NCBI GenBank assembly: GCA_003586005.1
Contig: NSKI01000021.1
Span: forward strand, 1 to 39,350
Length of the DNA: 39,350 bases
Direction: 5' to 3'
Origin: Haloplasmatales bacterium 4B
Lineage (GTDB): Bacteria; Bacillota_I; Bacilli_A; Haloplasmatales; Haloplasmataceae
The stretch's first letter is position 1. Each line of letters begins with the position of its first letter. Under the pieces are notes generated by a model. The model made no database searches, had not been told where the DNA came from, and saw only the letters and a program-made list of their open reading frames with translations. This document shows positions 1 to 39,350 of this stretch, piece by piece. The position numbers were made by a program, and so were the translations under genes.

Positions 1-3000
1 CTTAAATTAATTCCTGAATTATCTAATACGTTTAAGATATTCCCCCATGCATCATAGGTATATGATACCATGACATTTCCAAATATATCAACTATTTTTG
101 TAATATCACCTTGTAAATTTCTGATATAAAAATATTCTTCTCCATTTATTTCATCATCTAAATTGTTATCATATAAGAAACTTATTATTGTTCCATCTAC
201 ATCATATGTATAATAAATTCCTTTAGTAATAGTTAAAATGTTGTTAGTGTATTCTTTAATTTCTTCAAATATTACCATATCGCCTTCTAAGAAATAATTA
301 TATTCAGTGTAATTAGTTTTCTCGTTATTGGTAAAAATTTGTTTGCGTACTCTTATTCCTTGATCATTATAACTATATATTATTTGTTCCTTAAAAATAT
401 TATTTTCATATACTGTATAACTTACTAATTGTCTTCCTTCCCAGGTTAATTCAACGTAATTATTAATGTCATCATCACTAACTATTTTAGTTGGATTCCC
501 ATTATCATCATACTGAATAGTTTTTCCATTAAAATTAATTAATTGATCATTCCAGCCATTTGTCTCATAATCATAAGAATATGTATAAATTAAATTTGCT
601 TCATCTACTAATATGTAATTATATTGTTTTTTACTTAATATATTCCCATACATATCATATGAATAGACATAAGTAAATTTAACTTCTTCATTAAATGTAT
701 TAGTATAAAAAATATCTTCTTGTATTAATTGATTTAATTCATCATAAATATAATCATATTGTTCAACTATAATACTATTCTCTTTTACAATGATTTGTAT
801 AATATTTCCTAATTCATCATAGGTATATGAGTAAGATAAGCCATTTAATAAATTATAAGTAAGCTCTTTAATACGTGTAGACGCGTTCCCCATAGATGAA
901 TCTACACTACCGTCATCGTAGATAAAACCTTGAGTAATTATTGTAATATCATCAATAATAATATCTATTTTATCTAATCGTTGTAAATCATCATGAATTA
1001 CATCTTTATAAATATAGTCTTTAACAATGTTGCTATAAGTAGTTTTATCATATTGGTCATTAGCATAATCATTGTCATATGATACAGTTCGATCAAAGTT
1101 ATCAATTATGTAGTGTACATTCGACATATCACCTTGTTCATTATAACTATAATTCATTTTTCGATTATTATTATCTACAACAGAAGTAAGTCTACCAATT
1201 GAATCATAAAAATAAGTATATTCATTTCTTGAATTTTCATCTAATATTTCAATATATTTAGCTAAATTACCATTTTGATCATATTTATAAATGTATTTAT
1301 CTTGATAATTAACTGTATCATTTTCTCTAAATTGGATACTTGTTAATTGATCTTCATCATTATAGATAAATCTAATACTATTTCCGTTCCCATAATCTTG
1401 AGATTCCAATCTATCTGTATAATAAAGCGTACCATCTTCAGCAACGTATTGTTCATACTGATAGCTCATAATGGATATATCGTTAATTTTTACATTTTCT
1501 ATTCTACCTAAACTATCATACTCAAAATTATAATAGAAATTATTTACATGTATTTCTTTAAGACGATTATCAATATAAACATATTCATTTTGTGAATAAA
1601 CTGTACCTCCAGTTAAATCAGTATTTTCTACTTTTACTAATCTTCCATAATCATCATATTCATAATTAGTTATTACTCCTTTAGGATTTGTTACCTTATC
1701 TAATAACCCATTATATAGAAAATCAAAATCAATTATGGTTCCATATTCATCAGTTACTTCATCTTTAAACAAACCACTTATCGCATATGTTGTAGATGTA
1801 CTGAACCAATTACCATTTTGATTACCAGAAATAACTTTTTCAATATTATTTGTTTCATTATATACAAAATTCACCTTAATATTATTATTTTCAATTAAAT
1901 TTATTCTTTTAGAATTTGACGGATCATATCCAACTGATGTTGTATTACCGCTACCATCAGTAATTGATTCTACTTGATCAGTATTATTTGGATCATAATT
2001 TATTGTTGTCTCACCTTCAACATTTGGAGAATCAATCTCTGTTAATTTTCCAATTGTATTATATGAATAATCTGTCCCAAATTGTTCTTGTTTTAATTGA
2101 AGTCCATCAAACATCACAGAATTATCATTTTTATATCTAATTTCAAATATAATTTTATCATAATCTGTAGTTGTAGTAATAGATGTCATCAAAAATTGCC
2201 ATTCAGATACATTAGTATTATAATGCAATACTTTAGAATCCTCTGTTAATTGTGAATCTTTTATTGTATATACAACAATTGAAAACTCTTTTTCAGCATA
2301 ATTATTATAAGGTGTAATAAACCCTTTAGCCCAACCACCAAAAGTAAAGGTTTCGCCTGCTGTACCGCTTTTTGTAATTTCTTGACTAAAAGTTTGTGTG
2401 TTATTAGGGTCACCTTCAATTTCAATAGCGTTTTCTCCTAAAAAGTCTCTATAAATATCAGATTCGCTAGTTCCATTACTTATAAGATTTGCTCCTATCC
2501 AGCCATAATCATCTTCAAATGAAGGGTTTTCTAATAGATTTAGACCATTTAAAATAATTTCCCTAGTTAAATAAACACTATCAAAATATGCTATGCCTGA
2601 AGCATCTAATATACCTAATTCAACACTTACAACAACATCATCATTATCTATTGTAAATGTTAATTGTTTAAAATGCCAATCAGTATCATCATTTATTGTA
2701 TCAACTATATAAGTTTCAATTCCATTCCCATCATCATATGAAACACGAATGAACGCCCCTTGCCCATTAACAATATTTACAGTCTTAATAAATGAAGATA
2801 AATTATATGTACCTTGAGGTAATACAACATCTTGTTTTGTATATAAATCATACCCTTCAGTTATTTTATTAATAAATAAGCTATCATTACCAAGTATACC
2901 TTCAGAATATCCATAAATAAAATTACCTATAGATGGTATATCTGTGTAAGATGAATTATTTATCCAATTTGAATTATCAAAAAAACTTGGATTTTTTATT

Positions 3001-3740
3001 AAATTATTAATTGTTTTTTGTGGTTGCGAAATATTTTTAATTTTATGATTTAAATAATAATTAGGATTAAATGGATCCACTCCATCTCCATTAAAGATAT
3101 CTTCATATTCATAATAAATCGCATTACCATAATCATCAAGTATATTTATGGTGTGTCCATAATTATCAAATGTATAATAAACTGAATCTCCACGATAATC
3201 AGTAAATGTAGTCCTACCTAATTCATATTTAATATCAAATGCTGATATTAATTGTTGTCCTAAATTGTCTCTCAATTCAACTCTATTAACTCTGGTTCCT
3301 TGATAATTGTATATTATTTTATTGTCATATTTACTTGTTACTGATGTTAATTTATGTGTTGAAGGTGAGTATGTAAAAATAGAACTATGTTCCGAGTTAA
3401 AATTAAATTGTTCATTTAATAAGAATCTTGAATCTATTTCATTAACTTTAAACCACTCATAATATTCTTCAACACTGTTATTTGCAACTGTAAGTTCATC
3501 AATAGAAAACCATGCTTGTGGTTGTCCATCATAATCAATATAATCATCATCGTTTCTAACATATTTTATATACTCATATAGAGTTCTTGTGTCACTAGAA
3601 GCTGTTAATTTTTTCCATCGATAATTAATATCAATTGGAACTATATCCTCATCTCTTTCTAACCAAGTATCAACTTGTGGAGAAACTGGAGACCATTCTT
3701 TTTGTAATTTATAAGGATTATTATCTGCCATATTAATCAT
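1..3740 (-). CDS. RHS/YD-repeat protein, partial (continues past the left edge), probably 5'-truncated
   Basis: One uninterrupted minus-strand frame from the ATG at 3740 (or 3731) runs off the window, giving about 1,240 visible residues. After a short N-terminal part come two jelly-roll, carbohydrate-binding-like modules, each opening with an NPSF motif (LIKNPSFF and LLENPSFE). Many YD-type repeats follow (for example YSYDYETNGW, YNYQGT). The visible end, LQGDITKIVDIFGNV then YDAWGN, is the RHS core, so the core-to-tip junction lies just outside the window. In this family such proteins form a shell around a variable C-terminal toxin or are wall-associated (WapA-like). No signal peptide or transmembrane segment is present at the N-terminus, a TAG lies in frame just before the ATG, and no good Shine-Dalgarno sequence is visible. 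I therefore infer loss of the original 5' part. Any toxin tip or immunity gene would lie further left. Confidence 0.85.
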   Translation of the reverse strand, partial: MINMADNNPYKLQKEWSPVSPQVDTWLERDEDIVPIDINYRWKKLTASSDTRTLYEYIKYVRNDDDYIDYDGQPQAWFSIDELTVANNSVEEYYEWFKVNEIDSRFLLNEQFNFNSEHSSIFTYSPSTHKLTSVTSKYDNKIIYNYQGTRVNRVELRDNLGQQLISAFDIKYELGRTTFTDYRGDSVYYTFDNYGHTINILDDYGNAIYYEYEDIFNGDGVDPFNPNYYLNHKIKNISQPQKTINNLIKNPSFFDNSNWINNSSYTDIPSIGNFIYGYSEGILGNDSLFINKITEGYDLYTKQDVVLPQGTYNLSSFIKTVNIVNGQGAFIRVSYDDGNGIETYIVDTINDDTDWHFKQLTFTIDNDDVVVSVELGILDASGIAYFDSVYLTREIILNGLNLLENPSFEDDYGWIGANLISNGTSESDIYRDFLGENAIEIEGDPNNTQTFSQEITKSGTAGETFTFGGWAKGFITPYNNYAEKEFSIVVYTIKDSQLTEDSKVLHYNTNVSEWQFLMTSITTTTDYDKIIFEIRYKNDNSVMFDGLQLKQEQFGTDYSYNTIGKLTEIDSPNVEGETTINYDPNNTDQVESITDGSGNTTSVGYDPSNSKRINLIENNNIKVNFVYNETNNIEKVISGNQNGNWFSTSTTYAISGLFKDEVTDEYGTIIDFDFLYNGLLDKVTNPKGVITNYEYDDYGRLVKVENTDLTGGTVYSQNEYVYIDNRLKEIHVNNFYYNFEYDSLGRIENVKINDISIMSYQYEQYVAEDGTLYYTDRLESQDYGNGNSIRFIYNDEDQLTSIQFRENDTVNYQDKYIYKYDQNGNLAKYIEILDENSRNEYTYFYDSIGRLTSVVDNNNRKMNYSYNEQGDMSNVHYIIDNFDRTVSYDNDYANDQYDKTTYSNIVKDYIYKDVIHDDLQRLDKIDIIIDDITIITQGFIYDDGSVDSSMGNASTRIKELTYNLLNGLSYSYTYDELGNIIQIIVKENSIIVEQYDYIYDELNQLIQEDIFYTNTFNEEVKFTYVYSYDMYGNILSKKQYNYILVDEANLIYTYSYDYETNGWNDQLINFNGKTIQYDDNGNPTKIVSDDDINNYVELTWEGRQLVSYTVYENNIFKEQIIYSYNDQGIRVRKQIFTNNEKTNYTEYNYFLEGDMVIFEEIKEYTNNILTITKGIYYTYDVDGTIISFLYDNNLDDEINGEEYFYIRNLQGDITKIVDIFGNVMVSYTYDAWGNILNVLDNSGINL

Positions 3741-4090
3741 CTAGTAAGCCAAGTTATTGGATAATAAATTTTATTACTGTCATTGTGCAAAAAATGGCAG
3801 TTTTATTTTGAAATCAAATACTAAACAATTTGAAAATGAACCTGAGTTTAATTAATAGAACTCAAACAAGATCATCACTACTCTATTCGAAAACTACAAA
3901 AAACACTGGAAAATGCAACATGAAGAAGTATTAAAATTTTCCAAATGATAGAAAAAACATTTGATTTATCATTAAACTACCGCTATGTAAAATTAGAGCA
4001 AATACGAACATATCGAAATAGTTTACAACAAACAAATAAAACAATAAAATAGCCTCAGTTGAATTTAATAAACAATCACCATTATTATTT
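3732..4090. other. Non-coding or decayed spacer with remnant reading frames
   Basis: No intact gene is visible. A short plus-strand frame (3945-4052, 35 residues, containing LNYRYVKLEQIRTYRN) looks like the tail of a lost protein, perhaps a transposase, but I cannot identify it. It lies next to another open stretch in a different frame (LFENYKKHWKMQHEEVLKFS), which is consistent with a decayed gene. A hairpin occupies 3776-3801. The region separates the RHS gene from the jet operon and may mark a recombination scar. Confidence 0.4.
3776..3801. repeat. Hairpin, possible terminator or mobile-element end
   Basis: ACTGTCATT (3776-3784) pairs with AATGGCAGT (3793-3801) at 8 of 9 positions around an 8-base loop. 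It is followed on the plus strand by TTTATTTT. It lies just upstream of the RHS start. It could be a terminator or the end of an old mobile element; the sequence does not decide. Confidence 0.4.
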
Positions 4091-4495
4091 ATGTCATTTG
4101 AAAAATCATATTATGTTTATCAATATATCCAAAACAAAGCAAACTTAGAAGGAATGTATGAATATGTACCTGATATCAACTTCATGAAATATGCTCAAGA
4201 AAGTAATGTTTATACACTATTTTCTTGGGATGATGCGATAAGTACATTGATTCCCAAAACTGACTTTGTTTTAATTTCTAGAAAAGAAGAATTAAGTTTA
4301 GTTCCCTATGATACAATTATAACAATATTCGAAAACTATTTAGAAAAATGTGAAGGAGATTTATATTTTATTAAAAGAACTCCTGAAACAATAAAATTAT
4401 TTAATCAGATTCCCCAAATTGATATTGACGGTTATGAGATAATTAATGCCGATGATTTCGTAGATATTAATTTAAATGAACAAACCACCAATTAA
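4091..4495 (+). CDS. Hypothetical protein, 134 aa, orphan
   Basis: This is the only sizeable plus-strand gene in the left third, convergent with jetC. I do not recognise a family. The product is acidic, with alternating hydrophobic and charged stretches, no membrane segment and no cysteines. No convincing Shine-Dalgarno sequence precedes the ATG, and the frame is open upstream to about 4040 without another ATG, so it may be the 3' part of a longer lost gene. A strong rho-independent terminator follows directly and includes the stop codon, which supports it being, or having been, a real transcription unit. It overlaps the jetC stop by four bases. It sits where jetD would be expected but shows no resemblance to JetD. 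A small immunity-type protein linked to the RHS locus is possible but unsupported. Confidence 0.55.
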   Translation: MSFEKSYYVYQYIQNKANLEGMYEYVPDINFMKYAQESNVYTLFSWDDAISTLIPKTDFVLISRKEELSLVPYDTIITIFENYLEKCEGDLYFIKRTPETIKLFNQIPQIDIDGYEIINADDFVDINLNEQTTN

Positions 4496-4513
4496 TAATT
4501 TGGTGGTTTTTTT
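4482..4513 (+). terminator. Rho-independent terminator of the 134-aa ORF, overlapping the jetC 3' end
   Basis: AAACCACCAA (4482-4491) pairs perfectly with TTGGTGGTTT (4500-4509), followed by a T run to 4513 on the plus strand. On the minus strand the tail is only weakly T-rich, so the terminator seems built for plus-strand transcription. The last codons of jetC (Lys-Lys-Pro-Pro-Asn-Tyr-stop) are read from within this hairpin. Confidence 0.85.
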
Positions 4514-7500
4514 AAAGTTTTATTAATTTCTATAGCATGAAATGATTCTATAAATGAATCATTTGTCGTTTTTATAACAACTAGTGTTGTGTTAACATGT
4601 TCAATAATTGTTTCAATTCTTTGCGGTGGTACAGCGATTAGTAATTGAATATTTAGTTTTCGATAAAACTCCATCATTGCTTTTATACGTGATTCATCCA
4701 TATTATTGAACGCCTCATCAAACATTACAAAACAAGCAGGACTTAAGTCTTTTCTTTTATCAGCAATTAGTTGTTCAAAGCTTGCTGCAATAACAACATA
4801 AAATGGAGTCTGTGTTTCCCCACCACTTTTTTCACGACTTACTTTAGAAAAATAGGTTATTTCTCCTGAATGGTGATGTATTTTAATATCGTAACTCATA
4901 TAATTTCGATAGTCGCATAATTTAGCTAAAAGCTTCTCCTTTGCTTCATCATTGCAGTCAATAATTAAATTAGAAAATAATTCTTTTAGAATTATTTGAT
5001 TTTGATCACTAAGGGAGTCAGAAAACAACGCCTTTGAAAAATTAAATTCATCAATCATAATAATTTTATAATACTGTTCAAATTGATGATTTGCACTTCC
5101 CTTAAAAATGAATTCGTACTCATCTCCGCCAAATTTTTTCCCATTTAATGCTTTATTTAAATATAATAATTCTTCTTGAGCATTTAGAATATTTTCACGT
5201 AGTTTACAGATAAACTGTTCTTTAAAAGCTATTTCACAATTAATTCTACTTTCCTTAGCTTTTTCCTGATATTTTATTAACTCATATTCTCTAATTTTTT
5301 TTAATTCATCTAGATAATGATAAGTATTCTCTAACGAATTACTATAACTTACTTGATACTTACTATTGAATTGATTTTTATAAGTAATTAATTTATAGCT
5401 TAAGTCTTTTATTTGTTCATCTAAGTGTTTAATTTTATCTTCTACGAATCTAACTAACACTTGATTATCATTGCTAACTTCATTTGATAACTTTATATAA
5501 TTTGATTCATCATATTTTTTATATTTGATTTTTAAACTAATAATTTCATTTTGCAACATTGTTAAGCTTTTATTATTAGCCTCTAATTCCCCACATAAGC
5601 GACCTTCAGTTACTAATAAGCTTTTTTTTGATTCTTCTAATTCATTAATTTTTAATTTATTACAAGTAATATTCTCTTCTACACTTGATAACTCATTAGT
5701 TAAGCGTAATTGACTTAACTTCTTTTTTAATTTATTGATTTCTTTCTCAACTACATAATATTTATTTACTTCAGCAACTTGATGAATAATATAATCTAAT
5801 TGATGATTTTTTACTCTTTGTAAATTAAATTCTAAATTTGAAATTAAATTTGTATATTTTTTTAATTTAGTTTCTAGCTCAATTTTCCGTTTCTCATTCA
5901 TTTGCAGTTGAAATTTAATTGCACTTATTCCAAGGTATGGAACTTTATAGACGGTTTCCTTAATTTGCCTTGCTGTAAAATTTTTATATACCATGCACGT
6001 ATTTGTAATAGCAGTTTTATAATTTTCTAGTTCTGAAACATCATCACAACATATTACATTATTTAGTAACATATTTATATAACCTTGAGCATATTTATTT
6101 TTACAATTTAATTTACTAGCCAGTGAAATTTTATTTGTGTCCTTATACTTAACTATCTCTTTAGTGTTAACTAATCCTACTCCTGATAATTTATCTTTTA
6201 TTTTATACTTTTCATAAATTTTAAGTGCCTGATTAAAATTTTCCTTGGGAACAATTAAATCAAACCGTTGAGTGTTTAAATATCCTTCTAGTGCATTTCG
6301 CCAAAATTCATCACTCACTTCAACTAATTCACAGAAAACATTCACATTAACATATGGTAATTCTTGTTCTAATAGTTTTTTTAAACTTTCTACACTATAA
6401 TCATAACTAAACTGTTTCTTTTTCAATCTCGTAATTATTTCGGTATTATTATGAATATCCTCTTCTATACAATTCAAATCAATTTTAAAATTATTAATTT
6501 TAGCAAGTAATTCTTCTTTAATCTGTTCATATTTTTCTTTAACATTTTTACATAAACTTATGACATCTTCTGCATTTATAAAACTATTAATATTTAGTCT
6601 TTCAATTAGTAAAGCAAGTAATTTTTCTTCTTTTATATTATGCATTGCATATAACGCTAGATTTCTTTCATTTTCAATTATTGCTTTTATATCTTTGACA
6701 TTTGTTTTTAACCTCTGATATTCTTGGTTTTGTTCCTGAAATTTTAATTCAAACATCTGATATGTCTGATAATTGGCATTACTGATTAATAACTCATTTT
6801 CTTGAGTTAACTTAAATATATTTTCTTCTGTTATAAATTCTTTTTGTTTAATATCTCTAATTTTAGTTTCGATTTTTGTAGTTTTATCTAAAAATAATCT
6901 CTCATTATCAGTTAATATTTTATATTGGATATAATCATATAAGTTATTATAATCGTTTAATTCTTTAAAATTTGCTTGAATATTATTATATTCAGTTTCA
7001 ATCTCTACTAGAGTGTTTTCCTTTTCTATTAATGTATTTACTAGTGTTTCAAATTCTTGATAACTTTTTACATTCTGTCGTAAATCATCAATTGATACAT
7101 TTTTTTCGTTTAATAAGAAGTCAAACACAAATTTATTTAAATCATTTATAGGTCTAAAGGCAAGTGCTTTAGGTATTAGTTCAATATACTTATCATTTAT
7201 TATCTCTAAAACATTCAAAAATAATTTTCGAGTTTGTTCTTTTGATTCACAAAACGTAACCTCAATATTTTTAATTAGTAATTGTTTTTTAAAAAATGCA
7301 TAACCTTTAATATAATTTTTGTCTATAAAAAAAGAATCTTCAATACTTTGATTATATATAACATAAAAATGCTCATAAATTCTACCTGTCTGGTTAATTT
7401 CTAACACACACCCCAAAATCTTTGAACTTAGATTTATATCATCATAAAATTCTAATGCTATATGACTTGTAATACCTTTATCACGTAGGAATGTTTTATT

Positions 7501-7740
7501 TTCTGTTCCCAATTTACAACGGATATATCCCTCTAAATCACGTTTAGCAAAATTATTTGCTGCTGTATTAAATTTTGCCTTGCCTCCTGTTAATACATAT
7601 TGAATGGCATCTAGAAAAGTTGATTTTCCAGAACCATTTTCACCAGATAACAAACTATTTCCATCAATTTTAATTGTTTGATTGGTAAATAAGTGCCAGT
7701 TAATTAATTTTATCCTTACTAATTTCTTCAATAGTTTCAC
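4492..7740 (-). CDS. jetC: JetC-like SMC ATPase of a Wadjet-type system
   Basis: 1082 residues, the size of a JetC/MukB-like SMC. The Walker A motif GENGSGKST is at residues 33-41 and is followed by FLDAIQYVLTGG. A long Lys/Glu/Asn-rich coiled coil fills the middle, with a hinge-like segment around residues 430-600. The ABC signature KSGGETQ is near residue 972 and Walker B CFVMFDEAF near 1003-1011. Both halves of the ATPase head are therefore present. In Wadjet, JetC is the loop-extruding ATPase that works with JetA (kleisin) and JetB to detect closed circular DNA, which JetD then cuts. The gene starts with GTG directly after jetB (3 bases between). The last residues, KKPPNY, are read from the terminator of the opposing ORF, so the natural C-terminus may have been altered by a rearrangement. 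The assignment to the family is firm; the function without JetD is uncertain. Confidence 0.88.
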   Translation of the reverse strand: MKLLKKLVRIKLINWHLFTNQTIKIDGNSLLSGENGSGKSTFLDAIQYVLTGGKAKFNTAANNFAKRDLEGYIRCKLGTENKTFLRDKGITSHIALEFYDDINLSSKILGCVLEINQTGRIYEHFYVIYNQSIEDSFFIDKNYIKGYAFFKKQLLIKNIEVTFCESKEQTRKLFLNVLEIINDKYIELIPKALAFRPINDLNKFVFDFLLNEKNVSIDDLRQNVKSYQEFETLVNTLIEKENTLVEIETEYNNIQANFKELNDYNNLYDYIQYKILTDNERLFLDKTTKIETKIRDIKQKEFITEENIFKLTQENELLISNANYQTYQMFELKFQEQNQEYQRLKTNVKDIKAIIENERNLALYAMHNIKEEKLLALLIERLNINSFINAEDVISLCKNVKEKYEQIKEELLAKINNFKIDLNCIEEDIHNNTEIITRLKKKQFSYDYSVESLKKLLEQELPYVNVNVFCELVEVSDEFWRNALEGYLNTQRFDLIVPKENFNQALKIYEKYKIKDKLSGVGLVNTKEIVKYKDTNKISLASKLNCKNKYAQGYINMLLNNVICCDDVSELENYKTAITNTCMVYKNFTARQIKETVYKVPYLGISAIKFQLQMNEKRKIELETKLKKYTNLISNLEFNLQRVKNHQLDYIIHQVAEVNKYYVVEKEINKLKKKLSQLRLTNELSSVEENITCNKLKINELEESKKSLLVTEGRLCGELEANNKSLTMLQNEIISLKIKYKKYDESNYIKLSNEVSNDNQVLVRFVEDKIKHLDEQIKDLSYKLITYKNQFNSKYQVSYSNSLENTYHYLDELKKIREYELIKYQEKAKESRINCEIAFKEQFICKLRENILNAQEELLYLNKALNGKKFGGDEYEFIFKGSANHQFEQYYKIIMIDEFNFSKALFSDSLSDQNQIILKELFSNLIIDCNDEAKEKLLAKLCDYRNYMSYDIKIHHHSGEITYFSKVSREKSGGETQTPFYVVIAASFEQLIADKRKDLSPACFVMFDEAFNNMDESRIKAMMEFYRKLNIQLLIAVPPQRIETIIEHVNTTLVVIKTTNDSFIESFHAIEINKTLKKPPNY

Positions 7741-7743
7741 ACC

Positions 7744-8340
7744 CTAATTATAACTATTTAACTTATTGTAAATCTCATTAATATCTTCTGTGTTTACTGC
7801 ATATAAAATGGAGGGATATAGGCAGATTCTGCTCATATCATCACTAAAATCATAATCCATTATCTCAATCAAATTATATCTTTTAAACAACGCTAAGATT
7901 TGCCTTAGCTCTGTTTTACAAATACGATGATCTCTAAATCCAACCGTAAACAATTTTTCGTGGATAGTTTCTAAATTAATTATTATTTTATCGTTTAAAG
8001 ATATTTCTCGCATCAACTCATCATATAGTAGTCTTAATATCAATAAAACGATACTTTCATTTAATTTAAGGTTTAAATGGTTATAATTTTCCTTATTTTG
8101 TAAAACAATTACTTTGTTAGTAGAATCATAGATTAGCTCATTTTCCATTAAGTAAAAGTAGTTTTGAAACAAGTTAAAATGATTAGTAATAAAGTAGTAA
8201 TCATCTGTATCTGTTTCTTTAAAATAAGTGATAAAATTTAAACCAAGTAATTTATTTGCAAGTTTAGAGAAAAGTTTTTTATCTTTTTCGTTTAATATAA
8301 GATACTGATCATAAAAATTAGTTGCATATTGCTCAGTCAT
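7744..8340 (-). CDS. jetB: JetB-like subunit (MukE-like, DUF4194 type)
   Basis: About 198 residues. The start is the ATG at 8340, which follows AGGAGG by four bases; the longer frame from 8355 would begin inside that ribosome-binding site. The segment KLANKLLGLNFITYFKETDTDDYYFI, read in pieces, shows the typical JetB pattern of a small helical domain, then a Tyr/Phe-rich strand, then a winged-helix-like region (LNESIVLLILRLLYDEL). JetB is the MukE-like partner that bridges the kleisin JetA and the ATPase heads of JetC. The gene overlaps the 3' end of jetA by 8 bases and lies 3 bases before jetC, which implies translational coupling and fixed stoichiometry. Confidence 0.8.
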   Translation of the reverse strand: MTEQYATNFYDQYLILNEKDKKLFSKLANKLLGLNFITYFKETDTDDYYFITNHFNLFQNYFYLMENELIYDSTNKVIVLQNKENYNHLNLKLNESIVLLILRLLYDELMREISLNDKIIINLETIHEKLFTVGFRDHRICKTELRQILALFKRYNLIEIMDYDFSDDMSRICLYPSILYAVNTEDINEIYNKLNSYN

Positions 8341-9691
8341 AATTCCTCCTAACAATTAAAAAATCACCAAAATGAAAACCTTTTTTACTATATGAGTTAT
8401 TTAGTGGTTTAATTTTATAACTAATATCATTACTATATCCATATAAATATAGTAAAATAATTTTTGTATAATCTATATAATCCTCAAGTGGAAGCGTATG
8501 TGCTGCGATTTGACTTTCATTTTCAAATAACGATTTAATATATAAGTCAAGACTCTTTTTACTAAATAAATTATTTTCTAAAAATTTTAATAATTGATTT
8601 TGCTTTAATTCAAAAGGCACTTGCTTAGTTGGCAATACTTGAATTATTTTTTTATTGTCTCGATTTGGCATATTATATAGTGAAGATTTACCTAAGTATT
8701 TTTGGGGGTGGAGTTTAAAAATACTGTTTAAATCACTATTTTTATTAACTGAGAGTAAAATTTTAGTGATTTTACCTTGTAAATCATAAGTATTGTGAAC
8801 TATAAACAAAATTTTTGAAACTGACATCTGTATATATTTAGAGTTTTTTCTATCAATTTCACTAATAATTTCATCAAAATTCTTAAAACTATTAATTACA
8901 TAGTCAATTTTATTATAAATATCTTTTTTTGCTGAGGTTGGTTCTTGAAACTTGTTTTTCATAAGTAATTGTTTGACTACTTTTTCGATTATTTCATCAT
9001 CTAAACAAATTTCATTTAATTTACTAATTATATATGGCCGATACTTACTAACATTATCCGATGTCTTTAACCTTTGATAGGATTGATCGATTATGTTTTT
9101 TTTATAATCAACAAATAAATCTTCAACTATGCTTTTTAGATCATTAATAGACTTTTTATTTAATAAATCTTGAATATATTTTTTAATATTTGCATTTAAA
9201 GATTTTAACTTATTCATAACAATATTGGTATTATGATAGATTTGATCAAGAATATCTGAGAATGTACTTATATCCAGGGAATTTAGTGCTGAATATATCA
9301 TATATATATAACCAAGATACTCTAACTCATCATTTTCTTTTAACTCAGACAATGATTTTATAATATGAATTGAGTAAAAAGTAAAATTTACTAATACTTC
9401 GTATTGGCTACCATCTTCTTCAAATATCCAACCACATTGTTTTAGGCGTCTTAATACAGATAATGCTTTCTCTTTTGAATTTAGATTTTCTTGAGTTTCA
9501 TAGCTTGTACAACTATCAAAATATTCAGTTAATAAATTAACCATTAATTCTTTTCGAGCACCAAAAGAATTACCTTGATTAAGATAATTAAACATTAAAA
9601 ATATACAATCAGCATAAACTTTATTATTTTTTGATGACAAAACATTAAAAAAATTATCTGGCAAAACAGAAAATATTTGGCTATCGCTCAT
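8333..9691 (-). CDS. jetA: JetA-like kleisin subunit of a Wadjet-type system
   Basis: About 452 residues, first gene of the jet operon. The N-terminal FSVLPDNFFNVLSSKNNKVYADC matches the JetA (DUF5716-like) opening, in which a short LP.NFF..L pattern leads into a winged-helix domain. The middle is helical (Lys/Asp/Asn-rich) and the C-terminus has a second globular part with DYIDYTKIILLYLYG. I chose the ATG at 9691 because the family starts about there; the frame extends to an ATG at 9706, and neither has a strong Shine-Dalgarno sequence. JetA is the MukF-like kleisin that closes the JetC ring. A possible promoter lies upstream (9747-9775). No jetD is visible upstream or downstream within the window. 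Confidence 0.82.
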   Translation of the reverse strand: MSDSQIFSVLPDNFFNVLSSKNNKVYADCIFLMFNYLNQGNSFGARKELMVNLLTEYFDSCTSYETQENLNSKEKALSVLRRLKQCGWIFEEDGSQYEVLVNFTFYSIHIIKSLSELKENDELEYLGYIYMIYSALNSLDISTFSDILDQIYHNTNIVMNKLKSLNANIKKYIQDLLNKKSINDLKSIVEDLFVDYKKNIIDQSYQRLKTSDNVSKYRPYIISKLNEICLDDEIIEKVVKQLLMKNKFQEPTSAKKDIYNKIDYVINSFKNFDEIISEIDRKNSKYIQMSVSKILFIVHNTYDLQGKITKILLSVNKNSDLNSIFKLHPQKYLGKSSLYNMPNRDNKKIIQVLPTKQVPFELKQNQLLKFLENNLFSKKSLDLYIKSLFENESQIAAHTLPLEDYIDYTKIILLYLYGYSNDISYKIKPLNNSYSKKGFHFGDFLIVRRNYD

Positions 9692-9746
9692 GCAATCACA
9701 CTTCATTCATCGTATAACTTTATAAATATATATTCATTTTCGAGTT

Positions 9747-9775
9747 GATATATAAGTGATTTTCCAATCTTTCAA
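9747..9775 (-). promoter_or_regulatory. Possible sigma-A-type promoter of the jet operon
   Basis: On the minus strand TTGAAA (9770-9775) and TATATC (9747-9752) are separated by 17 bases, about 55 bases upstream of jetA. The match is moderate in very AT-rich DNA. Confidence 0.4.
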
Positions 9776-9784
9776 CATACAAAA

Positions 9785-9815
9785 AATCCTATTAAACATC
9801 AAGTTTAATAGGATT
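9785..9815 (-). terminator. Rho-independent terminator after the RsgI-like lipoprotein gene
   Basis: AATCCTATTAAAC and GTTTAATAGGATT form a perfect 13-bp stem with a 5-base loop. On the minus strand it is followed by six T residues. T-rich sequence also follows on the plus strand, so it could work in both directions. Confidence 0.9.
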
Positions 9816-9841
9816 TATTTTTATTTTTATTAAATTATAGT

Positions 9842-11233
9842 TTATTTATTATTTTCCCATAGGTCTTTATACATTTGTTTTTGCTCTCTATATTGAGTTT
9901 TTAAAGCATTAGATTGACTTTTAATTTCAGCAAACTGATTGTTAAATTGATTTCTTATTTCATTTAGGTCTTCATTAATATCATCTATAAATAGTTCTTC
10001 TAACGCTTCTAAATCAATTCCAATTTCTAAGAACAATCCTTCATATTTTTCTCTTGTTTCATGATATTGTGCTTTTCGAATCATTTGTACATTTACCCTT
10101 AGTTGTCCATCAATATCTTCTATATTAAATTTATAATATTCATGAACTCTAGCGAATTCTTGGACATGTTCTTGGATCTTTGTTCTAATTTGAGATTCTA
10201 AATTATTAGTTTCTTCTAATTTAGTTCTTAATTGATTTTTTACTTCTTCAGATAAATTTGTCTGATTTCTTTGTCTAAATTGTTCATGTAATGTTTCAAT
10301 TGCTTGCTCAAGTTCTTCTTTATCACCACGTAGATCAATAATTTCTAAGTCATGATCTATCTCAGCATTTACTCCTTCTTGAACAGCTTCTTCAGGAGTA
10401 GAATTTTTAACTACTAATAATTCATCCAAATATGCTTTATATAATGTTTTTATTTCTTCAACTGTTGTAGAACTTCCAACTAAAATATTAGTAAATATTT
10501 CATCATCAGCAAGTAACATAGCATCATATATAAATTGTACTTTATTAACAAATAGGCTCTCATTCAATTGATTTTTTAAATTTAGATAATTTTGACGTTG
10601 TAAGCTGCTTACAAGCTCTTTCATGTCGTTACGGGCATCAATTACTACTCTGTTCAAGTCTCTAACAGACATTGAGGCAGCAGCTTCTATTGTAAGGGTA
10701 TCATCAAATTCCATTGCTACATTAATTAATTTCAATTTTCCAACACTAATATTTAAAGACTCTGCCAAAGCTTTCATTTCCTCATTAGCTTCTTGATTTG
10801 CCTTAATAACTTGCATTCTAATTTGTTTTCTCTCAGAAAATTTATTAATTCGTTCGGTTATCTTATTTTCTAATTCTTCTGTTTTTACTAAATCATTTGC
10901 TTCAGCAGTTACTACTATCGCATTTTCATCTAGGCCATCAATATAACCTAATTCCATGGCTAACTCAACAATTTCATCAACAACTACTTCTACGGTTTTA
11001 CCAGTATAATCATAATCCACTAATAAAACTTGAGCATCATCATTAATTGCATTAACCTGAACTACTAAGCCATCTTCACCGGTTATAATTTCTATAGACG
11101 GATTTATATCTATAGTCACAAATGCATTTTCAACTTTATAGTCGAGATTATCAACTACATCCGCATCCTTACTACAACCATAAAAGGCTACTGACAAAAC
11201 AAGCATCAACATTAAACTTAACAATTTTTTCAT
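9842..11233 (-). CDS. Lipoprotein with RsgI-like NPS ectodomain
   Basis: 463 residues. The N-terminus is a lipoprotein signal peptide (KK, then a hydrophobic stretch, then AFYGC with the lipidated Cys at 20; the -3 position is unusual). Residues 38-115 carry the motif IDINPSIEI (Asn44-Pro45-Ser46), typical of the extracellular middle domain of RsgI-type anti-sigma factors, in which the Asn-Pro bond is cleaved autoproteolytically. Similarity to the membrane anti-sigma protein at 15151-16497 extends through NIS..K..LI and T.EEA..MS...LN further on, so the two ectodomains are paralogous. The C-terminal half is charged, Gln/Glu-rich and helical. No cytoplasmic sigma-binding segment or transmembrane anchor is present. 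It starts after AGGAGG and has the same 36-bp promoter block as the sigma gene. It may compete with, sense for, or tune the anti-sigma protein at the cell surface (inference). Confidence 0.82.
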   Translation of the reverse strand: MKKLLSLMLMLVLSVAFYGCSKDADVVDNLDYKVENAFVTIDINPSIEIITGEDGLVVQVNAINDDAQVLLVDYDYTGKTVEVVVDEIVELAMELGYIDGLDENAIVVTAEANDLVKTEELENKITERINKFSERKQIRMQVIKANQEANEEMKALAESLNISVGKLKLINVAMEFDDTLTIEAAASMSVRDLNRVVIDARNDMKELVSSLQRQNYLNLKNQLNESLFVNKVQFIYDAMLLADDEIFTNILVGSSTTVEEIKTLYKAYLDELLVVKNSTPEEAVQEGVNAEIDHDLEIIDLRGDKEELEQAIETLHEQFRQRNQTNLSEEVKNQLRTKLEETNNLESQIRTKIQEHVQEFARVHEYYKFNIEDIDGQLRVNVQMIRKAQYHETREKYEGLFLEIGIDLEALEELFIDDINEDLNEIRNQFNNQFAEIKSQSNALKTQYREQKQMYKDLWENNK

Positions 11234-11261
11234 TTTTTTTCCTCCTATATTCCTTTTATCT

Positions 11262-11297
11262 ATATAACAATCTTAATTGTTGATTTTGTCAGTAAAT
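11262..11297 (-). promoter_or_regulatory. Putative ECF-sigma promoter of the lipoprotein gene
   Basis: Read on the minus strand: TTTACT, two bases, CAAAATC, A, ACA, six bases, ATTGTTATATA. It matches the block upstream of the ECF sigma gene (17065-17100) at 29 of 36 positions with no gap. The differences fall mainly in the spacers. CAAAATC.ACA is the likely -35 region and TTGTTATATA the likely -10 region. Confidence 0.75.
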
Positions 11298-11377
11298 AAA
11301 TATTTTTATTAATAATTTTAAATAAACTTAGATTTTATAGTTACATTCAAAGTTGTAGTTAAAAAATTATGAATTTA

Positions 11378-12160
11378 TTAATAAACATCAATTGCTGAAC
11401 CTTTTCTTGCAATATTTTCTAAGAAATTGTATAAAAGTAAAGCAAGAAATATATACGCACACCCTAATAAAAATTCTTGTATTAATTGCATTCCAACATT
11501 TAAATTACCATTATAAATCATTCTAGCTGCTTCAATACTCCTTGATAAAGGCAAAATATTCGTAATAATAGCACATGCTTTTGGTAAATCATCTTTCGGT
11601 ATATTAGCTCCTGAAAATAAAATCATAAATGAATAAGTAGTATTCAAAAGCATATGAATTTCTCTTGTAATTAAGGCAAAAATACCGATTAAAACGCCTA
11701 GACACATTACAGAAAAGACACCAGTGAGTAAAACTACTATAAAAAGAGGATAGTTTATTTGGGTTAAATCCATTTTAAATAATATTACACCAACAATTAA
11801 CCCTAGTACCACTGTAAATAAACCATCAATAATATGCATTAAAGTTCTTCCTATAAATATTACAAATTTATTGATTGGTGAGGCAATAATTACTTTTAAT
11901 GTTCCCATCGCACGCTCAGTAATAAAGCTATTCCCAACTCCAAAAAAAGCATTGAATGAAGCCAAGATAAATGAATTTCCAATTATCCATGGTGTTAAGT
12001 CGGTAGAATGGTAGGCAAGTTTCGCAGTTAATACAAAAAATATCATTTGAAAAAGTGGCATTAAAGTTTTAACTAATAGATAATTTTGAATGCTTAACAC
12101 ACTAAATAAAGATTTATATGAGATATATGCCTGATTAATAAATCTTCTGATTCCTTCCAT
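11378..12160 (-). CDS. ABC-2 type transporter permease, second subunit
   Basis: 260 residues with about six hydrophobic membrane segments and an ABC-2 permease profile (for example TERAMGTLKVIIASPI, a conserved amphipathic motif of this family after the second membrane segment). The ATG overlaps the stop of the preceding permease by one base (TAATG) and is preceded by GGAGGTG. It is the last gene of an ATPase-permease-permease operon. It probably pairs with the 260-residue neighbour as a heterodimeric export channel. The substrate cannot be read from the sequence; lipids, peptides or drugs are typical of the family. Confidence 0.85.
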   Translation of the reverse strand: MEGIRRFINQAYISYKSLFSVLSIQNYLLVKTLMPLFQMIFFVLTAKLAYHSTDLTPWIIGNSFILASFNAFFGVGNSFITERAMGTLKVIIASPINKFVIFIGRTLMHIIDGLFTVVLGLIVGVILFKMDLTQINYPLFIVVLLTGVFSVMCLGVLIGIFALITREIHMLLNTTYSFMILFSGANIPKDDLPKACAIITNILPLSRSIEAARMIYNGNLNVGMQLIQEFLLGCAYIFLALLLYNFLENIARKGSAIDVY

Positions 12161-12942
12161 TAAATCACCTCCAATGTTCCATCAAATCGAGCTTTTTTAT
12201 CAATTAATTTAAAGAAAATTATAGATAATATATAATAAACTACAATTATTAATGTTAAAATTATTAATTTTTGATAAAAATCATTGTAATTTGTTATACC
12301 TCTAGCTGTTAATTTCAATATTTCATTTGCCCAAGTAGGAGATAGGAGATAGGAAATGTATCTTAAAAACTGTGGTAACATATCGATTGGAAATACGAGT
12401 CCACAAATTATATAAATAGGATAATCTAAGGCATTCATAAATACCCTTGCTTGTCTTGATAGGGTAAGCAGTGCTGAAAACATTAGCGAAATTGCCATAA
12501 ACGATGTAATAGTTAATATCATACCAAAGATAAAATAAAATGGGTGTGCAATATGAAATTGAACTTTAAAAACAAAGATGATAAATAGGGTACTATAAAC
12601 CATGGATAATAAACCTAGAATAATATTTCCAAAGATCTTCCCACTCATAACAACGATAAATTTTACAGGAGCACAACTGATATATTTTAGTGTTCCAATT
12701 CTTCTTTCTCTTTCAATGTCACTAGCAGATGAAAAGACGATTGTACCCCATATAGTAATCAATCCTGTACCAAATATGACATGAGCAACTAAATCATCAT
12801 TACTAGAATTTTTAAACATTAAATATAAGACTGTCCCAAAAATTATTGGTTGAACTAGCATCATGAATCGAAACATATTACGGGAAAAAGTTTGTTTTAT
12901 TTGCAAGGTTGAACTAACGAAAAAAACAATTATATTACTCAT
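12160..12942 (-). CDS. ABC-2 type transporter permease, first subunit
   Basis: About 260 residues with six predicted membrane segments. The motif ERERRIGTLKYISCAPV after the second segment is the ABC-2 signature, and the same feature occurs in the next gene. I chose the ATG at 12942, which follows AAGGTG by six bases and overlaps the ATPase 3' end by 8 bases. The frame extends to 12975 but that start lies inside the ATPase gene. The two permeases and the ATPase are translationally coupled. Confidence 0.85.
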   Translation of the reverse strand: MSNIIVFFVSSTLQIKQTFSRNMFRFMMLVQPIIFGTVLYLMFKNSSNDDLVAHVIFGTGLITIWGTIVFSSASDIERERRIGTLKYISCAPVKFIVVMSGKIFGNIILGLLSMVYSTLFIIFVFKVQFHIAHPFYFIFGMILTITSFMAISLMFSALLTLSRQARVFMNALDYPIYIICGLVFPIDMLPQFLRYISYLLSPTWANEILKLTARGITNYNDFYQKLIILTLIIVVYYILSIIFFKLIDKKARFDGTLEVI

Positions 12943-13906
12943 GTTTATCACCTTGAAGTAAATGAATATAAGCATCCTCTAAAGTAGCTTGACGTGTATT
13001 AATCGTTAGAAACTGATACTCTTCAAAAACTTCAGACAACTTGTTAAGAACTAAAAAAATATCACCCGTTTCAATATTTATATTAGTGGTATTTTCTTTG
13101 TTATTTATCTTAATATTTTTAAATTTTTCCTTTACATTTTTCATTTGCTCATTACTTACATTTTGTAAACATATAGATAAAATCCGCATTTTTTCAATAC
13201 TACCTTTTATATCTTCAGGTGTACCAATTCTTAAAATCTCCCCATTGTTAATAAAGGCAATTCTATCACATAATTCATCTGCTTCTTGCATGTAATGAGT
13301 GGTAAGCAAGATTGTTTTCCCTTCATTCTTTAATCTCAGTATTAAATGTCTTAATTCTTTTGCAGCAACTGGGTCTAGTCCTATCGTAGGTTCATCAAGA
13401 AATAATACTTCTGGATCATTTATTAATCCTCTTGCAATTTGTAGCCGCTGTTTCATCCCTTTAGAATAGGTCTCTACTTTTTCATCTCCTCGATTCTCTA
13501 AACCTACTATTTTTAATAATGAGTTAATCCGTGCTTCTCTTATTTTTTTAGTAATTTTATGCAGATCAGCAAAATAGCGTAAATTGTCACGAGCGCTAAG
13601 ACGCCAATATAAACTTCTTTCTCCACCAAAGATAAAATTTATACGATTTCTTATTTTATCTTCTTCTCCATCTACATTATAACCAAGCACCCTTACATTC
13701 CCATTTGTTGGTAAAAGCAATGTTGTTAGTATCTTGATTGTAGTCGTTTTTCCTGCACCATTTGGTCCAAGTAATCCGAATATTTCACCTTTATTAATTG
13801 AAAAATCTATTCCCTTTAATGCTTCAGTAATTTTTTTCTTTCGACGAAAAACTCCTATGTGCGTTTTATAATTTCTTTTTAAGTTACTAACTTCTACTAC
13901 ACTCAT
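12935..13906 (-). CDS. ABC transporter ATP-binding protein (ABC-2 export type)
   Basis: 323 residues. Walker A GPNGAGKTTT, Q-loop region, signature YSKGMKQRLQIARGL, Walker B VLFLDEPTIGLDP and H-loop TTHYMQEADELCD are all intact. The C-terminal 90 residues form the extension seen in NatA/DrrA-type ATPases. It energises the two downstream permeases. The start follows AGGAGG and is preceded by a near-consensus promoter and an inverted-repeat operator that recurs at the neighbouring ArsR-type regulator gene. I infer repression by that regulator, with release by an unknown ligand, perhaps the exported compound. Confidence 0.92.
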   Translation of the reverse strand: MSVVEVSNLKRNYKTHIGVFRRKKKITEALKGIDFSINKGEIFGLLGPNGAGKTTTIKILTTLLLPTNGNVRVLGYNVDGEEDKIRNRINFIFGGERSLYWRLSARDNLRYFADLHKITKKIREARINSLLKIVGLENRGDEKVETYSKGMKQRLQIARGLINDPEVLFLDEPTIGLDPVAAKELRHLILRLKNEGKTILLTTHYMQEADELCDRIAFINNGEILRIGTPEDIKGSIEKMRILSICLQNVSNEQMKNVKEKFKNIKINNKENTTNINIETGDIFLVLNKLSEVFEEYQFLTINTRQATLEDAYIHLLQGDKHE

Positions 13907-13920
13907 TTCTACCTCCTTAT

Positions 13921-13938
13921 ATTAGACGGTCATCTAAT
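13921..13938. promoter_or_regulatory. Operator upstream of the ABC transporter operon
   Basis: ATTAGACGGTCATCTAAT: perfect 6-bp arms (ATTAGA / TCTAAT) separated by 6 bases. It lies just downstream of the -10 box and upstream of the ribosome-binding site, where binding would block transcription. An almost identical site is at 15070-15087. Confidence 0.75.
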
Positions 13939-13949
13939 TAGATATTTAT

Positions 13950-13978
13950 ATAATATACAAAAAAGAAAATATTGTCAA
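13950..13978 (-). promoter_or_regulatory. Sigma-A-type promoter of the ABC transporter operon
   Basis: On the minus strand TTGACA (13973-13978), a 17-base spacer and TATTAT (13950-13955). The operator starts about 12 bases after the -10 box. Confidence 0.8.
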
Positions 13979-13993
13979 TATTTATCTATAAAA

Positions 13994-14023
13994 AAAGATC
14001 ATATGTTATTTCATATAATCTTT
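13994..14023 (-). terminator. Terminator after the ArsR-type regulator gene
   Basis: AAAGATCATATG and CATATAATCTTT form an imperfect stem directly at the 3' end of the regulator gene. Six T residues follow on the minus strand. Confidence 0.65.
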
Positions 14024-15056
14024 ATATCTTATTATGAATATAGTTTTCAGTTAATGCTATTACTTTTGTGACTTCTTCTTCATTAACATAAAAATACTTA
14101 ATATTTTTTTCTTTCTTTACTCTAATTAATCCAATTGACTTCAACAAATCTATATGGTGAGAAATAGTTGCTGTCGTTAAATCTAAACTATTTGCTAAAA
14201 CCTTACCATAAGTTGGTTTAATGCTTAACTGGCGTAATATTTCTATACGTGTTCTATCAGATAGTATTTTCATCGCATTTGTAATATTGTTTAGTACTTT
14301 ATTAGCATATAGATGATCCCTATTTAAATCATATATAACAAAATTTGTAATTTGATTATGAACTCTTAATCGATGGGGGCTGATAAAATAAGTAGGGCAG
14401 AATATATACCTTTTATACTTTGAAACATTTTTAAAAGTTTTACGCATTATTTGTTGGGCTAATTCGAGTGGGTGCTTTTTCTTTAATTCATTTTCCATAT
14501 CTTGTATTGATTCTAGATATTTAAATTTATTTCTTTCAATATTCATTAAGAAATGTGGAGATTGATATATATCGAGTAATAGATCTGCTAAACGATTTTT
14601 AAAATCCCTTGGACTAAATAATAAAGTAGAAATTTCAGAAATACTTTCTTTATAAATCCATGGTAAAAGATTCTCAATCTCTTTGTCAGTAAATTTCTTT
14701 TGTATAATCGATTCAATTTGGTTTTCATCTAGTTTATTCAATGTAAAAATCGAAATAAATTTAATATCTGTATACTGTAACATTTGTTCTATAAACAATG
14801 AGATATCATCTAATATACATATGTCAAGTATTAGATCAAACAATTCTAGACCATGATACTGAAAATGAGATATTTCAAATAATAACTTTTTACTTTCTTT
14901 GGAAAGATGTTTCTCCATATCTAATGCAAAATCTGCGAATAATTCATGATGACTTGGTATAGACAATAATTGTAGACACGCAAAAAGTTCAACAATTGGC
15001 GAATATAACAATTTAACTTCTGGAGATTTGGTGTTAATTTCAATATCATTGGGCAT
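14022..15056 (-). CDS. ArsR-type winged-helix regulator with large N-terminal domain
   Basis: 344 residues from the ATG at 15056. The C-terminal 80 residues are an ArsR-like winged helix-turn-helix: DRTRIEILRQL, then ATISHHIDLLKSIGLI as recognition helix, then the wing KKEKNIKYFYV. The N-terminal 250 residues are helical and resemble the DUF5937-type regulators, probably for dimerisation or ligand binding. The longest frame starts at 15089, but AAGGAG lies seven bases before the ATG at 15056, and the region between contains the operator. I therefore prefer 15056. The gene has its own promoter, overlapped by an operator nearly identical to that of the adjacent ABC operon, which indicates autorepression and control of the transporter. 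Confidence 0.85.
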   Translation of the reverse strand: MPNDIEINTKSPEVKLLYSPIVELFACLQLLSIPSHHELFADFALDMEKHLSKESKKLLFEISHFQYHGLELFDLILDICILDDISLFIEQMLQYTDIKFISIFTLNKLDENQIESIIQKKFTDKEIENLLPWIYKESISEISTLLFSPRDFKNRLADLLLDIYQSPHFLMNIERNKFKYLESIQDMENELKKKHPLELAQQIMRKTFKNVSKYKRYIFCPTYFISPHRLRVHNQITNFVIYDLNRDHLYANKVLNNITNAMKILSDRTRIEILRQLSIKPTYGKVLANSLDLTTATISHHIDLLKSIGLIRVKKEKNIKYFYVNEEEVTKVIALTENYIHNKI

Positions 15057-15069
15057 ATAACCACTCCTT

Positions 15070-15087
15070 ATTAGATAATCATCTAAC
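15070..15087. promoter_or_regulatory. Operator upstream of the ArsR-type regulator
   Basis: ATTAGATAATCATCTAAC: the same arms and 6-base spacing as the site at 13921-13938, matching it at 14 of 18 positions. It lies immediately downstream of the -10 box of the regulator promoter. Confidence 0.75.
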
Positions 15088-15117
15088 ATTATACATGATG
15101 TATCTAAAGTAAGTCAA
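15088..15117 (-). promoter_or_regulatory. Sigma-A-type promoter of the ArsR-type regulator
   Basis: On the minus strand TTGACT (15112-15117), an 18-base spacer and a perfect TATAAT (15088-15093). Confidence 0.8.
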
Positions 15118-15127
15118 TATTTTAAAA

Positions 15128-15149
15128 GGTTATGCACTTTCACATAACC
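15128..15149 (-). terminator. Hairpin, probable terminator after the anti-sigma gene
   Basis: GGTTATG (15128-15134) pairs with CATAACC (15143-15149) around an 8-base loop, two bases after the anti-sigma stop codon. Four T residues follow on the minus strand. Confidence 0.6.
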
Positions 15150-15150
15150 A

Positions 15151-16497
15151 TTATTTATTTCCTCTAAAACCTTGGTATTTATCTAGAACATCTTTAGCAA
15201 TTTTATTTTCTCTAAAATCATTACTAATTTCTTTAGATGCAATTATAATGTTATAATCGTTAACTAATTTCTCAATTTTTATAGTAATTTCATCTAAAAG
15301 AAATAGATTATTATTTGCAATATTCATGAGAAGTTGGATTTGAGCTATTAGCTTTATTGCCTCTTTTTCAAACTGGTTATATTCATTATTCGCTAATATT
15401 TCATCAAATGAGAAATCTGTTTCAAAATTAAAATTAGTTTCTGTATTTCTTTTAAACATATTTATTTGTGTATCATATTTTATACTAATCAATTCATTAA
15501 TTAATTCACTCTTGTGATTAATTTCTTGTTCTAAATTATTTAATAAATGGAGATAAAAATTATTACTTACAATTTCATTATAATCATATTCTGGAAAATG
15601 ATTTTTCATTAAATTATCAACATAACTTTTTATTACAATTGGTTTTTCATTTTCTTTAATCATTTCCTTTATTTCATTGATACTTTCTTTAATTTCATTA
15701 ATACTATTTAAATAAGCTGCAACTTCTTCATTTTTACTTTCTGAAAGGCCCTTAACTCCCTGTCTATATTTAAATCTATATTCATTTATTGATTCATCTG
15801 AATAGTTCCTTAATAGTTCGTTTAGTTTTTTAATCGACATCTTAAGAGCTTCCTCCATTGTTATTGATGGATTTTCCTCTATAACTTCTTGAATTAAAAA
15901 CATTTTTCTTGCTGATATGTTATTGGATTTAGCAAGCCTTCTAATTTCTTCTGTGATTTCTTTAACGTAAACTTTTTTATTATTTATAAAATGATTTTTA
16001 ATATTTGAATTTATTTCATCTTCTTTTTCTTGGTCTTCATTAAATGCGGTAATTAGTACTTCATTGTTTTCATTTAAAAATCCAAGCGAACTAGCTAAAT
16101 CAATAATGGTTGTTATTGCATCATTTGAATTTCTGCCTTTTAAACCCTCACTATCTTCAAGAAGTAACACCGCATCTGTGTTTAAAGGTCTAGCATCAAT
16201 TACTTTATCATCTTGATCAACCGTCAATTCAATTGAGGGATTAATATCAATCGATATATAAGTTACATTTATTGGTGTTACAGGATTTTGACTGTTGTTA
16301 ATTAGGAAGATGCTAATACTAAAAATTAACACAAGGAGGGAAAACGCAAAAATAGGTTTGAACCGATATTTAAATGATGGATTCCTTAATTTATTCTTGG
16401 TTTCAATATTTAAGGAATGAAAAACTTGCGCCTTAAGATCAGGGACAAAGTCTTTACTTTCTTTTTGAAGTTGTTTCTTTAAATCATTGATTTTCAT
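15151..16497 (-). CDS. Membrane anti-sigma factor with RsgI-like NPS ectodomain
   Basis: 448 residues from the ATG at 16497 (a GTG at 16506 is the alternative). The short cytoplasmic segment (residues 1-47) probably binds the sigma factor. One membrane helix (about 49-66) follows, then an ectodomain with ISIDINPSIEL (Asn86-Pro87-Ser88). In RsgI proteins this Asn-Pro bond is cut autoproteolytically, which prepares the protein for regulated proteolysis. The rest is helical and charged and may sense a surface signal. RsgI normally pairs with SigI; here the partner is an ECF-type sigma and the cytoplasmic part lacks the usual RsgI N-terminal domain, as far as I can see. The gene overlaps the sigma gene. 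A paralogous ectodomain occurs in the lipoprotein at 9842-11233. Confidence 0.85.
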   Translation of the reverse strand: MKINDLKKQLQKESKDFVPDLKAQVFHSLNIETKNKLRNPSFKYRFKPIFAFSLLVLIFSISIFLINNSQNPVTPINVTYISIDINPSIELTVDQDDKVIDARPLNTDAVLLLEDSEGLKGRNSNDAITTIIDLASSLGFLNENNEVLITAFNEDQEKEDEINSNIKNHFINNKKVYVKEITEEIRRLAKSNNISARKMFLIQEVIEENPSITMEEALKMSIKKLNELLRNYSDESINEYRFKYRQGVKGLSESKNEEVAAYLNSINEIKESINEIKEMIKENEKPIVIKSYVDNLMKNHFPEYDYNEIVSNNFYLHLLNNLEQEINHKSELINELISIKYDTQINMFKRNTETNFNFETDFSFDEILANNEYNQFEKEAIKLIAQIQLLMNIANNNLFLLDEITIKIEKLVNDYNIIIASKEISNDFRENKIAKDVLDKYQGFRGNK

Positions 16498-17020
16498 ACG
16501 TTTCACCTTCAGTCAAACTTTTTAATTTTTTTAAGGAATTATCTAACTTCCATGTAACTCCACTTGTAGAAAGATTTAAGAGTTTAGCGACCTCTCGTCT
16601 CTTATAACCTTCACAAACACATAACATAACAATCATAAATTCATCTTCAGTTAAATTATCTTTAGCTAAGTCAATTAACGGAGTATTTTCTTCTTTAGCA
16701 TCATCAGTTATATAATTGGTTTCTTCAATATCAACGACGACATCATTTTTATATTTTTTATATTCATTTAATGCTAAATTCTTAGCAATTGCTGCAATCC
16801 AAGCCTTTGCGGAAGTATTATCTTTATATAATTTAATTTTTTCAAATATTTTTACAAAAACATTTTGGGTTACATCTTCAGCTCTGGCATAATCTTTTAC
16901 AATAGGGTACACTATGTAAAATACCATACGATGCGTTTGTTCGTAAATTGTATCAAAAGCGCTAGTATCACCATTTTTCAAAAGTTGCATACTCTTTTCA
17001 ATTTTTATGTTATCAAACAT
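16484..17020 (-). CDS. ECF-family RNA polymerase sigma factor
   Basis: 178 residues. Region 2 is clear (AFDTIYEQTHRMVFYIVYPIVKDYARAEDVTQNVFVKIF, read in pieces), followed by AWIAAIAKNLALNEYKK (region 2.4). Region 4 has the helix-turn-helix CEGYKRREVAKLLNLSTSGVTWKLDNSLKKL. The 60 residues between are acidic, as in ECF linkers. The start follows GGAGG by six bases. It overlaps the anti-sigma gene by 14 bases. Its own promoter region contains the 36-bp block also found before the lipoprotein gene, so it probably activates its own operon and that gene. Confidence 0.92.
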   Translation of the reverse strand: MFDNIKIEKSMQLLKNGDTSAFDTIYEQTHRMVFYIVYPIVKDYARAEDVTQNVFVKIFEKIKLYKDNTSAKAWIAAIAKNLALNEYKKYKNDVVVDIEETNYITDDAKEENTPLIDLAKDNLTEDEFMIVMLCVCEGYKRREVAKLLNLSTSGVTWKLDNSLKKLKSLTEGETYENQ

Positions 17021-17064
17021 AATAATCCTCCAAACGTACTAGCACATATATATAACAACTCACT

Positions 17065-17100
17065 TATATAACAATGCAAAGTGTAGATTTTGCTAGTAAA
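17065..17100 (-). promoter_or_regulatory. Putative autoregulated ECF-sigma promoter
   Basis: Minus-strand reading: TTTACT, AG, CAAAATC, T, ACA, six bases, ATTGTTATATA. It is shared with 11262-11297 (29 of 36 identical, no gap) and lies about 45 bases upstream of the sigma start. Confidence 0.75.
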
Positions 17101-17191
17101 TTTATTATTTTTTTCAATAGTTAAAATTTATTACCAAAAAATTCTTTAGTATAATTATATACCAAAGGATTTATTTAATCTATCTAAAAAA

Positions 17192-17221
17192 TTGACATAA
17201 TTCATCAAATACTGATATAAT
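17192..17221 (+). promoter_or_regulatory. Near-consensus promoter facing antisense into the toroid gene
   Basis: TTGACA (17192-17197), an 18-base spacer and TATAAT (17216-17221) on the plus strand. No plus-strand gene follows. Transcription would run antisense through the gene at 17257-18171. Confidence 0.5.
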
Positions 17222-17256
17222 CATCTTCTTTAAATGTTCTGACTAAATTCCCTTTG

Positions 17257-18171
17257 TTAAAATTCATAAATCTTACCAAAATTTTTAAATATTTTTGCTC
17301 TTTTTACAGCTAAATAACCTTTCCAGTTCCTAGTTGCTTGATTTGAAACCTCACTATCTATACCCCAAGAAAAATTAGGTGTCCATACGCCTTCTTCGTT
17401 CAAAGATTGTTCCCAAAATATAAAATTATTTTCAACCCCTTCACTAACCAATTCATACCATTGTGAATTTGGATTATTAACTATATCAAGAGGTTGAGCC
17501 ACATAATTCATCCATTTACTTTCGTCAAAACAAACAATATCTTTAATTTTTCTTTTCATAGCTTTAATTACTGTACCATTAATAAGGGTTGAATTTACTT
17601 TTTGTAATACTTCTATTAAATGTATTAGGTTATAGCTATCATGCTCACTGCAATCATCATCACTGCATAAGAAATCTAGGCATTTCTTTGCTACAGTATT
17701 ACCGATGTACCTTTGTTTTTCAGTTCCATATAATATCATTGCTGAAGCTATAATCGCAGAAGGATTAGGTGTAAATTTTGTATCAGGCTGATAACTCCAC
17801 CAAGGAGCATGGGGATAGCTTTCAAACTCAATAGGAGCTTTTAACCAAAAAGATTTTGTTTCCATAATGGAATTTTCAAAATAGCTTAATAATTTTTTAA
17901 ACCAATTAGCTTTACAATTAAGTTCATAATTATATGCGGTAAATATTGCTTCAGCTGAAGGGATAGCAGCTGATGATGGAAGTAAGATATCAGCTTCAAA
18001 TCCATTTCCAAACCCTCCATCTTCATTTTGATATTTCAACATTTCTTTAATAATATTATCTTTACTACCATGATTAAAAAGAAAATCCCATTTTGCAATT
18101 TCCAATAATCTACCATTGTTATTAATCCATTCACCAATACATTGTAATTGCACTTTAGTTAAACCAATCAT
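17257..18171 (-). CDS. Alpha/alpha-toroid (prenyltransferase/terpene cyclase-fold) protein, function unknown
   Basis: 304 residues from the ATG at 18171, five bases after GGTGGAG; the longer start is TTG. The motif YQNEDGGFGNGFEADI near residue 47 is the QxxDGGFG repeat typical of squalene-cyclase or prenyltransferase toroids. PHAPWW and the repeated Trp/Asn-rich ends (NFSWGIDSE) suggest further toroid helices. The acidic catalytic motifs of terpene cyclases are not visible, so an enzyme role cannot be claimed. Related uncharacterised proteins occur in Bacillota. It is a single gene with decayed DNA upstream and the sigma operon downstream. Confidence 0.7.
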   Translation of the reverse strand: MIGLTKVQLQCIGEWINNNGRLLEIAKWDFLFNHGSKDNIIKEMLKYQNEDGGFGNGFEADILLPSSAAIPSAEAIFTAYNYELNCKANWFKKLLSYFENSIMETKSFWLKAPIEFESYPHAPWWSYQPDTKFTPNPSAIIASAMILYGTEKQRYIGNTVAKKCLDFLCSDDDCSEHDSYNLIHLIEVLQKVNSTLINGTVIKAMKRKIKDIVCFDESKWMNYVAQPLDIVNNPNSQWYELVSEGVENNFIFWEQSLNEEGVWTPNFSWGIDSEVSNQATRNWKGYLAVKRAKIFKNFGKIYEF

Positions 18172-18210
18172 CAAATCTCCACCTTAAATATATATTATTA
18201 ATTAAGTTTA

Positions 18211-18354
18211 TCATTTTTTCAGTTTATAAACAAATAAAATAACACACTCTATTAACAGTATGTTTCCCTTAAAGAAGACAGTGGGTCGTTCTTTAGGATC
18301 TACCTATGGTACATCCATTAGATATATCATAATTCCCCACGCAATAAAAAACAT
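18211..18354 (-). pseudogene. Remnant of a small membrane protein with an in-frame stop
   Basis: The frame reads MFFIAWGIMIYLMDVP, then a TAG (18304-18306), then VDPKERPTVFFKGN and a hydrophobic end to a TGA at 18211. The composition on both sides of the TAG looks like one coding frame of a protein with two membrane segments. I infer a nonsense mutation. The family is not recognised. Confidence 0.4.
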
Positions 18355-18927
18355 ATTACCAATATTAATACCTACCTTACTAATTTTATTTAACAAATTT
18401 ATTATACAAAAAAATATAGTGCAAGTACATAGCTGAGCTTGGCGCCTTAAGCTCTTCTACAACTTAACACAATCTATTTTACATATATCATTTAAGGGTA
18501 TTAGGATTGTTTACTACAAAAAATAACATCTTTATACTTTTTTCTTAAATCAATTCGCTTCAAAACAAATCTTTAAATCTTTTTAGTGTATCATCTTGTA
18601 TATTTTTGATTTTTGTAACTCCATACTTAAATTGCATCAGTCATATAGATAATCATTTAAAAAAAACCTAAATTACTCTAGGATTCTTGAATTTATTTTT
18701 ACAGTATTGAGCATAACCATAATACTAATTAATCAAAACTAATTAAATAACTTTCACTTGAAGTAGTTGGACATAAAATTTTAATTACAATATTTATGTT
18801 AATCATTTTAAACAACTCCTTCTCTAAATTAACATATCTATTTGTACAATAACATTCCTTGATTTATTAGATATCATTTACTGTTTTTGAAACTGAATCA
18901 TACCTTTTCATCATACTTGTAAAATAT
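18355..18927. other. Gap with decayed coding sequence only
   Basis: No intact gene is seen. On the minus strand, fragments such as KYGVTKIKNIQDDTLKRFKDLF and, in another frame, LKRIDLRKKYKDVIFCSK (18530-18640) look like a frameshifted coding relic. A 25-residue frame (18729-18806, starting MININIVIKI) follows a good AGAAGGAG but stops early, so it is probably also a remnant. Confidence 0.4.
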
Positions 18928-20130
18928 CTATAAATTCATTTTAAATATTTCAGTAAATTGTTTTCCTAATACAATCTTGTCTCTATTCATAATGAATGAT
19001 TTACCTGTTAGAATTAACATCCGTTCTGCCTTTACTCTTTTATCAATATCTTTAATACTTGTCACATCGATTACTTTAGTATCTCCTACTACTCTCCTAA
19101 TAATTTCACAACCTGCGATACCAGCGGTATCAGATAAAATGGTATTAAGATACCAATTCATATAATATTCTTCTTTAGCCATTACATCAGTTACTATTTC
19201 TTTATAATGTTTGATAAACTTATGCGTAAATAAGGTGATGATATCTTCTATTGTTTTTGCTATCCAATTAGTGAATTCATCTTGTATTTTATTCGTTACT
19301 ACCGCATTAGCCCAAGCAATAAATAAGTTACCAATGACATTTCCCAAGTCATACCCCATAGGCCCATAAAAGGCAAACTCTGGGTCTATTACTTTCGTAG
19401 AATCTTCTCTAACAAAAATAGAGCCAGAATGTAAATCTCCATGTAATAAGGCTTGTGCATTGTTCATAAAATTATTCTTTAATTTACCTACTTCAAGTAT
19501 TAAATCCTTATCTTCGTATAATTCTTTACGAACAAAATCAATACTATCTTCTAAGATGATATTCCTCCCTTTATAATCAATGTACGGTTCAGTAAAAACT
19601 AAATCCTCTGTTATTTTGCAAAGTTCCTTATTTATATATTTTTTAACATTGTCCTTCTTTTCACTTGAATCCATTACTATATCAGTAGTAGGTAATAATG
19701 TATTTACAAGAAACGTAGTTATATCATCAGCAAATTTTGGAAATATTTTTCTTTCTAGCAAAACTTTTCTTAAATTACTATGATCTGAAATATCCTCCAT
19801 TACAACTATACACATAACGCTGTCATATTTATAAATACAAGGTACTAATCTTGGTGCTAACTTTCCCTCTAGCATTAATACTTCTGCTTCAATTCGGTTT
19901 CTATCTACATCTAATGGACGCAAGGAGGAGCGAAGTAACTTATCAGCTTGCTTAATTACAATAGATTGCTTTGTTTTACGATCCCAAACTCTAAATACAT
20001 AATTAATATTTCCATCGCCTATCTCTTCTGCTTCTAAAATAGCGTCTTGTTTAAAAATAGTTAATTTTTCTTTCACATATGCTATTACGTCGTTACATTC
20101 CATTTTAAAATGTTTATTAAATCTTGACAA
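18928..20130 (-). CDS. mtnK: 5-methylthioribose kinase-like (5-methylthioribose / 5-deoxyribose kinase)
   Basis: 400 residues, the usual MtnK length. The APH-type kinase motifs are present: IGDGNINYVFRVW (nucleotide loop), LLHGDLHSGSIFV (Brenner-type catalytic loop, matching the MtnK HGDLH.GS signature) and KVIDPEFAFYGPMGYDLGN (metal-binding DxE). It phosphorylates C1 of 5-methylthioribose or 5-deoxyribose in the cytoplasm. It starts with TTG, eight bases after AAAGGAGTG. It lies 27 bases after the isomerase and is the third gene of the operon. With an aldolase instead of the full methionine salvage genes, the pathway resembles the DHAP shunt (mtnK-mtnA-ald2) or 5-deoxyribose disposal (drdK-drdI-drdA). 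Which substrate is physiological cannot be decided here. Confidence 0.85.
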   Translation of the reverse strand: MSRFNKHFKMECNDVIAYVKEKLTIFKQDAILEAEEIGDGNINYVFRVWDRKTKQSIVIKQADKLLRSSLRPLDVDRNRIEAEVLMLEGKLAPRLVPCIYKYDSVMCIVVMEDISDHSNLRKVLLERKIFPKFADDITTFLVNTLLPTTDIVMDSSEKKDNVKKYINKELCKITEDLVFTEPYIDYKGRNIILEDSIDFVRKELYEDKDLILEVGKLKNNFMNNAQALLHGDLHSGSIFVREDSTKVIDPEFAFYGPMGYDLGNVIGNLFIAWANAVVTNKIQDEFTNWIAKTIEDIITLFTHKFIKHYKEIVTDVMAKEEYYMNWYLNTILSDTAGIAGCEIIRRVVGDTKVIDVTSIKDIDKRVKAERMLILTGKSFIMNRDKIVLGKQFTEIFKMNL

Positions 20131-20157
20131 TTTGCTTCACTCCTTTTACATAATTTT

Positions 20158-21210
20158 TTAATAAAAATCTTCAACATCAGTTTCAAAATATCTATGTAAA
20201 TCATAGGGACTATAAATACCCTTATCCGTTACTACACCACTAACTAAATGTGGAGGTGTTATATCAAATGATGGATAGTATCCTTTTACACCTTCCATTG
20301 TGTTCTTAATACCTCTACATTCTAATACTAAATTTGGATCTCTTTCTTCTATTTTAACCTGAGAAATTGTTTCATAATCTTTATCAGGTATACCCGTTAC
20401 AAAATAGGGTACTCCATAATATTTTGCGACGATAGCAATTTGCATTGTTCCTATTTTATTAACAATATGTCCATCTAAGCAAATTGAATCAGCTGCGGAT
20501 GTAAATATATCAATATTCTTCGTTTTCATAGTAAATGCTGCCATGTTATCTGTAATAACAGTAGTATCAATTCCTTGATCATACGCAACGCTTGCGGTTA
20601 GTCGTGCTCCTTGTAAATAGGGTCTTGTTTCTGGTACAAATAATTTAATATTTTTGTTTTGTTGAATTGCTTCTTTTAGCATCATCCCAACTATGGTTTC
20701 ACCAAAACATTGTGTCATCACATTCCCATTTTGTGGGAACATATCTACTAAATATTTAGCTACTGTATTGATCCTTGAATAGCGATTATTTAATGAGCGA
20801 ACAGTATGATTAAAAATCGCGATATCCACTTTTTCTCCTTTTTGAAATGCATCTTTTGCCGCTTGTAAACATCCTTTCACTGTTAATGTCATTCTATTTG
20901 CGGTTGTTGGTCTGGCATTTGCCAGTCTATAAGCTGCTTTTTCTAGATAACGCATTTGATCTTCTAAAGAATAATTTCTACATTCATGTGCTGCTAACGC
21001 CATCCCCATTCCTGATGCTGTATATGGACCTGCGCTTTGTGTAACCATATCAGCTATCGCTTTTGCGACTTCTTCATGGCTAGTGCAGATAACAAACTTT
21101 ACTTCAGTTGGATAAATTCGTCTATCTAGGATTTTTACTGTACCATTTTCATACCAAGCAACATTTTCATATGTAAGCATAAATGCTAAATCTTTATCTT
21201 GTCTAATCAT
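20158..21210 (-). CDS. mtnA: 5-methylthioribose-1-phosphate / 5-deoxyribose-1-phosphate isomerase (MtnA/eIF2B-alpha family)
   Basis: 350 residues. It has the eIF2B-like fold motifs of MtnA: NARPTTANRM, VPETRPYLQGARLTA, VITDNMAAF and SAADSICLDGHIVNKIGT with the expected acidic residue. The catalytic-Cys region, usually T.CN.G, reads MTQCFGET here: the Cys is kept but the following residues differ, which points to the divergent DrdI-like branch rather than classical MtnA. The enzyme converts the aldose 1-phosphate made by the kinase into the ribulose 1-phosphate cleaved by the aldolase encoded upstream. Spacing is 19 bases to the aldolase gene and 27 to the kinase gene. Confidence 0.82.
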   Translation of the reverse strand: MIRQDKDLAFMLTYENVAWYENGTVKILDRRIYPTEVKFVICTSHEEVAKAIADMVTQSAGPYTASGMGMALAAHECRNYSLEDQMRYLEKAAYRLANARPTTANRMTLTVKGCLQAAKDAFQKGEKVDIAIFNHTVRSLNNRYSRINTVAKYLVDMFPQNGNVMTQCFGETIVGMMLKEAIQQNKNIKLFVPETRPYLQGARLTASVAYDQGIDTTVITDNMAAFTMKTKNIDIFTSAADSICLDGHIVNKIGTMQIAIVAKYYGVPYFVTGIPDKDYETISQVKIEERDPNLVLECRGIKNTMEGVKGYYPSFDITPPHLVSGVVTDKGIYSPYDLHRYFETDVEDFY

Positions 21211-21229
21211 AGTTTCATACCTTTCTTAA

Positions 21230-21880
21230 TTAACCTTTTACCTGTCCATAACTTTGGAATAAACCTAACATTTTATCCATCTCTTGCTTAGATAGAATAA
21301 CAGGATTACCTAATGATTTTGTTCTATAATAAATTTCAGCGCAAAATTCAATTTCTTCTGCTTTGCTAAAAGCATTTGCTAAATCTTTAGCTCCAGTTAA
21401 TAATCCATGATTAGCTAATAATACAGCATAACGATCTTTCATAGAATCATAAGCATTTTCAGCTAATTCTTTTGTACCAAAAGTGGCATATTTAGCACAC
21501 CTTACATTCTCTCCTCCAGATATAGCTACTAAATAATGAACTGCTGGTAATTCCCAGTTCATACACGATAACGTGGTTGAATATGTTGAATGAACATGCA
21601 CAACAGCATTTATATCTTCTCTGTTTTGATAGAAAATTCGATGCATTCCATATTCACTTGAAGGTTTTTGTTGTCCATCTATCACATTGCCTTGTAAATC
21701 CATTATTAAAATATCTTCTGGTTTTGTTTTTAAATAATCTATACCACTTGGTGTTATAAGCATTATTTGTTTATCTCTTATAAAGATACTTATATTACCC
21801 CCAGTTCCTGTGGTTAATTTACTTTCAATTAATTTTTTTCCATATTCTACAACTAATTCACGTTCTTTTCGGTATAACAT
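21230..21880 (-). CDS. Class II aldolase (FucA/AraD family), 5-deoxyribulose-1-phosphate or methylthioribulose-1-phosphate aldolase
   Basis: 216 residues. The family motifs are TGTGGNIS (phosphate binding), SSEYGMHRIFY (catalytic Glu), VVHVHSTYSTTLS (zinc His pair) and ANHGLL (third zinc His). It is zinc-dependent and would split 5-deoxyribulose 1-phosphate into DHAP and acetaldehyde, or the methylthio analogue into DHAP and methylthioacetaldehyde. First gene of the operon, with GGGAGG five bases before the ATG. The related dehydratase MtnB has the same fold, but the absence of the rest of the methionine salvage genes favours the aldolase. No clear promoter is seen; the upstream DNA is decayed coding sequence that reads in frame into this gene. 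Confidence 0.82.
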   Translation of the reverse strand: MLYRKERELVVEYGKKLIESKLTTGTGGNISIFIRDKQIMLITPSGIDYLKTKPEDILIMDLQGNVIDGQQKPSSEYGMHRIFYQNREDINAVVHVHSTYSTTLSCMNWELPAVHYLVAISGGENVRCAKYATFGTKELAENAYDSMKDRYAVLLANHGLLTGAKDLANAFSKAEEIEFCAEIYYRTKSLGNPVILSKQEMDKMLGLFQSYGQVKG

Positions 21881-21889
21881 ACTTGCCTC

Positions 21890-22206
21890 CCATAATTTTA
21901 TTTTCGTATCACTATCAGTAAATAATGCATTTAATTACCCTAAAGCACCTAAAATTGCTTCATATTTGTTTTTTATTGTAGCCAATTATTCTATTATTAA
22001 AATAGATTAACTTTATTACCTTCTAAATCTAGAATAAGTCTTTTACACTCTTATTGTAAACTTGAATTTCTTCAAAAAGATGAAATCCTGAATTATATAA
22101 ATTATTAGCTTTTATATTGGTAAATTTTATTTAGCTCCTCTTTAGTTAATATTTTTGATAAAACAAATGCGATAATTTTAATAACTGAAATATAGATTTT
22201 AAATTT
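21890..22206 (-). other. Gap with decayed minus-strand coding fragments
   Basis: Several coding-like fragments in changing frames are visible: SVIKIIAFVLSKILTKEELNK in frame with the zinc-ribbon ORF after its stop, then NLYNSGFHLFEEIQVYNKSV, then LILDLEGNKVNLF (reminiscent of glyoxalase-fold proteins), then KYEAILGALG, a stop, and LNALFTDSDTKIKLWEAS reading into the aldolase gene. I see no intact gene, riboswitch or terminator. Confidence 0.4.
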
Positions 22207-22299
22207 TTATGTTTCATTAGCTGATAAAAGATTTCCGCACTCTAAACATACATTTTCATTGTCTCCATTGACTGTTTTACACTTTTCGCATATTTTCAT
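22207..22299 (-). CDS. Zinc-ribbon micropeptide, 30 aa, possibly truncated
   Basis: It reads MKICEKCKTVNGDNENVCLE and then CGNLLSANET, with two CxxC pairs (Cys4/Cys7 and Cys18/Cys21) ten residues apart, a rubredoxin-like zinc knuckle. AAAGGG precedes the ATG. Such ribbons usually head a longer membrane protein. The same frame after the TAA continues with a hydrophobic coding-like stretch, so this may be the start of a gene broken by a nonsense mutation. It lies 31 bases after the GNAT gene. Confidence 0.5.
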   Translation of the reverse strand: MKICEKCKTVNGDNENVCLECGNLLSANET

Positions 22300-22330
22300 T
22301 TTCCCTTTATAGTTCCCTCTATATAATAAA

Positions 22331-23224
22331 TTAGTCACTTTCGAATTTGTTGAAAAAATATTTATAACAAATCACACAACTTGTTTTGATAAATCCTTCA
22401 GATAGATATAATGATAAAGCTTTTTCATTTTCAGCATTAACAACCAAAACAGATTTAGTAAAATTTTGTTCAAAACTAAATTGCATAGCTGCTTTCAATA
22501 ATAATCTACCTAACCCTTGTTTTTGAAATTCCTTCTTAACAGCAAGCTGACCAATATATGAATATGTATCGTCTTCTTTAGTAATCATAACTTGTCCCAC
22601 AGGAGATTTGTGATGGTATAAAAGAATCATACCTCCCTCAAGGTAATCATCATTTTCTTTGTATTTTGCAACCAATTCAAGTGTAAAGTCACTAATTTGT
22701 TGACCTTTAAATGCATCATTTCTTACATTACACCAGTCTTCTTCATCTTGATTAAATACATTTGGTCTTAATTGAAATCCACATGGGACTTCAATCATTG
22801 TTTGTTTAATTTCATCACATTCTAAAACATAAGTATAGCGTTCAATATTAAAATTTAATTGCTTTAATATATTTTGTAATATCATATCATCTTCTTTAGC
22901 AAAAAGATACATTTCATTAAAATCTTGCTTAATATGTTGAATTTCATTAAATAATAATCTATAAGCAACAAACTCGTTTGTACTAGAATGAAAAATTCGA
23001 ATTCGTGCTGTTTTACCTCTTTTATAGTAGTCACTTATCATAACAGATAAAACACCTTTGACTTCGTCACCAATTATTAAAAGAAATGTGGGATTATCAT
23101 CACTAACCCTAAATTTTGATAACTCACCATCACTAATGAAGGATTCATCAAGTTCATCGCGAAAGGTTCTACAATAATTTTTGAAAGATTCAAGGTTCTC
23201 TTGATTTAATGGAATTACTTTCAT
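22331..23224 (-). CDS. Tandem GNAT-family N-acetyltransferase
   Basis: 297 residues from the ATG at 23224, seven bases after GAGGTG; the ATG at 23239 overlaps that site. The N-terminal half is a degenerate GNAT-like domain (FLLIIGDEVKGVLSVMISDYYKRGKTARIRIF). The C-terminal half is a complete GNAT domain with the acetyl-CoA loop QLAVKKEFQKQGLGRLLLKAA and NAENEKALSLYLSEGF. Two-domain GNATs of this kind are found in MshD-like proteins, but the substrate is not predictable. It is the last full gene of an operon with a small membrane protein and an XRE regulator. Confidence 0.8.
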   Translation of the reverse strand: MKVIPLNQENLESFKNYCRTFRDELDESFISDGELSKFRVSDDNPTFLLIIGDEVKGVLSVMISDYYKRGKTARIRIFHSSTNEFVAYRLLFNEIQHIKQDFNEMYLFAKEDDMILQNILKQLNFNIERYTYVLECDEIKQTMIEVPCGFQLRPNVFNQDEEDWCNVRNDAFKGQQISDFTLELVAKYKENDDYLEGGMILLYHHKSPVGQVMITKEDDTYSYIGQLAVKKEFQKQGLGRLLLKAAMQFSFEQNFTKSVLVVNAENEKALSLYLSEGFIKTSCVICYKYFFNKFESD

Positions 23225-23251
23225 TGTCTTACACCTCATTTATTACATATT

Positions 23252-23452
23252 TTAAGACCAAAACAAATCATCTAGTGTTTTATCTAGTACCTTGCAAATT
23301 TTAAGACAAATATTTATTGTTGGATTATATTTCCCACTTTCAATTAATCCTATTGTTTGCCTCGTAACACCTATAATAATAGCTAAATCTGCTTGAGTCA
23401 GATCCTTTTCGACCCTTGCTAATTTCATTTCAAGATTTTTTTTAAAAGTCAT
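23252..23452 (-). CDS. XRE-family helix-turn-helix regulator, 66 aa
   Basis: A single HTH_3 domain: LTQADLAIIIGVTRQTIGLIESGKYNPTINICLKICKVLDKTLDDLFW. The ATG at 23452 follows GAGGTGG by five bases; the longer frame begins with GTG at 23461. It is 27 bases before the GNAT gene and 26 after the membrane-protein gene. Small Xre proteins paired with a short membrane protein are common in Bacillota and often repress their own operon (inference). Confidence 0.88.
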   Translation of the reverse strand: MTFKKNLEMKLARVEKDLTQADLAIIIGVTRQTIGLIESGKYNPTINICLKICKVLDKTLDDLFWS

Positions 23453-23478
23453 AATGACCACCTCAATATACTTTTACA

Positions 23479-24135
23479 CTACAAAACTAAAAACCATATA
23501 CATATTGAATTAATTAACAGATTTCTTTTAAAAATAAGCTTATTTCTAGTAGCAACAAACCTCTTTTTTGTTTGATGAATATCTGTTGTATTATCATATT
23601 GCAAACTAAACAAAATCATCACAATAATTATATATGGAGAAAATACGATAAAAAATGCATCATCAATATTATAAAAATATGTACTAAAGTTTTCGTTACT
23701 TATAATAAATAACGCATAGCTTATAACGCCATATACTATATATATTACATTTATAATTAATTTATTTCTAATTACTAAATAATGTTCATTCTTTTTTTCT
23801 ACTAATTTATATTCATGGAATTTTTTTATAAAAAAATATATTAACATAGTGATTATAATCAAAATATAAAAATAATAATAATTAGTAATTTGAAAGAAAA
23901 AATAACAAATTATAATAATTAAAATTTGTTGAAATAATTTTGAATAGGCGATAACATTTTTATAAAATAGTGTATAGAAAATATTTATAAAAAAAATTAT
24001 TTCTATTATTCCTACAATTACAATGAATTTGCCATATATTGCTAATTTTGTAGAAGGTAGGTCATTGTATAAATAAACAAAAGTAAACACAATTAAATAT
24101 ATCGTCAATAAAGAATGTATTTTAGATAACTTCAT
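23479..24135 (-). CDS. Polytopic membrane protein, function unknown
   Basis: 218 residues with about six or seven hydrophobic segments, rich in Ile, Phe and Tyr, with short charged loops (KKFHEYKLVEKKNEH). No family motif is recognised. AGGAG stands eight bases before the ATG. It is the first gene of the operon with the XRE regulator, a typical HTH/membrane-protein pairing. Confidence 0.7.
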   Translation of the reverse strand: MKLSKIHSLLTIYLIVFTFVYLYNDLPSTKLAIYGKFIVIVGIIEIIFFINIFYTLFYKNVIAYSKLFQQILIIIICYFFFQITNYYYFYILIIITMLIYFFIKKFHEYKLVEKKNEHYLVIRNKLIINVIYIVYGVISYALFIISNENFSTYFYNIDDAFFIVFSPYIIIVMILFSLQYDNTTDIHQTKKRFVATRNKLIFKRNLLINSICIWFLVL

Positions 24136-24165
24136 ATTTTGCGCTCCTAATATTTCAGTTACTTT

Positions 24166-24174
24166 ATTATACCA
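24166..24174 (-). promoter_or_regulatory. Extended -10 promoter of the membrane protein/XRE/GNAT operon
   Basis: On the minus strand TGGTATAAT, an extended -10 element about 30 bases before the gene start. No good -35 box is seen. Confidence 0.55.
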
Positions 24175-24187
24175 TTCACTTCAAAAA

Positions 24188-24214
24188 AAAACATCAATAC
24201 AATATTGATGTTTT
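24188..24214 (-). terminator. Terminator after the ABC exporter pair
   Basis: AAAACATCAATA and TATTGATGTTTT form a perfect 12-bp stem with a 3-base loop. A T run follows on the minus strand. Confidence 0.88.
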
Positions 24215-24221
24215 TAAATAT

Positions 24222-25955
24222 TTAAGCTGTAGTAAATTGAGTATTGTATAGGTTTTGATAAACACCATCTAGTTTCATCAATTCCTCATGCGTTCCTTTT
24301 TCAACAATGCAACCAGCTTTTAAAACTAATATTTCCTCTGCATCTTGAACAGTTGATAACCTATGAGCAATAACTAAAGTTGTTTTCCCTTTCATTAACT
24401 CTTTAATTGCTTCTTGAACTAAACTTTCCGATTCAGTATCTAAACTAGATGTAGCTTCATCTAATAATAGAATTGGTGCATCCTTTAATATAGCCCGAGC
24501 AATCGCAATTCTTTGTCTTTGCCCTCCTGAAAGTTTTGCTCCTCTTTCCCCAACAGTAGTTTTATATCCATCAGGTAAATCTATTATAAAATCATGGGCA
24601 AATGCTTTCTTTGCAGCTTCAATTATATCATCCGTTGTTGCATTCATATTACCATGTCGGATATTATCCTCAATACTACCTGTATAAAGATAAGAATTTT
24701 GCGGAACATAGGCAATTGATTTCCTAATATCCTTAATTTTTTGTTCTCTTATTGATTTGCCATTAATTAGTAGATTACCGCTTGTTGGCTTGTAAAAATT
24801 TAATAATAATTTAAAAATAGTTGATTTACCCCCACCACTAGGTCCAACAAGAGCAATTATTTTTCCTTGCTGAATTTGCATAGATATATCATTTATTACT
24901 GATTCGCTTTCATATTGAAATGATAAATTATCCATTTCAATTAAATATTCCGAATTAACTTTAAATACATCTGTTAAGTCATAAGTTTCTGGTTCTTCTG
25001 TTTCATCTAATACTTCAAATACCCGATCACTCGAAGCCAATGATGGCTGTAAATTTGTAATGAAGCTACCTAATGCATTAACTAAGAAATGAATCCCGTT
25101 TTGTAGTTGGATTACAGCAATTATTTTCCCAATACTAATTTCACCAATGATTGCTAGATAAGCACCCGCTGAAACTAAACCAACAAAGTTAATAAAACCA
25201 ATTACGGTATTTAAACCTGCTATAACAGATTGGATTTTTACTCGATCAACAGAAGAATCATAAACATGACTATTTTTATCTGTAAATTTCTTTAATATTA
25301 TCCTCTGTAAGTTAAAACTTCGAATAATAAAAACTCCATCAAGAATATTAGTTAATGATTCATTTAATTTTGCTAACTTTTCTTGAACACCTGCACTTAT
25401 TTTACGCAAAATTCTTGCGTAATAAAAATTTACAAATAAAGTAATACCAGCACCTATTATAGAAACTAATGCTAACCGATAATCTAAATAGAATGAATAT
25501 ATAGATGTTCCTATCCCAACAATAATTGCGGTAACTAATTCAACAAAAATATGGTTATATACTTTTTCAGTTTCAGAAACGTCATTTGTCATTCTCGATA
25601 TAATATCACCACTATGATTGCCACTGAAATACTTAAGTGGTAATTTACCTAATTTATTAAAGAGATTTTTTCTAATATTTCCACTAGTAATTGCGTTTGC
25701 TTTTTCTAAAAGAAAATAGAATATTGGTAAGAAAATAATAAGAATTAAAATAATGATCATATAAAATCGCACTGAATTTATCATTTCTTCATAATTTTTC
25801 TTTGCAATCGCATCAAACATTTCCTTAAATAATGTTGAAATCAATAATTCAAAAGCTAAAGCCATAAAAGATAATACCAATAAACTTATTAAATAAACAT
25901 AGAAATGTTTTTTCATAAATGAAAATATCCTTAAGAAACTACTTCGTTTTTTCAT
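24222..25955 (-). CDS. ABC half-exporter, second of pair (type IV)
   Basis: 577 residues: an N-terminal six-helix membrane domain (about 1-310) with the coupling motif HSGDIISRMTNDV, then a nucleotide-binding domain with GPSGGGKST (Walker A), LSGGQRQRIAIARAIL (signature), ILLLDEATSSLD (Walker B with catalytic Glu) and AHRLST (H-loop). It is translationally coupled to the previous gene (TAATG). The two probably form a heterodimeric multidrug- or peptide-type exporter. All ATPase motifs are intact in this half. The substrate is unknown. Confidence 0.9.
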   Translation of the reverse strand: MKKRSSFLRIFSFMKKHFYVYLISLLVLSFMALAFELLISTLFKEMFDAIAKKNYEEMINSVRFYMIIILILIIFLPIFYFLLEKANAITSGNIRKNLFNKLGKLPLKYFSGNHSGDIISRMTNDVSETEKVYNHIFVELVTAIIVGIGTSIYSFYLDYRLALVSIIGAGITLFVNFYYARILRKISAGVQEKLAKLNESLTNILDGVFIIRSFNLQRIILKKFTDKNSHVYDSSVDRVKIQSVIAGLNTVIGFINFVGLVSAGAYLAIIGEISIGKIIAVIQLQNGIHFLVNALGSFITNLQPSLASSDRVFEVLDETEEPETYDLTDVFKVNSEYLIEMDNLSFQYESESVINDISMQIQQGKIIALVGPSGGGKSTIFKLLLNFYKPTSGNLLINGKSIREQKIKDIRKSIAYVPQNSYLYTGSIEDNIRHGNMNATTDDIIEAAKKAFAHDFIIDLPDGYKTTVGERGAKLSGGQRQRIAIARAILKDAPILLLDEATSSLDTESESLVQEAIKELMKGKTTLVIAHRLSTVQDAEEILVLKAGCIVEKGTHEELMKLDGVYQNLYNTQFTTA

Positions 25956-27718
25956 TATCCCACCAACTTCCCAGATTCATTATCCACATTCATTTGTTTT
26001 GTATATAACTCATTATATAATTTATTGTTCAGAAGCAATTGTTCATGAGTTCCTTCTGCAGCTATCTTTCCTTCATCTAAAACAAATATCTTATCAACAT
26101 TTTTAAGGGTTGATAAACGATGTGCGATTACTATACTTGTTTTGTCTTTCATTAAATGATCTAACGCCTCTTGAACTAAGTTTTCTGACTCATTATCTAA
26201 ACTTGAAGTTGCTTCATCTAATAATAGAATATCAGAATTTTTAAGTATTGCCCTGGCAATTGCTATTCTTTGTTTTTGACCGCCTGATAATTTATTACCT
26301 AATTCGCCTATTTGCGTATCATACTTTTCTTCACACTTATCAATAAATTGATGAGCACAAGCTAGTTTACTTACTGAGACTATTTTTTCTAAACTTATGT
26401 CCTCAATGACATTTCCATATTGAATGTTTTCTTTAATACTTTCAGGGAAAAGATATGTATCTTGTGAAACCAAGGCCATATTATTTCTTAAAGACTCTAG
26501 ACTCCATTTTTTTATGTCTTTACCAAAAACTCTAATTTCTCCATCATAAGTATCATAATAACCTTGTAAAAGTGATATTAAAGTGCTTTTACCGCTACCA
26601 CTATGTCCGACAATAGCAATCTTTTCTCCCTTCTTGATTTTTATATTTAAATTATTTAAAACCTGATTTCTGCTAGAATAAGAAAAATTAACATTACAAA
26701 ACTCAATTAAATAATCAAAATCTTGATCATTAATTGAATAAATGTTACCATCTTTTTTTTCTAATTTTTCGTCTAATATTTCAAATATTCTTACAGAAGA
26801 AGCCAATTCCACTTTAGCCTGTGAAACTAATCTAGGAATTTGTATAACTGGATTTGTTATAAAATTTAATAAATTAATAAAAGCAAGTAAACTACCAACA
26901 CTCATTTCTTCTTGAATTACATAGTAACCTCCAACAAAAAAACAGATAAAAAAAGGTAATAGAGAAAATAATTCAGAAAAACTATTTATAAACGCTTTTC
27001 TTTTTCCAATTTTTTTACCTAAGTGTACACTTTTTTCTACTTCTTGTTGATAAGTTTTATTAAGGGTTTTTTCTAAAGTATATGATTTACTCACTTCTAC
27101 CCCTTTAATAAAGTCTTGAACTAAAGAATTTATAACACCTAACTTATCCTGTAATTTTTTACTAATTGATCCTATAGGCTTACTTAATAAACTAACTACA
27201 ATTATTATTATTGGAAATACTGATATGCTGATAAGCGTCAATTTCCAACTAAGTATTAGCAAATAACTAAGCGCTAATATTCCAGTTAAAATTAATCGTA
27301 ATAGATTTGGTAAGGTATTCTCAATATAATTTTTTATTTTATTGATATCATTTGTTGAACGTGATATATAATCACCTGTATGTTTACTTGTAAAAGTCTT
27401 AATTTCTAATTCATTTAACTGATTAACTAGCCTGTTTCTAAGTGATTTTACAGTCCTTTCAGAACAAATACCAATAATCAACGTTCTTACATATGAAAAA
27501 ATAATTTGTAATAAAGATAGCCCTAATAGAAAATAAAATGAATATAGAAATAATTCCATGCTACTATCTATAACAGCATCGGTCATATTCTTTAAAAAAA
27601 ACGATATAGAAATCTGAATTAAAGATAAACCAACAATAAATATAATACCCAAAATAAAAAAACTTTTATTGGGCATCATTTTAATTATTCGTTTATATGT
27701 ACCTTTTTGTTTTACCAT
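25955..27718 (-). CDS. ABC half-exporter, first of pair (type IV)
   Basis: 587 residues with six membrane helices, HTGDYISRSTNDI as coupling region, and a nucleotide-binding domain with GHSGSGKST, LSGGQKQRIAIARAIL, ILLLDEATSSLD and AHRLST. Both halves thus keep a consensus catalytic Glu, unlike many heterodimers in which one site is degenerate. AGGAGGAG precedes the ATG. A good promoter and an inverted repeat lie just upstream. A MarR-type repressor is often encoded beside such pairs, but none is here. Confidence 0.9.
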   Translation of the reverse strand: MVKQKGTYKRIIKMMPNKSFFILGIIFIVGLSLIQISISFFLKNMTDAVIDSSMELFLYSFYFLLGLSLLQIIFSYVRTLIIGICSERTVKSLRNRLVNQLNELEIKTFTSKHTGDYISRSTNDINKIKNYIENTLPNLLRLILTGILALSYLLILSWKLTLISISVFPIIIIVVSLLSKPIGSISKKLQDKLGVINSLVQDFIKGVEVSKSYTLEKTLNKTYQQEVEKSVHLGKKIGKRKAFINSFSELFSLLPFFICFFVGGYYVIQEEMSVGSLLAFINLLNFITNPVIQIPRLVSQAKVELASSVRIFEILDEKLEKKDGNIYSINDQDFDYLIEFCNVNFSYSSRNQVLNNLNIKIKKGEKIAIVGHSGSGKSTLISLLQGYYDTYDGEIRVFGKDIKKWSLESLRNNMALVSQDTYLFPESIKENIQYGNVIEDISLEKIVSVSKLACAHQFIDKCEEKYDTQIGELGNKLSGGQKQRIAIARAILKNSDILLLDEATSSLDNESENLVQEALDHLMKDKTSIVIAHRLSTLKNVDKIFVLDEGKIAAEGTHEQLLLNNKLYNELYTKQMNVDNESGKLVG

Positions 27719-27734
27719 AGCTCCTCCTTTTATT

Positions 27735-27754
27735 GTAACAATGTTTTGTTATAC
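27735..27754. promoter_or_regulatory. Candidate operator of the ABC exporter operon
   Basis: GTAACAATGTTTTGTTATAC: TAACA and TGTTA arms with 6 bases between, located between the -10 box and the ribosome-binding site. The size and placement would suit a MarR- or TetR-type repressor encoded elsewhere. Confidence 0.45.
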
Positions 27755-27758
27755 TCTC

Positions 27759-27786
27759 ATTATAATATAATATTTGGAAATGTCAA
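27759..27786 (-). promoter_or_regulatory. Sigma-A-type promoter of the ABC exporter operon
   Basis: On the minus strand TTGACA (27781-27786), a 16-base spacer and TATAAT (27759-27764). Confidence 0.8.
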
Positions 27787-27873
27787 ACTTTTGTTGAAAA
27801 TACATATTTATTTATTAACTGGTTATATTTTAAATACAAACATCATAATTAATATTTAATAATTTTAAAAAAC

Positions 27874-28063
27874 TTTACATTTTTTGCATAAAAAGTAAAT
27901 AGTAAACTCATAATATTAATGCAACGAAGAAGTTGCACAATTTCATAATGAATCCCCCCCTATTCTTCTATCATACTTCTCCTCTCCCTTTCACATATAC
28001 TTACTTAGTGACTTATGTCACATCCTATCACTTCACGACCATCGAAAGATGGTCATTTTTTTT
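27874..28063 (+). ncRNA. Candidate small RNA with C-rich linker, including promoter
   Basis: An open-frame-free stretch ends in a classic terminator (28037-28063). Upstream lie TTTACA (27874-27879) and TAAATA (27896-27901) 16 bases apart. The expected transcript of about 155 bases contains TGCAAC/GTTGCA (27920-27937) and GTGAC/GTCAC (28008-28021) hairpins, joined by a pyrimidine-rich linker with CCCCCCC and CTCCTCTCCC. C-rich unpaired stretches that can pair with Shine-Dalgarno sequences are typical of regulatory RNAs in Bacillota. The identity is inference; no known RNA family is recognised. Confidence 0.45.
28037..28063 (+). terminator. Rho-independent terminator, plus strand
   Basis: GACCATC-GAAA-GATGGTC followed by A and eight T residues. 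It has a GNRA tetraloop and no protein-coding gene before it. Confidence 0.88.
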
Positions 28064-28121
28064 ATTAGTCATAATTTTCAAATATTTATGATATAATATA
28101 AAAAAAGCAGAGGAGGATTAA

Positions 28122-28605
28122 ATTACAGACATAAGTACAGCTGATTTCATTCCTGGTAAGGAGGCAAAGGCCTATAATGGCTTGGGCAAAGGAGCGACGT
28201 TAGAACGAAACATATCGGTAAAGATATATTAGCTGAATTTAAAAATATTGTAGGGGTGAAATTAAAGGTTACAAACAAGCATTAGATGATGCAAGAGAAA
28301 TCGCAATTAACAGAATGATAGAAGAGGCAACTAAATTAGGCGCTAATGCTGTTATTAGTTTTAGATTTCAATCAGCTGCAATAATGCAAGGTGCAGTAGA
28401 AATGGTAACCTATGGAATAAAAATATATCTTGTTATCTTGCAAAAAAGATTTATCGCAAAATTATTTGACATTATACTAATAATAATTATATTTATATTC
28501 ATAATTAATAATAACTCAAAATTTATTTTTGGATTATTTTTATACTTTTATCTATTTATTACACAAATTATTTTAAGTGGTCAATCTATTATTATACTAA
28601 TTTAA
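28122..28605 (+). pseudogene. UPF0145/YbjQ-family pseudogene
   Basis: The three frames together spell a YbjQ-like protein: STADFIPGKEAKAYNGLGK, then GKDILAEFKNIVG, then GEIKGYKQALDDAREIA, then KLGANAVISFRFQSAAIMQG. A missing base near 28212 and another near 28255 break the frame. The codon after GAGGAGG, where ATG is expected, is ATT (28122). The part after about residue 100 turns into a hydrophobic tail unlike the family. Only the piece from 28315 is an intact ORF and it should not be treated as a gene. Sequencing error could explain one indel but hardly all three defects. Confidence 0.75.
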
Positions 28606-28776
28606 GTGTTTTTAAAATACATCTAAGAGAAACCATTATAAATATATTTGTATTTTTAAGTTTTATTAGAGAGATGTTTCTTATAATCTCCTTTATATAC
28701 TCTATTATTAATTTTTTTTATTATTAAGAAATAATTATTATCAGCCAATACACGACAAAATTTTAAAAAAATAAAT

Positions 28777-28809
28777 AAACAACCATTACTTTTAACGTAA
28801 TGGTTGTTT
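28777..28809 (-). terminator. Terminator after ffh
   Basis: AAACAACCATTAC and GTAATGGTTGTTT form a perfect 13-bp stem with a 7-base loop. T-rich sequence follows on the minus strand. It ends the recG-to-ffh block. Confidence 0.88.
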
Positions 28810-28839
28810 TAGTTACTTATTTACTTGTAATTATATAGC

Positions 28840-30255
28840 CTACATCCATGGTCTTCTATTTCCACGATTCTTACCTTTACCTTTTGAACTAGTAGCTCCG
28901 CTAGGTAAATTCGAACTTGGTTTCCCCATACCACTCATCATTTTTTCCATATCTTTTGGATTCATATTCATCATCTGTTTCATCATTTTCCGCATTTCTT
29001 CAAACTGTTTAGTCATTCTATTAACTTCAGAAACATCTCGGCCAGAACCTTTTGAAATTCTAGATTTACGACTTGAATTAATTAAATCTGGGTTTCTTCT
29101 CTCTTTTTCAGTCATTGAGCCAATAATTGCTTCAATATAATTAAATTGATTTTCATCAATATCAATATTTTTAAGTTTTGAACTAATCCCAGGAATTAAT
29201 TTAAGCATTCCTTTTAAATTTCCTAAACGTTTTATTTGTTTAATTTGTTTTAGAAAATCATTATAATCAAAAGTTGCATTTTTAAATTTCTTAGCCATCA
29301 TTTCTGCTTCTTCTTCATCAATGGAATCTTGAGCTTTTTCAATTAATGAGAGTACATCTCCCATCCCCAGAATTCGACTAGCCATTCTTTCAGGATGAAA
29401 TACTTCTAATTGATCTAGCTTTTCACCAAGACCCATAAACTTGATTGGAACACCAGTAACATGACGAATAGATAAAGCCGCCCCACCTCGGGTATCTCCA
29501 TCAAGTTTAGTAAGTATTGCTCCGGTAACATTTATTTGTTCATGAAAAGAATTTGCGACATTAACGGCATCTTGTCCAGTCATGGCATCTACTGTTAATA
29601 ATATTTCATCAGGTTTAACAATATCTTTAATGTCTTTTAACTCTTGCATTAATTCTTCATTGATATGAAAGCGGCCAGCAGTATCGATTATAACTAAATC
29701 GTGATGATTTTCTTTGGCAAATTCTAAAGCTTTTTGAACAATCTCGACTGGTTTATGTTCTGTTCCCATTTCAAAAGTAGGAACACTTAATTGTTTTCCA
29801 ATTGTCACTAATTGATCAACTGCTGCAGGTCTATAAACGTCAGCTGCAACTAATAATGGTTTTTTATTGAATTTTTTACGACAATATAAAGCTAACTTTC
29901 CTGAATGAGTTGTTTTTCCAGCCCCATTTAATCCTACCATCATAAAAATAGTAATACCTTGAATTTTAAAAGTTAAATTCTCTGTTTCTTCACCCATAAT
30001 GTTTTTTAATTCATCGTGAACGATTTTAACAACTTGTTGTCCTGGAGTAAGAGATTTTAAAACTTTTTCTCCTTTTGCTTTTTGTTTTACTTCATTTGTA
30101 AATTCTTTAACTACTTTAAAATTTACGTCAGCCTCAAGTAAAGAAAGTCTTACTTCACGCATCATTGTTTCAATATCAACTTCATTTAAAGCACCACGCC
30201 CTGTTACCGTTTTAAGTGCTTTTTGTAATCTATCTGATAAACTATCAAATGCCAT
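28840..30255 (-). CDS. ffh: Signal recognition particle GTPase Ffh
   Basis: 471 residues. N domain, then G domain with GLNGAGKTTHSGKL (P-loop), DVYRPAAVDQL, DTAGRFHIN and LTKLDGDTRGG, then a Met-rich M domain ending MMKQMMNMNPKDMEKMMSG, which binds signal peptides and SRP RNA. It guides membrane proteins to FtsY at the membrane. GAGGAG precedes the ATG. It is the last gene of the housekeeping block and is followed by a strong terminator. No SRP RNA gene is recognised in the window. Confidence 0.97.
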   Translation of the reverse strand: MAFDSLSDRLQKALKTVTGRGALNEVDIETMMREVRLSLLEADVNFKVVKEFTNEVKQKAKGEKVLKSLTPGQQVVKIVHDELKNIMGEETENLTFKIQGITIFMMVGLNGAGKTTHSGKLALYCRKKFNKKPLLVAADVYRPAAVDQLVTIGKQLSVPTFEMGTEHKPVEIVQKALEFAKENHHDLVIIDTAGRFHINEELMQELKDIKDIVKPDEILLTVDAMTGQDAVNVANSFHEQINVTGAILTKLDGDTRGGAALSIRHVTGVPIKFMGLGEKLDQLEVFHPERMASRILGMGDVLSLIEKAQDSIDEEEAEMMAKKFKNATFDYNDFLKQIKQIKRLGNLKGMLKLIPGISSKLKNIDIDENQFNYIEAIIGSMTEKERRNPDLINSSRKSRISKGSGRDVSEVNRMTKQFEEMRKMMKQMMNMNPKDMEKMMSGMGKPSSNLPSGATSSKGKGKNRGNRRPWM

Positions 30256-30270
30256 TAAGATAACTCCTCT

Positions 30271-30597
30271 CTATTCTAAATCTTGTAATTTTTCGATATA
30301 TTCACTAATATTTTGGTCATTAGCAGATGTTTTTTTCATATCACGAAAGATAATTTGTCTTTGATTAAATTTACTCAACAATTTTAATACTTCTTCATAA
30401 TGTTCTAATTGTTTAATTGTTCTTTGAATATTATCAAAAATCGCACTTCTACTGACGTTAAATTGATCTGCAATTTCTTTCAGACTAAAATCTTCATAAA
30501 AATATAGTTTCATATATTTTAATTGTTTATCTGTAATTAAACCAGAATAAAAATCTAATAACATATTTATTTTAAGTGTTTTTTCAAAATCAATCAA
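30271..30597 (-). CDS. ylxM: YlxM/p13 family helix-turn-helix protein
   Basis: 108 residues: LTDKQ-type opening (LITDKQLKYMKLYFYEDFSLKEIADQFNVSRSAIFDNIQRT), a sigma-region-4-like helix-turn-helix found always between ftsY and ffh in Bacillota, where it is linked to SRP function. The start is TTG at 30597, 12 bases after the ftsY stop, since no in-frame ATG precedes the conserved part. It is intact. Confidence 0.92.
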   Translation of the reverse strand: MIDFEKTLKINMLLDFYSGLITDKQLKYMKLYFYEDFSLKEIADQFNVSRSAIFDNIQRTIKQLEHYEEVLKLLSKFNQRQIIFRDMKKTSANDQNISEYIEKLQDLE

Positions 30598-30609
30598 CTA
30601 TATCACCAA

Positions 30610-31617
30610 CTATTCAAACATATCAGAAAATAAACCATAAATGTATTGTTCAATATCAAAATATTCTATATCTGTAATCTTTTCACCTAGAGTAACAAAT
30701 TTTATCGGTAGTCCTAGTTCATTTCTTATTGCTAGTACAATACCGCCTTTTGCAGTTCCATCAAGTTTTGTTAATACTATTCCAGAAACAGCAGTTGCTT
30801 CAGTGAAAGATTTAGCTTGATTCAGACCGTTTTGGCCTGTTGTTGCATCAATTACTAACAAAGTATCATGGGGTGAACCCGGTACTTCACGACTAATTAC
30901 GCGATGAACTTTTTCTAGCTCTTTCATCAAGTTAACTTTAGTTTGAAGTCTTCCTGCAGTATCACATAATAATACATCAATGTTATTTTTTTTAGCAGCT
31001 TGTATTGCTTCATACATTACAGCTGCAGGGTCTGAACCCTCAGTTTTTGTGATACATTCACAGCCAACTCTTTCAGCCCAAACCTTTAATTGATCAATAG
31101 CTCCAGCTCTAAACGTGTCTCCTGCAGCCATCATTACTTTTTTACCTTCTAATTTAAGCTTATAGGCTATTTTACCTATAGAAGTTGTTTTACCGACACC
31201 ATTAACACCAACAAATAAGAGGATTGTTAATCCATCTTCATTTATATTTAAATTTGTATTTACAATTTCATCTTTCACATAAATTTCAAACATTTTATCA
31301 ATTATAATTTGCTGAAACTCATTCATATTCTGCAAATTACGCATTCTAACATCAGCTTTTAGTTTTTCAATTATATCTAAAACAGTATTTACACCAATGT
31401 CAGCCATGATAAAAATCTCTTCTAGTTCATCAAATAAATCATCGTTAATTACATCATATGATTCAAATAATGCTTTTAATCTTGACATCATTGAATTACG
31501 AGATTTTTCCATTCCCTGTTTATACTTATTAGCCTGGTCATATATAATTTGTTCATCAACTGTCATTTGATCCTTATTTTTATTAAATATATTTTTTATA
31601 TTATTAAATATACCCAT
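30610..31617 (-). CDS. ftsY: SRP receptor GTPase FtsY
   Basis: 335 residues, a short FtsY with almost no acidic A domain. The NG domain has GVNGVGKTTSIGK, AAGDTFRAGAIDQL, CDTAGRLQTKVNL and LTKLDGTAKGG. It receives SRP-ribosome complexes at the membrane. TAGGAG lies upstream of the ATG. The hairpin between smc and ftsY may attenuate or process the transcript. Confidence 0.97.
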   Translation of the reverse strand: MGIFNNIKNIFNKNKDQMTVDEQIIYDQANKYKQGMEKSRNSMMSRLKALFESYDVINDDLFDELEEIFIMADIGVNTVLDIIEKLKADVRMRNLQNMNEFQQIIIDKMFEIYVKDEIVNTNLNINEDGLTILLFVGVNGVGKTTSIGKIAYKLKLEGKKVMMAAGDTFRAGAIDQLKVWAERVGCECITKTEGSDPAAVMYEAIQAAKKNNIDVLLCDTAGRLQTKVNLMKELEKVHRVISREVPGSPHDTLLVIDATTGQNGLNQAKSFTEATAVSGIVLTKLDGTAKGGIVLAIRNELGLPIKFVTLGEKITDIEYFDIEQYIYGLFSDMFE

Positions 31618-31775
31618 GCATATCGCTCCTAAAAAAATTAATCTACAATCCTTATATTATACCATACAACATATTAATATACAAAAGCAATTTATATCCA
31701 TTTTAAAGTTAATAAATTTAATTTTTTTTATAATTTTTACATTTCTTAATCTCGAATATGGAAGACTTAAGCAAT

Positions 31776-31803
31776 TAAGGAGCGATTTTTCGCTCCTTAA
31801 TTA
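31776..31803. repeat. Hairpin between smc and ftsY
   Basis: AATTAAGGAGCGA and TCGCTCCTTAATT form a perfect stem around a short T loop. Neither side has a strong T run, so it could be a weak terminator, an RNA-processing site or a 3'-end stabiliser for the smc mRNA. Confidence 0.6.
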
Positions 31804-31818
31804 TTTAAATAATTTTAA

Positions 31819-34662
31819 TTATTCTTCTACCATATCTATTTCATCAATGTATTTATCTGTTTCTTCAAAGCGAACTGATACAATCGTCGTAATTCCTCTT
31901 TCTTGCATTGTTATACCATATAATATATCAGCTTGTTCCATTGTTCCTTTTCGATGAGTTATAACAATAAACTGAGTTTGGGAACTAAAAGTGCGTAAGT
32001 ATTCAGCATATCTTAAGACATTTGTTTCATCGAGTGCTGCTTCACACTCATCAAGAATACAAAATGGCACTGTTTTTACTCGTAATATCGCAAACAATAA
32101 AGAAATTGAAGTAAGTGTTTTTTGGCCACCTGATAATAAATTTGAATTTGTTAAACGAGTGCCAGGTGGTTGAGCGATAATATCAATTCCTGTATTTAAT
32201 AGATCAGTTTCATCTGTTAGAATTAATTCTGCACGTCCACCATTAAATAATTGTTGAAATACTTTATTAAATTCGATATTAATTTTATTAAATGCATCTT
32301 CAAAACGTTCAACCATCACTTCGTCTAATTCTTTAATTGAAGATAAGATATTTTCCTTTGCCTTAATTAAATCATCATAATTTGTTTTTAAAGTTATATA
32401 TCTTTCTTTAATTTGGTCAAACTCTTCAATTGCATTTACATTGACATTACCTAAGCCATCCATATGACGTCTTAAATTTCGAACTCTAATTTTAGCTACT
32501 TCATAATCTGTTTCTAAGCTAAAATTATCTTTAGCGTAATCATAAGTCATGTGATATTCATCAATAAGAAAATCTATAAGGTTATTATAACGAACATCAA
32601 TCCGATTTTTTTCAATATCAATTTCATGAAAATCTTTTTGAGTTGTTCTTACGAAACGCCCTATTTCCAAATTTTCACGCTCTAAATGTTGAATTTGTTC
32701 AACATATTCCATATTTTTAGCTCTTAAATCTCGTAAATAACCATTAATCTCATTTCTTTTTGCGAATAATTCCTGCATATTTTCTTGATCTAAACTTGTT
32801 TTTAGCTGGTCAAGCACAAGTTGTTTTGAACGCAAGTACTCCTCAAGACGAGTGTATTCAATTCGTTTTTCATAGAGACTACTATCAATTTGCTTAACTT
32901 CCTCTTCAATCTTATCTATTTTTTTAACTAATTCACCTAGTTCTTTTTTTAATACATTTAATTTTTCACTTGTTTCTTCAAGTGTTAATCTTTGTTGTAA
33001 TAATCCTGGCGTTCTTTTTTCTTGTCGTCCACCAGTCATTGAACCACCTACATGAATTACATCTCCATCTAAAGTAATAATTCGATACCTATTGTGAATT
33101 CTTTTTGAAATTTCAGTTGCACTATCTAAGGTATCACAAATCAAAACATTACCTAATAAATTTTGCATCACAACTTGATATTTTGAATCAAATTGAATCA
33201 AGTTTACAGCTAAATCTATAAACCCTTTAAAATTCCTCAAAGAATTAACCGTATTAACATCAATTAATCTAGATTTCATTGCTTCAATAGGAAGAAAAGT
33301 TGCCCTCCCCAAATTACCTTTTTTCAGATAAGTTATAGCTGATTTAGCGTCAACTACAGCGTCAACAACGATATGTTGTGTAGCTACACCTAAAGCAATT
33401 TCTATCGCATTAATATATTTTTCTTCAGTATTAATAAGGGAATCAACTGTACCTTCTATACCTCTTAAATTATTCGCATTTAATACGTTCTTAACTCCAC
33501 CATAGTAACTGTTAGAAAAGTCATTTAAAACTTGAATTTTAGAAATATAAGCATGTTTCAAAGAAGTTTTGTCATAATAAATATTCTTAGTTTTTGTAAG
33601 ATCACTTTTCTTAAAAGATAATGATTCTTGCAATGAATCTATTGAATTCTTTAATTCATGGTGACGTTCTTGTTGAAGTTGTAACTCTTTTAAATTTTCT
33701 TTAAAAACATCCTCAATGGCGTTGTCTTCATTATTGCCAATTAAAGCACGGCGTTGGCCCTCAGTATAACTAATCTTAGATGTAATATCTAACATTAAGG
33801 ATTGGTACTCAGTAATTTCTTTATCTAATGATTCTTTTAAATTATTTATTTCATTAATTTTTTCAGAATTTTTAACTTCCATTTGTTCATAATTTATAAT
33901 TTGAATCGATTGTTCTTGCATTGACTTTTCTATTTCTTTTATTCTTTTTAAAGCTAACTCAATATCGCGAACATATAAAGCTACTTCAATGTTTTGTAAC
34001 TGACCTTTTATTTCTAAATAATCTTTAGCAACTTCTGCTTGTTTTTCTAAATGTTGATATTGTATCTCAAGTTCACTTAGTATATCTTGAGCCCTTTGTA
34101 AGTTTGATTCAGTATGTTCTAAATTACGAACAGTTTCTTTCTTTCGATTTTTATATTTTAAAACTCCAGCTGCCTCTTCAATAATAGCTCTTCTTTCATC
34201 ACTCTTTGCTTCAATAACAGCACGAACCTTATCCTGGGAAATAATCGCTAAAGAGTCTGAGCCAATTCCTGAATCTAGAATAATATCTCTTATGTCTTTA
34301 AGGCGTACTTTTTGTTTATTTATAAAATAATTACTCTCACCACTTCGAAACAAACGTCTTGAAATAGATACTTCTTCATAATCTATAGGTAAGGTTTTAT
34401 CACTATTATCTAAAACTATAGTAACTTCGCAGACATTTAAAGGTGCTCGATCTTCAGTTCCATTAAAAATAACATCGGACATGGTATCTCCACGTAAACT
34501 CTTACTTGATTGTTCTCCTAAAACCCATTTTATTGCATCAGAAATATTCGATTTCCCTGAACCATTCGGACCTACAACCCCAGTTATTCCACTTTGAAAT
34601 TCAATAATCGTTTTTTCAGCAAAAGATTTAAAACCAATTGCCTCAATTCTTTTTAATAACAT
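31819..34662 (-). CDS. smc: Chromosome segregation ATPase Smc, short form
   Basis: About 947 residues from the ATG at 34662, five bases after AGGTGG (GTG at 34671 is the alternative). Walker A GPNGSGKS near residue 31, a hinge with IEGTVDSLI and HVGGSMTGGR, signature LLSGGQKTLTS and Walker B FCILDECEAALD at the C-terminus. All catalytic parts are present, yet it is over 200 residues shorter than typical Bacillota Smc (about 1,190), so the coiled-coil arms are shortened, as in mollicutes. It works with ScpA and ScpB in chromosome organisation. It is distinct from the JetC SMC in this window. Confidence 0.95.
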   Translation of the reverse strand: MLLKRIEAIGFKSFAEKTIIEFQSGITGVVGPNGSGKSNISDAIKWVLGEQSSKSLRGDTMSDVIFNGTEDRAPLNVCEVTIVLDNSDKTLPIDYEEVSISRRLFRSGESNYFINKQKVRLKDIRDIILDSGIGSDSLAIISQDKVRAVIEAKSDERRAIIEEAAGVLKYKNRKKETVRNLEHTESNLQRAQDILSELEIQYQHLEKQAEVAKDYLEIKGQLQNIEVALYVRDIELALKRIKEIEKSMQEQSIQIINYEQMEVKNSEKINEINNLKESLDKEITEYQSLMLDITSKISYTEGQRRALIGNNEDNAIEDVFKENLKELQLQQERHHELKNSIDSLQESLSFKKSDLTKTKNIYYDKTSLKHAYISKIQVLNDFSNSYYGGVKNVLNANNLRGIEGTVDSLINTEEKYINAIEIALGVATQHIVVDAVVDAKSAITYLKKGNLGRATFLPIEAMKSRLIDVNTVNSLRNFKGFIDLAVNLIQFDSKYQVVMQNLLGNVLICDTLDSATEISKRIHNRYRIITLDGDVIHVGGSMTGGRQEKRTPGLLQQRLTLEETSEKLNVLKKELGELVKKIDKIEEEVKQIDSSLYEKRIEYTRLEEYLRSKQLVLDQLKTSLDQENMQELFAKRNEINGYLRDLRAKNMEYVEQIQHLERENLEIGRFVRTTQKDFHEIDIEKNRIDVRYNNLIDFLIDEYHMTYDYAKDNFSLETDYEVAKIRVRNLRRHMDGLGNVNVNAIEEFDQIKERYITLKTNYDDLIKAKENILSSIKELDEVMVERFEDAFNKINIEFNKVFQQLFNGGRAELILTDETDLLNTGIDIIAQPPGTRLTNSNLLSGGQKTLTSISLLFAILRVKTVPFCILDECEAALDETNVLRYAEYLRTFSSQTQFIVITHRKGTMEQADILYGITMQERGITTIVSVRFEETDKYIDEIDMVEE

Positions 34663-34679
34663 CTTTACCACCTATTTTA

Positions 34680-34924
34680 ATTTATACCTATCAATTATAC
34701 AATATTTTACATAATATTGAAAGGACTCATAATAATTTCTTTATTAAATTAATTACTAACAAATTAAAAGGAAGATTAGATGTCTTCCAATTAATTTCTT
34801 TTCACTTTTTATAACCTTTTGGCATAGAGTCCTTAATACTTTTAGATATACGTAATAAGATAATAATAATTAATTTCCAAATTGTCTCGTTTTACATACA
34901 GTGTAAAATTATCTTGAATTATAA
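34680..34924. other. rnc-smc intergenic region with nested inverted repeats
   Basis: No intact gene is seen. GGAAGA/TCTTCC (34770-34788) is a hairpin followed by TTTT on the minus strand. AAGGACTC (34721-34728) and GAGTCCTT (34827-34834) are perfect complements enclosing it. A short frame ending SKSIKDSMPKGYKK follows a hydrophobic stretch but has no start codon. Confidence 0.4.
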
Positions 34925-35620
34925 TTAAGAATTTATATCATAAGCCATTTTTGTAAGTGCAACTTTTGCAGCATTTTGTTCAGCTTCTTTTTTTGAATGT
35001 CCTTCACCTGTCCCCATCGTAATATCATCCATATATACTTCTGAAACAAAAGTTTTACTATGAGCAGGACCAACTTCACTTATTATTTCATAACGTATAG
35101 AGCGATTGTTATCAGTTTGAACTAACTCTTGAAGCATGCTCTTATAATCAGTAACATTAATATAATTATTATCATTTACAAATGGAAATACAATTTTTTC
35201 TAGAAATTGATAAACTACGCTAAACCCTAAATCCAAATATATTGCTCCTAGCAATGCTTCAAAGGCATCAGCTAAAATAGCGGGGCGTTGTCTACCACCA
35301 CTAATTTCTTCACCTTTTCCTAAAAGTAGATAGTCCCCTAAAGAAATTGCCTGAGCAAAAGTTACAAGCGCTGTCTCGCAAACATGCTGAGCTCTTATTT
35401 TTGTCATTTCGCCTTCAGAATAATTAGAGTTATTGGTAAATAAATACTCCGACATTGCAAGTTCTAATACAGCGTCTCCTAAAAACTCTAACCGTTCATT
35501 ATCTACTAAATCATCACTTCTGTGTTCATTAACAAACGATGAATGCGTTAGTGCGGTTTTAAGTAGATTCATGTTCTTAAATTTAAGGTAATACTTTTCA
35601 CAAAACTGGTCTATATTCAC
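34925..35620 (-). CDS. rnc: Ribonuclease III
   Basis: 231 residues. The catalytic signature NERLEFLGDAVLEL and the second acidic motif DAFEALLGAIYLD form the RNase III domain; residues 155-225 are a double-stranded RNA-binding domain (GTGEGHSKKEAEQNAAKVAL). It processes rRNA and mRNA duplexes. It starts with GTG, five bases after AGGTG, and lies 8 bases after plsX. Confidence 0.97.
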   Translation of the reverse strand: MNIDQFCEKYYLKFKNMNLLKTALTHSSFVNEHRSDDLVDNERLEFLGDAVLELAMSEYLFTNNSNYSEGEMTKIRAQHVCETALVTFAQAISLGDYLLLGKGEEISGGRQRPAILADAFEALLGAIYLDLGFSVVYQFLEKIVFPFVNDNNYINVTDYKSMLQELVQTDNNRSIRYEIISEVGPAHSKTFVSEVYMDDITMGTGEGHSKKEAEQNAAKVALTKMAYDINS

Positions 35621-35628
35621 TTTTTCAC

Positions 35629-36621
35629 CTACTTAACTTCTTTTAAAATTCCCTTTATCGTTGGAATAACATTTTGAGAAACTGTTTTTCTCGCTTGGCG
35701 AATTGCGTTCATATATGAGTAACTATCACTTGAACCGTGAGCTTTAATAACCACAGAATTACAACCAAATAATACTGCTCCTCCAACCTCAGAAGGATCA
35801 AAAGTTTTCTTAATGTTGTTCAAATTTTTCTTAGCTATTAGCCCACCAATTTTCCCAACTAAATTACTTTTTAATTCTCTTTTTAAAACATCTCCAAAAA
35901 TCTTTGCTGTACCTTCAATTGTTTTTAAAGCTATATTACCAGAAAAACCATCTGTAACTAAAACATCACAACTTCCTGCTAATATTTCTTTGCCTTCAAT
36001 ATTGCCGACAAAGTTTAAATTAGCTGCATTAAGTAAATCAAAAGTAATTTTCTCGAATTCTCTACCTTTTTTTTCTTCCTCACCATTATTCAATAAACCA
36101 ACACGAGGATTTTTCTTATCCAATACTTTTTCACTATATATAGATGCAATTTGAGCAAATTGTACTAACCATTCAGGTTTGCATTCAACATTAGCTCCAG
36201 AATCTAGCAAAAGCATATAGTCTCCATTTACTTGCGGGATAGTTGGACCTAAAGCAGGACGAGCAAAACCAGGAATTCTTTTAACAACTAAAGTTCCGCC
36301 AGATACAACTGCGCCTGTTGGACCAGCAGTAACTATTGCATCACATAATGAATCAGCGCATGCTTGCATCGCTTTAACCATTGAAGTATCTTTTCTTCTT
36401 CTAACTTCACCCGCTAATTCTTTTTCATTCATTCTAAAATAATCTTCACAATGTTCTATTGTGATTCGAGTATTGTTTGTTAGTAAAGGTTTTATTTGCC
36501 CTTCATCACCAAAAAGCACAATTTCTATATCTGAAAATTTTTGGATAGCCAGCATTGCTCCTTCAACAGTAATTTTTGGTGCTAGATCTCCACCCATGGC
36601 ATCAATAGCGATTTTAATCAT
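35629..36621 (-). CDS. plsX: Phosphate acyltransferase PlsX
   Basis: 330 residues from the ATG at 36621 (KIAIDAMGGDLAPK is the family opening). The upstream ATG at 36639 overlaps the GAAGGAG site. It makes acyl-phosphate from acyl-ACP for phospholipid synthesis, used by PlsY. Motifs ATTAGPTGAVVSGG and LLLDSGANVECKPEWL are family-typical. It is one base after the GNAT stop and 8 bases before rnc; fabD, fabG and acpP are not between them. Confidence 0.96.
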   Translation of the reverse strand: MIKIAIDAMGGDLAPKITVEGAMLAIQKFSDIEIVLFGDEGQIKPLLTNNTRITIEHCEDYFRMNEKELAGEVRRRKDTSMVKAMQACADSLCDAIVTAGPTGAVVSGGTLVVKRIPGFARPALGPTIPQVNGDYMLLLDSGANVECKPEWLVQFAQIASIYSEKVLDKKNPRVGLLNNGEEEKKGREFEKITFDLLNAANLNFVGNIEGKEILAGSCDVLVTDGFSGNIALKTIEGTAKIFGDVLKRELKSNLVGKIGGLIAKKNLNNIKKTFDPSEVGGAVLFGCNSVVIKAHGSSDSYSYMNAIRQARKTVSQNVIPTIKGILKEVK

Positions 36622-36622
36622 T

Positions 36623-37138
36623 TTATACGTCTCCTTCATATTCTTTTCTTAAAATACTAAATATATAAACATCTACAAATTCTCCATAAACAACTTGAGC
36701 TTCTCTTAATATTCCATCTACTTGCATATTCATTTTTCGCATTAATTGAATTGACCTTTCATTAAAACGGAAAATTTCACAAGATATTCTATTTAAACCT
36801 AAATTATTAAATCCATAACTAAACAAGACATTTAAAGATTTAACACCAAGTCCCTTTCCCCAAAGTTCTCTATCACCAATAATAATATCAAACTCACCTG
36901 TTTTATTAATTAAGTCATACCCAATTTCCAATTTACCTATTACTTGATCTTCTAATACGATTGAGAAAATCTTTAAACCATCACTATTACCGTTAAAGTA
37001 CATATCATATTTAGCAATAAATTCTTCTAATGTTTCAGCTTTATCATAATTAGTTAAATAAGCTATGTCATTATCAGTTATATATTTATATAAAATCGGA
37101 ATATCTTCTCGAAGTAATTCTCTTATCACAAATTTCAT
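36623..37138 (-). CDS. GNAT-family N-acetyltransferase (RimJ/RimL-like)
   Basis: About 171 residues. Motifs VIGKLEIGYDLINKTGEFDIIIGDRELWGKGLGVKSL (acetyl-CoA site) and NLGLNRISCEIFRFNERSIQLMRKMNMQVDGILREA place it among RimJ/RimL-like ribosomal-protein or amino-group acetyltransferases. The start is chosen at the ATG at 37138, after AGGTGA; earlier GTG and ATG codons lie in the same frame. It replaces fapR in the usual recG-fapR-plsX order, and its substrate is unknown. Confidence 0.85.
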   Translation of the reverse strand: MKFVIRELLREDIPILYKYITDNDIAYLTNYDKAETLEEFIAKYDMYFNGNSDGLKIFSIVLEDQVIGKLEIGYDLINKTGEFDIIIGDRELWGKGLGVKSLNVLFSYGFNNLGLNRISCEIFRFNERSIQLMRKMNMQVDGILREAQVVYGEFVDVYIFSILRKEYEGDV

Positions 37139-37210
37139 ATTCATCACCTATTTTAACCTTAGATACATTATACACAAATATTTCCTAATATTTAATATTT
37201 TTCGACTAAT

Positions 37211-39250
37211 TTAATCAAATAATTCATTATTCTTAACTAATTCTGTTTCTACATATATTCTCAAAGCAAAATATAGTGGGTTTGTGAACAATTCACCAGA
37301 TGAAATAATCATATGGGCATCATTTCTAGCAACATCTAAAATATGATAATCATTAACAATATCAGCCATTTTAAATTTAGGCAATCCTGACTGTCTTGAA
37401 CCAAAAAAGTCACCTGGTCCTCTCAGCCGCAAATCAGCTTCGGCTATTTCAAAACCACTATAAGTTTTTGTTAACAGTTCTAAACGCTCCATAGTCTTGT
37501 CATTTTCATAATCACTTACTAAAATGCAATAAGACTGATAATTACTTCTACCAACCCGCCCTCTTAACTGATGAAGTTGAGCTAGACCAAAACGATGAGC
37601 ATCAATTATAATCATTAAGGTTGCGTTTAAAACATTAACACCAACTTCAACAACAGTCGTAGAAATTAAAATTTGTAGTTCATTGTTTTGAAATTCATTC
37701 ATCACAGCTTCTTTTTCATTTTTAGTCATTTTCCCATGGAGTAAACCCACTTTATATCTTGAAAAATGGTTTTTATATTTTTCATAAACTTCTAAAGCAT
37801 TTTGTAAATCTATTTTTTCTGATTCTTCAATTAAAGGAGTAACAACATAAACTTGTTGATTTAATTGAACTATTTCATCAATAAACTTTAATAGCCTCTT
37901 TTCTAATTTAGTCCTTATAACATAAGTTTTAATTAATTTTCTACCTTTAGGCATCTCCTTTATACTTGAAACATCCATATCACCAAAAGCAGTTAAAGCC
38001 AATGTTCTTGGAATTGGTGTAGCACTTAAAAAAAGTGAATCAGGAGTTTCACCTTTGTCTTTCAAAATTTTTCTTTGATTAACGCCAAATCGATGTTGCT
38101 CATCAACAATAATTAAGCCTAATTTATTAAAATTTACATCTACACTAATTAAAGCATGTGTTCCAACTAAAATATCCACTTCTCCCTTTACTAAATTACT
38201 TAATATTTTGTTACGGCTTTTACTTGTGGTAGAGCTAGTCAATAATTCAATTTTTAAATTTAAATAATTAAAAGTTTCTTTTAAATAAAAAAAATGTTGT
38301 TCCGCAAGAATTTCTGTTGGTGCCATTAAACAGCTTTGGTTGTTTGATAACTTGCAGGCATAAAGGGCAATAGCTGCTACTACTGTTTTACCACTACCAA
38401 CATCACCTTGTAATAATCGATTCATTTGAAAAGGACTACGTAAATCTTTTAGAATTTGACCAGTAACATCCATCTGGTCATTAGTTAATTGAAAAGGCAA
38501 TTTTACAATAAAATTACTTATTAGTTTTTTATTGAAATTCTTAATACAAACATTATTTTCTTTATGATCTCTATTTTTAAGATACAACATTTTCAATTGA
38601 AATTTCAGTAATTCTTCATATTTAACACGTCTAACTACCTGTTTAACTTGCTCATTATTAACTGGGAAATGAGCAAACATAAATAAATCATTTATAGAAA
38701 TCAAACGATATTGCTGTTTTATACTTAATGGCAAATCATCATTAAGAAAAGTTTGATATTGAAAATATGCTTTTTTTAAGATATTTAAAAAATATGTTTT
38801 ATTTAGATTTTTAAATGAATAAACTGGCTCTATTCGATCATTTTCTAAAGGTTTTAACTTTAATTCATGAGCTGTAATCTGTGCTTTGTTTCGCTCAAAC
38901 TTACCAGTTATTGTAACAAACATTTCTTTTTGAAGTTTATTTCGTAAAAAGTCACGATTAAAAGCAATGATCTTTATTATTTGATTATTTATAGAAATAC
39001 TAAAAGTTAACCTACTATGATTTTTTTTATAATAATAAAAAACAGGTTCAGTCATTACTTGCCCAACCACAGTGACTTTTTCATTATCAAGAGCTGTATT
39101 TATATTAACGACTTCATAAAATTCATATCGATAAGGAAAATAATACAATAAGTCATAAACAGTAAATATTTCATCATTATTTAAGTTTTCAATCATCTTC
39201 TTACTTATGCCTTTTATTTGATTAATTGTTTCTTTCTTTAGTTTATCCAT
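37211..39250 (-). CDS. recG: ATP-dependent DNA helicase RecG
   Basis: 679 residues, normal length. An N-terminal wedge/OB domain is followed by helicase motifs LLQGDVGSGKTVVA (I), VDEQHRFGV (II), SATPIPRTLA (III) and LRGRVGRSNYQSYC (VI), then the RecG C-terminal FGSRQSGLPKFKMAD. It remodels stalled forks and Holliday junctions. AAGGATG precedes the ATG. It is the first gene of the block, and about 100 bases upstream remain before the right edge. Confidence 0.97.
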   Translation of the reverse strand: MDKLKKETINQIKGISKKMIENLNNDEIFTVYDLLYYFPYRYEFYEVVNINTALDNEKVTVVGQVMTEPVFYYYKKNHSRLTFSISINNQIIKIIAFNRDFLRNKLQKEMFVTITGKFERNKAQITAHELKLKPLENDRIEPVYSFKNLNKTYFLNILKKAYFQYQTFLNDDLPLSIKQQYRLISINDLFMFAHFPVNNEQVKQVVRRVKYEELLKFQLKMLYLKNRDHKENNVCIKNFNKKLISNFIVKLPFQLTNDQMDVTGQILKDLRSPFQMNRLLQGDVGSGKTVVAAIALYACKLSNNQSCLMAPTEILAEQHFFYLKETFNYLNLKIELLTSSTTSKSRNKILSNLVKGEVDILVGTHALISVDVNFNKLGLIIVDEQHRFGVNQRKILKDKGETPDSLFLSATPIPRTLALTAFGDMDVSSIKEMPKGRKLIKTYVIRTKLEKRLLKFIDEIVQLNQQVYVVTPLIEESEKIDLQNALEVYEKYKNHFSRYKVGLLHGKMTKNEKEAVMNEFQNNELQILISTTVVEVGVNVLNATLMIIIDAHRFGLAQLHQLRGRVGRSNYQSYCILVSDYENDKTMERLELLTKTYSGFEIAEADLRLRGPGDFFGSRQSGLPKFKMADIVNDYHILDVARNDAHMIISSGELFTNPLYFALRIYVETELVKNNELFD

Positions 39251-39350
39251 AAAATCATCCTTAAATAAATTACGGTAGTGTAAAAGTTTTTTTATAAAAC
39301 TAATACAAAACCTTTATATATTTTGTTTTTCTATATATAATGAGTCCCCC

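What the first reader, a model, noticed from the sequence alone, without database searches (positions are those of the whole stretch)
4492..9691. Wadjet-type jetABC operon without the nuclease subunit jetD
JetA, JetB and JetC are all intact by motif, with tight overlaps, yet the gene that should follow jetC is missing. In characterised Wadjet systems JetD cuts the circular DNA that JetABC traps. Either JetD is encoded elsewhere, or the operon is disarmed, or JetABC works alone as a MukBEF-like organiser or with a different effector.
Basis: partly seen in the sequence, partly recalled or inferred. Interest (0 to 1): 0.75.

Follow-up and report, generated by a model that had tools for sequence, protein, structure and literature searches.

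The report
Nuclease-free Wadjet turned chromosome organiser
The window holds an intact plasmid-defence DNA motor (Wadjet JetABC) without its DNA-cutting subunit, and the same cutter-less version is conserved across whole groups of related bacteria, where it has apparently replaced the standard chromosome-folding machine.

Summary
jetA-jetB-jetC (type I Wadjet) are intact at 4492-9706 (-), closed by a terminator at the jetC stop, with no jetD in the contig. The genome's only JetD belongs to a separate, complete type III Wadjet on another contig.

The operon is not a damaged one. Five other genomes of the same family (Haloplasmataceae) carry the orthologous JetD-less operon. One of them, a 2-contig genome, has no JetD at all. 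Three others carry, besides it, a separate complete JetABCD.

JetD-less JetABC is also near-universal in Acholeplasmatales, phytoplasmas included (79 of 95 genomes). There the canonical condensin is missing (ScpA 0/95, SMC 0/95). The few JetDs in that order always sit beside their own JetC. In 394 genomes of the class, ScpA and JetC rarely co-occur (15 both, 102 JetC only, 187 ScpA only). The window's family is the main group with both.

JetD-less systems are not one clade (AU p 4e-7), so JetD was lost, or regained, more than once.

Best reading: JetABC here is a MukBEF/MksBEF-like DNA loop extruder acting on the chromosome. In the window's genome it works beside Smc-ScpAB; in sister orders it has replaced it. 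Function is inferred, not tested. This is a new variant of a known kind.

The parts
8333..9706 (-). jetA (kleisin, MksF/MukF-like), 457 aa; alternative start 9691
   Evidence: PADLOC JetA1 3.6e-119; Pfam JetA 1.8e-88; AlphaFold model matches MukF (9gm7) and JetABCD (8q72_E) in Foldseek
7744..8355 (-). jetB (KITE, MksE/MukE-like), likely start ATG 8340 behind AGGAGG
   Evidence: PADLOC JetB1 1.1e-57; Pfam DUF4194 2.3e-26; RBS
4492..7740 (-). jetC (SMC ATPase, MksB/MukB-like), 1082 aa
   Evidence: PADLOC JetC1 3.8e-282; profile of the family matches solved JetC 8dk2 (E 1.1e-24)
7618..7644 (-). JetC Walker A GENGSGKST (residues 33-41)
   Evidence: alignment A1, motif table
4816..4830 (-). JetC ABC signature KSGGE (residues 971-975)
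4708..4734 (-). JetC Walker B CFVMFDEAF (residues 1003-1011)
8813..8815 (-). JetA Lys298: Arg in most JetD-bearing systems, Lys in nearly all JetD-less ones (candidate marker only)
   Evidence: not significant after correction for relatedness
4482..4509 (-). intrinsic terminator overlapping the jetC stop: closes the operon where jetD would begin
   Evidence: 10-bp stem AAACCACCAA..TTGGTGGTTT (6 terminator-like sites found against 0.6 expected)
9784..9816 (.). bidirectional terminator between the upstream RsgI-like gene and jetA
   Evidence: 14-bp stem
4091..4495 (+). remnant of gene X: intact C-terminal half of a ~295-aa gene convergent to jetC in relatives; N-terminal half broken
   Evidence: 28-40% identity to L014/L015/L016 neighbours; stops upstream

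Best explanation
The operon is a stably inherited, nuclease-free type I Wadjet (JetABC = kleisin + KITE + SMC ATPase), the same kind of thing as MksBEF/MukBEF. By inference JetC dimers held by JetA-JetB load on DNA and extrude loops with ATP. Because no JetD is recruited, trapped DNA is folded, not cut, and the motor is used on the chromosome. In the window's genome it works beside Smc-ScpAB. In Acholeplasmatales and several sister families JetD-less JetABC is the only condensin detected and has taken over the role of Smc-ScpAB. Shown: intact genes, no JetD partner, conservation as a lineage separate from JetABCD, purifying selection in close pairs of JetD-less relatives, mutual avoidance with ScpA. 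Inferred: loop extrusion, chromosomal target, replacement.
For: Intact JetABC with complete ATPase motifs. Closed by a terminator at the jetC stop. The genome's only JetD belongs to a type III operon. Orthologous JetD-less operons in 6 of 8 family members; G001, G002 and G005 have in addition a separate JetABCD with JetD; G006 has no JetD; G007's only JetD is type II beside its own JetC2. JetC tree: window with L014-L017 at support 100, apart from the same family's JetD-bearing copies. Acholeplasmatales: JetC 80/95, JetD 7/95 (each beside its own JetC), ScpA 0/95, SMC 0/95. Class: ScpA and JetC avoid each other, OR 0.07. A 0.75-Mb phytoplasma contig keeps jetBC and, 540 kb away, jetA, with no ScpA, ScpB or JetD. 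dN/dS 0.01-0.29. In family f21 jetC abuts or overlaps sepF, a cell-division gene. Published parallel: P. aeruginosa MksBEF organises the chromosome and probably arose by JetD loss (PMC10586767).
Against: No experiment. The window's genome still has ScpA-ScpB, so JetABC need not be its main condensin. Two family members (G003, G004) lack the JetD-less copy. 90 of 394 genomes of the class, and 15 of 95 Acholeplasmatales, have neither marker, so JetABC is not always needed where ScpA is gone. ScpA/JetC avoidance is not corrected for relatedness. The window's clade and the Acholeplasmatales clade are not sisters (AU p 0.005), so the sister orders' role is carried over by analogy.
Confidence: 0.75

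Rival explanations
1. Disarmed or decaying Wadjet: jetD was lost and jetABC is a relic without function.
For: No JetD; the convergent neighbour gene X is visibly decaying.
Against: All three ORFs and ATPase motifs intact next to a decaying gene; orthologues intact in five more genomes; JetD-less genes elsewhere evolve at dN/dS 0.01-0.29 and survive in 0.5-0.8 Mb phytoplasma genomes.
Confidence: 0.05
2. JetABC still restricts plasmids, with a JetD supplied in trans (type III JetD of contig C32, or a type I/II JetD in relatives).
For: The window's genome has one JetD; five family members have a type I JetD and G007 a type II JetD.
Against: Each JetD sits in its own operon with its own JetABC of another type or clade; G006 has the same JetD-less operon and no JetD; 73 of 79 Acholeplasmatales genomes with JetD-less JetC have no JetD over the cut-off.
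Confidence: 0.08
3. JetABC works with a different effector, or silences plasmids and phages by compaction without cutting (Smc5/6-like), rather than organising the chromosome.
For: Would need no JetD; compaction-based silencing is known for Smc5/6 (PMC10586767).
Against: No conserved co-directional gene after jetC; following genes differ by clade and are housekeeping; defence genes are usually patchy, whereas this is near-universal in an order and lies where Smc-ScpAB is absent; phytoplasmas split jetA from jetBC.
Confidence: 0.12

Closest known systems
Type I Wadjet JetABCD (= MksFEBG / EptABCD)
   Same: Subunits, gene order jetA-jetB-jetC, tight spacing, and best HMM family for all three genes
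   Different: No JetD nuclease, in the operon or elsewhere for this type; operon closed by a terminator; in sister orders core and vertically inherited rather than patchy
MksBEF of Pseudomonas aeruginosa (no MksG)
   Same: JetABC-type condensin without the nuclease, co-existing with Smc-ScpAB; said to derive from JetABCD by JetD loss (PMC10586767)
   Different: Different phylum; here JetD loss or regain happened more than once, and in sister orders Smc-ScpAB is gone
MukBEF of enterobacteria
   Same: Muk-type complex that replaced Smc-ScpAB; JetA model matches MukF best
   Different: Sequence family is JetC1/JetA1/JetB1, not MukB/F/E
Smc-ScpAB
   Same: Proposed role
   Different: Different SMC/kleisin family; the window's genome has ScpA-ScpB as a separate locus
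Type III Wadjet of the same genome (contig C32)
   Same: Wadjet in the same cell
   Different: Complete jetD3-A3-B3-C3, JetC 1478 aa, beside McrBC-like genes

Membership tests
Type I Wadjet (JetABCD) | JetA, JetB and JetC of type I in that order | tested here: met
Type I Wadjet (JetABCD) | JetD (DUF3322/DUF2220, Toprim) encoded next to jetC | tested here: not met
   no ORF and a terminator at the jetC stop; JetD_C only in a type III operon, DUF3322 absent
Type I Wadjet (JetABCD) | Restricts circular plasmids by cleavage | not testable with these tools
   needs an experiment
MksBEF/MukBEF-type condensin | SMC ATPase with Walker A, signature and Walker B | tested here: met
MksBEF/MukBEF-type condensin | MukF-like kleisin fold and a KITE partner | tested here: met
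   JetA model (pLDDT 77) to MukF 9gm7 and JetABCD 8q72; JetB DUF4194
MksBEF/MukBEF-type condensin | No dedicated nuclease subunit, conserved as such | tested here: met
MksBEF/MukBEF-type condensin | Acts in chromosome organisation or segregation | not testable with these tools
   indirect only: found where ScpA/SMC are absent across orders
MukBEF proper | MukB/MukE/MukF sequence families | tested here: not met
   MukB Pfam below cut-off; JetA/DUF4194 instead
Smc-ScpAB | SMC (TIGR02168) with ScpA/ScpB | tested here: not met
   SMC models far below cut-off

The most novel reading that the evidence does not exclude
Anti-plasmid Wadjet motors were domesticated, more than once, into nuclease-free chromosomal condensins in relatives of the mollicutes. 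In Acholeplasmatales, phytoplasmas and several sister families the domesticated motor replaced Smc-ScpAB altogether, and Haloplasmataceae (the window) preserve a state with both, and in some genomes with the armed JetABCD as well.
Probability: 0.6. Interest if true: 0.87.

Novelty: new variant of a known kind. Interest (0 to 1): 0.76.

Why it matters
Reviews propose that MukBEF and MksBEF arose from a Wadjet-like defence system by losing JetD, but say the relationship is unresolved (PMC10586767). Here the steps appear to coexist among living relatives: armed JetABCD, unarmed JetABC beside Smc-ScpAB (the window), and unarmed JetABC with Smc-ScpAB gone (Acholeplasma, phytoplasmas). That makes the question of how a plasmid cutter becomes a chromosome organiser testable. 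It also suggests that phytoplasmas and acholeplasmas fold their chromosomes with a Wadjet-derived machine, and that calling 'Wadjet' from jetABC alone would miscall these genomes as having plasmid defence.

Tried and rejected
JetD in the window or left of it: the contig ends at base 1 and the gene there is an RHS protein. Divergent JetD elsewhere: only type III. Gene X as a substitute effector: convergent, no Pfam family, decaying in the window, not next to jetC in L017/L018. One origin of all JetD-less systems: rejected by AU; window family plus Acholeplasmatales as one clade: rejected (p 0.005). JetA residue 298 Arg/Lys as proof of a lost JetD contact: the only such column in JetA, JetB or JetC but only 5 independent pairs, p 0.5, with exceptions. 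JetB N-terminal IFDR motif (a JetD contact in the characterised system): not recognisable even in JetD-bearing relatives here, so uninformative. Solved JetA by sequence: no match. Short JetA upstream of phytoplasma jetB: that gene is a HAD-type phosphatase by its motifs (my reading of the sequence); jetA lies elsewhere. An AU test of the window family's JetD-less copies including L018 did not finish. Laying the whole genome out as a file was not possible.

Full report
Observation. The window is the whole of contig C18 (39,350 bases) of a 2.26-Mb, 77-contig genome. By relatives recovered by name it is a Haloplasmataceae genome: its family includes the records labelled Haloplasma contractile and uncultured Haloplasmataceae. 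On the minus strand lie jetA (8333-9706), jetB (7744-8355, likely start ATG 8340 after AGGAGG) and jetC (4492-7740). PADLOC places all three in type I Wadjet (JetA1 3.6e-119, JetB1 1.1e-57, JetC1 3.8e-282) and Pfam agrees. Walker A, signature and Walker B motifs of JetC are complete. The AlphaFold model of JetA (pLDDT 77) has an N-terminal winged-helix domain, a helical bundle, a disordered linker and a C-terminal winged-helix domain by my reading of its elements, and matches MukF and JetABCD structures best.

No jetD. An intrinsic terminator lies on the jetC stop codon (4509-4482) and another (9816-9784) separates jetA from the upstream gene, so jetABC looks like its own transcription unit. 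Behind jetC lies a convergent 134-aa ORF and then an RHS-repeat gene. The genome has a single JetD_C match and no DUF3322 match. That match, on C32, is the first gene of a complete type III Wadjet, jetD3-A3-B3-C3.

Not a broken copy. All eight genomes held for the order have JetC1 homologues. They fall into two kinds. Six genomes (the window's, G001, G002, G005, G006, G007) have JetABC without JetD; the five others are 35-54% identical to the window's JetA and 39-53% to its JetC. G001, G002, G003 and G005 have a second kind, about 35-36% identical in JetC, in which a ~400-aa JetD overlaps or abuts jetC; G004 has that kind with jetD in two ORFs. JetD_C matches in the order lie exactly at the second kind, apart from the window genome's type III and G007's weak match, which is a type II JetD beside its own JetC2. 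G006, a two-contig genome, has none. The neighbour convergent to jetC (gene X, ~295 aa) is shared by L014, L015 and L016; in the window only its C-terminal half is open and the rest is riddled with stops. So decay is going on next door while jetABC is intact.

Wider distribution. A scan of GTDB genome contigs with the JetD-less JetC profile brought 80 loci. All those labelled Acholeplasmataceae, Acholeplasma, Peloplasma, phytoplasma or Tenericutes are jetABC (phytoplasmas: jetBC) without jetD. The Erysipelotrichia, Lachnospiraceae and Enterococcus loci carry jetD wherever the contig extends past jetC. In 95 Acholeplasmatales genomes at least 90% complete, 80 have JetC (79 of them a JetD-less one) and 7 have a JetD over the cut-off. 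Each of those JetDs lies beside its own JetC: six are second copies or the only copy found by the profile, and one is next to a more divergent JetC. The genes after jetC in JetD-less loci are housekeeping where a family could be named and differ by clade: a C1 peptidase, ptsI, rsmE, a sugar nucleotidyltransferase, and, in family f21, sepF, a cell-division gene abutting or overlapping jetC.

Canonical condensin is missing there. ScpA is found in 0 of the same 95 genomes and SMC (TIGR02168) in 0 of 95, while both searches ring in the control genomes. ScpA is present in all eight Haloplasmatales, with ScpB beside it in the window's genome, and in 9 of 9 genomes with JetABCD from Erysipelotrichia, Lachnospiraceae and Enterococcus relatives, against 0 of 21 with JetD-less JetABC. 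In 394 genomes of the class ScpA and JetC occur together in 15: seven of the window's family, the rest in f13 and f19, of which both f19 loci carry JetD. JetC alone occurs in 102, ScpA alone in 187, neither in 90 (OR 0.07, Fisher 1e-24, not corrected for relatedness). A 750-kb phytoplasma contig read in pieces keeps jetB-jetC and, about 540 kb away, jetA, and lacks ScpA, ScpB and JetD: all three subunits are retained although the operon is split. dN/dS of JetD-less jetA, jetB and jetC in close pairs is 0.01-0.29; no relative of the window is close enough for that test on its own genes.

History. In JetC trees the window groups with the JetD-less copies of its family at support 100, while JetD-less copies of f9, f18, f20, f21 and f22 group by family and the JetD-bearing copies of f21 and f7 group with each other. 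The JetD-less state needs 8 changes on the larger tree, at least 5 forced by strongly supported branches (some long branches meet, so that count is soft), and 3 on the smaller tree with long branches removed. One clade for all JetD-less rows is rejected (p 3.8e-7), and so is one clade of the window's family plus Acholeplasmatales (p 0.005). Hence JetD was lost more than once, or regained; the trees are not rooted by a trusted outgroup.

Mechanism. In characterised Wadjet, JetABC senses small circular DNA by extrusion and JetD cuts it (PMC10586767). Without JetD the same motor should fold DNA and leave it whole. P. [quoted passage not shown] I therefore read the window's operon as a chromosomal MksBEF-like complex that accompanies Smc-ScpAB, and its counterparts in Acholeplasmatales as the replacement. 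Loop extrusion, chromosomal binding and a segregation role are inferred. I found no paper in the held library describing this for Acholeplasma, Haloplasma or phytoplasmas; the library is open-access only, so this does not establish priority.

A residue. JetA position 298 (end of the long helix 256-306) is Arg in 50 of 55 JetD-bearing and Lys in 102 of about 108 JetD-less JetAs, including the window, and is the only column of its kind in JetA, JetB or JetC. With only five independent contrasts the association is not significant; it is a candidate for mutagenesis, no more.

Noticed in passing
G000 contig C32 (L002) 3042-10804: Complete type III Wadjet (jetD3-A3-B3-C3) followed by two genes that look like an McrBC-type pair (the pairing is my reading): a defence island in the same genome.
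   Followed up: yes
window 4091-4495 (+): Half-decayed gene X: intact C-terminal half of a ~295-aa gene of unknown family that is convergent to jetC in three other Haloplasmataceae genomes.
   Followed up: partly
window 3-3740 (-): RHS-repeat protein of at least 1246 aa running off the contig end.
   Followed up: no
window 9842-11233 and 15151-16506 (-): Two proteins with the RsgI_M anti-sigma domain; the second overlaps an ECF sigma factor gene (16484-17020).
   Followed up: no
L277:18117-19490 and L249:9366-13272 (phytoplasma contig G465:C1): Phytoplasma jetA is separated from jetBC by about 540 kb; a HAD-like phosphatase gene precedes jetB in the six phytoplasma loci examined.
   Followed up: partly
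L187-L191, L197, L199, L200 (family f21), downstream of jetC: A ~110-aa gene abuts or overlaps the jetC end (SepF by Pfam in L188), linking the complex to cell division.
   Followed up: partly
search of 394 class genomes: 90 genomes (for example in f5, f12, f16) show neither ScpA nor JetC: their condensin, if any, is unknown.
   Followed up: no
L022/L024 (G004:C111): JetABCD with jetD split into two ORFs (210 and 129 aa): a possible jetD in the act of being lost, or an assembly error.
   Followed up: no
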